From an uncultured Tidjanibacter sp. (GTDB lineage Bacteria; Bacteroidota; Bacteroidia; Bacteroidales; Rikenellaceae), in contig CALVCL010000003.1 in NCBI GenBank assembly GCA_944326085.1, positions 1 to 64,000 on the forward strand: a stretch of 64,000 nt of DNA, given 5' to 3'. Position numbers and translations under genes: made by a program. Shown piece by piece: positions 1 to 64,000 of this stretch. Below the pieces are notes generated by a model that worked only from the letters and a program-made list of their open reading frames with translations, had not been told where the DNA came from and made no database searches. Each line of letters starts with the position of its first letter. Position 1 is the stretch's first letter.

Positions 1-117
1 CCGAAACCGCGCCGCTGGGGTGTCGGCATCCAGATCGGTTATGGCCTTGCGCCCCGCACCGGCCGCCTTGAGCCTTATATCGGCATCGGCGTACAGTACA
101 GCATTTGGCAATGGTAG
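1..117 (+). CDS. C-terminal end of an unknown phage-type protein (partial)
   Basis: An open frame enters from the left edge and ends at a TAG at 115-117, giving 38 residues that end in VGIQIGYGLAPRT...PYIGIGVQYSIWQW. The alternating Gly/aromatic pattern ending in an aromatic residue resembles beta-strands of a membrane-associated or outer-membrane hairpin protein. Similar tails occur in small proteins of Bacteroides prophages, but I cannot assign a function. The antirepressor downstream supports a prophage setting. The start lies outside the window. Confidence 0.55.
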   Translation, partial: PKPRRWGVGIQIGYGLAPRTGRLEPYIGIGVQYSIWQW

Positions 118-133
118 ATTATTTTAAAAACGC

Positions 134-164
134 TTGCATAAAAACAAAGAGTAACATATCTTTG
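134..164 (+). promoter_or_regulatory. Bacteroidetes-type promoter for the antirepressor
   Basis: TATCTTTG at 157-164 matches the Bacteroides -7 consensus TAnnTTTG exactly. A TTG at 134-136, 20 bp upstream, can serve as the -33 element. It lies about 230 bp before the antirepressor start, so transcription would produce a long untranslated leader. Confidence 0.6.
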
Positions 165-396
165 TAATGCTTATCATTTTGGAAGGCGTGCGGAAGCTCG
201 CCAAGTTGTGCGGGCATTTTTTGTGCTTGTTTGTTGTTTGTTCTCAATGCGGAGTGTAATAGTTGGGAGCAAAATACATACTACGGCTTCGTACCCCCGT
301 GTAGCTGGTTAATGCCACTACGGCCTTCCAAAGGTGATAAGCGACGGGAAAGGCGAGGCCGTTTTTCTTTCGCCCAACCATTAAACGCTTATCATA
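165..396 (+). other. Long structured 5' leader of the antirepressor mRNA
   Basis: About 230 bases between the promoter and the antirepressor ATG contain no convincing gene. Several short self-complementary stretches are visible. The clearest is ACGGCCTT (320-327), which can pair with GAGGCCGT (355-362, last pair a wobble) and is followed directly by TTTTTCTTT. That arrangement resembles an intrinsic terminator or attenuator in front of the gene. The base composition is richer in G and C than ordinary intergenic DNA here. No known RNA family is recognised. Confidence 0.4.
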
Positions 397-1209
397 ATGG
401 AAATAACAAACGACAAGAATGCTACGGGCGTTCAAATCTTCAAAAATCCCACTTTCGGGCAAATCCGTACATCCATGACGGAAAGTGGTGAACCCTTGTT
501 TTGCCTTGCAGATGTATGCCGAGCATTAGATTTACAACAAGTATCAAAGGTTAGAACAAGACTTTACACAAAGGGGGTGCATACTATTCCCCTCCTTACA
601 AATGGTGGCATTCAACAAGCGTATTTCATCACTGAGCCGAACCTGTACAAGTGTATTTTCCAAAGCCGTAAGAAAGAAGCCGAGCAATTCCAAGATTGGG
701 TATGTAGTGAAGTATTACCCGCCATCCGCAAGACGGGCGGATATATGGTTACCAAGGGTGACGAGACGCCGGAACAAATCATGGCACGTGCCTTATTGGT
801 TGCCCAGCAAACAATCGAACGGAGCAAACAGCAGTTGCAAATGGCACAAGGTACCATCGAGCAACAGCAGGATCAGATAGCCGCAATGAAGTCTAAAGCC
901 GATTATGTGGATGACGTACTACAATCTACCGCAACCTATACGTTTACACAGATTGCACACTCATTGGGCTTCCGCAGCGTACATGTCCTGACAAAGGAAT
1001 TAGCCGCGCGTAAACTGATATTCAAACAAAGCGGCATGTGGCAACCGACCGCACGAGTGGCCGACAAGGGATATTTTACGACCCGCACGGCAAAGTTCAT
1101 CCATAGCAGCGATAATTCGATCGGGACAAGTCTCTCTACCGTGATAACGGAGGCGGGGCGTATGTTCATTCATTCCATTTTTTCGCAGGAGAAAGGAGGT
1201 GCACGATGA
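397..1209 (+). CDS. Phage antirepressor, BRO-N plus KilAC domains
   Basis: This 270-residue protein has an N-terminal BRO-N domain (about 15-115), including the typical stretch FCLADVCRALDLQQVSKVR and a later W-x-x-E-V-L-P-x-I-R block. A Gln-rich coiled coil follows (about 135-170), then a C-terminal KilAC-like domain (about 173-262) with FTQIAHSLG...LTKELAARK. Proteins of this type interfere with phage repressors or bind DNA during the lytic switch; this is family knowledge, not shown here. It ends in an ATGA overlap with the next small gene. No integrase or repressor is visible in the window, so it belongs to a prophage that extends left or to a remnant. Confidence 0.9.
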   Translation: MEITNDKNATGVQIFKNPTFGQIRTSMTESGEPLFCLADVCRALDLQQVSKVRTRLYTKGVHTIPLLTNGGIQQAYFITEPNLYKCIFQSRKKEAEQFQDWVCSEVLPAIRKTGGYMVTKGDETPEQIMARALLVAQQTIERSKQQLQMAQGTIEQQQDQIAAMKSKADYVDDVLQSTATYTFTQIAHSLGFRSVHVLTKELAARKLIFKQSGMWQPTARVADKGYFTTRTAKFIHSSDNSIGTSLSTVITEAGRMFIHSIFSQEKGGAR

Positions 1210-1403
1210 ATGTCTGTGAGCATCCGTATCTGTATGCTGTCGTGAAAGCCATGCAGGATTATCTCATCGAGGAGATGCAAGGTAAAAGTAATGCCGACTT
1301 GCGGCTGACATCAAAATTAGAGGCGGTCAAAAACCTCTTTAAAGACGAGATTGACGAATTGCGGACCATATACCGCGAGCAAGCAACGCACAAAAAACTC
1401 TAA
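1206..1403 (+). CDS. Small phage-type hypothetical protein
   Basis: A 65-residue, highly charged and probably helical protein. Its ATG overlaps the antirepressor stop (ATGA at 1206-1209), and a strong ribosome binding site AAAGGAGG lies just upstream (about 1193-1200), unusual for this genome. Both support real translation coupled to the antirepressor. No domain is recognised. A perfect terminator hairpin follows 20 bases after the stop. Confidence 0.65.
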   Translation: MNVCEHPYLYAVVKAMQDYLIEEMQGKSNADLRLTSKLEAVKNLFKDEIDELRTIYREQATHKKL

Positions 1404-1422
1404 CGAGCAGTAGTGAGTAGGA

Positions 1423-1445
1423 GGGCAACCTAAAAGGTTGCCCTT
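1423..1445 (+). terminator. Intrinsic terminator after the antirepressor pair
   Basis: A perfect 10-bp stem AGGGCAACCT (1423-1432) pairs with AGGTTGCCCT (1436-1445) around a 3-base loop. A short T-rich stretch follows. Confidence 0.8.
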
Positions 1446-1734
1446 TGTTGTAAACATAATACTATGCCTGAGCTGAACGCAAGGAGGTTTCCGCCTCTAT
1501 TAACTACAATTCGCATTACACAGACATCATGATGTTCAAGTCGACGCTTTGCTAAGTAACATACACACGTGTGTCTATAGGAGCCGGATTTATATCCGGC
1601 TCTTCTGATAGCAAACCAATAATATTTTCCAGAAAAAAATGTTCCCCTCCACGTTCCCCAACAGAACAATAACGCACAGTAAAACAACAAATTAAATCAC
1701 GCTATTTCACTCCCGCTCCGAGTACTCGGTCCGA
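1446..1734. other. Repeat-rich junction between phage genes and chromosome
   Basis: No convincing gene lies in these 289 bases. They hold an 8-bp inverted repeat GAGCCGGA/TCCGGCTC (1581-1602), a direct repeat GTTCCCC at 1641-1647 and 1653-1659, and a perfect 12-bp palindrome CCGAGTACTCGG (1718-1729) immediately after the stop of the minus-strand phosphoesterase. Direct repeats near a palindrome at the edge of phage genes could be integrase arm and core sites, but this is inference. Confidence 0.35.
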
Positions 1735-2844
1735 TTATAACTCAATTGTGGAAGATGCTCCCCATGCTATGGGGCTATTATCCGTATTCCACAGACACTC
1801 ACGCACTGTCATACGTTTCTCTTCCAAGTCTATTACAACCACTTGAAAAGATAGCAATCTCTCATCAAAGGCTGAATACTCACCCTTCATAGGAGAATCT
1901 ACTCGGAATACCGGTATTTTTATATTATTGTCTGGGCCGTGCCAGATATAAAACTCATTGTAGTTGGTGTTCCCATGAAAATAAGCTTTGATAGTCGGAT
2001 GGTTCGACAAAAAATTAGCCAGCTGTCTGTGCTCTGCGACTGCTGTTTCACCTTGGGATAACACACTGCTGGTGTCCGCAACAAGATTTTCGAAACCATG
2101 ACGTGAGGTAATTCTATGACCACGATGCGGATTAATCAAATGTTTGGCTTCAATGTCGGGTTCGTCGTGTGTAAAAACTATTGTAGGTACGGTATCGCAT
2201 ATTACATCATTAAGCCATTGTCGGGTAGAAAAGTCGAGCCACATGCCACAAAATGCAAAGCCGATGCCGTCTATAATTTTATAAAACTTTATCTTGTGTA
2301 CAGTGTTATCAAATTCATCGGCACTTATCGGTTCCGTCGGCTGCATGGTGTAGTTGTAAATCTGTGCGGCGCATTCAGCATCGGTTTTAGGATATAGCGG
2401 TTTTGTATAACCTATCGCATTTGAAATATCGTGGTTGCCGGCAAGGATATATATTGGAGTTACGTTGCCTTCATCATCATATGCCAACGGCTCAGAAAGC
2501 CATGCTTTGCTAAATTGTCTCCATGACTCAGTGGCTGTCTGTACACCGTCTTCCATGCGGTTTGCGATATCTCCACCATTAACTATGAAATCCAATCCTT
2601 GGATGCGTTTACCCTGAAGAACTCCTCCGTCAAGCGGCATGTCCGTTTCAGAGAGCTGCCGTATGGCTTCTATCATTGCGGCATTCACTTCTTCGGATGA
2701 TGCTTCATATCCACGAAATTCTCTTGTAAGGCCATAATGACAGTCTGATGCATATACGAAAGTCAGATATTCCTGTCCATTGAGGTCGATACCGACAACA
2801 AAAACAAAAAACGATAACAGTAAAAACAGTTTGTAACGCAACAT
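1735..2844 (-). CDS. Secreted calcineurin-like metallophosphoesterase
   Basis: A 369-residue protein with a hydrophobic signal peptide (residues 1-24) is followed by the metal-binding blocks of the calcineurin-like superfamily: ASDCHYG (D34, H36), NGGD (89-92) and AGNHD (135-139), with later THDE and YFHGN blocks. It should hydrolyse a phosphoester outside the cytoplasm; the substrate is unknown. I chose the ATG at 2844. A GTG 11 codons upstream would overlap the -7 promoter element at 2877-2884, and only the ATG starts directly at the signal peptide. Confidence 0.85.
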   Translation of the reverse strand: MLRYKLFLLLSFFVFVVGIDLNGQEYLTFVYASDCHYGLTREFRGYEASSEEVNAAMIEAIRQLSETDMPLDGGVLQGKRIQGLDFIVNGGDIANRMEDGVQTATESWRQFSKAWLSEPLAYDDEGNVTPIYILAGNHDISNAIGYTKPLYPKTDAECAAQIYNYTMQPTEPISADEFDNTVHKIKFYKIIDGIGFAFCGMWLDFSTRQWLNDVICDTVPTIVFTHDEPDIEAKHLINPHRGHRITSRHGFENLVADTSSVLSQGETAVAEHRQLANFLSNHPTIKAYFHGNTNYNEFYIWHGPDNNIKIPVFRVDSPMKGEYSAFDERLLSFQVVVIDLEEKRMTVRECLWNTDNSPIAWGASSTIEL

Positions 2845-2876
2845 GTTGTAATGAATTTGAAAAGTATAATTTGACA

Positions 2877-2884
2877 CAAACGTA
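2877..2884 (-). promoter_or_regulatory. -7 promoter element of the phosphoesterase gene
   Basis: Read on the minus strand this is TACGTTTG, an exact match to TAnnTTTG, about 33 bases before the chosen ATG. No good -33 element is seen at the expected distance. Confidence 0.5.
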
Positions 2885-2925
2885 TGATGTGCGTATTACA
2901 TCACCGTTACCGTAATATTACAAAA

Positions 2926-4143
2926 TCACCATAAGAATAATTGTCCGTTATTCTCCTGCTTGTCTTCATCTTTGGGGCATACTGCATCACCTTTCACTGT
3001 TTTACCGCCCCAGCGCCATGCATTGGAACGTTCATGTTCTACGAATCGGTCAAAATAGTCTGACGGAGTATAGCTGCGCTCCATTTCCGCCGATATGACC
3101 GAGAGATTGCGCAAGGCATCCGATTTGTCCGTATTGCCCATACGGGCCGCATGTATGGCTTTGTCGAAAATATCTATTGTCTCGTCGTATACATTTACGG
3201 GAACAGGAAAGGGATATCCGTCCTTACCTCCATGTGCAAATGAAAAACGTGCAGGATCAGCAAATCGCGAAGGAGTACCGTGAATGACTTCGCTTACCAA
3301 TGTGAGCGATTGAAGCGTGCGTGGTCCGACACCTTCAAGCAGAAGCAACGCTTCAATATCCCTGACATCCGTTTCATACGCAAGACGGAGTGCAGCACCA
3401 AGACGACGCATGTTTACGTCGGCTGCCGTTACTTCGTGATGCCGCGGCATGATAAGTTCCACTTCGCGCATAATACGTTCCGGGGTTTCATGCACAAGCT
3501 CAAGTATGCCTTTCTTTGTCGGTAGGGCATCGTGATGCGTAAGGTTAAGTATCAACCCCTGGTTACAGCCGCACACCGAAGTGTGGGGCTCTTCCGTAAA
3601 GGTCTCAATTGCCGATGAAAGCCAGTGATAACGTCGTGCCATACGACTGTCCTGGTTCATACCTTGCTGTATAACAGCCCATTCACCGTCGGCAGTAACA
3701 ATAAACGAATGCAGATACAACTGAAAGCCATCCTGTAAGGCTGTATTGTCTACTTTGGCAGACAGTTTACTGCTGCGTACCAATGAGGCGCCATCCAATC
3801 CGGTACGTTCGGCAACGGACAGAAGTTCGACAGGAGTTTGACGTGACGATTTGCCACGTCCGCCGCAAATGTATATGCCAAGGTCGTCGGAATGCAGGTT
3901 AACTGACTTTTTAAGTGCATTCATTACGGATGTCGTAATGCCGGATGAATGCCAGTCCATGCCGAGAACACATCCCAATGACTGAAACCAAAACGGGTCG
4001 CTCATACGCCGCAGGAACTCGCTGCGACCGTATTCCATGACTATTGCCTCGACTATGGCACCCCCAAGCCGACTCATTCGTTGGGCCAGCCATTGCGGCA
4101 CCGTGCCGTAATGCAGCGGAAGGTCGGCATGTCCTCGTTTCAT
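2926..4143 (-). CDS. DUF763 family protein
   Basis: This 405-residue protein matches the DUF763 family by its start (MKRGHADLPLHYGTVPQWL), the FWFQSLGCVLGMDWHSSG block (about 51-68) and the FSFAHGGKDGYPFPV block (about 300-314). A stretch at about 267-280 (LLLEGVGPRTLQSL) looks like a helix-hairpin-helix, a DNA-contacting motif, so a DNA-related role is plausible but unproven. No signal peptide or membrane segment is seen, so it is cytoplasmic. It is transcribed alone, divergent from msrBA. Confidence 0.9.
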   Translation of the reverse strand: MKRGHADLPLHYGTVPQWLAQRMSRLGGAIVEAIVMEYGRSEFLRRMSDPFWFQSLGCVLGMDWHSSGITTSVMNALKKSVNLHSDDLGIYICGGRGKSSRQTPVELLSVAERTGLDGASLVRSSKLSAKVDNTALQDGFQLYLHSFIVTADGEWAVIQQGMNQDSRMARRYHWLSSAIETFTEEPHTSVCGCNQGLILNLTHHDALPTKKGILELVHETPERIMREVELIMPRHHEVTAADVNMRRLGAALRLAYETDVRDIEALLLLEGVGPRTLQSLTLVSEVIHGTPSRFADPARFSFAHGGKDGYPFPVPVNVYDETIDIFDKAIHAARMGNTDKSDALRNLSVISAEMERSYTPSDYFDRFVEHERSNAWRWGGKTVKGDAVCPKDEDKQENNGQLFLW

Positions 4144-4235
4144 GTTGCTAAGATAATATGAAAAAGTTAATCATATTCATTATCTTGCATATCTGTCATG
4201 GACATAAAGCCCATTATTAAATAAACATAGAATAT

Positions 4236-5096
4236 ATGAAATTGAATGACATAGAAAAAAAAGTAATAGAGGGGAAAGGTACTGAGATGCCTTTCAGCGG
4301 CGAATATTGCCACAATACGGAAAAGGGGACATATGTATGCAGAAGATGCGGAGCCCCGTTGTATCGTTCAAACGACAAGTTCGATGCCGGATGCGGCTGG
4401 CCGAGTTTCGATAATGAAATTCCGAATGCCGTAAAACGTGTCCCTGATGCAGACGGTCACCGTACTGAAATAACATGTGCCGCATGCGAAGCTCATTTGG
4501 GACATGTATTTATCGGAGAAATGTTTACGGCCAAAAATACGCGCCATTGCGTCAATTCTCTGTCAATGGATTTTGTTCCGGAAGGCAGCGACACATCGGA
4601 TAAAGGCCATAAATATGAAACAGCAATATTTGCTGGCGGATGTTTTTGGGGCGTGGAATATTATTTCGCAAAAGTGCCTGGTGTCCTATCAACAGAAGCC
4701 GGATACATTGGCGGCAATATTGACAATCCAAGCTATGAAGACGTATGTACTGGACGTACCGGTCATGTCGAAGCTGTAAGGATTGTGTTCGCGCCCGACA
4801 TTGTATCATACGAAACTCTTGCACGTCTGTTTTTTGAAATTCATGACCCTGAACAGGTAAACAGGCAAGGCCCTGATATGGGCGAACAATACAGGTCGGA
4901 AATATTCTATACAAATGAAACACAGCATGAGATAGCCGATAGCCTGATATGCAAGCTGGCAGCTACCGGTTACGATGTCGCGACACGACTCACTCCGGCA
5001 AGCCGTTTTTGGCTTGCAGAAGATTATCACCAAAACTACTACGCCCAAAATGGTAAAACACCGTATTGTCACAGATATACCAGACGTTTCTTTTAG
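4236..5096 (+). CDS. msrAB: Fused peptide methionine sulfoxide reductase MsrB-MsrA
   Basis: The N-terminal half is MsrB, which reduces R-methionine sulfoxide. It has zinc cysteines C35/C38 and C81/C84 and the catalytic C105 in TRHCVNSLSMDF. The C-terminal half is MsrA, which reduces S-methionine sulfoxide, with GGCFWG at 134-139 (catalytic C136) and the HDPEQVNRQGPDMGEQYRS block. The B-then-A order is common in Bacteroidetes. At 286 residues it has the length expected for a fusion, and no signal peptide is seen, so it should act in the cytoplasm against oxidative damage. It is followed after 60 bases by an MFS transporter with its own promoter element. Confidence 0.95.
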   Translation: MKLNDIEKKVIEGKGTEMPFSGEYCHNTEKGTYVCRRCGAPLYRSNDKFDAGCGWPSFDNEIPNAVKRVPDADGHRTEITCAACEAHLGHVFIGEMFTAKNTRHCVNSLSMDFVPEGSDTSDKGHKYETAIFAGGCFWGVEYYFAKVPGVLSTEAGYIGGNIDNPSYEDVCTGRTGHVEAVRIVFAPDIVSYETLARLFFEIHDPEQVNRQGPDMGEQYRSEIFYTNETQHEIADSLICKLAATGYDVATRLTPASRFWLAEDYHQNYYAQNGKTPYCHRYTRRFF

Positions 5097-5125
5097 AAAG
5101 CATCATAATTCATCATTGCAATGTT

Positions 5126-5133
5126 TATCTTTG
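5126..5133 (+). promoter_or_regulatory. -7 promoter element of the MFS transporter gene
   Basis: TATCTTTG matches TAnnTTTG exactly and lies 22 bases before the chosen ATG at 5156. It supports that start over a longer reading frame beginning inside msrAB. No clear -33 element is present. Confidence 0.5.
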
Positions 5134-5155
5134 CAACCAATTTAAAGGTGATGAG

Positions 5156-6589
5156 ATGACAACTGCGGCAAGACAGGATACGGCAAACAGCACCAACCTG
5201 ACAGGAAACACGGAATGGAACGGATTGCCTATGCCGCAAAGGATATGGGCCATATTGGCCGTAACATTCGGAGTATCGTTGTCGGTGCTCGACGGAGCAA
5301 TAGCAAACGTAGCACTGCCAACTATCGGCACTTTGCTCGACATATCGCCGGCCAATTCAATATGGATTGTCAATGCCTATCAGTTGGCTATTGTCATGTC
5401 TTTGTTGACTTTCTCAACATTAGGCGATGTAATAGGGTATCGCAAGATATATATAGGAGGCCTTGTCGTATTCACAGTGGCTTCGGCATGTTGCTCGTTC
5501 TCAAATTCATTCGGCACATTGGTCGCAGCCCGTGTATTCCAGGGTTTTGGAGCAGCAGCCATCACAAGCATCAACACGACCCTAATTAGAATAATATACC
5601 CGCGTAACTACCTTGGCCGCGGCATGGGACTTAATGCAACTGTCGTTGCCGTTTCGTCGGTTGCCGGTCCGACAATAGCTGCCGGCATATTATCCTTTGC
5701 TCCATGGCAATGGCTGTTTGCAATCAACATACCGATAGGCATAGTTGCCTTAATGTTGAGCCGCCGTTTCCTGCCAAACAATCCCATAAAAGTCACTGGA
5801 CGACGTTTCGATTGGCGCGACAGCATAATGAATGCCTTGACATTCGGCCTGCTCATAGCATCAATAGAAGGCTATGCTCACGGCATAGACATCAACTACA
5901 TCATCTTCGGAATAGTACTGCTTGGAATAGTGGGCTTCTTTTTCGTTCGCAGTCAGCTAAATAAGGAGTATCCTATTTTGCCATTCGACCTGTTGAAAAT
6001 ACCGATATTCTCTGTTTCTGTGATAACATCCGTATGTTCGTTCATAGCACAGATGTCTGCATTGGTCGCTCTGCCGTTTTATTTGCAGCATACGTTCGGA
6101 TACAGTGCCGTCACAACGGGACTCGTTATGACGGCATGGCCTGCAATCATTGTCATTGTAGCACCTTTGGCCGGTCTACTTGTAGAACGAGTTCATGCAG
6201 GATTGCTTGGTGGAATAGGATTGCTGATAATGACATGTGGACTGTTCCTGCTTGCATGGATGCCTGAAACCCCGACTGTCATTGACGTAATATGGAGATT
6301 GATTTTGTGTGGCCTCGGGTTCGGATTTTTTCAATCACCCAACAACAGCATAATGATAGGGTCGGCACCTCAGCAGAGAAGCGGCAGCGCCAGTGGAATG
6401 CTTGCAACGGCACGTTTGCTCGGACAGACTACCGGTGCCGCACTCGTAGCTTTGCTGTTCCACATCAATTCAAACGGCGACATACACTTCGCATTGATGC
6501 TGTCCGGTGCATTTGCGGCAGCAGGGTCGGTTATAAGCTTCACGCGTCTGTCGCTGCCTATGCCGGAAGCACTCCGATCGAAAAAATAG
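5156..6589 (+). CDS. MFS drug/multidrug exporter, DHA2 (14-TM) type
   Basis: A 477-residue polytopic membrane protein with about 14 hydrophobic segments. The first helices carry VLDGAIANVALPTI, and the motif LGDVIGYRKIYIGG after helix 2 matches MFS motif A (G-D-x-x-G-R-[RK]). VARVFQGFGAAAI also resembles EmrB/QacA-type exporters. It probably exports toxic compounds using the proton gradient; the substrate cannot be told from sequence. The start at 5156 is preceded by AAAGGTG. Its stop lies only 4 bases from the stop of the convergent methyltransferase gene, with no separate terminator between them. Confidence 0.88.
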   Translation: MTTAARQDTANSTNLTGNTEWNGLPMPQRIWAILAVTFGVSLSVLDGAIANVALPTIGTLLDISPANSIWIVNAYQLAIVMSLLTFSTLGDVIGYRKIYIGGLVVFTVASACCSFSNSFGTLVAARVFQGFGAAAITSINTTLIRIIYPRNYLGRGMGLNATVVAVSSVAGPTIAAGILSFAPWQWLFAINIPIGIVALMLSRRFLPNNPIKVTGRRFDWRDSIMNALTFGLLIASIEGYAHGIDINYIIFGIVLLGIVGFFFVRSQLNKEYPILPFDLLKIPIFSVSVITSVCSFIAQMSALVALPFYLQHTFGYSAVTTGLVMTAWPAIIVIVAPLAGLLVERVHAGLLGGIGLLIMTCGLFLLAWMPETPTVIDVIWRLILCGLGFGFFQSPNNSIMIGSAPQQRSGSASGMLATARLLGQTTGAALVALLFHINSNGDIHFALMLSGAFAAAGSVISFTRLSLPMPEALRSKK

Positions 6590-6593
6590 ACTG

Positions 6594-7364
6594 TTATTTT
6601 GTTGCTACAAAAAACATATCAAAGCATGTATCATCGGCTAGCTTAAGAAAATAGTCGTTGATATTTATCGAGCCTGTCAGTTCAGTATTATCTTTCAATA
6701 ATTTGCGACGGTTAATACGGTTCAACACATCGTATGGCATCTGCAATATCCAGCGAGGGAGACGTTTTTGAAGTTTGAGAACGTCATATTTCATTATTTT
6801 ATCAACTGAACGACGGTTGTTCTCATAATACTGCATCACCTTCCCATTGCCATATATTCCAAGCGGTTCGTAATTGTCGAAATAACAGCCTATGAGGCCC
6901 TTAAATTCATCGACAGTATATTCGCGTACATGCCACGGGTTACGCGTCAACGACATGTGTTTGTTAGGAGTTGTGATTATAAGTTTGCCATCCGGCCGAA
7001 GCACACGTTTTATCTCGGCTATGGTATCGAAGTCCTTGCGAATATGCTCTATGACTTGGAAACAGAGCACAAAATCCATACTTCCTGACGCAATACCTTT
7101 CAATGGAGGAATGGTCATGCGACAAAACTCTACATTACTGTTTTGTGGAATTATTCCTGCCGGCGGCAATGTTTTGTCGATTGTGGTAAATGTAGCTGCA
7201 TGCGGCGCAATTATAGAAACCCCATATCCGCTTCCGGTGCCTATTTCAAGTACATTGCCCGATATTATCTCCGCTGCCTTGACATAAGCCAACATGGAGC
7301 GTTGAAATACATAATTATCCGATGCGTCAGTATGAGAAACCCTCTCTGCACTTTGTATTGCCAT
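6594..7364 (-). CDS. Class I SAM-dependent methyltransferase
   Basis: A 256-residue protein with the SAM-binding motif I VLEIGTGSGYG (about 39-49), a post-motif Asp in TTIDK, motif III-like SMDFVLCFQVIEHI and LRPDGKLIITTPN. This is the Methyltransf_11 pattern seen in small-molecule, lipid and polysaccharide methyltransferases. The C-terminal third is specific and basic and may hold the acceptor site; the substrate is unknown. It starts 3 bases after cvfB ends, so the two are co-transcribed. Confidence 0.85.
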   Translation of the reverse strand: MAIQSAERVSHTDASDNYVFQRSMLAYVKAAEIISGNVLEIGTGSGYGVSIIAPHAATFTTIDKTLPPAGIIPQNSNVEFCRMTIPPLKGIASGSMDFVLCFQVIEHIRKDFDTIAEIKRVLRPDGKLIITTPNKHMSLTRNPWHVREYTVDEFKGLIGCYFDNYEPLGIYGNGKVMQYYENNRRSVDKIMKYDVLKLQKRLPRWILQMPYDVLNRINRRKLLKDNTELTGSININDYFLKLADDTCFDMFFVATK

Positions 7365-7367
7365 ACC

Positions 7368-8201
7368 TCAAGCTTTTATTAAAACACCGTCTTCCTGTTT
7401 TATCTGTCCCTGGCTCATAAGGTAACCTGTAGCGCGTTTAAAAACCTTCTTGCTCATGCCAGTAAGTGTCGCTATCTCTTCCGGAGTACTCCTGTCATTC
7501 AACTTGAGTCGACCGCCATTGCCGGCGATGATTGAAAGAAGTCTGGATGCTGCCGATTTTACCTCATCAAATCCTTGTTGCTGAAGACTTATATCTATAC
7601 GTCCGTCATCTGTAATGCGGCTCACGTAACCTGACAGTTTATCGCCTATGTTGATACGGCAGAACAATTGGTTATCATAGATTACACCCCAATGCCGGTT
7701 TTCAACAATGACACGGTAACCCGCATCTAACCGACGCGCCACGAGTATACCGACTTTCTGACGCGGACGTACTGATATATGTTCATTCGATATAAACCCA
7801 TTGAGTTTGGTTGAGGCCACCACACGCCCAGATACGTTGTCTCTGTAAAGAAAAACAATATATTTGCGACCGGCCTCCATGTGCAATCCCTGATTGGAAT
7901 TAGGCACGAACAAATCCTTGGCAGTAATTCCCCAATCGAGAAATGCACCGTGAATGTTCTTGTCAACCACTTTAAGATAGGCTGCTTCTCCTACAACTGC
8001 AAACGGATGTTCGGTTGTTGCTATTAAACGGTTCTCCGAGTCATGATAAACAAAAACATCTTTCGTATCACCCACCTTGTCACCGAACGATACGTAACGA
8101 TTAGGCAGCAAAACCTCTTCGCCATCGATGTCGGCCAGATATAGGCCATGATCGGAAATGCGACTGACGGTCAGTGTCTGATAACTACCTGCTTGTAGCA
8201 T
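7368..8201 (-). CDS. cvfB: CvfB-like S1 RNA-binding protein
   Basis: A 277-residue protein of the CvfB/YitL family: S1-like OB folds in tandem (first about 1-60, with LYLADIDGEEVLLPNRY; second containing GAFLDWGITAKDLFVP; third containing SGYVSRITDDGRIDISLQ), then a C-terminal winged helix (about 225-277, ATLTGMSKKVFKRATGYL). Family members bind RNA and affect expression of virulence or metabolic genes. I chose the ATG at 8201 because a -7 promoter element (8223-8230) overlaps the longer frame, and the protein begins with the first OB fold there. Confidence 0.88.
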   Translation of the reverse strand: MLQAGSYQTLTVSRISDHGLYLADIDGEEVLLPNRYVSFGDKVGDTKDVFVYHDSENRLIATTEHPFAVVGEAAYLKVVDKNIHGAFLDWGITAKDLFVPNSNQGLHMEAGRKYIVFLYRDNVSGRVVASTKLNGFISNEHISVRPRQKVGILVARRLDAGYRVIVENRHWGVIYDNQLFCRINIGDKLSGYVSRITDDGRIDISLQQQGFDEVKSAASRLLSIIAGNGGRLKLNDRSTPEEIATLTGMSKKVFKRATGYLMSQGQIKQEDGVLIKA

Positions 8202-8222
8202 ATTACATGTACTATTAATTTG

Positions 8223-8230
8223 CAAATATA
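8223..8230 (-). promoter_or_regulatory. -7 promoter element of the cvfB-methyltransferase operon
   Basis: The minus strand reads TATATTTG, an exact TAnnTTTG match, 21 bases upstream of the chosen cvfB ATG. It is divergent from the promoter of the hydrolase gene on the plus strand. Confidence 0.5.
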
Positions 8231-8279
8231 CACCGAATACACCGTTTTTTCCACAGTCAAATGTTTTTTGCATTCACTG

Positions 8280-8311
8280 TTGGTATCCGACCGTGCTTTT
8301 GGCTACTTTTG
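8280..8311 (+). promoter_or_regulatory. Promoter of the hydrolase-transglycosylase-uvrA operon
   Basis: TACTTTTG at 8304-8311 matches the -7 consensus, with a TTG at 8280-8282 and a 21-bp spacer. It lies 16 bases before the chosen ATG at 8328. Confidence 0.55.
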
Positions 8312-8327
8312 CACAAAAATATATGAC

Positions 8328-9098
8328 ATGGAGCTGAACGTTGCCATTGTACAAACTGACATTGAGTGGGGTAATATAGATGCCAACATAAAAGCAGCCG
8401 ACGTTATCGTCCGCCAACTGCAAGGATGCGACTTGGTTGTATTTCCGGAAATGTTTACAACCGGCTTCATGGTTACCGGAAATCCAATTGGAGAAGATGC
8501 CAACAGTGGTCTTGGTATCACATGGATGCGTGATGCTGCTACTGCAAGAGGAATGGCTATTGCAGGAACCGTCATTGTAAAGGATGCTGACAAGCTTTAC
8601 AACCGCTTCATTTTTACCCATCCGGAGGGCAGAATTGACATGTATGACAAACGTCACTTGTTCTCATACAGCAGTGAAGATAGGCTTTATGTGCATGGAG
8701 ATAAAAGGGTGGTTATAAATTATAAAGATTTTAATATATTACCACAGATATGCTATGATCTCCGTTTTCCAGTATGGAGTCGGAACAGGAACGATTACGA
8801 CTTGGCAATATATGCCGCTTCGTGGCCGCAGAGTCGTATAAATGTATGGGACACGCTTCTGAGGGCAAGAGCCATAGAAAACCAATGCTATGTGGTAGGC
8901 GTTAACCGTACAGGTGACGACCCATCTGCCCATTACAACGGACATTCCGTTGCTGTGGATTTTTATGGCAATACAATAGCTACATTACCAGATGACAAGC
9001 CAGGAATAATTAATGTAAGACTTAGCAAAGACAAGTTGTACAAATATCGCAACAAATTTCGTGCATGGGCCGATGCCGATGAATTTGACATCCTATAA
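8328..9098 (+). CDS. Carbon-nitrogen hydrolase, omega-amidase (Nit2/YafV) like
   Basis: A 256-residue nitrilase-superfamily enzyme with the Glu-Lys-Cys triad visible as E41 (VFPEMFTTGF), K108 (YDKRHLF) and C142 (LPQICYDLRFP). The DKRHLFSYSSED and CYDLRFPVWSRN blocks resemble omega-amidases, which hydrolyse alpha-ketoglutaramate-type amides and so repair or recycle transamination by-products. It is cytoplasmic. The longer frame would start upstream of the promoter at 8280-8311, so the ATG at 8328 is preferred. It is the first gene of a plus-strand run with a lytic transglycosylase and uvrA. Confidence 0.9.
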   Translation: MELNVAIVQTDIEWGNIDANIKAADVIVRQLQGCDLVVFPEMFTTGFMVTGNPIGEDANSGLGITWMRDAATARGMAIAGTVIVKDADKLYNRFIFTHPEGRIDMYDKRHLFSYSSEDRLYVHGDKRVVINYKDFNILPQICYDLRFPVWSRNRNDYDLAIYAASWPQSRINVWDTLLRARAIENQCYVVGVNRTGDDPSAHYNGHSVAVDFYGNTIATLPDDKPGIINVRLSKDKLYKYRNKFRAWADADEFDIL

Positions 9099-9155
9099 CG
9101 GAACAGTAACCCGAATAAAATGAGTATCTTTACGCGTATTAATTCAAAATCGGAT

Positions 9156-10067
9156 ATGAAGCTGTTCGCTATATTTGCAATGATACTTGCTATGTCATTG
9201 ACAGGTTGCCACCATTCGCATTATTCAAAATCGGCAGAGGCAAACGGCTCGTTTTCCACAATTGTGCTGCCCTCGTTGCCAGATGAGCTATATTTTGCTG
9301 GGGAGGATGTACCATTGCAATATATCGATGTACGGGAAGCTCTTCAACGTGAATTACTTGTCACGTGTTATATGCACTCTCGCACAATGTTGACTCTACT
9401 AAATACAGAGCGTTATTTCAATATGATTGAACCCATACTTGAAAAATACGGCATACCTGAAGATTTCAAATATCTGTGTGTTGCGGAAAGTGGTCTTAAT
9501 CCCGAAATAGTATCTCCGGCTGGAGCAGCAGGATTGTGGCAGTTTATGCCGCATACAGCCGAGGAATACGGAATGATGGTCGGCAACCAGATAGATGAAC
9601 GATACGATGTTGAAAAATCGACCGAAGCGGCCTGTAAATATTTGATAGAGGCATACGAACAATTCGGAAGCTGGACTTTGGCTGCTGCATCATACAACGT
9701 GGGCCGCAACGGAGTGCAACGTCGACTGAACGCCCAACATACCAGCTGCTATTACGACACCTTCCTGCCACAGGAAACGATGCGCTACATATACCGCATA
9801 CTTTCGCTAAAACTGGTATGCTCAAATCCACAGGCATACGGCTTCACAATAAAGCCGAAATATTGTTTCAAACCACTTGACGGATATCGCGTTGTACAGG
9901 TGACAGGGGAGCACATATACTGGTCGGATGTAGCCATACACTATGGTACCAATTACAAGATATTGCGTTTGTTCAATCCGTGGATACGGGCATATGAATA
10001 CAACAATCCACGAAATCTGACATTTGACGTAAAGGTGCCGTCCAAAAGGTTCAGAACACGCGGATAA
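9156..10067 (+). CDS. Lytic transglycosylase lipoprotein, MltD-like
   Basis: A 303-residue protein with a lipoprotein signal (LTGC, lipidated C18) and a Slt-type transglycosylase domain (about 90-215). The catalytic Glu is E111 in [18 protein letters not shown], followed by [13 protein letters not shown] and [12 protein letters not shown]. It should cleave peptidoglycan glycan strands in the periplasm, anchored to a membrane. The C-terminal ~60 residues ([27 protein letters not shown]) look like a degenerate LysM. The start at 9156 fits the signal peptide; an upstream ATG at 9120 would add 12 polar residues before it. Confidence 0.9.
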
Positions 10068-10076
10068 TCAGCACAA

Positions 10077-12908
10077 ATGAAAGAAGATACCAAATATATA
10101 TCGGTACAGGGAGCCCGTGTCAACAATCTTAAGAATATAGATGTAGACATACCTCGCGGTAAACTTGTGGTTATAACAGGACTTTCCGGATCTGGCAAAT
10201 CTTCATTGGCTTTCGACACAATATACGCCGAAGGACAGCGCCGCTATATGGAAACACTCTCTGCGTATGCAAGGCAATTTGTCGGAGCCATGGAACGTCC
10301 TGATGTTGATAAAATAACCGGATTGAGTCCTGTTGTGGCCATAGAACAGAAAACCACCAACAAAAACCCTCGTTCTACTGTAGGTACCGTCACTGAAATC
10401 AATGATTTTCTGCGACTTCTATATGCGCGTGCATCGCGTGCGTATTCGCCTGTGACAGGAGAAGAAATGGTGCATTACACCGACGAACAGATAGCTGACC
10501 TCATAATTTCAAATTATGACGGACATAAAACAGCATTGTTGGCTCCTATAGTCGCAGGTCGCAAAGGGCACTACAGGGATTTGTTTGAAAACTTCGCCAG
10601 GAAAGGTTATATATATGCACGTATCGATGGTGAAATCAAGGAGATAACTCCCGGAATGCACCTTGACAGATACAAGGTGCACAATATCGACTTGGTCATC
10701 GATCGTTTGGCTGTCAATAACGGTATACGGGAGAGGCTCATGAAGAGTTTGCGCGAAGCTATGAAACAGGGTAAAGGCACGATTGCCTTATATGATTACG
10801 ACACTGAAAAATCTCGCTTTTACAGTCGGCATCTCATGTGCCCCACAAGCGGTGTAGCCTTTAATGACCCTGCCCCGCATACATTTTCGTTCAACTCTCC
10901 ACAGGGAGCATGTCCGCACTGTGGTGGTCTTGGAGAAGTCTCCGTATTTGACACAGAAAAGGTAATACCCGATACAGGCAAATCTATAAAACAAGGCGGC
11001 ATAGAACCATTCGGCAAATACACCAACAACATGTTGTTCGCCATACTCACCGAATTGGGTAATCGCTACGGCTTTACACTAGACACTCCTGTCAGGGAGA
11101 TACCGGAAAACGGCCTCAATGCCATAATGAACGGTGATACCGAACCGCTGAAAATCAACATGCAGGATTTCGCGTCGTATGGTAGCACACGCATGATAAG
11201 CTGGGAAGGTATAGGTGAGTATATCGCCAAATTGGATGACGACTCCGTAAACGGACGGGGCAACAAGTGGGCAGGGCAATTCATAATCAAACGCCCATGT
11301 GAAGTATGCGGCGGCACACGCCTGAAAGATGAAGCATTGCATTTCCGTATAGCCGGTAAGAACATAGCTGAGGTATCGGCTATGAGCATAGACGAATTGT
11401 CGGTCTGGATATCTGAATTACCAAACAAACTTACTGACCGCGAAATGGCCATTGCCCATGAAATCATAAAGGAAATAAATGAAAGACTTGGGTTTCTTGT
11501 TGATGTTGGGTTGGGATATTTGTCATTGTCACGTGCTTCGCGTTCACTGTCTGGTGGAGAAAGCCAGCGCATAAGGCTCGCCACGCAGATAGGTTCAAAA
11601 CTCGTCAATGTATTGTACATTCTCGACGAACCGAGCATAGGACTGCATCAAAGGGATAACAGAAGATTGATACACAGTCTGCAGGAACTTAGGGATGCCG
11701 GCAACTCGGTAATTGTTGTCGAACACGATGAAGAGATGATGCGCTGTGCAGATTATATCATTGATGTCGGACCATTGGCCGGTCGCAAAGGCGGCTATAT
11801 CGTTGCACAAGGTACTCCGGAAGAAATAATGGCTTCTGACAGCATTACGGCTATGTATCTTAACGGCAAACGCAAGATAGACATTCCGAAAGCACGACGT
11901 ACCGGCAATGGTCAAAGCATAAAACTTACCGGCGCCAGCGGCAACAATCTGAAGAATATCACAGTAGAATTCCCATTAGGAGTAATGATATGCATCACCG
12001 GAGTCAGCGGTAGCGGCAAGTCATCACTTATAAACGACACACTGCGCCCGATAATAAGCAGACAGTTGTATCGCTCGTTCGACCAGCCGCTTGCATACGA
12101 CAAAATAGAAGGCCTTGAAAATATCGACAAACTTGTTGTCGTAGACCAATCGCCAATAGGGCGCACACCTCGCAGCAACCCAGCCACATACTCAAACGTA
12201 TTCAGCGACATACGCAAATTATTCGAAGCGACCACCGATGCCCAGACACGCGGTTTCAAGGCAGGCCGATTCTCGTTTAACGTTAAAGGCGGAAGATGCG
12301 AAGAATGCAAAGGAGCTGGCGTTCAAACTATAGAAATGAACTTCCTTCCGGATGTATATGTTACATGCAAGGCTTGCGGCGGCCAGCGATACAATAGAGA
12401 AACACTCGAAGTAAAATACAAAGGGAAAAATATCAACGAGGTACTAGACATGACAGTCAATGCTGCCGCTGATTTTTTCCAGAACATTCCCAGCATATAC
12501 ATCAAACTGCATGCAATTCAGGAAGTGGGGCTTGGTTATCTTAAACTTGGACAACCATGCACAACCCTGTCAGGAGGCGAAAGTCAGCGTATAAAATTAG
12601 CCGGAGAGTTGGCACGACGCGACACGGGACGAACGCTTTATATTCTTGATGAACCTACAACAGGATTGCATTTCGAGGACGTACGGCAACTATTGGAGGT
12701 AATAAACAAACTGGTCGAAAGAGGCAATACGGTTATTGTAATAGAACACAATCTCGATGTCATAAAAACTGCAGACTATATCATAGACATAGGTCCCGAA
12801 GGTGGGGCTGCAGGAGGTAGGGTAGTCGCCTCAGGAACTCCGGAAACAGTGGCCGCCACGAACGGAAGTTATACCGGTCAATATCTCAAGGAAATATTCC
12901 AACAATAA
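10077..12908 (+). CDS. uvrA: Excinuclease ABC subunit A (UvrA), first copy
   Basis: A 943-residue ABC-type DNA damage sensor of nucleotide excision repair, which acts with UvrB and UvrC. It has two ATPase modules, with Walker [16 protein letters not shown] near the N-terminus and [15 protein letters not shown] near the middle. Signatures are [12 protein letters not shown] and [12 protein letters not shown], and Walker B boxes are [12 protein letters not shown] and [12 protein letters not shown]. The C-terminal zinc module (CEEC...CKAC) is intact. In the N-terminal zinc module the first pair reads C255-P-T-S258, so one ligand is Ser, while the second pair C279/C282 is present. It starts 9 bases after the transglycosylase gene. 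A second UvrA is encoded at 41125-43935. Confidence 0.97.
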
Positions 12909-12944
12909 AGAACACGACAACCATTCGAGGTTGTCGTGTTCTTT
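12907..12944. terminator. Bidirectional terminator between uvrA and maeB
   Basis: A perfect 16-bp stem (12907-12922 with 12929-12944) with a 6-base loop overlaps the uvrA stop codon. It sits between two convergent genes. The T-run is short on both strands. Confidence 0.8.
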
Positions 12945-12962
12945 ATTGGGTTTATACGGTTG

Positions 12963-14324
12963 TTATCTGCCATTGGAAATTTCGCATTCCAAACCACCTG
13001 CTGCCGCCATCATTGCCAAACGGTTCACCACCTTAGTACGGCAAACCAATGCTGCCTTGTAAGTGTGCCAGTTAGAAATGGTTTGACGGGCAACACCTGA
13101 ATCGATAGCTGCTTGAGCTACCGCAGTAGTTATTTCGGTAATCAGGCGCGGATCGAGCGCTTTGGGTATAAGGTATTCACGGCCAAACTCTATATGATCT
13201 TTATTATAAGCCGTCAATACCATATCAGGCACAGGCTGCTTTGCCAGGTTTGCCAATGCATGCACAGCCGCAACCTTCATCTCTTCGTTTATCTTACGTG
13301 CACGTACATCAAGGGCCCCACGAAAAATATATGGAAAACCAAGCACATTGTTTACCTGATTGGGGTAATCCGAACGCCCCGTTGCAAAAATGATATCATC
13401 ACGCGATGCCATCGCATTCTCGTACGATATTTCAGGATTGGGATTGGCGAGTGCAAATACAATCGGATTTGCAGCCATACTACGTACCATGTCAGTTGTC
13501 ACAACATCTGCCACAGAGAGACCGAGAAATACATCTGCCCCATCAAGAGCTTCTTCAAGCGAATAAATATCACGCTGTGTCGCAAATTGCTTTTTCTTGC
13601 CACTCAATCCCGGTCTGTCAACTCGAATAACCCCCTTACTATCGCACATAATCAGATTTTCCGGTTTGACACCAAGAGTCAGATACATCTTAGAACACGA
13701 AACGGCAGCTGCGCCGGCTCCGTTCACCACGACACGCACATCTTCGATACGTTTCCCTGCAACTTCTAGGGCATTCAACAGTGCAGCCGATGATATTATA
13801 GCTGTTCCATGTTGATCATCGTGCATAACGGGAATATCAAGCTCTTCACGAAGGCGTTCCTCAATAGCAAAACATTCAGGGGCCTTGATGTCCTCAAGAT
13901 TTATGCCTCCGAAGGTAGGAGCAATATTCTTTACAGTTGCGACAAACGTATCCACATCCTTGGCATCTACTTCTATATCGAAGACATCTATGTCAGCAAA
14001 TGTTTTGAAAAGAAGTCCTTTCCCCTCCATGACAGGCTTGCTTGCCAATGCGCCTATATCACCAAGTCCCAGAACAGCCGTACCATTAGATATTACGGCT
14101 ACCAAATTTGTCTTTGAAGTATATAGGTAGACATCATCAGGATTGTCCTTTATGGCAAGACATGGATATGCAACGCCTGGAGAGTATGCCAATGATAAGT
14201 CCTGTTGTGAACTGTAAGGTTTGACAGGAATAACCTCCAATTTTCCGGGCCGACCTTCCGAATGATACCTAAGTGCCTCCTCACGAATTTTGTCATCAGT
14301 ATTTTTTAAATTGTCCATTTGCAT
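12963..14324 (-). CDS. maeB: NADP-type malic enzyme without phosphotransacetylase domain
   Basis: A 453-residue malic enzyme that decarboxylates malate to pyruvate with NAD(P) reduction. The N-terminal domain shows [11 protein letters not shown] and the catalytic region [12 protein letters not shown]; the metal/substrate region [11 protein letters not shown] follows, then a Rossmann fold with [12 protein letters not shown]. Many Bacteroidetes and proteobacterial MaeB enzymes are about 760 residues long, with a C-terminal phosphotransacetylase-like domain that senses acetyl-CoA. Here the protein ends right after the malic domain, so that control is absent. The stop is followed by a clean terminator, so this looks natural rather than truncated. 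Confidence 0.93.
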
Positions 14325-14343
14325 AGTTTTTTTATGTTACTCG

Positions 14344-14351
14344 CAAAGCTA
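14344..14351 (-). promoter_or_regulatory. -7 promoter element of maeB
   Basis: The minus strand reads TAGCTTTG, an exact TAnnTTTG match, 19 bases before the maeB ATG. No clear -33 element is seen. Confidence 0.5.
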
Positions 14352-14461
14352 CCAATAATTGGAATAACTCTACTATGTATTTATACTAATTATTTATCAT
14401 AGACGCAGGCTTATCATATTTACTGCGTATTAAACCATAACATAGAAAGGCATGAAAAAAC

Positions 14462-14500
14462 AAATTCCGTAAACCGTTGTAGAAACGGTTTACGGAATTT
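14462..14500 (-). terminator. Terminator of tRNA-Pro
   Basis: A 17-bp stem (14462-14478 with 14484-14500) with a 5-base loop lies directly downstream of the tRNA on the minus strand. A T-rich run follows at lower coordinates. Confidence 0.85.
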
Positions 14501-14504
14501 TAAG

Positions 14505-14579
14505 TCGGGATGAAAGGATTCGAACCTTCGACCTCCACGTCCCGAACGTGGCGCGCTAACCGGACTGCGCTACATCCCG
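14505..14579 (-). tRNA. tRNA-Pro(CGG)
   Basis: The minus strand folds into a 75-base cloverleaf. The acceptor stem pairs CGGGATG with CATCCCG, the anticodon stem is CCACG/CGTGG, and the loop TTCGGGA gives anticodon CGG, reading codon CCG. The T-arm contains GGTTCGAATCC. CCA is not encoded. A promoter lies just upstream and a terminator just downstream. Confidence 0.95.
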
Positions 14580-14591
14580 CTAAAAGCGACA

Positions 14592-14621
14592 CAAAGATAG
14601 AAAATTATCTTTACAACTCAA
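14592..14621 (-). promoter_or_regulatory. Promoter of tRNA-Pro
   Basis: On the minus strand, TATCTTTG (14592-14599) is preceded by a 19-bp spacer and TTG (14619-14621). The distance to the tRNA 5' end is 12 bases. Confidence 0.7.
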
Positions 14622-14681
14622 CTACCAAATATGATTTTTTATCACTTTTTTATGCTTTTGCCATAACATAACACCACATGA

Positions 14682-15554
14682 CTACTTAACGACAACTCCA
14701 TCAACAACCTCTTCAAACATTTTTGGTATGCCAGTGGAGAAATTGAGACATTTGCCTGTTTCAGGATGCACAAAACATAATTTATAGGCATGCAAACACA
14801 CTCTCCCTATAGGATTGCTTGCCGCACTATACTTCTTATCGCCAGCTATCGGAGTGTGCATCCACTCCATATGAGCACGAATTTGATTCTTTTTGCCAGT
14901 CTCCAACGAAAGTTCCACCAATGAATAATCTTTACCTTCTTTTAGGACGCTATAATGTGTGACGGCTCGTTCGCCTGCGCCGTTTAGAGAAGCCCATACC
15001 TTACAATTGCGATCCTCGCGCAATATTGTATCTATGATACCTTCCGAATTAGGTAACTTATTTTCTACTACAGCCACATAACGACGATCAAGAACCATGG
15101 AACGCCAATTACGCTGCAATATTTCCTGTGTCGTCTGGTCTTTTGCATATATCATAAGTCCCGACGTCTCTCGGTCAAGCCTGTGCACCACAAATAAACG
15201 GGCGCCACGATTGTTTTTTTTAATATGCTCTGACAAAATATAAAAGGCCGTACGTTTTTGCTCTTTATCGGTACCGACGGAAAGCAAACCATTACGTTTA
15301 TCAACAACCAACAACCTTTCATCTTCATATACTATTCTTAGTAATGGATGGTGCAGTACTTCAGGCATACGCTTCATGGATATCTCCACAATATCACCTG
15401 GAACGAGTAGAGTATCATGTCTTGTTGTTTGACATCCATTTACAGCAACCTGTCCATGGACAAGATATGATTTGACCGACGTACGACTGCGATTCGACAT
15501 AGTGTCGAGTAAAAAGGATAACAATGTAGTATCTTTCTCTACGGTAATCTTCAT
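14682..15554 (-). CDS. RluA-family RNA pseudouridine synthase
   Basis: A 290-residue protein with an N-terminal S4-like RNA-binding domain (about 1-65, NRSRTSVKSYLVHGQVAVNG) and a pseudouridine synthase domain (about 75-285). The catalytic Asp lies in FVVHRLDRETSGLMIYAK. It isomerises specific uridines in rRNA or tRNA; which site cannot be decided from sequence. The start at 15554 is chosen because a longer frame would run back through the tRNA-Arg terminator hairpin (15577-15604). Confidence 0.92.
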   Translation of the reverse strand: MKITVEKDTTLLSFLLDTMSNRSRTSVKSYLVHGQVAVNGCQTTRHDTLLVPGDIVEISMKRMPEVLHHPLLRIVYEDERLLVVDKRNGLLSVGTDKEQKRTAFYILSEHIKKNNRGARLFVVHRLDRETSGLMIYAKDQTTQEILQRNWRSMVLDRRYVAVVENKLPNSEGIIDTILREDRNCKVWASLNGAGERAVTHYSVLKEGKDYSLVELSLETGKKNQIRAHMEWMHTPIAGDKKYSAASNPIGRVCLHAYKLCFVHPETGKCLNFSTGIPKMFEEVVDGVVVK

Positions 15555-15576
15555 TGTATCAAGTATTGTAATGAAA

Positions 15577-15604
15577 AGAGCCTCGTACTTCCATACGAGG
15601 CTCT
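15577..15604 (-). terminator. Terminator of tRNA-Arg
   Basis: An 11-bp stem (15577-15587 with 15594-15604) with a 6-base loop, followed on the minus strand by TTTT. It lies 13 bases downstream of the tRNA 3' end. Confidence 0.85.
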
Positions 15605-15617
15605 GCTGCATCTTTTG

Positions 15618-15691
15618 TGACTCCGACAGGATTCAAACCTGTAACCGCCTGATCCGTAGTCAGGTACTCTATTCAGTTGAGCTACGGAGCC
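15618..15691 (-). tRNA. tRNA-Arg(ACG)
   Basis: A 74-base cloverleaf on the minus strand. The acceptor pairs GGCTCCG with CGGAGTC (one G-T pair), the anticodon stem is CCTGA/TCAGG, and the loop CTACGGA gives anticodon ACG (Arg, CGN). The T-arm contains GGTTTGAATCC. CCA is not encoded. Confidence 0.95.
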
Positions 15692-15711
15692 ATATTTCCT
15701 GATTGCGAGTG

Positions 15712-15742
15712 CAAATATAGGGCAAAGTTTCTATTCTGCAAA
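15712..15742 (-). promoter_or_regulatory. Promoter of tRNA-Arg
   Basis: On the minus strand, TTTG (15739-15742), a 19-bp spacer and TATATTTG (15712-15719) form a perfect Bacteroidetes promoter. It ends 20 bases before the tRNA 5' end. Confidence 0.8.
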
Positions 15743-16165
15743 GAAAATTGCAATTTTTTTTCAATAGCCAATATATTCCAAATATCATGCCAATAGAGTG
15801 GGGCAGTACAATAAAACCAACAACTGACGTTGCATAACGCATTACATATGTAATGCAAGTAATAGGTAATACAAGTGTAATTTACAGATCCGCAAACCAT
15901 AAAAGTAGCTATTTTAGGAGATGACATATTTTGAAAATAATGATACAAGACATTAAAATACAATATATTAAATATATTTATATAAACTAAACTATGCATG
16001 TAGGTGCCGGTATCCGTGCAAACTCTATTTACGGCTCATATAATTAAATACAACAAAGTCATTAAACACATAACAACCACGTACTTACATATATTTATAT
16101 GCACAAATACATTAACATATAATATATACATATATTCCATAGATATTTAAAATTATACAAGATTA
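15743..16165. other. AT-rich intergenic region with an 18-bp palindrome
   Basis: About 420 bases without a convincing gene. The notable element is a perfect 18-bp palindrome, GCATTACATATGTAATGC, at 15839-15856. Related direct pieces (AAGTAATA, CAAGTGTAAT) follow immediately. The rest is AT-rich runs in which I see nothing definite. The palindrome is the right size for a dimeric DNA-binding regulator, and a regulator gene lies 350 bases downstream. Confidence 0.4.
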
Positions 16166-16199
16166 TTGATGTATGATTACATTGTTATAGTTATATTTG
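16166..16199 (+). promoter_or_regulatory. Promoter of the XRE regulator gene
   Basis: TATATTTG at 16192-16199 matches the -7 consensus exactly. A TTG at 16166-16168 lies 23 bp upstream, slightly longer than ideal. The start codon is 15 bases downstream. Confidence 0.5.
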
Positions 16200-16214
16200 T
16201 AAAAACATCCTCGC

Positions 16215-16607
16215 ATGAAAGATAGACTACAACAACTAATGGAAGCCAAAGGCGTTTCAGCTGCAAGGCTTGGCGAACTGCTCGATGTACAGCCATCCGG
16301 CATTTCTCACATATTGTCAGGGCGTAATAAACCCAGTATGGATTTTGTGGAAAAATTATTTACTGTGTTTCCCGACATAAACCCCGAATGGTTCATTCTG
16401 GGGAAAGGTCCAATGCTGCAGAATCCGCAGTTAGGCGCATCAATTTATGAAACACACCATCATGCTAACATTTCTAACAAATATGAACCTGAATTATTTG
16501 AAGATATATCTCAAAGCACACCACCCATAGGTAATAATAAATACATTGTCAAGGTCATGGTATTCTATTCAGATTACACAGTAGAAGTATTCAATCATAC
16601 CTTCTAA
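16215..16607 (+). CDS. XRE-family helix-turn-helix regulator
   Basis: A 130-residue protein with an N-terminal Cro/CI-type helix-turn-helix (about residues 3-60: LQQLMEAKGVSAARLGELL...SGISHILSGRNKPSMDFVEKL). The segment INPEWFILGKGPML after it is typical of this subgroup in Bacteroidetes. The C-terminal 60 residues have no recognised domain. It is transcribed alone in a wide AT-rich region, and the 18-bp palindrome upstream is a candidate target. The function in the cell is unknown. Confidence 0.88.
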   Translation: MKDRLQQLMEAKGVSAARLGELLDVQPSGISHILSGRNKPSMDFVEKLFTVFPDINPEWFILGKGPMLQNPQLGASIYETHHHANISNKYEPELFEDISQSTPPIGNNKYIVKVMVFYSDYTVEVFNHTF

Positions 16608-16820
16608 TCCTATGAAATATTTGGCATCAAAACCCGTCAAACGGATTAAATCCCGTGACTTCAGAAACAATATCAGCAACATCTTGAGAAACATTTGTGA
16701 TTAGAGACAATGAATATAATATATATTATGTTAAATAACGTATTCGAATCCATTCGATTACTACCCAGTATACAACTGATTATGTGTAATTTAGCACTAT
16801 TCGATTAAATTAAACAAAAA

Positions 16821-16850
16821 AGTCACCGATACAAAATGGTATCGGTGACT
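16821..16850. terminator. Terminator of the HIT-protein operon
   Basis: A perfect 12-bp stem (16821-16832 with 16839-16850) with a 6-base loop is followed on the minus strand by TTTTTT. It ends the minus-strand rsh operon and may also stop the plus-strand regulator gene. Confidence 0.85.
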
Positions 16851-16876
16851 TATCTTTAATGCCGTCTTATCTTCTT

Positions 16877-17260
16877 CTATCCGTTGATTTTATCGGCAAT
16901 TGACTGCATCTCTTCGGCCGGTAATGTCATCTTGTGCTTGAAATCAATATCACTCTCTGCATTTATAGGCAGCAAATGTATGTGCGCATGAGGTACTTCA
17001 AGTCCTATCACCGTGACTGCTATACGCCTACACTCTATCTTGCTTTCAAGTTTCTTGGCTACTTTCTTGGCAAACACTATGAGGTCGGCTATTTCTTCAT
17101 CTGACAAATTGAATAAATAATCATTTTCTTTCTTCGGAACGACCAAAGTATGTCCCTTCACTACAGGATTGATATCCAAAAAGGCATAATGTTTATCATC
17201 CTCTGCTATCTTATAGCTGGGAATTTCGCCATTGATTATTCTCGTAAATATTGTTGCCAT
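16877..17260 (-). CDS. HIT family hydrolase (HinT-like)
   Basis: A 127-residue histidine-triad protein. The catalytic motif HAHIHLLP lies near residue 93, and the N-terminal FTRIINGEIPSYKI and FLDINPVVKGHTLVVPK blocks are typical of Hint proteins. Such enzymes hydrolyse nucleoside phosphoramidates and acyl-adenylates. It is the last gene of a minus-strand operon with rsh and a small membrane protein (gap 12 bases). Confidence 0.93.
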   Translation of the reverse strand: MATIFTRIINGEIPSYKIAEDDKHYAFLDINPVVKGHTLVVPKKENDYLFNLSDEEIADLIVFAKKVAKKLESKIECRRIAVTVIGLEVPHAHIHLLPINAESDIDFKHKMTLPAEEMQSIADKING

Positions 17261-17272
17261 AGTACTTTATAG

Positions 17273-17629
17273 TTAGTATTTGCGGTTTAATATCTCTGAA
17301 TATATTACAGCCTGACGTAAATCAAACCAATATTTATCATCTTCTTGTACCGATATACTGTCTGCTTTTGCTGTATCACTGGAGATTGTCTCTATAACAG
17401 GATTATACTCTGGGCTTATTTCCACAATATCATTGCCAAAATCGGCCACATCAGATGATGCTACAGCAGATATCGATTGTCTCTTTGCAATAGCTCCCCT
17501 TTTCTGTTCAACAATTTTCCTTGCTTCCTTAAACTTTCTTTTATGCCTAGCTTGCAAAATACCTGCAACTCCAAACATCGTTATTATCAATAAAGATATT
17601 ATCTCATCTAAAGACGCCAATAACTGCAT
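17273..17629 (-). CDS. Small single-pass membrane protein of unknown function
   Basis: A 118-residue protein with one hydrophobic helix near the N-terminus (about 5-26, LDEIISLLIITMFGVAGIL), then a basic segment rich in Lys and Arg, then an acidic tail ending in DLRQAVIYSEILNRKY. No family is recognised. It sits 25 bases after rsh and 12 before the HIT gene, so it is part of that operon. Confidence 0.7.
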   Translation of the reverse strand: MQLLASLDEIISLLIITMFGVAGILQARHKRKFKEARKIVEQKRGAIAKRQSISAVASSDVADFGNDIVEISPEYNPVIETISSDTAKADSISVQEDDKYWFDLRQAVIYSEILNRKY

Positions 17630-17654
17630 ATCAATAAGGATTTACTTCACACAA

Positions 17655-19859
17655 CTAAAGAATTCTTTTTACCTTTTCTATACCTTTGATATTATCTACA
17701 CTCTTCATAAGCGCATTTAAGTTCTCTGTATCCTTTACATATACACTGACCTTACCCTCAAATATACCATCATGGCTTTGTATTGCCAACTCCCTTATGT
17801 TTATTCCAAGTTCCACTGTGATGACTTGAGACAGATCCACGAGAATACCTATCCTGTCAATGCCACGTATCTCAACTTCAGCCAAATATGATTCGGCCTT
17901 ATAGCTCGACCATTTTATGCTTGATACAATGTTTTCTCCATGTTGCGATGCCAGTCTAGTAACTTCTTCACATCCAGCCTTATGCACTACAATAGTATTG
18001 GTTTCAGGGTTACGATATCCTACTATTTCATCTCCAGGTATAGGATTACAATCTTCCGCAATAACAAATTTCGGTGCATTACTGTCATTACTATTGTTAC
18101 CCACCAGCAAAGTAGTGCTATCCTTACCAGATTTGAACGGTTTCGTAAGTTGTATATCCCAGAACTTAAGGACTTTACTCATGGAATTCTGACGCAGTAC
18201 TTTATCTACAGAATCAAGATTGATGATACCAGACCCCAACTTACTGTAAAATTCATCCTTATTACTACATTCGTATGCCGGTAGCACCTTACGAAAAACT
18301 CGCGCACTCGGTTTTATGCCGAACTCGCGCATTTTCCTGTCAAACAACTCTATACCTCGTTCAACGTTATTCTCGCGCGAACGTTTCAGATATGTCGTTA
18401 TAGATTGCTTTGCTTTTGCGGTAGTGACATGCTCCAACCACTCCAAACTCGGAGTTGCATTGTCAGACGTTATTATTTCTACCTGGTCGCCATTCTTCAG
18501 AGTTTCATAAATAGACTCTATTTTGTGGTTAACCTTGGCACCAATGGCTTTGTTTCCAAGATTAGTATGTATATTGTAGGCAAAATCTAGCACTGTCGCC
18601 CCTTGTGGCATCTTGCGAGGTTCACCTTTGGGCGTGAATGCAACAATTTCACTCGTATATAATGTAAGACGCACATTGTCGAGGAATTCAACGGCATCGT
18701 CAGTCGGACCTTTCAACGCATTTTTGACTTCTTTCAGCCACTTGTCAAATTCATCCTCCGAACTGTGTTCCTGCTTGTACTTCCAATGTGCTGCAAATCC
18801 TCTTTCCGCTATTTCTTCCATACGTTCCGAGCGTATCTGCACCTCAGCCCATACTCCGTTTGGTCCCATGACAGTTGCATGCAGAGCTTCGTATCCATTG
18901 GCCTTAGGAAAGTTCACCCAGTCTCTAATACGGTCAGGTTTTGGGGGATATATGTCAGTTATTAAAGAATATATGTGCCAACACTGTGATTTTTCAGGTA
19001 TCAACTCTGTTGGCTTGAAGACTATGCGTATAGCAAAAAGATCGTAAATATCCTCAAATGCAATGCCTTTCCGTTGCATTTTCGACCAAATGGAGAATAC
19101 GCTCTTTACACGTCCGACTATTGTGCAGTCTATGCCGCTTTCGTGCAATCTTTGCCTTATGGGGGCAATAAAGCGTTCGATAAACTCCAAACGGTCGTGT
19201 TCGGTAGCATTAAGCTTATCTGCAATCTCGAAATACTGTTCCGGATAACGATATTTAAGACTGAGATCCTCAAGTTCGGTTTTTATTGCATATAAGCCGA
19301 GACGATATGCAAGTGGAGCAAATAGATAAAGTGTCTCGCTAGATATTTTTATCTGTTTGTCGCGTGGCATCGATGCCATTGTACGCATATTGTGCAGACG
19401 GTCAGCTATCTTGATAAGAATTACACGAACATCATCGGACAGTGTCAGCAACACTTTACGGAAATATGCAGCCTGCTTGGATGTGTCAGAGTTTACTACC
19501 CCTGCCATTTTTGTAAGGCCGTCAACCATATAGGCAATTTTCTCTCCGAATATGGTTTCTATCTCTTCAACCGTATATTCCGTATCCTCAACCACATCGT
19601 GCAATAATGCGGCTGCAACAGATTTAGCCCCCAACCCTATTTCGTCGACAACTATTTTAGCTACTGCAATCGGATGCAGTATATAAGGTTCTCCGCTACG
19701 GCGCAATACTCCCTTATGGGCTTCTTTAGCCAAGAAAAAAGCCTTGCGTATCAATTCCCACTCCTCTTCTTTCTTGACTGTTTTGGCGCACGAAGCCAAA
19801 AGGTCGTTAAATCTGTCGGTAATAATGATTTCGTGTTCTTCCGTATAGCCTGCTGCCAT
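17655..19859 (-). CDS. rsh: Bifunctional (p)ppGpp synthetase/hydrolase (Rsh)
   Basis: A 734-residue RelA/SpoT homologue controlling the stringent response. The hydrolase HD domain (about 45-200) keeps the key residues H62, H87-D88 and E91-D92 (LLHDVVEDT), so hydrolysis is expected. The synthetase domain (about 240-380) has DIYDLFAIRIV and the YEALHATVMGP block. A TGS domain (about 400-460, FTPKGEPRKMPQGATVLDFAY) and a C-terminal ACT domain (about 660-734) follow. A clear ribosome binding site AGGAG lies upstream of the ATG, unusual for this genome. It is the first gene of a three-gene operon. Confidence 0.96.
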   Translation of the reverse strand: MAAGYTEEHEIIITDRFNDLLASCAKTVKKEEEWELIRKAFFLAKEAHKGVLRRSGEPYILHPIAVAKIVVDEIGLGAKSVAAALLHDVVEDTEYTVEEIETIFGEKIAYMVDGLTKMAGVVNSDTSKQAAYFRKVLLTLSDDVRVILIKIADRLHNMRTMASMPRDKQIKISSETLYLFAPLAYRLGLYAIKTELEDLSLKYRYPEQYFEIADKLNATEHDRLEFIERFIAPIRQRLHESGIDCTIVGRVKSVFSIWSKMQRKGIAFEDIYDLFAIRIVFKPTELIPEKSQCWHIYSLITDIYPPKPDRIRDWVNFPKANGYEALHATVMGPNGVWAEVQIRSERMEEIAERGFAAHWKYKQEHSSEDEFDKWLKEVKNALKGPTDDAVEFLDNVRLTLYTSEIVAFTPKGEPRKMPQGATVLDFAYNIHTNLGNKAIGAKVNHKIESIYETLKNGDQVEIITSDNATPSLEWLEHVTTAKAKQSITTYLKRSRENNVERGIELFDRKMREFGIKPSARVFRKVLPAYECSNKDEFYSKLGSGIINLDSVDKVLRQNSMSKVLKFWDIQLTKPFKSGKDSTTLLVGNNSNDSNAPKFVIAEDCNPIPGDEIVGYRNPETNTIVVHKAGCEEVTRLASQHGENIVSSIKWSSYKAESYLAEVEIRGIDRIGILVDLSQVITVELGINIRELAIQSHDGIFEGKVSVYVKDTENLNALMKSVDNIKGIEKVKRIL

Positions 19860-19881
19860 ATTTACTCCTCTTTACTTTAAT

Positions 19882-19914
19882 GTTTCCGCCTCACCATGAA
19901 TGTGAGACGGAAAC
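19882..19914 (-). terminator. Terminator-like inverted repeat after recA
   Basis: A 13-bp stem with one mismatch (19882-19894 with 19902-19914) lies between the recA stop and the rsh start. The following T-run is weak, so read-through into rsh is possible. Confidence 0.6.
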
Positions 19915-19933
19915 ACTTGTTTATCGGGCTGAC

Positions 19934-20959
19934 TTATTTTGCCTGCCCGTTACGTGCCTCCATCATTGCAGCACGCACTTTACCCTCTATTTCATTGCAC
20001 AAAGGTTCGTCTTGTGACAACAATTCCTTGACCGCATCACGACCCTGTGCCAGTTTGCGGTCTCCGTAAGAATACCATGAGCCGCTCTTCTTGATAATAT
20101 TGAAATCAACGCCAAGGTCAATTATCTCTCCTATCTTGGAGATACCCTCACCGTACATGATATCAAATTCCGCACGGCGAAAAGGAGGTGCCACCTTATT
20201 CTTAACAACCTTCACCTTAGTCCTTGCTCCAAGCTGCTCCTCCCCATCCTTTATACTTGTCGACTTACGAATATCTATACGCACACTGGCATAAAATTTC
20301 AATGCATTACCTCCTGTCGTAGTCTCCGGACTGCCATATACTACCCCAATCTTATCACGCAACTGATTGATGAAAATACAAACTGTTTTAGTTTTGCTTA
20401 TACTTGCCGTTAACTTTCTCAAAGCCTGCGACATCAGCCTTGCCTGAAGGCCCATCTTTGAATCCCCCATGTCGCCCTCTATTTCAGCTTTAGGCGTTAA
20501 GGCAGCAACCGAGTCTATTACTATAATATCTATGGCACTTGAGCGAATGAGGCTATCAGCAATTTCAAGAGCCTGCTCTCCGTTGTCAGGCTGCGAGATC
20601 AACAGATTGTCGACATCTACACCAAGAGCCTGCGCATAGCTTCTATCGAACGCGTGTTCGGCATCTATGAATGCGGCAATACCACCTGCTTTCTGTGCTT
20701 CTGCAATGGCATGCAACGCTAATGTGGTTTTGCCTGAAGATTCAGGACCAAATATCTCGACAACCCTACCTTTAGGATAACCGCCAACTCCGAGAGCCAT
20801 ATCAAGCGTTATAGATCCTGATGGTATAACAGCGACCTTTTCCACACTGTCACTGTTCATTCTCATTACGGCCCCCTTGCCGAAATCCTTCTCTATTTTA
20901 TCAAGTACTGCGTTGAGCACTTTCAACTTGTCTGTATTAACCTCTTTTTTCTCTGTCAT
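19934..20959 (-). CDS. recA: Recombinase A
   Basis: A 341-residue RecA that drives homologous recombination and DNA-damage signalling. Walker [11 protein letters not shown] is at 71-80, Walker B is [10 protein letters not shown], and the L2 region [11 protein letters not shown]...[12 protein letters not shown] is conserved. Length and motifs are normal for bacteria. It stands alone; I could not identify a -7 element or an SOS box upstream. Confidence 0.98.
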
Positions 20960-21263
20960 ATCCCCAAACAGTGGTTTTTATTGTATAATCATCGTTATTT
21001 AATATCGTTCAATATGCCAACCATCTTCCAACAGGAAACAATATCCATTGTAAAAATACTAAAAAGTTATGTAATGTCAAAAGTCAATTTATATTTTAAC
21101 ATTATACAAGACGCCTATACAGACAGCATCCAAATCCCGATTTACAAACAATCATAACTACCATACAACACAACATCGCCCTACTCCATCATCATAGGCG
21201 CTTACATATACGTTTTTAATTAAAATATTACATATATTTACGGTCACAAAACTTAAAAAAACA
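20960..21263. other. Divergent recA-panB intergenic region
   Basis: About 300 AT-rich bases separate recA (minus) and panB (plus). The only element I can support is TATATTTA at 21233-21240, one base off the -7 consensus, 23 bases before the panB ATG. I see no gene or RNA here. Confidence 0.4.
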
Positions 21264-22079
21264 ATGTCTACCGAAGGAACCTTAAGGCCTGTAACTACAC
21301 ACCGTCTGGCTGAAATGAAAAGCCGTGGTGAGAAAATATCTATGCTGACTGCCTATGACTATTCCATGGCCAAGATACTTGACCGCGCAGGAATAGACAT
21401 AATTCTCATTGGCGATTCGGCCGCAAATGTAATGGCCGGATACACCACTACCGTCCCGATGACACTCGACAAGATGATATACCATGCTCAATCGGTAACA
21501 CGAGCTACTGAACGTGCATTGGTTGTTGTTGATATGCCGTTTGGAACATACCAAGGCAACTCAAAAGAAGCCCTGGCATCTGCTGTAAGAATAATGAAGG
21601 AGACCGAAGCAGGGGCAGTAAAGCTTGAAGGAGGTTGTGAAATTTTGGAATCTGTCGACCGCATATTGAGTGCAGGAATCCCTGTAATGGGACACCTCGG
21701 CCTCACTCCGCAGTCTATACACAAATATGGCACATATGCCGTACGCGCAAAAAGCGACGAAGAAGCCCAAAAACTTGTCGAAGATGCCAAACTTCTTGAA
21801 AAGGCTGGTTGCTTCGGCATAGTTCTCGAGAAGATACCTGCATCATTGGCAGGACGTGTTGCGAAAGAATTGGCCATCCCTATAATTGGCATCGGTGCAG
21901 GACGTTATGTAGACGGACAAGTCCTGGTCGCACACGACATGCTTGGTATCAACAATGAATTCTCCCCTCGTTTTTTACGCCGCTATGCCAACCTCGCGGA
22001 TATTATGTCGGAGGCATTCACCAATTACATAGCTGATGTAAAAAGCGGCAATTTCCCTTCCGATAACGAGCAATACTAA
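21264..22079 (+). CDS. panB: Ketopantoate hydroxymethyltransferase
   Basis: A 271-residue PanB, which makes ketopantoate from 2-oxoisovalerate and methylene-tetrahydrofolate in pantothenate/CoA synthesis. The metal-binding and active-site blocks are conserved: [38 protein letters not shown] and the late [15 protein letters not shown]. It is transcribed alone and ends in a strong terminator. Other pan genes are not in the window. Confidence 0.97.
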
Positions 22080-22095
22080 ATACTTCATAAAGCAC

Positions 22096-22127
22096 AAAAA
22101 GGCGCAGTCAAAAACTGCGCCTTTTTT
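22096..22127. terminator. Bidirectional terminator between panB and htpG
   Basis: GGCGCAGT (22101-22108) pairs with ACTGCGCC (22114-22121), flanked by A5 on the left and T6 on the right. It therefore works as an intrinsic terminator in both directions. Confidence 0.9.
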
Positions 22128-22146
22128 CGTTTACCGGATAAATATG

Positions 22147-24207
22147 TTATTTTTCAATAAGCTCAACACTTCTCTTGATGAAATTTGTCAGTTGCTCGCC
22201 TTTCAACATACCGTTCGACAATAAAGCAAGGTCAACTAACTGTTTTACAAGTTTATTGTTGCCACCTATTTCAAGCAAACGTTCAGTACGTTGACGCCGC
22301 AAATCATTGAGTTTTTTGTCAATATCGTCATGCTGTTGTTTTTCTTCCGCAGTCAAATCAACTTCCTTCTTATCCTTAAGCAATTCCGTTAAGCTGTTTT
22401 GCTGTTTCTGCGCACTGTCAATTTTGCCGTTTATGGTCTGCAACTTATCACCATACTCCTTTTCAACTTCATCTAGAATATCTATTACAAGCGGATGATT
22501 GGCATTGACAGCTATCGTATAGTTATCCGGCATCTGGCCATAGAACTGGCTCATACTACCACCGTTCATCACAGCCATCTCCTTCATACGACGCATATAT
22601 TCATTTTGCGTAATAGTCACTGGCGCATCATTTTGGGACATTGGTTCAAATACGACATTATATACCGACTTCTGGTCTTTAGGCAACTGACTTTCAAATA
22701 CGGGACGCAATATATCCTGTTGCTCCGAACTAAGCGACATTGACATGTTGTCATCCTTATCAATAAGCCTCTCAACAACATCCGAATCTACACGCACGAA
22801 ACGGCTATCTTCCCATTTGTGCTCACACCAACTAATAAAGTGATTGTCGAGCTGACCGTCCATAAGAAGCACATCGTAACCTTTTTCCTTCGCTCCCATG
22901 ATAAATGAATGTTTGGCAGCGACATCATCGGTGTATATATAGATAACCGTTTTATGCTTGTCGGTCTGAACATCCTTGACCTTATCCTTATACTCTCCAA
23001 TTGTAAAGTATTTACCATCCACGTTTTTGAGGAGCATGAAGTTTTCCGCCTTTTCCGCAAACTTTTCATCGGTTATAATACCGTACTCGATAAATATTTT
23101 CAAGTCATCCCATTTCCCTTCATACTCTTCACGCTTGTTATTAAACAGCTCCTGAAGTTTTTCAGAGACCTTACGTGTAATATAGCCGGATATCTTACGC
23201 ACATTGCCGTCACTCTGCAAATAGCTTCGAGACACATTCAACGGAATATCTGGCGAGTCAATTACGCCATGCAGCAGTGTGAGAAACTCAGGCACAATTC
23301 CTTCAACAGAATCGGTCACATATACCTGATTGCTGTAAAGCTGTATCTTGTTTTTCTGTATCTCGAAATTGTTGTGGATTTTCGGGAAATACAATATACC
23401 GGTCAGGTGAAACGGATAATCTATATTAAGGTGTATCCAGAACATTGGGTCATCAATTCCTGGATACATGTTACGGTAAAACTCTTTGTACTGTTCTTCC
23501 GTAACATCGCTAGGATTGTGCACCCACAACGGGTCGGTATCATTTACGATATAATTCTTATCGATATCAACATACTTGCCATCCTTCCACTCTTGTTCCT
23601 TGCCACAGGCAATCGGTATCGGCAGAAAACGGCAATATTTGCGCAGCATACCGCGTATTCTGTCCTGACTGGCGAACTCGGCACAATCTTCCGACAGATG
23701 CAGGACTATATCCGTACCACGGCTACGCTTCTCGCTTCTTTCGGTCATAGTGAATTCCGGATTACCTTCACAGGTCCATACTACAGTCGGAGCCTCTTCA
23801 TTGTACGACTGCGTAATGACCTCTACCTTATCTGCCACCATGAAGGCAGAATAGAATCCAAGTCCGAAATGACCTATAATACTCTGGTTCTTGTATTTTG
23901 CCATGAACTCCTCGGCACCCGAAAAGGCTATTTGGTTGATATACTTTTCAACCTCTTCAGCCGTCATACCAAGGCCAGCATCGGAAATCGTCAACATACG
24001 ATTGTCGCTGTCTGCTGTTACCTTGATTGTAAGATCACCAAGCTCTCCATGATACTCCCCCGTCGATACAAGGGTTTTAAGTTTTTGAGTTGCATCTACC
24101 GCATTGGAAACAAGTTCGCGCAGGAATATTTCGTGATCTGAATAAAGAAATTTCTTTATAATGGGGAATATGTTTTCAGTCGTAACCCCTATTTTGCCAT
24201 TTTGCAT
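22147..24207 (-). CDS. htpG: Molecular chaperone HtpG (Hsp90)
   Basis: A 686-residue Hsp90. The ATP-binding domain shows ELVSNAVDATQKL, ISDAGLGM and GHFGLGFYSAFMVAD. The middle domain carries GVIDSPDIPLNVSRSYLQ, and the C-terminal dimerisation domain follows. I prefer the ATG at 24207 (MQNGKIGVTTENIF), the usual start in Bacteroidetes. An in-frame ATG at 24231 would add 8 residues and cannot be excluded. It probably has its own promoter, since 145 bases separate it from the thioesterase gene upstream. Confidence 0.96.
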   Translation of the reverse strand: MQNGKIGVTTENIFPIIKKFLYSDHEIFLRELVSNAVDATQKLKTLVSTGEYHGELGDLTIKVTADSDNRMLTISDAGLGMTAEEVEKYINQIAFSGAEEFMAKYKNQSIIGHFGLGFYSAFMVADKVEVITQSYNEEAPTVVWTCEGNPEFTMTERSEKRSRGTDIVLHLSEDCAEFASQDRIRGMLRKYCRFLPIPIACGKEQEWKDGKYVDIDKNYIVNDTDPLWVHNPSDVTEEQYKEFYRNMYPGIDDPMFWIHLNIDYPFHLTGILYFPKIHNNFEIQKNKIQLYSNQVYVTDSVEGIVPEFLTLLHGVIDSPDIPLNVSRSYLQSDGNVRKISGYITRKVSEKLQELFNNKREEYEGKWDDLKIFIEYGIITDEKFAEKAENFMLLKNVDGKYFTIGEYKDKVKDVQTDKHKTVIYIYTDDVAAKHSFIMGAKEKGYDVLLMDGQLDNHFISWCEHKWEDSRFVRVDSDVVERLIDKDDNMSMSLSSEQQDILRPVFESQLPKDQKSVYNVVFEPMSQNDAPVTITQNEYMRRMKEMAVMNGGSMSQFYGQMPDNYTIAVNANHPLVIDILDEVEKEYGDKLQTINGKIDSAQKQQNSLTELLKDKKEVDLTAEEKQQHDDIDKKLNDLRRQRTERLLEIGGNNKLVKQLVDLALLSNGMLKGEQLTNFIKRSVELIEK

Positions 24208-24352
24208 ATCTGTTTGTTTTAGATTATTCATGCATATACATTACTCCAACACAAACAGTATGCCAGCGTCAATACCATGACATTGTGCCACGTTACAAAT
24301 GCCACACTGACAGCCGCGCGTTACTATGGTTGTCTAAATGGCATACCGACCG

Positions 24353-24748
24353 TCAATATCCAAACAGATCCAGAAACCATTTCGGTGCGCGTATAGGTTT
24401 ACGCGAAACGGCATCTACAAATACGAGAACCACACTTCCCGTATTGACGAGCACACCAGCTTCGTTGTATATTTCATGTGTAAAAGTCAGTTTCACACCA
24501 GGCTTTTCAGGTATATGTGTCTTAATGGTCAACACATCATCATAATATGCCGGAGATATATATTTCATGTTTACTTCACGTACTGGCAACATGACACCGC
24601 GTTGTTCCATTTCCTTGTATGAAATACCGCGCTCACGCATCATTTCGGTACGAGCGACTTCATAGTAGTTCACATAATTGGAGTGATGTACCACCCCCAT
24701 CTGGTCGGTCTCCTTATATCGTACCCTTACTTTTACTTCTGCATCCAT
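24353..24748 (-). CDS. Acyl-CoA thioesterase, YbgC/4HBT family
   Basis: A 131-residue hot-dog thioesterase with the 4HBT signature YKETDQMGVVHHSNYVNYYEVAR (catalytic Asp in the ETDQMG segment). It hydrolyses short acyl-CoA or related thioesters; the substrate is unknown. The ATG at 24748 is chosen; a TTG three codons upstream also fits. It follows ribF by 9 bases and ends the minus-strand dnaN-to-thioesterase gene cluster. Confidence 0.92.
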   Translation of the reverse strand: MDAEVKVRVRYKETDQMGVVHHSNYVNYYEVARTEMMRERGISYKEMEQRGVMLPVREVNMKYISPAYYDDVLTIKTHIPEKPGVKLTFTHEIYNEAGVLVNTGSVVLVFVDAVSRKPIRAPKWFLDLFGY

Positions 24749-24757
24749 AACAATCAA

Positions 24758-25525
24758 TTACAAAAATGTCACCAACAAATCTGTGACGGCACTTCCAGTA
24801 CCTCTCACAAGTCTGACAGTACCTGCATCATCTATTTCCGCTACGTCTTTCAACAAACATGCATCATTGCGTACTTCGACAGGATATTTGCCGGATGGTG
24901 GCAACAACTTGTCATTGCAAACTGACAGTACACTACCTGTATTATCTGTATCGGCAATTAAAATATAGCCTCTTGTCAAAAACTCGGCTGCTTTGGTCAT
25001 TTCGCCCCGCCCTATTAGACTGCGAATGATAGTAGAACTAACCTTTTCGTCGTGCACATCGTGACGCTCCACACATTCAGCAATAAATCCCAACCTTGGC
25101 TGCCATACTCTTAAAGTTTCAATATCCCCCTTTCTGTCGCTTCCAAACCGATGATTGTACCCGACAACGAAATAACGCATGCCGATACAATCGACTAAAA
25201 CATTCGACAGGAATTCATAAGCAGTCATATTGGAGAACTCTGCGGTAAAGGGCAGTACAACCACATTGTCTATCCCTGCCTCATTCAACAGGAAAAGCTT
25301 CTCCTGCAATGTATTGAGCAACTTTATATCTCCTCCATTCGGCAACACCTGACGCGGATGAGGCCAAAATGTAACAACCACACTCTCCCCCTTCATATCT
25401 GCGGCACGCGCCTTTACAGTATTGAGCAATACCCGATGCCCGAAATGTACTCCGTCATAAGACCCTACCGTCACCACTGGATTTTGCAATATCGGTATAT
25501 CTTCAACGGAATAAAATACTCTCAT
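24758..25525 (-). CDS. ribF: RibF-like FAD synthetase with degenerate kinase domain
   Basis: A 255-residue protein whose N-terminal FMN adenylyltransferase domain is intact: VGSYDGVHFGH at 20-30, FWPHPRQVL, VGYNHRFGSDRKG and KVSSTIIRSLIGRG. RibF is usually about 310 residues with a C-terminal riboflavin kinase carrying G-x-x-x-G-x-P-T-A-N. Here that motif is missing. The protein goes from FLTRGYILIAD directly to LLPPSGKYPVEV, which resembles the later kinase strand. I infer that it makes FAD but probably cannot phosphorylate riboflavin, so a second kinase would be needed. It lies between rex and the thioesterase gene. Confidence 0.85.
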   Translation of the reverse strand: MRVFYSVEDIPILQNPVVTVGSYDGVHFGHRVLLNTVKARAADMKGESVVVTFWPHPRQVLPNGGDIKLLNTLQEKLFLLNEAGIDNVVVLPFTAEFSNMTAYEFLSNVLVDCIGMRYFVVGYNHRFGSDRKGDIETLRVWQPRLGFIAECVERHDVHDEKVSSTIIRSLIGRGEMTKAAEFLTRGYILIADTDNTGSVLSVCNDKLLPPSGKYPVEVRNDACLLKDVAEIDDAGTVRLVRGTGSAVTDLLVTFL

Positions 25526-25535
25526 AACTCGACTA

Positions 25536-26180
25536 CTACATTTCGTTATTCTCCTCGTTCTCTTTCACGAAGTATGCCACCTTTTCAAGAAGTGTGGTGA
25601 TATCATAATTCTCTACCACAATACCCAACGGAAAGTTGAGAGGTTTCGAGGTAAAGTTAAGCACGCCTTTTATACCTGCATTAACAATTGGCACGACAAG
25701 TTCCGATGCCACCCGCGAAGGACACGACAATACGGCAATATTGATATCCAGATTTGAAACGTCTGTTTCGAAATCATTCATGCTGTAACACGGAATATCC
25801 TCTATCGTCTTGCCAACTTTGTCAGGATCAACGTCAAATGCAGCTACAATTTTAAGGTTCAATCCTTTGGAGTTAAAATAGCGCGTAATAGCCTGTCCCA
25901 GATGCCCCATACCGATAACAGCAATATTCATAGGCGTCGGACTGTCGAGGATACCGTTAATAAAATCTATCAACACCTCCACATCATATCCTTTTTTTGT
26001 ATCGCTCGAGAAACCGATAAGCATCAAATCTCTGCGTACCTGCACTGCAGTAATTCCATGCATACCGGCAAGCACATGTGAAAATATGTGTGAAATCCCC
26101 TGCTTGTGCAGGTTCATCAATGTACGTCTGTATTCACTCAGTCGTTCAATAGTTTTCTCTGGTATGTTATTGCTCGGCAT
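25536..26180 (-). CDS. rex: Redox-sensing transcriptional repressor Rex
   Basis: A 214-residue Rex: an N-terminal winged helix (about 8-70, SHVLAGMHGITAVQVRRDLMLIGF) and a Rossmann domain with GMGHLGQAI (about 90-98). Rex senses the NADH/NAD+ ratio and represses fermentative and respiratory genes when NADH is low. It begins 6 bases after the LysM protein gene and 10 before ribF, so it is co-transcribed with both. I did not locate a confident Rex operator in the window. Confidence 0.95.
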   Translation of the reverse strand: MPSNNIPEKTIERLSEYRRTLMNLHKQGISHIFSHVLAGMHGITAVQVRRDLMLIGFSSDTKKGYDVEVLIDFINGILDSPTPMNIAVIGMGHLGQAITRYFNSKGLNLKIVAAFDVDPDKVGKTIEDIPCYSMNDFETDVSNLDINIAVLSCPSRVASELVVPIVNAGIKGVLNFTSKPLNFPLGIVVENYDITTLLEKVAYFVKENEENNEM

Positions 26181-26186
26181 AAAATT

Positions 26187-27977
26187 TCACTTTACAGTTA
26201 TAGTATAATCACTGCCGTATGTTACAAGCGGCCAATCCACATTATCTGTATTGCCATCATTTAGCGAGCGGAAAATGTACGGCGTTTGCAAAGGCGTTTC
26301 CACAACGCCTTTCAACACAGTCCAGCTGTCTGTCGCTGCGATTGTACCAAAGATTTTTACCGCATCATAACCACGATAGGAATAAAGTGTAGGTATGCGG
26401 CCGAATGCCTCTATATACCGTCTGTCGAAATCGACCACTGCCTCGCAGCCGCGGTCGGCATGATAAGAGGTCACGAACGACACATTCAACTTAAAGAACA
26501 GGTTGCGATCCAGATTTCTATAACGCGTCCACTTCGACGTTCCGATTACCTCTATATTTCCCATCGACAGCGAACGTGCCGTACGATTGTTCTGCACTGA
26601 ACTTAAAGCGGCCAATATCATATCCACACCTGTTTCATCGCCAGCCAATACGACAAACACATTCTCCGAACCACGCTGATTGACCAATGTATCTATCTGT
26701 TCCGGCGGTGTCCCCTTGAGATATTTAACATACTTGTAAGGTGTATTCCCGATAAGACCCTTTATCTGACGTTCAAATTCCATGTCAGTCACGGTCGAGG
26801 TGATAAATACAATATTCTTGTCTCCTTCCAGCAATGTCTTCAGTTTGCCGTAGCGGTATTCCGATGCAGGTGCCATTTGATACAATGTCGTACCGTACTG
26901 TTTGTCTACTTCAGCCAAAGGCGACACAACGGGAATTCCAGTCCGTTCTGAATACTTCATTACAGTCCCTATCTCATCTTCATATACAGGTCCTATGATA
27001 ACGTCTGATGTTCGAAATGCCTCCGTACGAATAATCTTACTGATTGCTTCCGGCGAATGCTCAGTATCAAACAGCGACATATTTACATTCAGACCCTGAC
27101 TGCGAAGTTCATTTGCAGCAATAAGCGCACCCTCGTAAAACTCCACAAAACCAGACCTTACGGCATTATCACCTGACGACAATGGCATAAGCATCGATAT
27201 ATCAACAGCCTCGGAAGTTCGGTTGAACACGTCCGCCAATTCATTATCAGCATGACCATGCTCTGCACCCCTATACTGCTGTTGGACAGCAGCTGGTTCT
27301 TCCCCACATATCGGTATTTTTAAAAGCACTCCTGCCTTCAATCCGTCCCTTACATCATTAACAGCCTCTATGTCCGCTATATCGACATCATATTGCTTGC
27401 TTATACCGTACAAAGTCTCTCCCATTTCAACCAAATGATATACATACTCATTTGAAACCTCAGACAATGTAAAAGCGAAACTGTCCATCTGTGCCATTAT
27501 TTGTTGCGGAGAAGTTTTATCAACCTCTGATTTGCGTATCAATAACTCCTGTCCTGCTTGCAGATATGAAGGATCAAGTCCTGGATTGTCTTCAATTAAC
27601 GTATTGATTGCAATCGAATACAACTTGGCAATACCGTATGCTGTCTCACCGGGCTGTACTATATGCTGAATGAAAGTACGCCGCAGTTTGCGACGTGACA
27701 TATTATGCTCCGGTATATCATTGCACACCAGCCTAACAACCTCACCAGCCTTAAGACCATCATTACGTACTGAAGGATTATCATCATATATTTTCTGTTC
27801 TGTAACGCCATACAGTTTGGAAAGTGAATATACCGTTTCACCGGAAGTCACTGTATGCAGGTAATAATCGATTCCTGCTATGCGCACCACTTCCCCTGAT
27901 TTACCATCAGGATTTCCCGCCACGATATCCATGACTGAAAACATCACAGCAGTTAATACAATAATCCACTTTCGCAT
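26187..27977 (-). CDS. Secreted triple-LysM protein with periplasmic-binding-like domain
   Basis: A 596-residue exported protein with an N-terminal signal peptide (1-21). Three LysM repeats follow (about 39-83, 103-147 and 179-223), each with the pattern V-x-x-G-E-T-x-Y-x-I/L-S/A-K-x-Y. A type I periplasmic-binding-protein-like domain (about 255-596) has DVIIGPVYEDEIGTV and IPVVSPLAEVD. LysM binds peptidoglycan, so the protein should be fixed to the cell wall and bind a small ligand or a partner. No transporter genes are adjacent, so ordinary ABC uptake is not supported. Confidence 0.85.
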   Translation of the reverse strand: MRKWIIVLTAVMFSVMDIVAGNPDGKSGEVVRIAGIDYYLHTVTSGETVYSLSKLYGVTEQKIYDDNPSVRNDGLKAGEVVRLVCNDIPEHNMSRRKLRRTFIQHIVQPGETAYGIAKLYSIAINTLIEDNPGLDPSYLQAGQELLIRKSEVDKTSPQQIMAQMDSFAFTLSEVSNEYVYHLVEMGETLYGISKQYDVDIADIEAVNDVRDGLKAGVLLKIPICGEEPAAVQQQYRGAEHGHADNELADVFNRTSEAVDISMLMPLSSGDNAVRSGFVEFYEGALIAANELRSQGLNVNMSLFDTEHSPEAISKIIRTEAFRTSDVIIGPVYEDEIGTVMKYSERTGIPVVSPLAEVDKQYGTTLYQMAPASEYRYGKLKTLLEGDKNIVFITSTVTDMEFERQIKGLIGNTPYKYVKYLKGTPPEQIDTLVNQRGSENVFVVLAGDETGVDMILAALSSVQNNRTARSLSMGNIEVIGTSKWTRYRNLDRNLFFKLNVSFVTSYHADRGCEAVVDFDRRYIEAFGRIPTLYSYRGYDAVKIFGTIAATDSWTVLKGVVETPLQTPYIFRSLNDGNTDNVDWPLVTYGSDYTITVK

Positions 27978-28022
27978 AATAGTTAAACTTTAGCTGACAT
28001 CACACAATGACAATATTATCAA

Positions 28023-28799
28023 CTATTTCTTATTTAAGGCAGCATCTCTCAAACGTATTTCAGTAATAACTTTCTGAGTATATTTGGGAAAATCACCATT
28101 CATCATCCACGAATAATATCCTGGTTCTTCCCTGAACACCTCCGCAACCGAACGGCCCTTATACTTACCGAAACCGAATACTTCCACACCATTATCGTCA
28201 TACAGTATGCGTCCGGCATAATCGGCACATTTGTTCTGTTCTGTAAACTTAGCCAAAAAATCAATATCGTTTTCCAATTCAGGATAACGATCCAATTGAG
28301 CCTTCAGCACCTCGTAGGTAGCCAAAGTGTCGGCTTCTGCAGAATGTGCTTTCTCCAAGTTCTTGTGGCAATAGAATTTATACGCAGCGACAAGTGTGCG
28401 CTGCTCCATCTTATGGAATATGTTTTGCACATCTACAAAGCGCCTCTTTTTCAGGTCAATATCAACACCTGCCCGAAGAAATTCTTCAGCCAATACCGGA
28501 ATATCGAACTTGTTTGAGTTGTACCCCGCCAAGTCACAGCCATCAATATATGCCGCCAGCGACTTGGCTATCTGTTCAAACCGAGGTTCATCCTTGACAT
28601 CCTCATCGGTTATCTTATGTACGGCAGTAGCTGCCGGAGGTATGGGCATACCCGGATTAATACGTCGCGTCTTAACCTCTTCATCCCCATTAGGATGTAC
28701 TTTTACGAGCGAAATCTCAACTATCCTGTCCTTGGCGGCATCAGTTCCGGTCGTTTCCAAATCGAGGAATACTATCGGTCTGCTTAACTTAAGTTTCAT
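28023..28799 (-). CDS. DnaQ-like 3'-5' exonuclease
   Basis: A 258-residue DEDDh exonuclease: ExoI FLDLETTG (D12, E14), ExoII NSNKFDIPVL and ExoIII HSAEADT. A C-terminal segment (about 205-245, VFGFGKYKGRSVAEVFREEPGYYSWMM) matches a small putative RNaseH-linked accessory domain often found fused to such exonucleases. It starts 11 bases after dnaN, which suggests a proofreading or DNA-repair partner of the replication clamp. Confidence 0.9.
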   Translation of the reverse strand: MKLKLSRPIVFLDLETTGTDAAKDRIVEISLVKVHPNGDEEVKTRRINPGMPIPPAATAVHKITDEDVKDEPRFEQIAKSLAAYIDGCDLAGYNSNKFDIPVLAEEFLRAGVDIDLKKRRFVDVQNIFHKMEQRTLVAAYKFYCHKNLEKAHSAEADTLATYEVLKAQLDRYPELENDIDFLAKFTEQNKCADYAGRILYDDNGVEVFGFGKYKGRSVAEVFREEPGYYSWMMNGDFPKYTQKVITEIRLRDAALNKK

Positions 28800-28810
28800 A
28801 TAGCATCGCC

Positions 28811-29935
28811 TTATGCATTGATAAGCATAGGCATCAATATCATCAAAGTATTACTTGTTTCAACATCATCATGCAGTGGTCTGAACACTCCCGACCGTGT
28901 CGAATCCGCCAGCTCGATTATAACGCTCGGCGTTTCGAGGTTCGACAGTATTTCTATAAGAAATGTCGACTTAAAACCTATTGTAATAGGAGCGCCCTCA
29001 TAACTGCATGCAAGACTTTCGTTGGCCGAATATGAAAAGTCGAGGTCCTGTGCCGTAAGATTAATGGCTCCGGCGTTGATATCGAACTTGATAAGGTTTG
29101 TTGACTGGTTCGAGCATACTGCTACTCGTTTGATTGCATTAAGCAGTTCCATGCGGTCGGCTATCACCTTATTGGGATTGTTTTCAGGAATTACAGCATT
29201 GTAATTCGGATATACGCCTTCTATCAGTCGACATATCAGTGTACCGTTATGCAGCGTAAATTTTACGTTGTTGGCATCAAAGCTAACCTTTACTGCATCA
29301 TCCTCTTTCAGAAGTATGGTACGCAACAGGTTCGCCGGCTTCTTGGGAAGTATAAACGAAGCAGTAATACCGTTTTCGTTATCTATGGTATATTTAACCA
29401 ATTTACGTGCATCAGTAGCGACAAACGTATAATGCTCTGGCGTCATATCCATGTATATACCATTCATTACTGGGCGCATTTCATCGTCTGCAGTTGCAAA
29501 TATTGTTTTATTGATACCGCAGAGAAGCATGTCTGCATCTATTTCAAATTCGCGAGCATCATCCGACAACGGCTGAGCTCCAGGATAGCTCAAACCGGAT
29601 GCACCTGGCAATGCTATAGAACCTGTTTTCCAACTTATTTTTATCTCCAATGTATTTTCATCTGCCTCAAAAGTAAGCGGTTGTTCAGAAAACTCTTTAA
29701 GCGAATCAATAAGTTGTTTCACAGGCGCAGCTATAAGACCTTCCGACTCCACACTTTCAGGAGCAATAGTCGAGGTCATGGTTGTTTCGAGGTCCGATGC
29801 GGTAACACGGAGATTGCCATCCTTTACCTCAAGGAGGAAATTATCGAGTATGGGAAGAGTATTTTTACTGCTGACAACCTTAGACGCCGTCGACAGGAAA
29901 GACAGCAAAGCAGAACTGGATATGACAAACTTCAT
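28811..29935 (-). CDS. dnaN: DNA polymerase III sliding clamp (beta)
   Basis: A 374-residue beta clamp with three repeated clamp domains. It starts MKFVISSSALLSFLSTASKVVSSKNTLPIL and ends ...LHDDVETSNTLMILMPMLI, both typical. It encircles DNA and tethers the polymerase. A perfect promoter lies upstream at 29976-30006. It is the first gene of the minus-strand block with the DnaQ-like exonuclease. dnaA is 3.3 kb away, separated by ribosomal-protein genes. Confidence 0.97.
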   Translation of the reverse strand: MKFVISSSALLSFLSTASKVVSSKNTLPILDNFLLEVKDGNLRVTASDLETTMTSTIAPESVESEGLIAAPVKQLIDSLKEFSEQPLTFEADENTLEIKISWKTGSIALPGASGLSYPGAQPLSDDAREFEIDADMLLCGINKTIFATADDEMRPVMNGIYMDMTPEHYTFVATDARKLVKYTIDNENGITASFILPKKPANLLRTILLKEDDAVKVSFDANNVKFTLHNGTLICRLIEGVYPNYNAVIPENNPNKVIADRMELLNAIKRVAVCSNQSTNLIKFDINAGAINLTAQDLDFSYSANESLACSYEGAPITIGFKSTFLIEILSNLETPSVIIELADSTRSGVFRPLHDDVETSNTLMILMPMLINA

Positions 29936-29975
29936 GGTAGCTTTATTTTTAGATTATTAATTACAATTTAATTTT

Positions 29976-30006
29976 CAAAAATAGCAATTTTGGTCGTTTT
30001 CACAAA
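29976..30006 (-). promoter_or_regulatory. Promoter of dnaN
   Basis: On the minus strand TTTG (30003-30006), a 19-bp spacer and TATTTTTG (29976-29983) form a perfect Bacteroidetes promoter, about 40 bases before the dnaN ATG. Confidence 0.8.
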
Positions 30007-30024
30007 AGCGTTTATCCTGTTATT

Positions 30025-30982
30025 CTACTGCCGCTATAAATTCCGAATACGTATTAAGCCCGTGTCTGCAACAATTAGCTTCGACAATATTTTGCCCCAG
30101 ATTGACATAGCAATACCAACATCCATGCGGACATGTCTATATCTTTAGGCTCAATGCATCCGCAATATTTGCGCTGCCCTTTGTCATTTATACTCACCTC
30201 ATTAGCCAAATAAGCCATAAATCTGCATCATGTGTAAAATATTTGGACAGTAAATTTGTATCTATACAACTGCCATGCTCTATTCCGTAACGTTTCAAAT
30301 CAACAGTCTCACAGCATGTAGACAGTTTATAGCCCCATGATTTGTTCAACAATGCCAATCGGGAAGCAAACTGTTCAATGTCATCTTTTTCAAATTCTCT
30401 GCACTTAATCTTAAGAACGTCCAGATTGCGCCTGACTTTTGCATATTGCGCAATATCTGCAAAACTGAACACAAGCTGCTCAGTGTAGCCTTTCAGTTTA
30501 TCTCCCCAATATCGGCAATACGCTCTAATAGAATATCGACATCAACTGTATCGGAAAGCAGCAATGGATCAAACCTCCACACGACACGTCCGTATCCCAA
30601 TTTGTCAACCGCACGACGAAAGGTGCCTATACGCTCATGCTGTGAAGGGAGAGTTTTCTCTCACACTTCCTTCATATAATCATCAAGAGTAAATTGAGTA
30701 TAACTATGGATATTGTATAATTTCAGCTCATCTATATGTTTAAGTAGCAGCAATGGGGGTTTCTGGTTTAACACCACACACTTTACCCTCTCGTATGACA
30801 CGTATCCGACCTGTCCGCTAAACGTATGACGCCATGAAATATCCCACTTTCAGTCTATGGAAGAACCAATCAGAATAAAATGCCAGAATATCAGTACTGC
30901 GGCTGGCGGATATAATCACCGGAGCCCACGCGACAGCATCCTCCCTATTTTTTCTTACAATTTTAATCTTTCCCCTCACCAT
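30025..30982 (-). pseudogene. Decayed DUF1848 family gene
   Basis: Reading the minus strand in changing frames recovers most of a DUF1848 protein. From the ATG at 30982 comes VIISASRSTDILAFYSDWF and FHRLKVGY. After a frame change near 30838 come HTFSGQVGYVSYERVKCVV, HIDELKLYNIHSYTQFTL, a stop, then RVVWRFDPLLLSDTVDVD. After another shift near 30485 come FSFADIAQYAKVRRNLDVL and YGIEHGSCID (30194-30472), and finally DKGQRKYCGCIEPKDIDM close to the end. The stop codons and frameshifts show it is broken. The final cysteine cluster is also degraded. The intact family is of unknown function with cysteine motifs. Confidence 0.82.
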
Positions 30983-30990
30983 TAAAACAA

Positions 30991-31014
30991 GAAGCCGAGG
31001 ATTACCTCGGCTTC
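30991..31014 (-). terminator. Terminator of the rpsF-rpsR-rplI-rpmE2 operon
   Basis: A perfect 10-bp stem GAAGCCGAGG/CCTCGGCTTC with a 4-base loop, followed on the minus strand by TTGTTTT. It lies 25 bases after the rpmE2 stop. Confidence 0.85.
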
Positions 31015-31039
31015 TGTTTGATATGTTGTCAGGTCACTG

Positions 31040-31306
31040 CTACTTCTTGTTCCTCTTGTCGTAGTGCTTCTGATAACGGCTCATAAACTTGTCCACGCGG
31101 CCCGCAGTATCGACAAGCTTCATCTTACCTGTATAGAACGGGTGCGAGGTATTGGAAATTTCCATCTTGTAAACCGGATAAGTAACACCGTCTATCTCGA
31201 TGGTCTCCTTGGTGTTCACCGCAGAACGGGTGATGAACACATGGTCGTTGGACATATCCTTGAAAGCCACCAACCTGTAATTCTTGGGATGAATATCTTT
31301 TTTCAT
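31040..31306 (-). CDS. rpmE2: Ribosomal protein L31 type B
   Basis: An 88-residue L31 of the long, cysteine-free type [21 protein letters not shown], then [25 protein letters not shown]. It lacks the zinc CxxC motifs of type A, so it does not depend on zinc. It starts 21 bases after the rplI stop, with no terminator between, which places it in the S6-S18-L9 operon. Confidence 0.96.
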
Positions 31307-31327
31307 TTTCGTCCTTGGTCTTAACTG

Positions 31328-31771
31328 TTACTCTTCCTGTGCTTCTACTGCAAAATGGAGTACGGCTTTCACATTTTTGTGGAGCTTTACAGCTGCTTCG
31401 TACTGTCCAACCTGCTTAACAGGGTCTACGGAAATGTGCTTGCGATCAACTTCCACACCCTGAGCTGACATAGCCTCTGCGAGGTCGGCGGAAGTAACTG
31501 AGCCAAAAATACGGCCTTCTTCTGCCTTAGCCTTGACAACAAGAGCAAGAGCCTCTATCTTAGCTGCAAGTGCCTGAGCATCGGCGAGTATTTTAGCTTC
31601 CTTGTGAGCACGCTGTTTAATGTTCTCGGCCAATACCTTCTTCGCCGATTCCGTTGCAACGGTAGCAAGACCGTTGGGAAGGAGGTAGTTGTTGGCGTAA
31701 CCGGGCTTAACCGAAACAATATCGTTGGCGTAGCCCAAATTCTCTACGTCTTTCTTAAGAATAACTTCCAT
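31328..31771 (-). CDS. rplI: Ribosomal protein L9
   Basis: A 147-residue L9 with the signature N-terminal domain (MEVILKKDVENLGYANDIVSVKPGYANNYLLP) that binds 23S rRNA, a long connecting helix and a C-terminal domain. A ribosome binding site GGGAGG lies upstream. It is co-transcribed with rpsR (18-base gap). Confidence 0.97.
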   Translation of the reverse strand: MEVILKKDVENLGYANDIVSVKPGYANNYLLPNGLATVATESAKKVLAENIKQRAHKEAKILADAQALAAKIEALALVVKAKAEEGRIFGSVTSADLAEAMSAQGVEVDRKHISVDPVKQVGQYEAAVKLHKNVKAVLHFAVEAQEE

Positions 31772-31789
31772 TTATCTGTCCTCCCTTTA

Positions 31790-32071
31790 TTATTTCATCA
31801 AATCGGTTACGAATGGCAGAATGGCAAGGTGACGAGCACGCTTAACTGCCTGAGCTACCTTCTTCTGGAATTTCTGCGAAGTACCGGTAAGACGACGGGG
31901 CAGTATCTTGCCCTGCTCATTGAGGAACTTCTTGAGGAATTCCGGATCCTTGTAATCTACATACTTTATACCAGCCTTTTTGAAACGGCAATATTTCTTC
32001 TTGCGAACATCTACCGTTACAGGATTGAGATACCTTATCTCTGACTGCTGTGCATTGTTGTTTGCTGCCAT
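31790..32071 (-). CDS. rpsR: Ribosomal protein S18
   Basis: A 93-residue S18 with [19 protein letters not shown] and the conserved [19 protein letters not shown]...ARHLAILPF stretch. It starts 2 bases after rpsF ends, with an AGGAGG site inside the rpsF end, so the two are translationally linked, as expected for partners S6 and S18 in the 30S platform. Confidence 0.97.
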
Positions 32072-32073
32072 GA

Positions 32074-32433
32074 TTATTCCTCCTCTTTCTTTTCGGTTGT
32101 TTTGCCTGCGAGTTTGTTCCTGCGCTTTTCAGAGTATTCTACTGCATACTTGTCCTGACGGAAAGTAAGGAAACGTATAACGCGCTCATCACGACGATAC
32201 TGTGTTTCGAGAATATCTACAAGCGAACCTTCACCTGTGAACTCAAGAAGGAAATAGTAACCGGTGGTCTTTTTCTGAATGGGATACGCGAGTTTTCTAA
32301 CACCCCACGCCTCTTCATTCACAATCTGTCCACCGTTTTCGGTGATAACACCGCGGAATTTGCCAAAGAGCTCTTCGAGCTGCTGATCCGACAGAACCGG
32401 AGTGGCAATGAAAACGGATTCGTAATTGTTCAT
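32074..32433 (-). CDS. rpsF: Ribosomal protein S6
   Basis: A 119-residue S6: [22 protein letters not shown] at the start, [25 protein letters not shown] in the middle and a charged C-terminal tail (KTTEKKEEE). It binds 16S rRNA together with S18. It is the first gene of the four-gene ribosomal operon with a perfect promoter upstream. Confidence 0.97.
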
Positions 32434-32474
32434 AAAATGTGTTGTTTACATTAAGTAAATGCAAAATGCGGGTG

Positions 32475-32505
32475 CAAATATAGTTATTATCCCGATAAAT
32501 ACAAA
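32475..32505 (-). promoter_or_regulatory. Promoter of the rpsF operon
   Basis: On the minus strand TTTG (32502-32505), a 19-bp spacer and TATATTTG (32475-32482) form a perfect Bacteroidetes promoter, leaving a 5' leader of about 35 bases. Confidence 0.82.
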
Positions 32506-32555
32506 CATGTGACACACTAAATAGTGTGCCACATGCATTTTACGACAAGATTTTA

Positions 32556-33092
32556 TTAAAAAGTATATCCGACCCTAAGCATCGGAGCCATTGCTGCACC
32601 TATACATCCTCTATTAAATGTCAATAAACTTCCCCCGATACCGACAGTTACTCTATCTGTATTGCGGAGCGCTATTGCCACACCAAGAAATGCACTACCT
32701 GCCGGTGCAATAACATCTTGCACAGAAAAGTCAAGGTTACCAAAAGCATCCAAAGTCATAAACGGAGACACCTTTCTGCAAGGCACTTCAAATTTGAAAC
32801 GCACAAGAAAATTAGGCATAATCCACGAAGAACCATCTCCATCATACATTAAAGAATATGTCATTCCAATTCCGGCACCTACGCCAAACCATCTTGCCGG
32901 ATTATATGTATATATTCCGGAAATTGTATTAAGCCCCCACGCCACTGGAGCTCCGAAAAAGGCACATTCAACATCTACCCTGTGTTTTTTAAACAAAGGT
33001 TTCTCCCGCACCATATCCTGTGCATACATAACGCTGTTACACACACCCGTCAAGGCAATAACAGCAATTGCAATTTTAAACACTTGCTTCAT
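32556..33092 (-). CDS. Small outer-membrane beta-barrel-like protein
   Basis: A 178-residue protein with a signal peptide (1-24, cleavage likely after VMYA). A mature part rich in alternating hydrophobic and Gly/aromatic residues ends in RVGYTF; a C-terminal Phe is the usual outer-membrane insertion signal. No family is recognised, and a role in the outer membrane is inferred from these features only. It stands alone between the rpsF operon and dnaA. Its promoter spacer is a pentanucleotide repeat (33123-33153), so expression may be phase-variable. Confidence 0.75.
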   Translation of the reverse strand: MKQVFKIAIAVIALTGVCNSVMYAQDMVREKPLFKKHRVDVECAFFGAPVAWGLNTISGIYTYNPARWFGVGAGIGMTYSLMYDGDGSSWIMPNFLVRFKFEVPCRKVSPFMTLDAFGNLDFSVQDVIAPAGSAFLGVAIALRNTDRVTVGIGGSLLTFNRGCIGAAMAPMLRVGYTF

Positions 33093-33122
33093 AACTCTAT
33101 GTCAGGTTAAGTTTTATGCAGG

Positions 33123-33153
33123 CTAATATAATATAATATAATATAAAAACAAA
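33123..33153 (-). promoter_or_regulatory. Promoter whose 19-bp spacer is a TAATA repeat tract
   Basis: On the minus strand TTTG (33150-33153), a 19-bp spacer (33131-33149) and TATATTAG (33123-33130, one base off TAnnTTTG) form a promoter 31 bases before the ATG at 33092. The spacer and -7 element are built from a tandem pentanucleotide repeat (see 33124-33146). Confidence 0.55.
33124..33146. repeat. TAATA tandem repeat, 4.6 copies
   Basis: Four perfect copies of the 5-base unit TAATA and a partial fifth run without interruption. Such tracts gain or lose units by slipped-strand mispairing. Each step would change the promoter spacer between 14, 19 and 24 bp. Confidence 0.9.
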
Positions 33154-33179
33154 ATCCGGCAGCTTCGCACTGCCGGATT
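33153..33179 (-). terminator. Terminator of dnaA
   Basis: A 10-bp stem AATCCGGCAG/CTGCCGGATT (33153-33162 with 33170-33179) with a 7-base loop, followed by a T-rich run on the minus strand. It abuts the -33 element of the next gene. Confidence 0.8.
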
Positions 33180-33200
33180 ACCAAACATTATTACACTGAT

Positions 33201-34622
33201 TTATTTTGCGATTATCCGTTTTTCTATTTCCTCTATCATCTGACCGAATGTCTTATCGGTTTCCATAAGATTGGACACCGTCTTGCATGCATGGAGGACC
33301 GTTGCATGATTTTTACCTCCTATGGCAGCGCCTATTGTTGCCAGCGGGGCCTTGGTATGCCGCTTGCAAAAATACATCGCAATCTGACGTGCCTGAGCTA
33401 CCTCGCGGGTTCGTTTAGCAGAATCGAAAACCGCCTGTTCAACACTAAGATACTCACACACCACATTTCTTATATGGTCTATGGTAATCTCCTTCTGGCT
33501 AGTCTGCACATACGCTTTGAGTATCTCCTTTGCCAAGGATATTGTTATCTTACGTCCGAGAAACGTGGCGTGAGCAACCAACGACGACAAGGCCCCCTCT
33601 ATCTCTCGAATATTGGCATTAATGTTTTCCGCAAAGAAGCTGACCACATCATCCGGAATATCTGCATTGAAACGCGCGGCCTTACTCTTGATGATTTTGA
33701 CTTTAGTTTCATAGTCAGGCGGAAGCAACTCTGCTGCCAATCCCCAACGAAACCTTGTAAGCAACCTGTCATTTATATCCTTAAGCTCTACAGGACGCTT
33801 GTCGGATGTCAGAATAAGCTGTTTGCCTGAAAGGTGCAAATGATTGAATATATTAAAAAATGCATTCTGCGTACTTTCCTTATTGCCGGACAGTTCCTGT
33901 ATGTCATCAATTATCAACACATCTATCATCTGATAGAAATGTATGAAATCATTCACCTCCTTATTCAGCACGGCAGACGTGTATTGCGCCTGAAATTTGT
34001 TCATAGACACATACAGCACCTGAAGGTTCGGATGACGCTGTTTTATCTCCATGCCTATTGCCTGAGCAACATGTGTCTTGCCGAGTCCTGAATTACCAAA
34101 CACATAAAGGGGATTGTATGCCGTATTGCCCGGATTGAGGGCAATGGAAAGTCCCGCAGAACGTGCAAGTCTGTTACAGTCGCCTTCTATGAATGTCTCG
34201 AATGTATAATTCGGATTCAACTGCGAATCTATTACTATACGCTTGAGCCCCGGTATCGTAAATGGATTTTTTATATTTGCGGTATCGGTCTGTGCGACAT
34301 ATTTCGAAACCGGCGTAGCGTTAGCCTCCTGTGGGTATGCAACCTGTTGCTGTCTATGATGTTCTACATTTGGTATTGAATACCTGAGCTTTGTTTTTTG
34401 CCCAAAAGCCTCATGTATTATAGGGCGCAAGAACGGGATATAGTGTTTTTCTATATGGTAAACGTACGCCTCGTTAGGAACACGCAACTGCAGAGTCGTA
34501 CCATCGAAATTTGGCACGATAGGCTTGAACCACTTCACAAACTCCTCCTGCGAAGTCTGCTCCCTTATTTGGGACAAACAGTGTTGCCATATGTCGCTGT
34601 ATGTTGAGTTGTTGATAAGCAT
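33201..34622 (-). CDS. dnaA: Chromosomal replication initiator DnaA
   Basis: A 473-residue DnaA: the N-terminal DnaB/partner-binding domain (1-85) starts YSDIWQHCLSQIREQTSQEEFVKWF. A linker follows, then the AAA+ domain with Walker A GNSGLGKTH and Walker B VLIIDDIQ. The C-terminal DnaA-box-binding domain carries GGKNHATVLHACKTV. The ATG at 34622 is chosen over an upstream frame start at 34685, because family members begin at this point. I found no cluster of DnaA boxes in the flanking 225 bases. Confidence 0.97.
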   Translation of the reverse strand: MLINNSTYSDIWQHCLSQIREQTSQEEFVKWFKPIVPNFDGTTLQLRVPNEAYVYHIEKHYIPFLRPIIHEAFGQKTKLRYSIPNVEHHRQQQVAYPQEANATPVSKYVAQTDTANIKNPFTIPGLKRIVIDSQLNPNYTFETFIEGDCNRLARSAGLSIALNPGNTAYNPLYVFGNSGLGKTHVAQAIGMEIKQRHPNLQVLYVSMNKFQAQYTSAVLNKEVNDFIHFYQMIDVLIIDDIQELSGNKESTQNAFFNIFNHLHLSGKQLILTSDKRPVELKDINDRLLTRFRWGLAAELLPPDYETKVKIIKSKAARFNADIPDDVVSFFAENINANIREIEGALSSLVAHATFLGRKITISLAKEILKAYVQTSQKEITIDHIRNVVCEYLSVEQAVFDSAKRTREVAQARQIAMYFCKRHTKAPLATIGAAIGGKNHATVLHACKTVSNLMETDKTFGQMIEEIEKRIIAK

Positions 34623-34847
34623 ATTAACGGGGTAGTTTTTCCGAGTACAAAAGTGAGTTATAAAAATGTTAAAAAAAACCGCCATCCATGTTGCGTTTTA
34701 GTTTTTAATTTTTATAGAAAAATGGAGGTTTTCAGACAACGTCATTTTAAGTGTTTGATATAGTTAATTTCCAAAAAAACGGCTATTTTTGTATATAAAA
34801 ATATTTAGAAGATACGCTACGAATTATAGACAAAACCAATAACAACT
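34623..34847. other. Divergent dnaA-phosphosugar mutase intergenic region
   Basis: This 225-base AT-rich gap holds TATTTTTG at 34784-34791, an exact -7 element for the mutase gene (56 bases before its ATG), without a well-spaced -33. On the dnaA side I see only a weak CACTTTTG. No run of TTATCCACA-like boxes is present, so I do not call an origin. Confidence 0.45.
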
Positions 34848-36590
34848 ATGAATGCTAACGTTGATGAGAAAATACTCGCCAAAGCTACCAAATGGCTTGA
34901 AGGCGCCTATGATGAGGACACAAAAAAACGTGTTAAATACCTGATTAACAACGACACCAAAGAGCTTACCGAAAGTTTTTATAGAGATTTGGAATTCGGC
35001 ACAGGCGGTTTGCGTGGCATTATGGGAGTAGGTACAAATCGCATGAATGTCTACACGGTAGGTATGGCCACACAAGGATTGGCCAACTATCTGTCAAAAA
35101 CATTTGCCGATGAAGAAATACGTGTTGCCGTAAGTCATGACTGTCGCAATCACAGCCGCGAATTCGCCGAACGCGTAGCTGACATCTTTGCCTCCAACGG
35201 CTTCAAGGTATTCCTGTTCGACTCACTGCGTCCCACACCTGAATTAAGTTTTGCCATAAGAGAACTCAAGTGTCATAGCGGTGTCATGGTAACTGCATCG
35301 CATAACCCGAAGGAATACAATGGCTACAAGGCGTATTGGTCTGACGGTTCACAAGTTGTCGCTCCACACGACAAGAATATCATAGAAGAAGTCGGCAAGA
35401 TAACGGACATCACACAAATCAGAACAGGAGCCAACAGTGCCAACATCACAATACTCGACGAAAAATTCGACGAGAAGTATCTCAACATGATAAAGACATT
35501 GTCTTTGTCACCCGAGGCTGTTGCCGCCCATAGTGACATGAAGATAGTCTACACTCCGATACACGGCTGCGGCTACCGCCTTGTACCACAGGCATTGCGT
35601 AAATTCGGCTTTACCAACATAAGCACGGTAGCCGAACAAATGGTAATAGACGGAAACTTCCCGACCGTTGAGTCGCCAAATCCAGAAGAACGTACCACCA
35701 TGCGTATGGCTATCGAACAAGGTATACGCGAAGGTGCTGAAATAGTCATGGCAACCGACCCTGACTCTGACCGTATCGGCATAGCCGTTCCCGACGGTAA
35801 TGGCAACTACGTATTACTCAACGGCAACCAGACATGTGTACTGCTCACATACTATATCTGCCGTCGCTGGAACGACCTTGGCAGGCTTGACGGACACCAG
35901 TTTGTTGTCAAGACCATAGTAACAAGCGAAATGGTTGCCGAAGTTGCACACAGTTTTGGCGTCAAAATATTCGACTGCCTCACCGGTTTCAAATACATCG
36001 CCGGCATTATCCGTCGCGAAGAACCGCGAGGAGAAAAGTATATCGGTGGCGGCGAAGAGAGTTTCGGATACCTTGCGCAGGATTTTGTCAGGGATAAGGA
36101 TGGCGTCAGTGCATGTGCGCTTGCAGCCGAGGCGGCAGCATGGGCCAAGCAGAACGGAACAACTCTTTATGAATTGATTAAAGAACTTTACGTAAAGTAC
36201 GGCTTCTATAAGGAAGCGCTTGTTTCGATAGTACGTAAAGGTCAGGAAGGACAGGAGGAGATACGTCGCATGATGAAGGAGTGGCGCACTACTCCACCTC
36301 GTGTAATTGCCGGTTCTTCGGTTTCCATGATAAAGGACTACCTCTCCGGAGAAAGCTGCGACCTCACCACCGGAAAGGTTACTCCGATAGACACAGAGAA
36401 GTCGAATGTCCTCCAGTTCATAACAGCCGACAAGACCATAGTATCGGTTCGTCCGTCAGGCACGGAACCCAAAATCAAATACTATTTCGGCGTACGTGAA
36501 CCGCTCGAAGCTGTTGACAAGTTCGATGAAATCAACGCTGAACTCGACAATAAGATAGAGCGCATTAAGAAAGACCTCAAACTGTCATAA
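34848..36590 (+). CDS. Phosphoglucomutase/phosphomannomutase family enzyme
   Basis: A 580-residue alpha-D-phosphohexomutase. The phosphoserine loop is VTASHNPKEYNGYK (about residues 147-160), the metal loop is ATDPDSDRIGIAV, the sugar-binding loop is GGGEESFGYL and the phosphate-binding loop is RPSGTEPKIKYY. It interconverts hexose-1-phosphate and hexose-6-phosphate, feeding glycolysis or envelope sugar synthesis. The length and N-terminal helical extension match the PgcA-like branch of Bacteroidetes. It is transcribed alone. Confidence 0.95.
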   Translation: MNANVDEKILAKATKWLEGAYDEDTKKRVKYLINNDTKELTESFYRDLEFGTGGLRGIMGVGTNRMNVYTVGMATQGLANYLSKTFADEEIRVAVSHDCRNHSREFAERVADIFASNGFKVFLFDSLRPTPELSFAIRELKCHSGVMVTASHNPKEYNGYKAYWSDGSQVVAPHDKNIIEEVGKITDITQIRTGANSANITILDEKFDEKYLNMIKTLSLSPEAVAAHSDMKIVYTPIHGCGYRLVPQALRKFGFTNISTVAEQMVIDGNFPTVESPNPEERTTMRMAIEQGIREGAEIVMATDPDSDRIGIAVPDGNGNYVLLNGNQTCVLLTYYICRRWNDLGRLDGHQFVVKTIVTSEMVAEVAHSFGVKIFDCLTGFKYIAGIIRREEPRGEKYIGGGEESFGYLAQDFVRDKDGVSACALAAEAAAWAKQNGTTLYELIKELYVKYGFYKEALVSIVRKGQEGQEEIRRMMKEWRTTPPRVIAGSSVSMIKDYLSGESCDLTTGKVTPIDTEKSNVLQFITADKTIVSVRPSGTEPKIKYYFGVREPLEAVDKFDEINAELDNKIERIKKDLKLS

Positions 36591-36605
36591 CGGCAAAGGC
36601 ATTAC

Positions 36606-36642
36606 AAAAAATAGGGACGGAATTGCTCCGTCCCTATTTTTT
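36606..36642. terminator. Bidirectional terminator after the mutase gene
   Basis: A 15-bp stem (AAAAATAGGGACGGA with TCCGTCCCTATTTTT) flanked by A- and T-runs lies between the convergent mutase and membrane-protein genes. Confidence 0.9.
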
Positions 36643-36645
36643 ATA

Positions 36646-37494
36646 TCAAAGATTTTTCAAATTCCGCTTTACGGTTTCCACATAAGGGCCAAGCATTACC
36701 AATGGCAATGCACTGATCAAAAGAGACCACCATGACGACAGCGGCGACCCCGTACAGAAGTTATACACGGTAGGTATCACAGCCAATACCACATAACCGA
36801 CCAAATAATAACACACCGACGACAAAGTTTTACATGGCCTCTTAACATACCACAACGTCATCGCTGCCACTATGGCTATTGCCGCGAACATCACAAGGAA
36901 AGCCCACGGGTCACTTACTCCGGCCATTACATCAACACCGAGTATCAACGTCAATATTATACCACCTAGTGAAAAGCCTACCGCAGCTATGACAGCTACA
37001 GCAATGACACACCTTTTGCGCGGGTCCGACACTACCCTTCTGTTGTTTTTAGGACGAGCTACAAGCCAGGAAAACAGTAAAGTTTGTACCAATATTTCAG
37101 GTGCTCCTTTAATATGAAACTCTATTGGTAGTTGCGTATATACCACTCCCTCAATCGAACACGGAGCCGGTCCTGGAGTATCTATGATGCCGAGTACCAG
37201 AATAATAGTCCAAAGCCGCAGCCAGCCATATCGACGACCTTCGTAACTGTTCCTGAAAAGCAGCAATACCAAACCAAACAATACTCCACGCAATATCTGC
37301 ACACACGGACCTATCAACACACTTGCGCTGTCCATGCTTCGCATGAAATACACAGCATTTCCAGCTTTGAACAACGTATCGTAATCGAATAATGTAGAAA
37401 ACACCATTCCACACAATATGTACGTGCAGACATGAATGATGGTTACACGCGCAACAAATTGCGCATTATCACCAAAGCGGGCACTCATTTCCAT
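36646..37494 (-). CDS. Multi-pass membrane protein of unknown function
   Basis: A 282-residue protein with about eight hydrophobic segments, a central cytoplasmic or periplasmic stretch (RPKNNRRVVSDPRKR) and a basic C-terminus. No family is recognised. Its start overlaps the end of truA by 26 bases (or 20 from the second Met), so it is translated from the truA transcript. Confidence 0.75.
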   Translation of the reverse strand: MEMSARFGDNAQFVARVTIIHVCTYILCGMVFSTLFDYDTLFKAGNAVYFMRSMDSASVLIGPCVQILRGVLFGLVLLLFRNSYEGRRYGWLRLWTIILVLGIIDTPGPAPCSIEGVVYTQLPIEFHIKGAPEILVQTLLFSWLVARPKNNRRVVSDPRKRCVIAVAVIAAVGFSLGGIILTLILGVDVMAGVSDPWAFLVMFAAIAIVAAMTLWYVKRPCKTLSSVCYYLVGYVVLAVIPTVYNFCTGSPLSSWWSLLISALPLVMLGPYVETVKRNLKNL

Positions 37495-38242
37495 TCGGGT
37501 TGAATATATTTTCTGGATACTTTATTCCACTGAGAAACAGTCCCTGCGCAGGTGCCGACGAACATGCCAGCGACAGGTCTCGGGCCGCAATTATATCTCG
37601 AAAATCATCAGGCGACAGCTTTCCGCGTCCGACCTCTACGAGTGTGCCGGTAATTGCACGGACCATATTGCGCAGGAAACGGTCTGCGCGTATAGTAAAG
37701 ACGCTCCACGCGCCATCGCTGCGCCACTCCGCATGCGACACATGACATATATTGGTCTTGTTGTTGGAATTCAATTTGGCAAACGATGTGAAGTCGTCAA
37801 ATTCCAAAAGATGTACCGCCGCACGATTCATTGCCTCTATGTCAAGTCTCACATAATACTGCCATGCAGTTTCGACACAGAAAGGCTCTTTCCGCGACAC
37901 AATCCTATATGTATATTCTCTTTCGGTGGCATCAAACCTCGCATGCGCCTCATTTGCCACCGAATAAATGCCGCGGACGGCTATATCGCGCGGCAGCATG
38001 GAATTAAGATGGTAGCACAACCCGTCACAGTCGTCTATCACCATATCTGTATCGAAATGCGCCACATAATACGATGCATGCACTCCGGTATCTGTCCTGC
38101 CGGCTCCGGTCACCTCCACGTCACTACGCAGTCGGGCCGAAAGCACCCTTTCGAGTTCGCCCTGCACCGATGGAGCATTCGATTGCCTTTGCCAGCCGTG
38201 GTAATTGGTCCCCCTGTACGACAACAACATAAAATAACGCAT
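37469..38242 (-). CDS. truA: tRNA pseudouridine synthase TruA
   Basis: A 257-residue TruA that modifies U38-U40 in tRNA anticodon arms. The catalytic D51 lies in GAGRTDTGVHA, and HGWQRQ near the N-terminus and FLRNMVRAITGTLVEVGRGK are conserved. The ATG at 38242 is chosen because a longer frame would cover the -7 element at 38266-38273. Confidence 0.96.
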   Translation of the reverse strand: MRYFMLLSYRGTNYHGWQRQSNAPSVQGELERVLSARLRSDVEVTGAGRTDTGVHASYYVAHFDTDMVIDDCDGLCYHLNSMLPRDIAVRGIYSVANEAHARFDATEREYTYRIVSRKEPFCVETAWQYYVRLDIEAMNRAAVHLLEFDDFTSFAKLNSNNKTNICHVSHAEWRSDGAWSVFTIRADRFLRNMVRAITGTLVEVGRGKLSPDDFRDIIAARDLSLACSSAPAQGLFLSGIKYPENIFNPNGNECPLW

Positions 38243-38265
38243 AATCAAACAGCATTTACTATTTG

Positions 38266-38273
38266 CAAATATA
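38266..38273 (-). promoter_or_regulatory. -7 promoter element of truA
   Basis: The minus strand reads TATATTTG, an exact match, 23 bases before the truA ATG. No good -33 element is seen. Confidence 0.5.
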
Positions 38274-38318
38274 ATCAAAAAAAGGTCTGGCCTGCTGGAT
38301 GATTACGACGTTTTTCCG

Positions 38319-38326
38319 TATCTTTG
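38319..38326 (+). promoter_or_regulatory. -7 promoter element of the dapB operon
   Basis: TATCTTTG matches TAnnTTTG exactly and lies 39 bases before the dapB ATG at 38366. It overlaps the longer dapB frame and supports the shorter start. Confidence 0.55.
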
Positions 38327-38365
38327 TATAATGTTGTGCTACGGCACATAAACACGTCACGAGAA

Positions 38366-39088
38366 ATGAAAGTTGCAATAATCGGATACGGTGCCATGGG
38401 GCACGAAATCGAACAGGTACTGCGCGAAAAAGGCCACGAAATAACCTTGACAGTAGATGCAGGCGAAGAATGGAAAATGTCGCCCGACGTTTTGCGCGAT
38501 GCCGATGTAGCAATAGAGTTCAGCACCCCGTCGTCGGCATTCGACAACGTTACCGCCTGTCTGCGTGCAGGCATCCCCGTAGTATGCGGCACTACCGGCT
38601 GGAACGACCGTCGCCCTGAAGCCGAAAATTTATGCAAGCAACTGAACGGCACCATGTTTTGGTCATCCAATTTCAGTATAGGTGTAAATGTACTGTTCCG
38701 TGTAAACCGTTATCTCGCCAACATCATGTCCCACCTTTCGTCATACGATGTATCCATACGCGAGTTACACCATACACGTAAAAAAGACGCCCCCAGTGGT
38801 ACGGCAATAACTCTCGCCGAAGACATAATAGCATGCAACGGAAATAAAAAATCATGGGTTAACTACGCCACTGACAACATATCTGAACTCGGCATCGTCT
38901 CTGTACGCGAAGGCGATGTATCGGGCATCCATGAAATCACCTACATCTCCGACTGTGACACAATAGAGTTGTCGCATTCAGCCAAAAGCCGCCATGGTTT
39001 TGCCGTCGGTGCGGTTATGGCAGCAGAATACGCCGCCAGACACAAAGGAGTGCTTTCAATGGATGACATGCTTGACGAATTACTGTAA
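38366..39088 (+). CDS. dapB: 4-hydroxy-tetrahydrodipicolinate reductase
   Basis: A 240-residue DapB of the lysine/diaminopimelate pathway. It has the NAD(P)-binding start MKVAIIGYGAMGHEI, the GTTGW block, the catalytic HHTRKKDAPSGTA and a C-terminal GAVMAAEYAA. Diaminopimelate is needed for peptidoglycan. It opens a plus-strand operon with lepB 16 bases after its stop. Confidence 0.96.
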   Translation: MKVAIIGYGAMGHEIEQVLREKGHEITLTVDAGEEWKMSPDVLRDADVAIEFSTPSSAFDNVTACLRAGIPVVCGTTGWNDRRPEAENLCKQLNGTMFWSSNFSIGVNVLFRVNRYLANIMSHLSSYDVSIRELHHTRKKDAPSGTAITLAEDIIACNGNKKSWVNYATDNISELGIVSVREGDVSGIHEITYISDCDTIELSHSAKSRHGFAVGAVMAAEYAARHKGVLSMDDMLDELL

Positions 39089-39104
39089 ATAAACAGCCAT
39101 AAGA

Positions 39105-40496
39105 ATGCTAATGAAAGATATTTGGAATAAAATACGCAACGTATTTCGAAACCGTTGGGTCAAACTTGCCATAGTATCCGTAATATACATATTGTGGTTT
39201 GTCGTATGGTCGCGCAATGTATGGATGCTGCTCGGTCTGCCTGTCATATTCGACCTGTACATTACAAAATACATACAGCGCCTTCTGTTCGGCAAAAAGC
39301 ATCAGGAGCGAAAAGCAACCAGCAAGGCATACCGTGAAACATGCAGTTGGATTGAGGCCATTGTCTTTGCGGTCGTTGCCGCCACATTGATACACACATA
39401 CGTATTCCAGATGTACCGCATACCGACGTCGTCAATGGAAAAGACTCTTCTGGTTGGCGACTACCTGTGTGTGAGCAAAGTTGCCTACGGTCCCCGTATG
39501 CCAATGACCCCTGTTTCTTTCCCGCTCGTACACAATCGTATGCCGCTGTCAGCCACCAAGAAATCATATTCGGAGGCCATCAAAAGGCCATATAAACGAC
39601 TGGCTGGATGCGGCAATGTGAAACGTGACGACATTGTAATATTCAATTTCCCCGCAGGGGACACCGTTCTTCAAGAAAATCCCGCAATCACATACTACGA
39701 CGTACTGCGTGACTATCAGCATCGGTTCGGCAATCACCAGGGCCGTGAGTTGCTCAACAGGCAATATACTGTCATTTCGCACCCTGTCGACAAACGCGAA
39801 CACTATGTAAAACGCTGCGTCGGCATGCCTGGCGACACTATCGAAATACATCATGGAGAGTTATTCGTCAACGGGCAGCCGCACATCGATGCTATAGGTC
39901 GGCAATACAACTATTTCGTACAGACCTCCGGCACGCCGCTCAACCGCCGCACACTCACCGACATGGGAATAGCGGAAGACGACATATGGTACGACCAAGC
40001 ATCACATACATATATGCTGCCACTAACCGATGCCAATGTCGAACATCTGAAAGGACTGACCAACGTGATTAAAATTGAACGTTACGAAGCCATGCAAAGC
40101 CACCACCGCATATTCCCCAATGACAGTTCGTTTGATTGGACAGAAGACAATTTCGGCCCACTGTGGGTACCTTATAGTGGCGCAACAGTAAAACTCACCG
40201 CCGCAAACATTCCACTGTACCGCCGAATTATAAAAAACTACGAGGGAAATATGCTTGAAGAAAGGGATGGCATCATATATATCAACGGCAAACCCGCCGA
40301 CAGCTATACATTCCGCATGAACTACTTTTTCATGATGGGAGACAACAGGCACAATTCAGCAGACTCGCGTTTTTGGGGATTTGTTCCCGAGGATCATATC
40401 GTCGGAGCACCGCTATTCATTGGCTGGTCAACAGACAAGGACAAGAGTCTTCCTGACAAAATACGCTGGAACAGAATTTTCAGTTTGCCCAAATAA
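39105..40496 (+). CDS. lepB: Signal peptidase I
   Basis: A 463-residue type I signal peptidase that cleaves Sec signal peptides at the membrane. It has membrane segments at about 20-50 and 82-102, the catalytic Ser in IPTSSMEKTL (S110) and the catalytic Lys in HYVKRCVGMPGD (K236). The C-terminal box GDNRHNSADSR is present. The long insert between the Lys and that box (about 250-415) is typical of the large Bacteroidetes form. ATG codons at 39105 and 39111 are both possible starts. Confidence 0.95.
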   Translation: MLMKDIWNKIRNVFRNRWVKLAIVSVIYILWFVVWSRNVWMLLGLPVIFDLYITKYIQRLLFGKKHQERKATSKAYRETCSWIEAIVFAVVAATLIHTYVFQMYRIPTSSMEKTLLVGDYLCVSKVAYGPRMPMTPVSFPLVHNRMPLSATKKSYSEAIKRPYKRLAGCGNVKRDDIVIFNFPAGDTVLQENPAITYYDVLRDYQHRFGNHQGRELLNRQYTVISHPVDKREHYVKRCVGMPGDTIEIHHGELFVNGQPHIDAIGRQYNYFVQTSGTPLNRRTLTDMGIAEDDIWYDQASHTYMLPLTDANVEHLKGLTNVIKIERYEAMQSHHRIFPNDSSFDWTEDNFGPLWVPYSGATVKLTAANIPLYRRIIKNYEGNMLEERDGIIYINGKPADSYTFRMNYFFMMGDNRHNSADSRFWGFVPEDHIVGAPLFIGWSTDKDKSLPDKIRWNRIFSLPK

Positions 40497-40508
40497 ACCA
40501 ATACTTAA

Positions 40509-41117
40509 ATGATAGAGAGTGATGTATATCGTACCATCAGTACTCCATCGGAGGCATTGTTCAAGGACCGCAGCAGCAGATTCCTTGCATTCGCCTATCC
40601 TGTCACCACAACAGAAGAAATAAAGGAAATACTCGACGGACTGCACAAAAAGTACTACGATGCCACACATCACTGCTATGCCTACCGGCTCGGAGCCGAT
40701 GGAGCCACATTCCGTGCAAATGATGACGGCGAGCCTTCCGGTACAGCCGGACGTCCCATACTCGGACAAATACTGTCAAACAACATAACCGACTGCCTGA
40801 TCGTAGTGATACGGTATTTCGGAGGCACCAAGCTCGGCGTGCCTGGATTGATAAACGCTTACCGCGAATCCGCCTCTGCGGCCATTGAGGCAGCAGAAAT
40901 AGAAGAGCGCACCGTTGATGTTACATTTGAGATAATATTCCCATACGTCTGCATGAATGATGTCATGAAAGTAATAAAGGATGAAAAGCCACGTATCATT
41001 TCGCAGGATTTTGACAATCTGTGCTCTATCACGATGGCAATACGCAACAGTCGTGCCGACGTACTTGAAGACAAACTCCGCAAGGTGGAAGGCGCCGGAG
41101 TAGAAAAGAAAGGATGA
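40509..41117 (+). CDS. yigZ: YigZ/IMPACT family protein
   Basis: A 202-residue protein. The N-terminal UPF0029/IMPACT domain (about 15-125) shows ATHHCYAYRLG, DDGEPSGTAGRPIL and VIRYFGGTKLGVPGLINAYRESA. A C-terminal ferredoxin-like DUF1949 domain follows. Family members are linked to translation control, without a defined reaction. It lies 12 bases after lepB and 7 before uvrA2. Confidence 0.93.
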   Translation: MIESDVYRTISTPSEALFKDRSSRFLAFAYPVTTTEEIKEILDGLHKKYYDATHHCYAYRLGADGATFRANDDGEPSGTAGRPILGQILSNNITDCLIVVIRYFGGTKLGVPGLINAYRESASAAIEAAEIEERTVDVTFEIIFPYVCMNDVMKVIKDEKPRIISQDFDNLCSITMAIRNSRADVLEDKLRKVEGAGVEKKG

Positions 41118-41124
41118 CAACACC

Positions 41125-43935
41125 ATGCAGGAACAAGAAAAACAAGGATATATACACATCAAGGGGGCCAGAGTTCATAATCTCAAAAACATAGACCTCG
41201 ACATACCGCACAATCAGTTGATTGTAATCACCGGCTTGTCAGGTTCCGGCAAGTCGACGCTCGCTTTCGACACAATCTTTGCCGAAGGACAGCGCCGTTA
41301 TGTAGAAAGCCTGTCGGCTTATGCACGCCAGTTCCTCGGACGCATGGACAAACCCGATGTGGACCTCATAAGCGGCATAGCTCCTGCAATTGCCATAGAG
41401 CAGAAGGTCAACACGCGCAACCCGCGTTCAACAGTTGGCACCACGACAGAAATATATGATTACCTGAAACTACTCTTTGCCCGCGTAGGCCACACCTATT
41501 CGCCAATTTCGGGCCGAGAAGTAAAATGTTACCAGGTACAAGACATAGTATCTTATATCGTGTCGCAAAGCGGCAAAAAGGTGCTTATTTGCGCCGGTGT
41601 CCATACAGATAAAGGCCAAGGCGCCGTAGAAAAGCTTACACTACTTGTGAAAGACGGTATACAAAGAGTTTACCGCAATGGAAATATAATAACAATTGAG
41701 GACCTACTCGCCTCCGGCGAAGCCAATGGCGACACAAGTTTCGACATAGTGGTTGACCGTGTCCGTGCACGCGACAATGAAGAGCTCAAAAGCCGACTCG
41801 GCGATTCTGTGGCGCAGGCAATAGGTTATGGTAACGGTTCCTGCAAAATCATTGTACAGGACGATGCTGGTGATATAGTAAACCCCTTCTCCACACATTT
41901 CGAAGCTGACGGTATGACATTCGAAGTGCCTACCGAACACATGTTCTCTTTCAATAACCCGATAGGTGCATGTCCGGTGTGCGAAGGCTACGGCAAGGTT
42001 ACAGGCATCGACGAGGATCTCGTAGTACCCGACAAAACCAAAAGCATTTACGATGATGCCATTGCCGCATGGCGCGGCGAGACCATGAAATGGTGGAAGG
42101 AGCAACTAATAGCATCGGCCAATCGCTTCGATTTCCCGATACACCGTCCATATTACGAACTGACTGAAGCACAGAAACGACTTCTGTGGACAGGCAACCG
42201 TTACTTCAAGGGGTTGAACGACTTTTTCGCCTATCTCGAAAGCGAACGTTACAAAATACAATATCGCGTTCTATTATCGCGTTATACTGGGAAAACAATA
42301 TGTCACGAATGCGGCGGCAGCCGTCTGCGTAAGGAAGCGCTGTATGTCAAGGTAGGAGGGCGCAATATCGCAGAACTGGTTAAAATGAGCGTCGATGACC
42401 TGACGGCATTTTTTGATGCACTCGAACTCGACGAACACGACAGTAAGGCTTCTGCACGTGTACTCGTCGAGATATGCAACCGACTGTCATATCTGTCCGA
42501 CGTAGGTCTCGGGTATCTCACCCTTGACAGACTGTCATCCACACTGTCTGGCGGAGAGAGCCAGCGCATAAACCTTGCCACATCATTGGGAAGTAACCTT
42601 ACCGGTTCTCTGTATATTCTCGACGAGCCAAGCATAGGACTGCACCCACGTGATACGGCTCGCCTGATAAAGGTTCTCAAGCAGTTGCGCGACCTGGGCA
42701 ATACGGTCATAGTTGTGGAACATGAGGAGGAAATTATGCGTGCTGCCGACCGTATCATAGACATCGGTCCCGAGGCTGGATACAACGGCGGCAATGTGGT
42801 CTTCAACGGTACGCCCAAGGAACTCAAAAAAGCCTCCGGCAGTCTCACCGCCGATTATCTAACCGGACGGAAAAATATACAAACTCCAAAACATGTGCGT
42901 GGCTGGAGCAACTATATAGAGATAAAGGGGGCTCGCGAAAACAACCTCAAAGGCATCGACGTACGTATTCCGCTTGGCGTAATGACATGCATAACGGGTG
43001 TCAGCGGAAGCGGCAAATCTTCATTGGTTAAAGGAATACTATACCCTGCCGTAAAACGCAGACTGTTTGAAACGGGGCTCAAGCCAGGCAACTTTGAAAG
43101 CCTTTCAGGAGACGTGGATCTGCTGCGGTCAATCGAAATGATAGACCAAAACCCGATAGGAAAGTCTCTCCGCTCCAACCCAGTCACATACACAAAAGCA
43201 TACGACTATATTCGCAAGATATTCGCCGAACAACCGTATGCCGTCAACAACAGCATGACGCCTTCATACTTTTCGTTCAACCGTCCGGGAGGACGCTGCG
43301 AGGAGTGCCAGGGTGACGGTTATGTAACAGTCGGCATGCAGTTCATGGCAGACATAGTGCTGACATGCGAACACTGCGGCGGCAAACGTTTCAATGAGGA
43401 TGTTCTGGAAGTCAAGTATCGCGACCGTTCCATATACGATGTCCTTGAAATGACAGTTGACGAAGCCATGGAATTCTTTGCATGCGACGACACCGCCAAC
43501 AACCACAAAGTACTTGAAATTCTCAAAACCCTGCAGGATGTAGGCCTTGGATACATAAAACTCGGACAGTCGACCTCCACACTGTCGGGAGGCGAGATAC
43601 AGCGTGTCAAGCTGGCCTCCTTCCTCATGAAGGACAACAACACTGGCAGCACTTTGTTTGTGTTCGACGAACCGACCACAGGACTTCACTTCCATGACAT
43701 CAATAAGCTGCTTGCCGCATTCAACGCATTGATAGAGCGTGGCAACACCATTGTTGTAGTCGAGCACAACATGGATGTAATCAAATGTGCCGACTGGGTA
43801 ATAGACCTCGGACCTGAGGCCGGCGATGCAGGCGGCCATCTCGTTTTCGAAGGCCAACCTTCTGCACTTGTCAAATGTTCTGACAGCTATACTGGGAAAT
43901 ATCTTGCTTTGCACACAGGAAACAGCAGTAAATAA
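41125..43935 (+). CDS. uvrA: UvrA-family excinuclease subunit A, second copy
   Basis: A 936-residue UvrA paralogue with both ATPase modules intact: Walker [16 protein letters not shown] and [15 protein letters not shown], signatures [12 protein letters not shown] and LSGGEIQRVKLA, and Walker [13 protein letters not shown] and [12 protein letters not shown]. The C-terminal zinc module (CEEC...CEHC) is present. The N-terminal zinc module has lost its first Cys pair completely (FSTHFEADGM) and keeps only C283/C286. It differs clearly from the copy at 10077-12908, so it is an old duplication. It may act in repair of a subset of lesions or in resistance; this is inference. Its stop overlaps the next start (TAATG). 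Confidence 0.95.
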   Translation: MQEQEKQGYIHIKGARVHNLKNIDLDIPHNQLIVITGLSGSGKSTLAFDTIFAEGQRRYVESLSAYARQFLGRMDKPDVDLISGIAPAIAIEQKVNTRNPRSTVGTTTEIYDYLKLLFARVGHTYSPISGREVKCYQVQDIVSYIVSQSGKKVLICAGVHTDKGQGAVEKLTLLVKDGIQRVYRNGNIITIEDLLASGEANGDTSFDIVVDRVRARDNEELKSRLGDSVAQAIGYGNGSCKIIVQDDAGDIVNPFSTHFEADGMTFEVPTEHMFSFNNPIGACPVCEGYGKVTGIDEDLVVPDKTKSIYDDAIAAWRGETMKWWKEQLIASANRFDFPIHRPYYELTEAQKRLLWTGNRYFKGLNDFFAYLESERYKIQYRVLLSRYTGKTICHECGGSRLRKEALYVKVGGRNIAELVKMSVDDLTAFFDALELDEHDSKASARVLVEICNRLSYLSDVGLGYLTLDRLSSTLSGGESQRINLATSLGSNLTGSLYILDEPSIGLHPRDTARLIKVLKQLRDLGNTVIVVEHEEEIMRAADRIIDIGPEAGYNGGNVVFNGTPKELKKASGSLTADYLTGRKNIQTPKHVRGWSNYIEIKGARENNLKGIDVRIPLGVMTCITGVSGSGKSSLVKGILYPAVKRRLFETGLKPGNFESLSGDVDLLRSIEMIDQNPIGKSLRSNPVTYTKAYDYIRKIFAEQPYAVNNSMTPSYFSFNRPGGRCEECQGDGYVTVGMQFMADIVLTCEHCGGKRFNEDVLEVKYRDRSIYDVLEMTVDEAMEFFACDDTANNHKVLEILKTLQDVGLGYIKLGQSTSTLSGGEIQRVKLASFLMKDNNTGSTLFVFDEPTTGLHFHDINKLLAAFNALIERGNTIVVVEHNMDVIKCADWVIDLGPEAGDAGGHLVFEGQPSALVKCSDSYTGKYLALHTGNSSK

Positions 43936-45149
43936 TGGAATTCAACACATATACGCTTTTGAACGGCATACGCTGCATACACAAGCAGGTTAAATCTGCC
44001 GTTGTTCACTGCGCACTAACCATAAACACAGGAACCCGCGATGAGCTGCCAGGCGAATTCGGTATGGCACACCTTGTGGAACACACCATATTCAAAGGCA
44101 CCAAACGACGCAAGGCATGGCAGGTCAACTGCCGCCTTGAAAATATGGGTGGTGAACTGAATGCATACACCACCAAGGAAGAAACCGTTGTACATGCCAC
44201 CACACTACGCGGCGACTATACCAAGGCCGTAGAACTGTTGGCCGACATCGTATTCGAGTCCACATTTCCGGAACACGAGATAGAAAAGGAAAAGAACGTA
44301 ATATTCGACGAGATAAACCTTTATAAAGACTCTCCAACAGACCGCATATACGATGAATTTGAAGACATGGTCTTTGCCGGCTCATCTCTCGGTCACAATA
44401 TTCTCGGCAACAAGGCCACACTTCGCAAACTGCACAGTGCCGACATAAAACAATTCATAGAACGCACATATACCACCGACCAGATGGTGTTTTCAATCAT
44501 AGGCAACATCTCCGAAAATGCATTCCACAATGTTGCGGACAAGTATTTCGGCAGTATCACGCCAAGTACACGCAACTTTTCGCGCAGTACTGCAACAGCA
44601 CCGGCAAATTTCATACATACAGTCAAGCGCAACACGCACCAGGTTCACAGCATTATAGGTAATCGTGCCTATGACTTGAAGGACGACCGCCGCGTTCCGC
44701 TGCTACTGCTTGTCAACATGCTCGGCGGCCCTTCAGCCAACTCGCTGTTAAATGTATTGCTGCGTGAGAAGAATGCACTTTCATACAGTGTAGAAGCATC
44801 CTATACACCTTTCACGGACTCCGGTATAGCATCAATATACTTCAGTTGCGAAAAGGACAACGAAAGCAAGTGCACGGAGCTGATACGACGCCAGCTTGAA
44901 GAGGTATCGGAACACAACGTATCGCCACGCCGACTTTCCATTGCCAAACGCCAGTTTCTCGGGCAACTCGCAATATCGGCCGAAAACAACGAAGGCTACA
45001 TGCTCGGAGCAGCCAAAAGTTATCTTGTCTTCGGCGATGTCGACGGTTTCCAGACAGCCAAGGAAAAGATAGATGCCGTGACGGCCGATGACATACGCCA
45101 AGTGGCAATGGACACATTCACCGACATGTCTGCATTGATATACAAATGA
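43935..45149 (+). CDS. M16 family zinc peptidase
   Basis: A 404-residue insulinase-family protease. The inverted zinc motif HLVEH is at 46-50 and the third ligand is E126, 76 residues later, as expected. The C-terminal partner domain carries the NSLLNVLLREKNALSYSVEA stretch. It is a single pitrilysin-type unit with no signal peptide, so it is probably cytoplasmic and degrades peptides, possibly signal peptides released by LepB; that link is inferred only from the operon. It overlaps uvrA2 and the next gene. Confidence 0.92.
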   Translation: MEFNTYTLLNGIRCIHKQVKSAVVHCALTINTGTRDELPGEFGMAHLVEHTIFKGTKRRKAWQVNCRLENMGGELNAYTTKEETVVHATTLRGDYTKAVELLADIVFESTFPEHEIEKEKNVIFDEINLYKDSPTDRIYDEFEDMVFAGSSLGHNILGNKATLRKLHSADIKQFIERTYTTDQMVFSIIGNISENAFHNVADKYFGSITPSTRNFSRSTATAPANFIHTVKRNTHQVHSIIGNRAYDLKDDRRVPLLLLVNMLGGPSANSLLNVLLREKNALSYSVEASYTPFTDSGIASIYFSCEKDNESKCTELIRRQLEEVSEHNVSPRRLSIAKRQFLGQLAISAENNEGYMLGAAKSYLVFGDVDGFQTAKEKIDAVTADDIRQVAMDTFTDMSALIYK

Positions 45150-45799
45150 AAGCCTTAGACAAATACATAGAGGAAATGTCATCTCCCGAGCCTCCACTGC
45201 TTGCGGAGCTGACACGCGCAACACACCAGCGTGCCATACATCCGCAAATGCTGTCAGGCCATGTACAGGGCAAGCTGTTAGAGATGATTGTCCGCATGCT
45301 GCGTCCACACAGAGTGCTTGAAATAGGCACTTTTACAGGATATTCATCGCTTTCCATGGCTGCAGGACTGGAAGGCGGAGCCTTGCTTGACACAATAGAA
45401 GCCGACGATGAACAGGAAGATATGATACGTTCGTTTTTCTGCCGCAGCGAATTCAGACACCGTATCCGATTGCACATCGGAAGTGCACTGCAAGTTGTAC
45501 CGACTCTTAATGACACCTACGACCTTGTATTCATCGACGGAGACAAGCGCGAATATCCCGCCTACTACGATATGCTGATGAACGACACAGGCGCTTCCGG
45601 ACAGCCATTGGTACATTCTGGCAGCTATCTGCTGGCCGACAATATTCTGTGGTACGGAAAAGTTGCAGAGCCGGCGCTTTACACCGATCCGCACACTACT
45701 GCCATACATAATTTTAACCACACCGTTGCAGAAGACGAACGCGTGGAAAACATTATCATTCCATTGCGCGACGGCCTTAACCTAATTAGGATTAAATAA
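45146..45799 (+). CDS. SAM-dependent O-methyltransferase (COMT-like)
   Basis: A 217-residue class I methyltransferase of the catechol O-methyltransferase-like family. The SAM motif is VLEIGTFTGYSSLSMA (about 57-72), and YDLVFIDGDKREYPAYYD carries the metal-binding Asp. The substrate is unknown. The ATG overlaps the peptidase stop (ATGA), and a terminator follows, so it ends the dapB operon. Confidence 0.9.
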   Translation: MKALDKYIEEMSSPEPPLLAELTRATHQRAIHPQMLSGHVQGKLLEMIVRMLRPHRVLEIGTFTGYSSLSMAAGLEGGALLDTIEADDEQEDMIRSFFCRSEFRHRIRLHIGSALQVVPTLNDTYDLVFIDGDKREYPAYYDMLMNDTGASGQPLVHSGSYLLADNILWYGKVAEPALYTDPHTTAIHNFNHTVAEDERVENIIIPLRDGLNLIRIK

Positions 45800-45802
45800 C
45801 AA

Positions 45803-45827
45803 CAGGACGGCTATCGTAGCCGTCCTG
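45803..45827. terminator. Terminator of the dapB operon
   Basis: A perfect 11-bp stem (45803-45813 with 45817-45827) with a 3-base loop is followed by a T-rich stretch. It also faces the convergent membrane/kinase gene. Confidence 0.88.
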
Positions 45828-45854
45828 CTTTATTTTTTGGGCCTGAACGCCCCG

Positions 45855-47165
45855 TCAATGTTTTTTCTGCATATTGCGGTACACCTCCATTATCAACTCA
45901 CATGCCATTGGCAGACTGATACTGCCGGTATTTATCATGAGATTGTAATGGTGCGGGTCACCCCACTTCTCACCCGTATAATATTCATAATGGGCTATAC
46001 GGTTCCGGTTGATACGCCTTATTTCTATTTCTGCCACATCTGACTTTATCCCATACTCATCAATACACCTTTTATAGGCACTATCATAATCCGAATAGCA
46101 GAACACCTTGACAGCATTGTGATTGTCTTTCAAAATAAAGTCGGCACATCGTCCCACTATTATGCAAGGCCCCTTCTTGACCAACTCCTCGATAATCTTG
46201 CTCTCTGACACAAACAGCACATCATCAGGTGAAAGACTGCGTTCCAATGACTTACCATAATTCTGCGAGAAAATACACTTAAGCCAGAACGACGGTATGG
46301 ATTGCTCATTCTGCATAATATACTTTTCGTCCATACCACTTCTTTGAGCGGCCATACGTATAAACTCCTTGTCGTATACTTGCAGTCCGAGTTTCTTGCC
46401 AAGCATCTCTGCCAGCAAATGCCCTCCGCTTCCGAACTCACGCGCAATCGTAATAACACCATGTCCATCCCCTCGTATCTCTTCATTAATATGCATCTTC
46501 GCTTCTTCTGTTATCCATTTGTCAAAGACGCGGTAATAGGGATTCAGAAAATGCACGATAGGTCCAACAGCCAAGGCTGCAACAACAGTACCTTCACGCA
46601 CTCCGTAAATATCGCCCATGAAAACCAACGAAAATAAACAGGATATAGCAACAAGCGTTATATCGAACCCGAGTTTCACATATCCAAATTCTTTACGTAA
46701 ACGGCGCGATATAACCATTACAAAATATTCACCCGATGTCATGGCTATATTGGCCTTAACTTCCAATGTTATGCCGATTGCCAATATCACGCACCCAATC
46801 AAAAGACTGCCGACTTGAGCAGCATACGCTGTAGGTTCAAGCCAATGCAACAATGTCATGGAGCAGTCTATAAATATGCCAAAGCACAATGAAACAGGTA
46901 TCTGCAGCAAGAATATACGAATATCAGATTTCACATCCTCTTTCTGCATAAAGAACAATTCAAGTATCACAAACAGTATATTGACTATAATGGTCCATTC
47001 ACCCATCGTCAATGCTGTAAACATACTCAAAACATACGTAACACTTGTTATAGGTGATGTGCCAAGCAATGCTTTAGTGATAAATGCAACACCAAACGCA
47101 TTGATAAACAATGAAATGACAAAAAGAAAATAACGCCTCAAAATAAATCTGTTCATAAGTCTCAT
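45855..47165 (-). CDS. YczE/YitT-like membrane domain fused to cytidylate-kinase-like domain
   Basis: A 436-residue fusion. Residues 1-215 form a six-segment membrane domain resembling the YczE/YitT group (FGVAFITKALLGTSPITSV...VKANIAMTSGEYF). Residues 235-436 match the cytidylate-kinase-like family (ITIAREFGSGGHLLAEMLGKKLG at 238-260; later CIIVGRCADFIL). The phosphate loop GSGGHLLA has His where Arg or Lys is usual. It could link a transport or sensing step at the membrane to phosphorylation of a nucleotide-like small molecule. Neither substrate is known. It is transcribed alone, convergent with the dapB operon. Confidence 0.85.
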   Translation of the reverse strand: MRLMNRFILRRYFLFVISLFINAFGVAFITKALLGTSPITSVTYVLSMFTALTMGEWTIIVNILFVILELFFMQKEDVKSDIRIFLLQIPVSLCFGIFIDCSMTLLHWLEPTAYAAQVGSLLIGCVILAIGITLEVKANIAMTSGEYFVMVISRRLRKEFGYVKLGFDITLVAISCLFSLVFMGDIYGVREGTVVAALAVGPIVHFLNPYYRVFDKWITEEAKMHINEEIRGDGHGVITIAREFGSGGHLLAEMLGKKLGLQVYDKEFIRMAAQRSGMDEKYIMQNEQSIPSFWLKCIFSQNYGKSLERSLSPDDVLFVSESKIIEELVKKGPCIIVGRCADFILKDNHNAVKVFCYSDYDSAYKRCIDEYGIKSDVAEIEIRRINRNRIAHYEYYTGEKWGDPHHYNLMINTGSISLPMACELIMEVYRNMQKKH

Positions 47166-47354
47166 ATCTTCATCCTAAATACCAATTATATCCAACAAAA
47201 ACACCGGCAATACACACGCAGGCGATACGTGCATATCACATACAAAAATTGCACACTATCAAAATATATGGCTCCGAAAATCAAGGCAGTCGCATTGCGG
47301 CCCAATCAACGGCAATATCTCTCTTTGGATATTAGAGGTATAATAAATACAAAA

Positions 47355-47381
47355 GCGGGATGCCATGTCTGTGCATCCCGC
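47355..47381 (-). terminator. Terminator of the DJ-1 family gene
   Basis: GCGGGATGC (47355-47363) pairs with GCATCCCGC (47373-47381) with a 9-base loop. TTTT follows on the minus strand. The rest of the 47166-47415 gap shows no gene. Confidence 0.82.
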
Positions 47382-47415
47382 GTAGACAAATGCCGTCTCT
47401 CGACAGCCCACCAGA

Positions 47416-47964
47416 TTAGTAAAGCAACAATCCAGCAGCTACCTCCTTTGCTGCCGCGTCCCCCTTCAGGGCTTCTACAAGTGCTAGGGCAAACTTCATA
47501 ACCAAGCCTGGACCACGACCGGTAATGACATTACCATCTATCTCAACATCACGACCTGTTGCCTGTGCACCACATAATTTTTCCTCAAAACCTGGATAGC
47601 ATGTAACCTTACGACCTTCCAATATACCGAGTCCACCTAATACCATAGGTGCCGCACATATTGCTGCCACGATACGACCAGCCTTATACTGCTTCATAAT
47701 AGCATCCTTTACAACATCCGATGCATCGAGATTCGACGAACCTGGCATACCGCCTGGAAGTATCAAAGCATCAGCGCTACCGAGATCCATACTGCTGATA
47801 GTTGCATCAGCAGTAATAGAAATTCCGTGAGCACCTTTTACAGTCTTGTCATCCGTAATAGAAACTGTTATAACGCCAATACCACCACGGCGTAAAATAT
47901 CTACCGTTCCGAGGGCTTCCATCTCTTCGAATCCTTCGGCAAGAAAAACAATCGCTTTTGTCAT
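47416..47964 (-). CDS. DJ-1/PfpI family protein
   Basis: A 182-residue DJ-1-like protein. The N-terminal FLAEGFEEMEALGTVDILRR carries the active-site Glu, and the nucleophile C103 lies in AAICAAPMVLGGLG. Family members act as glyoxalases, deglycases or redox chaperones; which applies here cannot be told. The ATG at 47964 fits the family start; a longer frame begins 19 codons upstream. Confidence 0.92.
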   Translation of the reverse strand: MTKAIVFLAEGFEEMEALGTVDILRRGGIGVITVSITDDKTVKGAHGISITADATISSMDLGSADALILPGGMPGSSNLDASDVVKDAIMKQYKAGRIVAAICAAPMVLGGLGILEGRKVTCYPGFEEKLCGAQATGRDVEIDGNVITGRGPGLVMKFALALVEALKGDAAAKEVAAGLLLY

Positions 47965-48059
47965 AATATATGATTTTAAAAGCTGCACCATACACAGCCA
48001 AAGACATGTACAAAAATACAAACTATTTTGAAAAACCGCAGAAACGTTTCAATATATAT

Positions 48060-48097
48060 GTTACAGCGCTGCCGTGACTTTACGGCAGCGCTGTAAC
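48060..48097. terminator. Long hairpin after lpdA
   Basis: A perfect 16-bp stem (48060-48075 with 48082-48097) and a 6-base loop lie 19 bases beyond the lpdA stop. It lacks a strong T-run, so termination efficiency is uncertain. Confidence 0.65.
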
Positions 48098-48116
48098 ATT
48101 CATCAATTTATCAACT

Positions 48117-49511
48117 CTACAAATGCACTGCATGACCGAGAGCGGCCTCGGCAGCCTCCATGATAGCCTCGCTCATTGTTGGATGCGAATGTATCGTAGT
48201 GGCAATCTGCTCTGCGGTAATTCCCATCGCCTTGGCAAGTGTAGGTTCAGCCAACATCTCCGTAACGTTTCCGCCCATCATGTGCGCACCGAGGAGTTTA
48301 TCGGTTTTGGCGTCGAAAATGAGTTTCACAAAGCCGTCACGGTCGCCAGCCGCAGTAGCCTTTCCGGATGCAGTATACGGGAACTGTCCGACCTTTACTT
48401 CATACCCCTGCTCTTCAGCCTGTTTCTGTGTAAGGCCGACCATTGCTATTTCAGGCGTTGTATAAACGCATGACGGAATGGTAGTATAATCGACAGGTTT
48501 AGGGTTGTGACCGCTTATACTCTCCACACAGCATATCGCCTCAGCCGATGCCACATGAGCAAGCGCTGGTCCCTGCACTATATCTCCTATTGCATACACG
48601 CCATTAACGGCCGTACGATAGTATTCATCCACTACTATCTTATCGCCTTTAACCTCTATGCCGAGTTCCTCAAGCCCTATATTTTCGATATTCGACTTGA
48701 CACCAACAGCCGACAATACCACATCGGCAGTAAGAGTCTCTTCACCCTTTTTACCTTCGATACGAACCTCGCATTTTCCTTCGACGTTCACGGACACTTC
48801 CTTGACAGTCGTACCGACCATTACTCCGACTTTCATCTTGCGGAATGAACGCTCCAATGCCTTGCTGACATCTGCATCCGCCACTGGCAACAACTGCGGC
48901 AGATATTCAATCACCGTAACCTTTACACCTAGCGCAGCATAGAAATAAGCAAACTCACAACCTATTGCACCAGAGCCGACTACAATCATACTCTCCGGCA
49001 TCTCTTTCAATATAAGAGCTTCATGTGAAGAAATCACCTTATGCCCGTCAACAGGCATGAATTTCATCTCCCTCGGGCGTGAACCGGTCGCAAGAATAAT
49101 ATGTTCGGCATCCACAATCTGTTCCGTACCGTCCGCTGCTGTTACCTGCACCTTACCGTTACCTGCCAGTTTACCGCGCCCATTGATTACATCTACAGCG
49201 TTTTTCTTCATAAGGAACGACACGCCCTTACTCATGGTATCGGCAACACCGCGGCTGCGTGCGACTATTTTGTCGAGCGGAGCTATGACATCCCCTGTAA
49301 TTTCTATACCGTAACCGGACGCATGCTTGGCATATGTGTAAACCTGAGCACTCTTGAGCAGTGCCTTTGTAGGGATACATCCCCAGTTAAGACATACACC
49401 ACCCAGTTCGGCTTGCTCTACAATCGCTGTTTTAAAACCATTTTGTGCAGCCTTGATTGCAGCCACATAACCGCCGGGACCGCTGCCTATAACCACTACA
49501 TCGTATTTCAT
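48117..49511 (-). CDS. lpdA: Dihydrolipoyl dehydrogenase
   Basis: A 464-residue flavoprotein disulfide reductase. The FAD site is VIGSGPGGYVAA (8-19), the redox pair is C40/C45 in GGVCLNWGCIP, the NAD site is VVGSGAIGCEFAYF, and the C-terminal active site is HSHPTMSEA. It reoxidises lipoamide in 2-oxoacid dehydrogenase or glycine cleavage complexes. The partner E1/E2 genes are not adjacent. Confidence 0.97.
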   Translation of the reverse strand: MKYDVVVIGSGPGGYVAAIKAAQNGFKTAIVEQAELGGVCLNWGCIPTKALLKSAQVYTYAKHASGYGIEITGDVIAPLDKIVARSRGVADTMSKGVSFLMKKNAVDVINGRGKLAGNGKVQVTAADGTEQIVDAEHIILATGSRPREMKFMPVDGHKVISSHEALILKEMPESMIVVGSGAIGCEFAYFYAALGVKVTVIEYLPQLLPVADADVSKALERSFRKMKVGVMVGTTVKEVSVNVEGKCEVRIEGKKGEETLTADVVLSAVGVKSNIENIGLEELGIEVKGDKIVVDEYYRTAVNGVYAIGDIVQGPALAHVASAEAICCVESISGHNPKPVDYTTIPSCVYTTPEIAMVGLTQKQAEEQGYEVKVGQFPYTASGKATAAGDRDGFVKLIFDAKTDKLLGAHMMGGNVTEMLAEPTLAKAMGITAEQIATTIHSHPTMSEAIMEAAEAALGHAVHL

Positions 49512-49546
49512 ATTATTATTTCAATTTTAATGTTTGTCAACAAAAA

Positions 49547-49572
49547 AGTTCGGCAGAATAATCCACCGAACT
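49547..49572 (-). terminator. Terminator of the C69 peptidase gene
   Basis: AGTTCGG/CCGAACT arms (49547-49553 with 49566-49572) are followed by TTTTTT on the minus strand. It lies 47 bases beyond the stop. Confidence 0.75.
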
Positions 49573-49619
49573 GCAAATTTAAAAAAAAGCACGACATTAC
49601 ATGTGTTTACGCCAATTAA

Positions 49620-51290
49620 TTACTGCACACGCAATACATTACCGGCATCCTTCACAACCGCCTCTTTCCATTTGTCGGTATATCCTGGCCATTCTATTTC
49701 ACCTGGGATATTCTTATCGTAACCGTTACCAATGAAACCGTTCCTATCCTCACACTTGACATTTCCGTCAATATATTTAACCATCAGATACTTATCAAGT
49801 TCGTTCCACCTTTGAAACAACTTTTGGGCGTTGTCTACCGAAAAACGTGTAGCTTCCTTCACCAGTTTGCGTTGCGGAAAATCATGATGCATAATGTACT
49901 CGTCAAACTCCTGTACGGCCAGAAGCATTTCATTCTCCCACTTGTCGGCAGCTTTCTGTACGGCGGCACCTATAATGTCATAGCGGAGATAAGCGAATTG
50001 AGCTATACGATTAAATATCCAAAACATCGATGTATCGGAATATTCCAGCATACTGCCATTGTTCTCATCCAAGCACCATGGCACTTCTGTTGTACCACAA
50101 AATATAGGTGTCAACGCCGAGGTTGCAGCATCATCCACTCCAAACCACAGTATTCCGCCTATTACATCTGGCATTATGTTACGAGTTTGTCCTACAAACC
50201 AGAAACCTGTCTGTTGTGTAGCAGTAGCCCTTTCATTAAGGTAGGTTTTACCATTCCATTCCCATGTCATCGGACGCCAACGATATGGACAAGCACTGCC
50301 GCCTGCACCTATATCTGCCGTCATATCCATAGGAGTTCCCTCAAAATGGTCGCGCATTGCATCGAATACCTGCTTAGGAGATATTTTTTGGGAAGGCTTA
50401 ACCCACAATGGCATACGATTATCCGTATTATAACCCATAGCATAATCCAAATACGCATCCATACCCGTTGCAAACATACGGAAGAACGACCACACCCTCG
50501 ACTCACAACCGCGCAACGCATCGAACGACAACGGAGCATAAGCGTCACAGAAGCTGAAATCCTCGTCACTACCCTCATAGTACCCCATTTCACGAGCAAA
50601 TGAAATCACGTCAGGTGCATACATGCAATTTTCGGGGTCATCCAATGGAAACTGTCCGATGCGTGCCTGATTGGCATGGGCACATATATAACCATCAGGG
50701 ACCCTTCTTGCCACCCACACAATCCCATTGTTGACATTCTGTCCGTCAATTATTTTGCAGCCCTTACCTATCATTTCGAATATCCAGGCTTCGTTTTTGT
50801 CTGCAATAGAGAGACTCTCACCGCTCGATACATACCCATACGTATTGGCAAGGTCAACTATTACTTCTATCGCTTCGCGGGCTGTGCTGGCACGCTGCAG
50901 GGCCAGATAAATCAACGAGCCGTAATCAAGTATGCCGCCATTGGGATTTTCCAGTTCAGGACGTCCTCCAAATGTCGACTCTGCAATAATAAGCTGGTGC
51001 TCATTCATGTTGCCCACTGTCGAATATGTTTGCCTGACCTGCGGTATTTCACCTAAATAGCGGCCAGTATCCCATTCGTATATCGGCACCATGGCTCCTG
51101 GCTTATACCCTCTACGTGGGGCATTGTATTTATACAATACACCATACAGCTGATGTGCATCGGCAGCATAGCTCACCATTACCGAACCGTCTGTCGATGC
51201 CCCCTTGGTGATAATAAAGCTTGTACATGCATCGACGGTACCTACCCCAATTACCAACGAGCATACGACAGCCAATAAAAACTTCTTCAT
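49620..51290 (-). CDS. C69 family dipeptidase
   Basis: A 556-residue exported Ntn-hydrolase. The signal peptide (1-21) is followed immediately by the nucleophile C22 in DACTSFIITKGAS, which becomes the N-terminal residue after cleavage. It also has STFGGRPEL and the WVARRVPDGYICAHANQARI block. Family enzymes cleave dipeptides. It is expected in the periplasm or on the surface and could process peptides released from diet or cell wall. It is transcribed alone. Confidence 0.93.
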   Translation of the reverse strand: MKKFLLAVVCSLVIGVGTVDACTSFIITKGASTDGSVMVSYAADAHQLYGVLYKYNAPRRGYKPGAMVPIYEWDTGRYLGEIPQVRQTYSTVGNMNEHQLIIAESTFGGRPELENPNGGILDYGSLIYLALQRASTAREAIEVIVDLANTYGYVSSGESLSIADKNEAWIFEMIGKGCKIIDGQNVNNGIVWVARRVPDGYICAHANQARIGQFPLDDPENCMYAPDVISFAREMGYYEGSDEDFSFCDAYAPLSFDALRGCESRVWSFFRMFATGMDAYLDYAMGYNTDNRMPLWVKPSQKISPKQVFDAMRDHFEGTPMDMTADIGAGGSACPYRWRPMTWEWNGKTYLNERATATQQTGFWFVGQTRNIMPDVIGGILWFGVDDAATSALTPIFCGTTEVPWCLDENNGSMLEYSDTSMFWIFNRIAQFAYLRYDIIGAAVQKAADKWENEMLLAVQEFDEYIMHHDFPQRKLVKEATRFSVDNAQKLFQRWNELDKYLMVKYIDGNVKCEDRNGFIGNGYDKNIPGEIEWPGYTDKWKEAVVKDAGNVLRVQ

Positions 51291-51343
51291 GCGATTCTCT
51301 TTTACAGTAAAAATACACTAAAATTCCATGTGTGACATTAACG

Positions 51344-51553
51344 CTATTTCATTGTGCTGCTTACGACCAAATATGCAAGCAATACAAACAGTACGAATAC
51401 GAGGACGAATATCAGACTTCCGTCCAATCGCCTGAGATTATCAGTCTTACACTTTTCAGAGTGTTTTCTCGACTCTTCTTCGGCCAATCTAGCTCCTGCA
51501 TCCTCTGTTTCGCGTATTACGCGCATCTCTTCCGGAGTTAACTGTCTCGGCAT
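51344..51553 (-). CDS. Small tail-anchored membrane protein
   Basis: A 69-residue protein with a charged, helical N-terminal half (PEEMRVIRETEDAGARLAEEE) and one hydrophobic helix near the C-terminus (about 46-65). No family is recognised. The stop-to-start gap to the C69 gene is 53 bases, with a weak TATTTTTA -7 element for the latter, so the two may be separate units. Confidence 0.6.
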   Translation of the reverse strand: MPRQLTPEEMRVIRETEDAGARLAEEESRKHSEKCKTDNLRRLDGSLIFVLVFVLFVLLAYLVVSSTMK

Positions 51554-51614
51554 TGCCTTAATTCATAAATTAGTTATCGAACTTCGCAAAGTTTTTAAGC
51601 CCGTAATATAAAAA

Positions 51615-51639
51615 GGGAACCGAAACAGAGTTTCAATTC
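51615..51639 (-). terminator. Terminator of the lptF/G-ribBA-fmt operon
   Basis: GGGAA/TTCCC and GAAAC/GTTTC arms form a stem with a 2x2 internal loop (51615-51639). TTTTT follows on the minus strand. It lies 25 bases beyond the fmt stop. Confidence 0.75.
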
Positions 51640-51663
51640 CCAGATAAAATCTCACACAAGAGA

Positions 51664-52656
51664 CTATTTAAAACAGAGCTTGCCACTATACCTCAATCCA
51701 TTTATGTAGCCTTTGACATCCATTCGCTGTTTGCCTGCGGGCTGCACCATCTGCGGTACTATATACCCGTCGCCGCATTCAATACGCATTTTACCGTTCT
51801 CGATACTGACAGTACCTGGCGTACCGACGACATGCATAGGTTCAAACGTTGCCGAAAATATTTTCACGCTTCCCCTGTCCGTATCTCCACTCTCCGAAAT
51901 GTTTTCCGCCAATTCTGCCCATGCGGCAGGATAAGGCGACAAACCGCGGATAAGGTTGATGATGGTCTTGCCATTAGCATTAAAGTCTATGTGACAAGTT
52001 TCCTTGAATATTTTAGGAGCCGGCTTTAACTGTGCCCCATGAGGCAACTGCTGCGGTTCTGCCACAAAGTCGTCAGATACCAGTTTTTCGACACTTTTCA
52101 AAACAAGTTCTGCGCCTGTTTTCATGAGCTTGTCATGCATTGTGCCCGCATTATCATTCGGTTCAATGGCGACTGTACGACGCTCTATTATCTCTCCCTC
52201 GTCCATACGTGGGTTCAACAAGAATGTAGTCACACCTGTTTCCGTTTCACCGTTTATTATCGCCCAGTTTATAGGAGCTGCTCCACGATACTGCGGTAGC
52301 AACGACGCATGCAGATTAAAAGTCCCATACGTTGGTAACGAGAACACCTTAGACGGCAACATTTTAAAGGCTACCACTATGCCGAGGTCGGGACGCAATT
52401 CAAACAATACCTGCACGAAATCATCCGACTTTAAACTCTCCGGCTGTATGACGTTCAGACCTGCAGCAACAGCATATTTTTTCACTGCGCTTTCCTGCAG
52501 TTTAAGTCCACGTCCAGCCGGTTTGTCTGGCATTGTTACCACAGCTACCACATTGTACCCTGCATCTACCAATGCCTTCAATGGCGCTACGGCAAAGTCT
52601 GGCGTGCCCATATAAATTATACGCAATGCTTTGGGGTCTGCTGCCATCGTCGCCAT
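51664..52656 (-). CDS. fmt: Methionyl-tRNA formyltransferase
   Basis: A 330-residue Fmt that formylates initiator Met-tRNA. Catalytic residues lie in NLHASLLPQYRGAAPINWAI (N114, H116), with the formyl donor region IIYMGTPDFAV at the start and a C-terminal tRNA-binding domain. Its ATG overlaps the ribBA stop by one base (TAATG), so it is the last gene of the operon. Confidence 0.96.
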   Translation of the reverse strand: MATMAADPKALRIIYMGTPDFAVAPLKALVDAGYNVVAVVTMPDKPAGRGLKLQESAVKKYAVAAGLNVIQPESLKSDDFVQVLFELRPDLGIVVAFKMLPSKVFSLPTYGTFNLHASLLPQYRGAAPINWAIINGETETGVTTFLLNPRMDEGEIIERRTVAIEPNDNAGTMHDKLMKTGAELVLKSVEKLVSDDFVAEPQQLPHGAQLKPAPKIFKETCHIDFNANGKTIINLIRGLSPYPAAWAELAENISESGDTDRGSVKIFSATFEPMHVVGTPGTVSIENGKMRIECGDGYIVPQMVQPAGKQRMDVKGYINGLRYSGKLCFK

Positions 52657-53891
52657 TATTTATCGTGATGCAAAAGGCCGAGTTTGTGTCCCATGCGCTC
52701 CTCTTTGGTTTTAAGATAACGCTCGTTATAAACAGTAGGCTTTATCACTATCGGCACTACTTCCTCTATCGACAATCCGTATCCCTCCAGCCCCGCACGT
52801 TTGGTGGGATTATTGGTCATAAGACGCATTTTGGTTATACCGAGTGCATGCAGTATGCTGGCACCTACACCATAATCCCGCTCATCTACGCCGAAGCCAA
52901 GTTGTATGTTAGCATCCGCAGTATCAAAACCGGCTTCATCCTGCAGCTTGTATGCTTTGATTTTATTACATAACCCTATGCCACGGCCTTCCTGCATAAG
53001 ATAAACAACGGCACCTTTACCCTCCTTCTCTATCATACGGATAGCTTCATCGAGCTGTGCGCCGCAATCACAACGCACAGAGCCGAATATATCGCCCGTT
53101 GCACATGACGAGTGCACACGTACCAATACAGGCTCTCCAGGTTCCCATGTACCTTTAATAAGAGCCATGTGCTCCAAACCATTGCTTTTCTGTTTAAATG
53201 GGATAAAGCGGAATTCGCCCCATTTTGTAGGCATGGCAACCTCTTCACCTTTCTCAACAATGCTCTCCGTCTTAAGACGGTACGCTATGATATCGGCTAT
53301 GGATACTATTTTGAGACCAAACCTGTCGGCTACCTCCATAAGTTGCGGCAAACGTGCCATGGTACCATCCTCGTTCATAATCTCGATAAGTGCACCACCA
53401 GGGCGCAATCCCGCCATACGAGCAAGGTCAACGGCAGCCTCGGTATGACCAGGACGACGTAAAACCCCCTTTTCACGTGCACGAAGCGGATTAATGTGAC
53501 CTGGACGGCCAAAATCTTCAGGCTTGGCATTGGGGTTTACAAGAGCACGTATCGTTGCAGCCCTGTCGTGTATCGACACTCCTGTAGTACAACCATCATG
53601 CAGATAATCGACAGTTACCGTAAACGGCGTACCAAGCAACGAAGTATTGTTACCAACCATCATTTCAAGGTCGAGCTCGCGACACCTCTCTTCAGACAGC
53701 GGAGCACACAGCACACCGCGACCATTGTGCAGCATGAAGTTCACTATTTCCGGTGTAATCTTTTCGGCAGCAACAATGAAATCGCCTTCATTTTCCCTGT
53801 CCTCGTCATCAACAACGATAACAATTTTACCTTCGCGAAAGTCTTCAATAGCCTCTTCTACGGTATTCAGTTTTCTTGTTTCAGTGTTCAT
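52656..53891 (-). CDS. ribBA: Bifunctional riboflavin synthesis protein RibBA
   Basis: A 411-residue fusion. The N-terminal RibB (3,4-dihydroxy-2-butanone-4-phosphate synthase) has [13 protein letters not shown] (26-38) and [17 protein letters not shown]. The C-terminal RibA (GTP cyclohydrolase II) has zinc Cys in [15 protein letters not shown] and [14 protein letters not shown]. It starts riboflavin synthesis from GTP and ribulose-5-phosphate. Its start overlaps the LptF/G gene by 11 bases. No FMN riboswitch is seen before the operon. Confidence 0.96.
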
Positions 53892-55362
53892 ATCTGTTAT
53901 TGCGTTTTTGTTTTCTTGCGTTTATTTTGTCTTTTAGTTTTGAGAACTGTATTCTATACCAATCCATATTAAACAAATTGGAATCATTCGTCGATTTATA
54001 TATCAGATACAATGCTATCGGCAACAGAATGAACGACGACAGCCACATACCTTCGAATGCCGTGCTTATCCCATCCCTGGCCATTTTCTCGCCAGACATG
54101 CTTATGATATAGTATATTACAAAAAACAGCACCGAGACTACCACCGGCATACCCAGTCCGCCCTTACGTATAATCGCCCCCAGAGGAGCTCCTATTAGAA
54201 AAAATATCATTACGGATACAGGCAGCGATACTTTACGATGCCATTCTATCTGCGAACGATAAAGTTCGTTTAAATCAATTTTATAAGAACTCTCTTCATA
54301 ATTAATCAAATTCTTGGAATTTCTTGCTCTATTTAACGCACTTGATACAATATTCTTCTGCTGCGTTATGGGCAAATCGGCAATTTGCTCATAAACAGGC
54401 CATGGTTTGCGCTCCGGACGCTCCACAACCACACTGTCCAGCATTCCCATCAATGTAGGGTCGTACCGCAACAGATTATTTCGGAACAACGGTTCATACG
54501 AACGCACCATATTACGTGCCACTACCATATCAAGTGAATCAATATTCTTATCAAGACGAGTTATGGATTGGGCCTGTGCGCTGCGGCTGAAATTTTCGTT
54601 ATCGGTACGGGAAAAGTCAAAACCTTTCAAACCTATCACTGCTTCCTGCACCTCGAACGTCTGATGCGTAAGCTGACTGTCGTTATACCACTGATAATTA
54701 CGTGTTGTCTCGTAGCGTTCACCATTATATAACTTCACAAGCAGATATTTCTTGTCATCCGACAAACGAATGTACCCAGAATCTGCTATTGTTGTAGACA
54801 TTGTACCATCACGGCCGGTATTTCGTGTGTCATATATGAGCACTTCTGTCAACAGGCCTGTATTTTTGTCCTGATGTCCAACACGTATACTCATGTCGTC
54901 TATACCATTGAAGAATGTACCATCCTTGAATTCAATGGTCTGTTTCTGACGGTCAATGTCGTATATGAGCATATTCATCTGTTTCCATGCATACGGGACA
55001 AGATTGTTAGACGCAAAGAAACTGCCTATGGAAATGAATATGACAAGCACAATCAACGGAGCCATTATCCGCGGCAGCGATATTCCTGCCGATTTCATGG
55101 CAAGCAATTCGTTGTTTTCGCCGAGATTACCCATAGTCATGATAGCAGCGAGAAGTGTGGCCAACGGAATTGACATCGGGATGTTGATAGCAGTCGCATA
55201 CCACATCAATTCCAATATCACACTGAAAGCCAAGCCCTTACCAACAAGCATATCAATATATCGCCACAAGAAGTTCATCAGAAAAATGAACGACACGATG
55301 AAAAATGTCAGTATCATCGGGCCTATGTACGACTTAAGGATAAATTTGTCTATGGTTTTCAC
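53881..55362 (-). CDS. LptF/LptG family LPS export permease
   Basis: A 493-residue YjgP/YjgQ-type permease. Three N-terminal membrane helices (about 12-120) include [34 protein letters not shown] large periplasmic jellyroll-like domain (about 125-390) follows, then three C-terminal helices ([22 protein letters not shown]). It moves lipopolysaccharide from the inner membrane with the LptB ATPase. LptF and LptG cannot be separated from sequence alone. Overlaps: 4 bases with the ABC permease and 11 with ribBA. Confidence 0.92.
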
Positions 55363-56189
55363 TGCGTGCGCGCCTTGTTTCGAAAATACAAATGTAGCAG
55401 TTTTATAATAATAAGCGCAAGAGCAAAGATAAATATTGTAGCAGCTCCTGCCGGCACATTCATTACGTAACTAATATAAAGGCCCGCCATATTTCCGACT
55501 ACTGCAACAACCGATGCCCACAACATTATTCTCCCAAAACGCTGTGTTACGGTATTGACAATCACCGCCGGCACCGTCAAAAGTGATATAAGCAGTACTA
55601 TGCCAACACTACGGATGCAGAACACTATTGCCAATGCCACAAAGATTGCCATGATATAAGAGATTGACGCAACGGGAACGCCCCTGCTGCGTGCAAAATC
55701 AGCATCAAAAGCCACATACATTACAGGACGCAGCAAAAATGCCACTACAACTGCCAATGCCACCACCAATATACCTAGTACTATTATATCAATCGTAGAT
55801 ACAGTCAAAATACTACCGAACAGGAAACTCATCAGATTTGGTGCATATCCAGGTGTCATATAAACGAATATGATACCTATCGACATACCAAAGCTCCACA
55901 CCATCCCTATCACCGAATCCTCACGCATACGCCCCTTGACACTTCCCCATTCTATACCGATGGAGGCCAGCACGGCAAATACCAGCGCGCCCCATACCGG
56001 ATTAAGCCCCAAATAATAGGCAATACCAATACCTCCAAACGATGCATGTGTAATACCGCCACTAAGGAATACCCTGCGCCTTGCCACAATATAAGTACCG
56101 ACTATACCGCAAACCACACCGGACAGCATGGCGGCTATTGCTGCATGCTGCAAAAAGGTATATTCTGCAATGGCACTGATAAAATCCAT
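55359..56189 (-). CDS. ABC-3 family metal ABC transporter permease
   Basis: A 276-residue permease with about eight membrane helices and the ABC-3 signature ARRRVFLSGGITHASFGGIGIAY. It resembles ZnuB/MntB permeases of zinc or manganese importers. The ATPase and binding protein are not next to it, which is unusual. It opens the operon with LptF/G, RibBA and Fmt. Confidence 0.9.
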   Translation of the reverse strand: MDFISAIAEYTFLQHAAIAAMLSGVVCGIVGTYIVARRRVFLSGGITHASFGGIGIAYYLGLNPVWGALVFAVLASIGIEWGSVKGRMREDSVIGMVWSFGMSIGIIFVYMTPGYAPNLMSFLFGSILTVSTIDIIVLGILVVALAVVVAFLLRPVMYVAFDADFARSRGVPVASISYIMAIFVALAIVFCIRSVGIVLLISLLTVPAVIVNTVTQRFGRIMLWASVVAVVGNMAGLYISYVMNVPAGAATIFIFALALIIIKLLHLYFRNKARTQ

Positions 56190-56223
56190 AACCGTAAAAT
56201 GTCGGTATCATACTTATGACTTG

Positions 56224-56231
56224 CAAATTTA
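56224..56231 (-). promoter_or_regulatory. -7 element of the permease-lptF/G-ribBA-fmt operon
   Basis: The minus strand reads TAAATTTG, an exact TAnnTTTG match, 34 bases before the permease ATG. No -33 element is clear. Confidence 0.5.
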
Positions 56232-56333
56232 TCCAAAATCCGATTAAAACGAATCGGCTGCATTCTATTGGCAAATCATTTTCACGTTTCCGCTGATTTT
56301 TAGTAAATTCGCAGGTCTAAACTACAAAACAGT

Positions 56334-57629
56334 ATGCCCCAGTCCAACAAAGTAAGCTTTCATACGTTAGGGTGCAAACTTAACTTCTCGGAAACCTCAA
56401 CGATAGCCCGCCGTTTTGAACAAGAGGGCTACAAACGTACAGTAAAAGTTTCAGAAGCCGACATCTGCATCATCAATACATGCGCTGTTACGGAACACGC
56501 CGAAAAAAAATGCCGTAATCTCATCCGCAAGTTACACCGCGAAACTCCCAATGCCATAATAGCCGTAACAGGCTGTTATGCCCAATTAAGACCAGCAGAG
56601 ATAGCAGCAATTGAAGGAGTAGACCTTGTACTCAGCAATCGCGACAAGTGCGAGCTTTTCGACCGTGTAGCCGAATTGACTAACAAGACGAAAGCACACA
56701 TATATTCATGCGATACCGCAGATCTCACTAACTTTTTCGCCGCATTCTCATCCGGCGACCGCACACGGTCTTTTCTGAAAGTTCAGGACGGCTGCGACTA
56801 CAAATGCGCATACTGTACCATACACTACGCCCGCGGCGGAAGCCGTAACATGCCGATAGACGACATAGTCTGCGAAGCCAAGCAAATAGCCGCCGGCGGA
56901 CAGAAGGAAATAGTAATCACAGGTATAAATACAGGCGATTTCGGCAAAAGCACCGGCGAACATTTCGCCGACCTGCTTAGAAAGCTGGATAAAGTTGAAG
57001 GCATTGAACGTTATCGTATATCGTCTATCGAGCCCAATCTTCTTACAGACGAAGTCATTGGCATCTGCGCCACATCATCAAAGTTCCAACCGCATTTCCA
57101 CATACCGCTTCAAAGCGGGTCCGACCGCATATTGAAACTGATGCGTCGCAGATACTGTTCCGATATATTCAGAGAACGTATCGATGCTGTAAAAAACTCC
57201 ATGCCTGATGCATTCATCGGTGTCGATGTAATCGTAGGGTTCCCTCAGGAAACAGAGGAAGACTTTATGCAAACATATACCCTGCTTGAAGAGCTGGCTC
57301 CTGCCTATCTCCACATCTTCCCATTTTCGGAACGTCCGGGTACTCCTGCTGCAGACATGCCCGACAAGGTGCGCGACAGTATAAAAACCGAACGTGCCGC
57401 ACGCCTCGATGTATTATGCCGCCGTCTTCACAGCGCTTTTTACAACGCTGCCGTCGGCACATATAGCACAGTACTGTTCGAAAGCAAAGGCCGCGACGGT
57501 ATGATGTACGGCTATACCGGCAATTATATACGCTGTAAAGCACCATATGAAAGAAGTGCTATCAATACCATACGTAAAGTAAGACTTGAGAATGTCGACA
57601 ACGGCATCATGAATGTGACCATTTGTTGA
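56334..57629 (+). CDS. mtaB: tRNA t6A37 methylthiotransferase MtaB
   Basis: A 431-residue radical SAM methylthiotransferase. N-terminal cluster cysteines are C14, C50 and C81 (TLGCKLN, INTCAVTE, VTGCYAQ), and the radical SAM cluster is C154/C158/C161 in GCDYKCAYCTIHYARG. A C-terminal TRAM domain is shortened but present. It converts t6A to ms2t6A at position 37 of ANN-reading tRNAs. The HTLGCKLN start marks MtaB rather than MiaB or RimO. An imperfect -7 element (TAAATTCG) is at 56304-56311. Confidence 0.95.
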   Translation: MPQSNKVSFHTLGCKLNFSETSTIARRFEQEGYKRTVKVSEADICIINTCAVTEHAEKKCRNLIRKLHRETPNAIIAVTGCYAQLRPAEIAAIEGVDLVLSNRDKCELFDRVAELTNKTKAHIYSCDTADLTNFFAAFSSGDRTRSFLKVQDGCDYKCAYCTIHYARGGSRNMPIDDIVCEAKQIAAGGQKEIVITGINTGDFGKSTGEHFADLLRKLDKVEGIERYRISSIEPNLLTDEVIGICATSSKFQPHFHIPLQSGSDRILKLMRRRYCSDIFRERIDAVKNSMPDAFIGVDVIVGFPQETEEDFMQTYTLLEELAPAYLHIFPFSERPGTPAADMPDKVRDSIKTERAARLDVLCRRLHSAFYNAAVGTYSTVLFESKGRDGMMYGYTGNYIRCKAPYERSAINTIRKVRLENVDNGIMNVTIC

Positions 57630-57650
57630 TGAGTTTTCATCCCGAAATAT

Positions 57651-57658
57651 TACTTTTG
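57651..57658 (+). promoter_or_regulatory. -7 element of the sensor-trkH-floA operon
   Basis: TACTTTTG matches the consensus exactly, 18 bases before the ATG at 57677. A TTG at 57626-57628 lies 22 bp upstream. Confidence 0.5.
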
Positions 57659-57676
57659 TAAAAATCTAAGACATAT

Positions 57677-58420
57677 ATGCGCAAAAAGATAACTATAGGC
57701 TTCATGAGCCTTGCTGTGGTACTCCTTTTGGCGGGTGCCATTTCAATGTACGAACTGCAAAGGTTGCGCTCCCAAGCAGAACAGGTTCTTGAAACCAACT
57801 CCCGCAACATAGAACTTGCCGAAAGAATGCTTGACGCCCTGCAACGACAGAACAGTTCAATTCTGCGCATGACACTTGCCGACATAAATATTCCCGACAC
57901 AGGATATGACATCGGATGTGAAAGTTTCGATAAAGCATATGCAGAAGCAATAAAAGCTTCAGGCAATAGCGAGGAAATGATCAACATTGCCATGGCCAAC
58001 ACCGAATACCGCAATGTAATATCCAATCATCTGCTGAATGACGAAATTGAAGACCGAGAATGGTTTCTCTCCACCTATCTGCAAGCATACTACAAACTCG
58101 ACGAAGCCCTCAAGTCACATATAACATCTCCCGAGAACTCTGTACAGGCACGCACACAGATGCTCGAAAAGAATGCATACAAGACTATTACTCCCAGCAT
58201 ATTAACAATGCTCGTAGCCATAATAATAGTCATGATGTTCTACTACTTCGTCGACCATTATTATGCACATCCCATCATCAAGTTGCATAATTCATTGAAA
58301 AATTACCTGTCATTTAACGTACCATTCGCGCCCAAATTCGAAAGCAACGATGACGAACTGCAAGGGCTGCGCGACATGATAAGCGAACTTATTGACCGTA
58401 AAAAGAACAGTCAAAAATGA
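57677..58420 (+). CDS. Membrane sensor-like protein without output domain
   Basis: A 247-residue protein with two membrane helices (about 7-27 and 171-193) flanking a helical periplasmic domain (28-170), like four-helix-bundle sensor modules. A HAMP-like cytoplasmic segment (194-245, YYAHPIIKLHNSLKNYLSFNVPF) follows and the protein stops there. No histidine-kinase, guanylate-cyclase or methyl-accepting domain is present, and no frameshifted continuation exists because trkH follows in an ATGA overlap. It might regulate TrkH directly; this is inference. Confidence 0.78.
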   Translation: MRKKITIGFMSLAVVLLLAGAISMYELQRLRSQAEQVLETNSRNIELAERMLDALQRQNSSILRMTLADINIPDTGYDIGCESFDKAYAEAIKASGNSEEMINIAMANTEYRNVISNHLLNDEIEDREWFLSTYLQAYYKLDEALKSHITSPENSVQARTQMLEKNAYKTITPSILTMLVAIIIVMMFYYFVDHYYAHPIIKLHNSLKNYLSFNVPFAPKFESNDDELQGLRDMISELIDRKKNSQK

Positions 58421-59862
58421 GGACTGGCCTTGTTTTAAAATACATTGGAGCCGTATTGCTCATAGTATCGACATTCATGTTGCTGTCTGCAGGAGTGTCG
58501 TGGCTTAATGGTATGGACAGCGGCTTCACTCCGCTCATGCTGTCATGCGTATTAACAGCCATACTCGGTGCATTCCCTTTGATTTTCGTGCGTTGTAAGG
58601 AACAGATAAATGCCAAGGAGGGATATTGCATAGTAACAGGAGCGTGGCTTCTGGCATGCCTTGTAGGAACATTTCCCTACCTACTTTACGGTGGGGAATT
58701 CAACTTCATCAACGCATGGTTCGAAAGCGTATCTGGTTTTACCACAACAGGTTCAACCATACTTACCAATGTAGAGGCATTGCCCGACGGCTTGCTATTT
58801 TGGCGTTCACTGACACATTGGATAGGTGGTGTCGGTGTAGTATTGTTTGCGCTCATGATATTGCCATCTTTGGGTAAGACACGCACCACCCTGTACAGCG
58901 TAGAACTTTCCTCATTTGCCAAAGACAACTTTCACTTCCAGACACAGAAGATAATCAGGGTCTTGCTTACGGTTTACATTGGACTTACGGCATGCTGCAC
59001 CGTATTGCTCAAAATTGTCGGCATGGATTGGTTCGATGCAGTTAACCACTCATTCGCATCCATTGCTACGGGAGGTTTCAGCACAAAGAATGCAAGCATA
59101 GCCGAATATGACAATTTCGGCATAGAGGCTATACTGACACTATTCTGTTTCCTGTCTGGTCTGCATTTCGGACTTATTTATTCCACATTTACAGGCAGTC
59201 GCAACAATATATTCCGATCGGATGTAGCACGCTATTATTTTTTATTCACCGCGGCATGTTCTATTGCGCTGGCTATCAACCTATGGGGTGAAGATATATA
59301 CAGTTCTTTCTGGGAAGCCCTGCGTCATGGCACATTCCAAGCTGTTACAATCATCACCACCACAGGTTTTGCCACCGCCGACACAACAATATGGCCACCG
59401 TTCGCCATGGTAGTGCTCTTCTTATGTACTCTGCATGGTGCGTGTGCAGGGTCTACTGCTGGCGGTATCAAAAGCGACCGAGTACTTTTGTCATTCAAAA
59501 TGACGAGTAACAGAATGCGCAAGCAAAGACACCCCAATGCTGTGCTGCGCATACGACTGAATGGAGTTGCACAGGAAGATGCCACGGTAAATTTTGCCAT
59601 GCTCTTCATTGTAATGTACATGCTTTTTATTATATTAGGAACACTCATCAATACTGCATGCGGTGTTGATTTCATCACGTCACTGACAGCAGCCACAACC
59701 TGCATTGGCAATGTCGGACCAGGGTTCGGGGAGGTCGGGTCAATGTCGAATTTTGGAGCTATGCCTGATGTAATGAAAATATCGAGCAGTGCATTAATGC
59801 TTTTAGGACGTTTGGAAATATTCGGACTCATACAGTTGTTCTTGATAAAGTGGTGGGTATAA
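58417..59862 (+). CDS. trkH: Potassium uptake protein TrkH
   Basis: A 481-residue membrane K+ transporter subunit. Four pore-loop repeats are visible, the first as SVSGFTTTGSTIL, later IATGGFSTKNASI, ITTTGFATADTT and CIGNVGPGFGEVG. It imports potassium together with the TrkA regulator, which is not in the window. Its start overlaps the sensor-like gene by 4 bases and it is followed 13 bases later by a secreted coiled-coil protein. Confidence 0.95.
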   Translation: MRTGLVLKYIGAVLLIVSTFMLLSAGVSWLNGMDSGFTPLMLSCVLTAILGAFPLIFVRCKEQINAKEGYCIVTGAWLLACLVGTFPYLLYGGEFNFINAWFESVSGFTTTGSTILTNVEALPDGLLFWRSLTHWIGGVGVVLFALMILPSLGKTRTTLYSVELSSFAKDNFHFQTQKIIRVLLTVYIGLTACCTVLLKIVGMDWFDAVNHSFASIATGGFSTKNASIAEYDNFGIEAILTLFCFLSGLHFGLIYSTFTGSRNNIFRSDVARYYFLFTAACSIALAINLWGEDIYSSFWEALRHGTFQAVTIITTTGFATADTTIWPPFAMVVLFLCTLHGACAGSTAGGIKSDRVLLSFKMTSNRMRKQRHPNAVLRIRLNGVAQEDATVNFAMLFIVMYMLFIILGTLINTACGVDFITSLTAATTCIGNVGPGFGEVGSMSNFGAMPDVMKISSSALMLLGRLEIFGLIQLFLIKWWV

Positions 59863-59875
59863 CAGTCTTTTAATT

Positions 59876-61447
59876 ATGAAAAGAATTGTATTGCCATTAA
59901 TGGCGGCAGTAATCGCCACGCTATGCTATCCAGTTCATGGACAGCATAGCGGACGCATCAAAGAACCTACCAGCACTCCTGCCGTACAAGAAGCCTCGCA
60001 GCATATCACATACGACTCTTTGGCGGTACGCAGAAACGAAATGATAACAGAAGAAGCACGCATCAAATCACGTCTTGATGAAGCTCGCAAAGCTTATGCC
60101 GAAAACACTCCGGATAAGGGAAATATTGCCACCAAAATCATAGAATTGGAAAAATCACTATACGATATACGTAACTCTCTCGACAGTCTCATTGCCCGTA
60201 TGACCGTCATGGAACAGCAACAGGGGTACAGTCTACCTATCCTCAACACCGGGTATATTACCTCCGACACAGGCAGTACAATGCTGGTTGACAATAATTA
60301 TTTCCGCGACAACCTTACGCAGTCAGATTACCGCCAACTGCTTGATGCACAGAATGCCGAAACAAAGGTCTCCGTAATGGTACAGACAATCCAGCAAAAC
60401 TATGCACATCTGGCTTCTTTGGTCAACGAATACGGCAAAGCAAGCAAAGGTCCATATGCCGACAGTCTATATTCAGCAATAAAGACAATCCAAGCGGAGA
60501 ACATACATCTCGCATCTGAACTTGGAACTGAATGGTCTAAAGTATTCGATACGAAAGTATATGCCTACAACTATATACTCGACAAAAACAATGAAACCGA
60601 ACTACTGATACTTCAGGAGGAACAAATGAACAACCTTCGCCTGCTTGAAACAGAAATACGTGGAGAGTATATGTACGATGCACTTGCAGTGTATGCGCTT
60701 CAAAAACTGTTCCTGACAAAATATGAAACGCGCTTAGCCGATTTGGCCAACCTGACTGAGGCTGCCGACTCTCTAGGTAGTCTGATTCCGCCCACAAGCC
60801 ATATAAATGATTTCTTCGTCCCGTCGCTCAACACTGAGGAACGCATATTTTACGACTTTATCGATGCACAGATTATCAAGCCGTCGCGTTATACGAGCAG
60901 TTCGCAAATCAAGACCGTAGAGATATTTCCACGAGGGTCAATGTACAGAATACTGCTTGGAGCCTACACCAAGCCTCAACCCGTATCCATATTCCGGAGT
61001 GTATATCCGCTGTTCCGAGAAGTGAAGGCAGACAAAAAGAATTACTATTATACAGGCGGTTATGCAACTTTTGAAGAAGCTACGGCTGCAGCTGCCCGGC
61101 TGAAAAAGGCAGGATTCAGAAATCCGCGCGTAGTAGCATGGCACAACAGCATATACGACCCTGCACCAGGTACTGGCGACACCCCTGTTACAGGTACACG
61201 GCCCAATACCAAAATACGATACCGCGTAGAGATCAACGGAGCAGGTGAAAGTCTCAGCGGTGCAGTACGCGATGTTATTTTCACACAGGCTGCAGGCAAG
61301 GAAATATCACGCATAACATCACCCGACACAGGAGAACCACTTTTCGTTGTGGGTGCATTCAACAACAAAGCATTGGCTGAAGCTCTTGTAAACGGTATTG
61401 GGGCAATAGACCCAACGCTGACGTTGCGCGTAGTGGAAATCAAATAA
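59876..61447 (+). CDS. Secreted coiled-coil protein with two SPOR-like domains
   Basis: A 523-residue exported protein: signal peptide (1-22), charged coiled coil (about 45-115), a helical middle (about 125-310), then two repeated domains (about 355-430 and 450-523). The domains start YRILLGAYTKPQPVSIFRSV and YRVEINGAGESLSGAV and resemble SPOR folds, which bind denuded peptidoglycan at division sites. The assignment rests on pattern only. It lies between trkH and nfeD, so it is part of the same operon. Confidence 0.72.
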   Translation: MKRIVLPLMAAVIATLCYPVHGQHSGRIKEPTSTPAVQEASQHITYDSLAVRRNEMITEEARIKSRLDEARKAYAENTPDKGNIATKIIELEKSLYDIRNSLDSLIARMTVMEQQQGYSLPILNTGYITSDTGSTMLVDNNYFRDNLTQSDYRQLLDAQNAETKVSVMVQTIQQNYAHLASLVNEYGKASKGPYADSLYSAIKTIQAENIHLASELGTEWSKVFDTKVYAYNYILDKNNETELLILQEEQMNNLRLLETEIRGEYMYDALAVYALQKLFLTKYETRLADLANLTEAADSLGSLIPPTSHINDFFVPSLNTEERIFYDFIDAQIIKPSRYTSSSQIKTVEIFPRGSMYRILLGAYTKPQPVSIFRSVYPLFREVKADKKNYYYTGGYATFEEATAAAARLKKAGFRNPRVVAWHNSIYDPAPGTGDTPVTGTRPNTKIRYRVEINGAGESLSGAVRDVIFTQAAGKEISRITSPDTGEPLFVVGAFNNKALAEALVNGIGAIDPTLTLRVVEIK

Positions 61448-61456
61448 TACGACAAC

Positions 61457-61927
61457 ATGGCTGTAATCATCATATTGGTCATTTTGGGCATAATTCTATT
61501 GGCAGTGGAAGTTTTCCTGCTACCTGGCATAACGATAGCTGGCATAGGAGCATTCCTGGCCAGTGGTTTTGCCATATATAAGGCGTTCACAGCATACGGT
61601 ACGGCAGGTGGACTCATCACCATAGGTGCCTTGCTGGTGCTTTCCATAATAGTCATGGCGGTTGGCCTGAAAGCCAAAACATGGCATCGATTGGCACTGC
61701 ATGACAACATTGACAGTGCAGCACAAGTGCTTCCTGAACAAGAAGGCATACATAGAGGCGACATAGGCACTACCACTACACGTCTTGCTCCGATGGGGAA
61801 AATATCTATTAACGGCAAAATATACGAAGCCAAATCAGAAGACGAATACATAGACGAGCGCAATACCGTAGTGGTAACAGGGTTCGACAATTTCAGCGTT
61901 GTCGTACGACGTCTCCGGCGCCAGTAA
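61457..61927 (+). CDS. NfeD-like protein
   Basis: A 156-residue NfeD family protein. Two to three N-terminal membrane helices (about 2-70) are followed by a C-terminal OB fold (about 95-156, GDIGTTTTRLAPMGKISINGKIYEA). NfeD proteins partner with flotillins; its gene is directly upstream of floA (23-base gap), as is usual. It is the short form without the protease domain. Confidence 0.93.
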   Translation: MAVIIILVILGIILLAVEVFLLPGITIAGIGAFLASGFAIYKAFTAYGTAGGLITIGALLVLSIIVMAVGLKAKTWHRLALHDNIDSAAQVLPEQEGIHRGDIGTTTTRLAPMGKISINGKIYEAKSEDEYIDERNTVVVTGFDNFSVVVRRLRRQ

Positions 61928-61950
61928 TCAATCATCAAAACTTTACATAA

Positions 61951-62919
61951 ATGGGAAACACCGGCATCGTAATTATTGTTGCCATAGTCGTACTCGTACT
62001 TCTGTGGTTGTTATTCTATTTTGTTCCTGTCGGGCTGTGGTTCAAGGCTCTGTTATCAGGAGTACGCATCTCTTTTCTGCAACTAATACTCATGCGTTGG
62101 CGCAAGGTGCCGGCGACACTGATTGTCAACGAAATGATAACAGGCACCAAAGCCGGACTGCACCTCAATCCCAACGAATTGGAAGCGCACTATTTGGCAA
62201 AGGGCAATGTACCTAATGTCATTCAAGCACTCGTATCGGCACAGAAAGCGAACATTGCTCTCGACTTCAAAATGGCATCAGCAATAGACCTTGCAGGCCG
62301 TAATGTATTCGAAGCTGTTCAGATGTCCGTCAATCCTAAGGTCATTAACACACAGCCTGTATCTGCAGTCGCAAAGAACGGTATACAGCTTATCGTAAAG
62401 GCTCGGGTTACAGTACGGGCCAATATAAAACAACTTGTCGGAGGTGCCGGAGAGGAAACCGTTCTGGCACGTGTTGGCGAAGGCATAGTGTCGTCAATCG
62501 GTTCCGCCGAGTCTCATACAGTGGTACTGGAAAATCCCGACCACATTTCACGCGTTGTGCTTGGCAAAGGTCTCGATGCCGGTACGGCCTTTGAAATACT
62601 TTCCATCGATATTGCAGACATAGACGTAGGCAAGAACATAGGTGCAGAACTACAAATAGATCAGGCGAATGCCGACAAAAATATTGCACAGGCAAAAGCG
62701 GAAGAAAAACGCGCAATGGCGGTGGCTCTCGAACAGGAATACAAGGCTCAGACTCAGGAAGCCCGAGCGAAAGTCATACTTGCAGAAGCCGAAATTCCGC
62801 TGGCCATAGCGGAAGCTTTCCGAAACGGCAATCTAGGCGTCATGGATTACTACCGTCTGCAGAACGTACAAGCCGACACGCAAATGCGGGAAAGCATTGC
62901 CAAGCCAGATAAAAGATAA
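61951..62919 (+). CDS. floA: Flotillin-like protein FloA
   Basis: A 322-residue FloA: an N-terminal membrane-inserting helix (about 5-27), an SPFH domain (about 60-200, [30 protein letters not shown]) and a coiled-coil tail rich in Ala, Glu and Gln (about 225-300). It organises membrane microdomains and is the last gene of the five-gene operon. Confidence 0.96.
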
Positions 62920-62935
62920 CCCAAAGCATTAACAT

Positions 62936-62968
62936 AAACAGGCTGACATATAATGTGCCAGCCTGTTT
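62936..62968. terminator. Terminator between floA and the outer-membrane protein gene
   Basis: AAACAGGCT (62936-62944) pairs with AGCCTGTTT (62960-62968) with a 15-base loop. It stands between the convergent floA and the barrel protein gene and has T- or A-runs on both sides. Confidence 0.75.
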
Positions 62969-62971
62969 GTC

Positions 62972-64000
62972 TTACTGATAGAGTACTATGTCAGGTTTGG
63001 AAGGAATGTAACGCGTAGCCTGAATACGCTGTTCACTCGTAAGCTGTATCCATTCTCTGCTTGTAGGACCGAACTTGTTGAAGTTAACAAAAAGACTCAA
63101 CTGTATAGTACCGAACACCAATCTCTCATTCTTAAGTCTCACGCCCACACCTATTGTCGTAAAGCACTGGTTATTAAATACATTACGGTCATAACCAAGA
63201 AACCCGACATCTCCGTAGGCATACAATGCTATACGGAAGCCAAGAGGTTCCCACGGCGTAAAAACCACTGTTTCAGTACTCAATACTAAACGATTGGTCC
63301 CTAACGGACTTCCCGATATTTCGCGCGGACCGCTTTCGTTAGTGAACCATACTGCTTCATCATATCCACTCAACCGATTCCAACCGTTCAGATAATTGCC
63401 TGAAGCAAACTGACGCACCTTAAACCTGCCGGCATCCAGCAAATTCGTGAAATAACTGACCTTTACATTCAATGCCGATTGCAAGGCCCGCTTGTCTGAA
63501 AAGTTGTAAAAAGTACCTATCGATACATCTCCCATTAGATATCCTATAGGTATGAAACCACCGGCCCGCACAGATAACCCTCCGTAAAAGGCCGGATTAT
63601 ATACAGACGAACGATACCCGAATGTAGTTTCCACCTTGTAACCAATAGGAATGTATTCATCATATCCATAGCCATATATAAGATTCGTCGTAAGAAAACG
63701 TTCCCTGTAAAAACCGAACGAAGCCAACATCATTACCCTATCATGAAAATATGGGTTCTTTGACGCATTGACATTCAGTGCAGGTGGATTTACTGGCGTT
63801 TCCTCCGCCTCGTATATTTTAGGGACATCTTTATACTTGACACCATTCAAACGTGCCATAAAATAGACGCTGCTATGTATGTCAGGCAAATACCACGACT
63901 TGCCTCCCCATAGGTCTATGTTGCCGTAACGCACCAAATAAGAGGCATCAACATGCTCGTCGGCCATATCGTAACGAACATATAAGGCATTGCTTACATT
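62972..64000 (-). CDS. Outer-membrane beta-barrel protein, C-terminal part (cut by window end)
   Basis: The minus-strand frame is open through the right edge (the ATG at 63967 is internal; upstream codons read NVSNALYVRYD). The visible 340+ residues alternate strands rich in Tyr, Phe and Gly (LTTNLIYGYGYDEYIPIGYKVETTFGYR, VRAGGFIPIGYLMGDVSIGTFYNF), a barrel pattern. The tail ends SKPDIVLYQ without the usual final Phe. No family is recognised and the N-terminus is missing, so function is open. Confidence 0.7.
   Translation of the reverse strand, partial: NVSNALYVRYDMADEHVDASYLVRYGNIDLWGGKSWYLPDIHSSVYFMARLNGVKYKDVPKIYEAEETPVNPPALNVNASKNPYFHDRVMMLASFGFYRERFLTTNLIYGYGYDEYIPIGYKVETTFGYRSSVYNPAFYGGLSVRAGGFIPIGYLMGDVSIGTFYNFSDKRALQSALNVKVSYFTNLLDAGRFKVRQFASGNYLNGWNRLSGYDEAVWFTNESGPREISGSPLGTNRLVLSTETVVFTPWEPLGFRIALYAYGDVGFLGYDRNVFNNQCFTTIGVGVRLKNERLVFGTIQLSLFVNFNKFGPTSREWIQLTSEQRIQATRYIPSKPDIVLYQ

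Follow-up and report, generated by a model that had tools for sequence, protein, structure and literature searches.

The window examined here is a 64,000-nucleotide stretch of a genome that its relatives place in the Rikenellaceae near Tidjanibacter. Within it, dnaA is followed on the same strand by a gene for a surface protein (Table 1), which stands alone behind dnaA in the window species, whereas related genomes carry recA or another, peroxiredoxin-like gene at this position (names taken from protein ends, not from a family search). Because the next gene after dnaA differs in relatives, the intergenic region is not alignable between species. The intergenic sequence contains only a terminator hairpin and a tandem tract. 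The terminator region of dnaA folds at -26.3 kcal/mol (z -2.6), and its T-rich tail TTGTTTTTAT leads directly into the TATTA tract, for which Tandem Repeats Finder gives positions 33124-33146, period 5, 4.6 copies, 100% matches and the unit TAATA; only four of the units are full.

Read directly, the minus strand runs 5'-...AATCCGGCAGTGCGAAGCTGCCGGATT TTG TTTTTATATTATATTATATTATATTAG CCTGCATAAAACTTAACCTGACATAGAGTT ATG. A preliminary description of this DNA had placed TTTG and TATATTAG exactly 19 bp apart and identified the spacer as a TAATA tract of 4.6 copies, both of which are confirmed by the direct reading and the repeat search. The first seven bases of TATATTAG also come from the tract. It had been overlooked that the terminator of dnaA contributes the -33 TTTG from its tail, so that its presence is expected for another reason; the -7 mismatch, the low number of full units and the lack of the tract in the relatives examined had likewise gone unmentioned. 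The ATG of the surface-protein gene (33092-33090) lies 31 nt downstream of the tract and 38 nt from the first base of TATATTAG (33130), and the predicted leader was placed on the basis that the -7 box occupies -12 to -5 (PMC9723704).

Table 1 Features at the dnaA/surface-protein gene junction, in window coordinates
Feature	Position	Strand	Details
Terminator of surface-protein gene	32505..32536	-	Tail gives the -33 TTTG of the rpsF promoter
Surface-protein gene, 178 aa	32556..33092	-	Signal peptide (by inspection), C-terminal ...RVGYTF
Predicted 5' leader, about 26 nt	33093..33118	-	Start site inferred from -7 box position
Candidate -7 element TATATTAG	33123..33130	-	One mismatch to TAnnTTTG, then the favoured C
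Pentanucleotide tract	33124..33146	-	Perfect, 4.6 copies, TAATA on + / TATTA on -
Promoter spacer TTTTTATATTATATTATAT, 19 nt	33131..33149	-	16 nt are repeat; direct reading
Candidate -33 element TTTG	33150..33153	-	Within T-rich tail of dnaA terminator
Intrinsic terminator of dnaA	33153..33179	-	11-bp stem, 5-nt loop, then TTGTTTTTAT
dnaA (upstream neighbour, same strand)	33201..34685	-	PF00308, PF08299

The 178-aa product had been described as an outer-membrane-type protein. It is secreted and outer-membrane-like, and is probably an outer-membrane protein, an identity that is likely rather than proven. A Pfam search of the protein gave no match and an NCBIfam search nothing significant or near the cut-off, and the structure predicted from the single sequence was of too low quality for use (mean pLDDT 33.9). 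A PDB profile match to 9hjm_I (whole-sequence E 0.0023) was weak, begins in the signal-peptide region and was not relied on. In genomes G004 and G011, relatives at about 35% identity are grouped in small tandem clusters that follow an adenylate-kinase-like gene; weaker relatives occur in other Rikenellaceae. The first cluster gene in each of these two genomes has TTG-N20-TATATTTG about 70 nt upstream of its ATG, following a terminator-like hairpin stretch and with an ordinary spacer without repeat.

Two side observations were made on these genes. Secreted proteins of about 175 aa form an uncharacterised family in tandem clusters (L135:7647-9755 and L132:11753-12798), preceded by an adenylate-kinase-like gene, in two genomes that resemble Tidjanibacter; in the L132 cluster one member appears to have decayed, its matching frame containing a stop. 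For dnaA, the start of the longest ORF (34685) falls in an AT-rich stretch with short repeats (window 34600-34714), and translation probably begins at the internal Met of MLINNSTYSDIW, as the match to several relatives does not reach upstream of about residue 22.

Promoter grammar of the genome and fit of the site

The house promoter of the genome was derived from 831 upstream regions. An unconstrained two-block motif search drifted away from the -33 element, and counts anchored on the -7 box were used instead. The house promoter is TTG-N18-21-TAnnTTTG, usually followed by C and with a spacing peak at 19-20, which agrees with the -7/-33 promoter of B. fragilis and B. thetaiotaomicron (PMC7366714; PMC12632263). 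Upstream of genes, TAnnTTTG was counted 428 times in forward and 253 times in reverse orientation. A TTG lay 18-21 nt upstream of TAnnTTTG at 97 of the 354 strict sites (about 27%), compared with 21-23 at control spacings. Broken down by spacing, the 354 anchored sites had 36 TTG at 19, 49 at 20, 9 at 14 and 5 at 24, the last two spacings being at background level. The preliminary claim that the best promoters have 19-bp spacers thus stands for dnaN, rpsF and tRNA-Arg and does not extend to the genome as a whole, where 20 is at least as common and all of 18-21 are used. The position profile shows that T- and A-rich stretches are typical of house spacers, and the spacer in B. thetaiotaomicron is likewise AT-rich (PMC7366714). 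A statement in that same source reports the -33 motif as undetected in F. johnsoniae.

At the site upstream of the surface-protein gene, a perfect -33 TTTG and a 19-bp spacing inside the house window of 18-21 are combined with a -7 element that matches five of the six fixed positions of TAnnTTTG. The mismatch, A for T at position 7, concerns a position that is about 91% T in house promoters and is a real weakness of the candidate. Its promoter score, 15.3, is the best between the dnaA stop and the ATG (runner-up 10.2) and equals the 75th percentile of all genes. Upstream of genes, the TAnnTTAG class as a whole is not enriched on either strand (39 forward versus 36 reverse); at 19-20 nt from a TTG it was found six times forward versus once in reverse, this site counted. 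On these comparisons, the site fits the -33/-7 promoter of this genome well. The tract sits between its two core elements at functional spacing, in a promoter identified by sequence with one mismatch.

The next promoter downstream, that of rpsF (window 32434-32536), consists of a terminator-tail TTTG, N19 and a perfect TATATTTGC. Overlap of a terminator tail with a -33 element was found elsewhere in the genome in 12 candidates of varying quality, and compact junctions of terminator and promoter are nothing unusual there.

Rarity of the pentanucleotide tract

A repeat census covering 1,667,500 of the 1,694,286 bases (98.4%) of the same genome, read in stretches, identified the 23-bp tract as the longest period-5 run, the next longest measuring 16 bp. 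It was also the sole run of a 4-8-bp unit to reach four copies. Simple repeats are scarce in this genome, with six homopolymers of 9-10 and one 11-bp dinucleotide run; neither trinucleotide runs of 14 bp nor period-7 or period-8 runs of about three copies were present in the 98.4% covered. Chance occurrence was modelled by a 20-Mb simulation with the order-2 composition of the genome's intergenic DNA, in which 16 period-5 runs measured 16 bp or more; two of these reached 18 bp, and none extended to 20 bp. The number of period-5 runs of at least 18 bp expected in all of the genome's intergenic DNA is about 0.02, and the tract is beyond chance expectation. The perfect array most likely arose through repeated unit duplication, and points to past slippage rather than to present switching.

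The 20-mer core of the tract has a single occurrence in this genome, and a search of 59 related genomes did not find it. The tract was absent from every relative examined, comprising the 59 genomes searched by 20-mer and the nearest family loci, compared by upstream region. Judged from these comparisons, the tract is particular to the window species and the promoter plan is common to the family.

A heptamer bias was observed separately in 803 kb around dnaA from 80 Rikenellaceae loci, where, among runs of about three or more copies, 10 had a 7-bp unit and two had period 5, while periods 6 and 8 were not represented. The 7-bp-unit runs have differing unit sequences and are mostly intergenic or at gene ends; none of that kind was found in the window genome. 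Examples of the runs are L047:10334-10374, L054:9324-9354, L079:6726-6745, L090:2896-2920, L094:6505-6529, L100:9544-9574 and L101:1929-1948, among others. Intergenic heptamer repeats (TAACTGA) have been reported from Beggiatoaceae, Cyanobacteria and five Bacteroidetes (PMC4679880), a report in which Alistipes and Rikenellaceae are not named.

Repeat length and its interpretation

In-silico promoter scores were 13.4 at 3.6 units, 15.3 at 4.6 and 12.6 at 5.6, with the natural 4.6 scoring best among lengths of 1.6-7.6 units and a modest predicted loss of about 2-3 bits for one unit. Loss or gain of one unit brings the spacer to 14 or 24 bp, outside the 18-21 window, and one added unit puts TATATTAT, a poorer box, at the old spacing. 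Since the tract always runs into the -7 box at its end, that box is kept at any copy number, and a change in length therefore alters spacing alone. The preliminary description had proposed that a single unit gained or lost would probably turn the gene off. Both resulting spacings are indeed at background level among house promoters; a full on/off switch, on the other hand, is not supported, as the majority of house promoters are without a clear -33 TTG and the -7 box persists. The effect is perhaps partial, given that a clear -33 TTG is seen in just about a quarter of house promoters and that none was detected in F. johnsoniae. With a -33 element so weakly conserved, spacing may matter little, and a change of one unit may adjust the level of expression without abolishing it.

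The reading we tentatively prefer, at a probability only just short of even, is that of a real promoter whose spacer grew by slippage and which is now length-sensitive at a low rate. The TATATTAG promoter would be a working sigma-ABfr-type promoter of the surface-protein gene, set on the tail of the dnaA terminator, with an AT-rich spacer that grew via replication slippage into the 4.6-copy pentanucleotide tract. With the current copy number, the -33 and -7 elements would stand at a favoured spacing of 19 bp, and a unit lost or gained, giving 14 or 24 bp, would lower transcription with the -7 box intact. The locus would accordingly act by tuning or by phase variation of the hifA/porA kind, where the start site, the loss of activity on length change and a useful rate of slippage are what we infer. 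Phase variation is a plausible but unproven interpretation of the tract's sequence. Its unit count, 4.6, lies below a cut-off of five units applied to phase-variable loci in Campylobacter (PMC6321876), and is comparable to that of the four-unit hsdM tract (PMC2651432). The stricter version, a slippage-driven phase-variable promoter in which 5-bp steps switch the surface protein and the terminator tail supplies the fixed -33 half, we consider unlikely.

A serious alternative, which we hold to be quite possible if below an even chance, is that the promoter is real and the repeat incidental, an AT-rich spacer of the sort normal in Bacteroidota, expanded by chance slippage, whose copy number is now effectively stable, with no phase variation. 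T-rich and A-rich spacer stretches are the rule in this genome, full units of the tract number just four, and neither the relatives nor the rest of the genome carry another such tract, so that no contingency-locus habit is apparent. An incidental repeat would nevertheless have to be reconciled with a tract far above the composition null, made of perfect copies and located exactly at a preferred spacing upstream of a surface protein.

Transcription could also come from another promoter or from dnaA read-through, TTTG...TATATTAG being a by-product of a terminator tail and an AT repeat. Against read-through argues the terminator itself, and against another promoter the gap in score between this site and the next best match in the interval (15.3 versus 10.2). 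That the TTTG belongs to the terminator tail would suit a by-product, yet terminator-tail -33 elements occur elsewhere in the genome, for example in the adjacent rpsF promoter with its perfect -7 box. The mismatch at an otherwise strongly conserved T and the lack of general enrichment of TAnnTTAG upstream of genes also favour this explanation, which we judge improbable overall. It is highly improbable that the repeat is a DNA-unwinding element of the replication origin: it is pure AT, adjoins dnaA and has dnaN nearby, but there is no DnaA-box cluster nearby, the GC skew does not change sign in this region, and other parts of the contig contain stretches richer in AT.

Comparison with known systems

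Phase variation in gut Bacteroidales has been described mainly as DNA inversion, and the literature searched, with incomplete coverage, yielded no repeat-length promoter switch in this order. If the preferred reading of a length-sensitive promoter is true, slippage control also operates on a -33/-7 promoter, and nature would have provided a way of testing, at this locus, if the poorly conserved -33 element and its spacing are of consequence in Bacteroidota. The invertible promoters known in Bacteroidales (PMC12632263, PMC4747536) resemble the proposed locus as reversibly controlled promoters for surface molecules within one and the same order. They depend on site-specific inversion between inverted repeats, whereas the window site has a terminator hairpin and a tandem tract only.

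Further parallels come from simple repeats in other bacteria. The (GACGA)4 repeat of hsdM in Haemophilus influenzae slips from 4 to 3 units at a high rate (Zaleski 2005, via PMC2651432). Like the window tract it is a four-unit pentanucleotide, and shows that so few units can slip fast; unlike the window tract, which lies in a promoter, it lies inside the reading frame and acts translationally. The hifA/hifB promoter of the same species has a (TA)9-11 spacer (van Ham 1993, via PMC3899988 and PMC2651432) and has in common with the window site that short tandem copies separate the promoter elements of a gene for a surface structure, their number setting the spacing. It is a dinucleotide between sigma-70 -35/-10 elements, serving a divergent gene pair with demonstrated variation, whereas the window site is a pentanucleotide in a Bacteroidota -33/-7 promoter, serves one gene and is a candidate for such variation. 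The porA promoter of Neisseria meningitidis has a homopolymeric G spacer (via PMC3899988) and likewise belongs to an outer-membrane protein, with a transcript level that depends on the length of the spacer repeat. There the steps are of 1 bp and the levels graded, whereas steps of 5 bp would leave the 18-21 window at once. On paper, the locus described here would work like the spacer repeats of hifA/hifB and porA.
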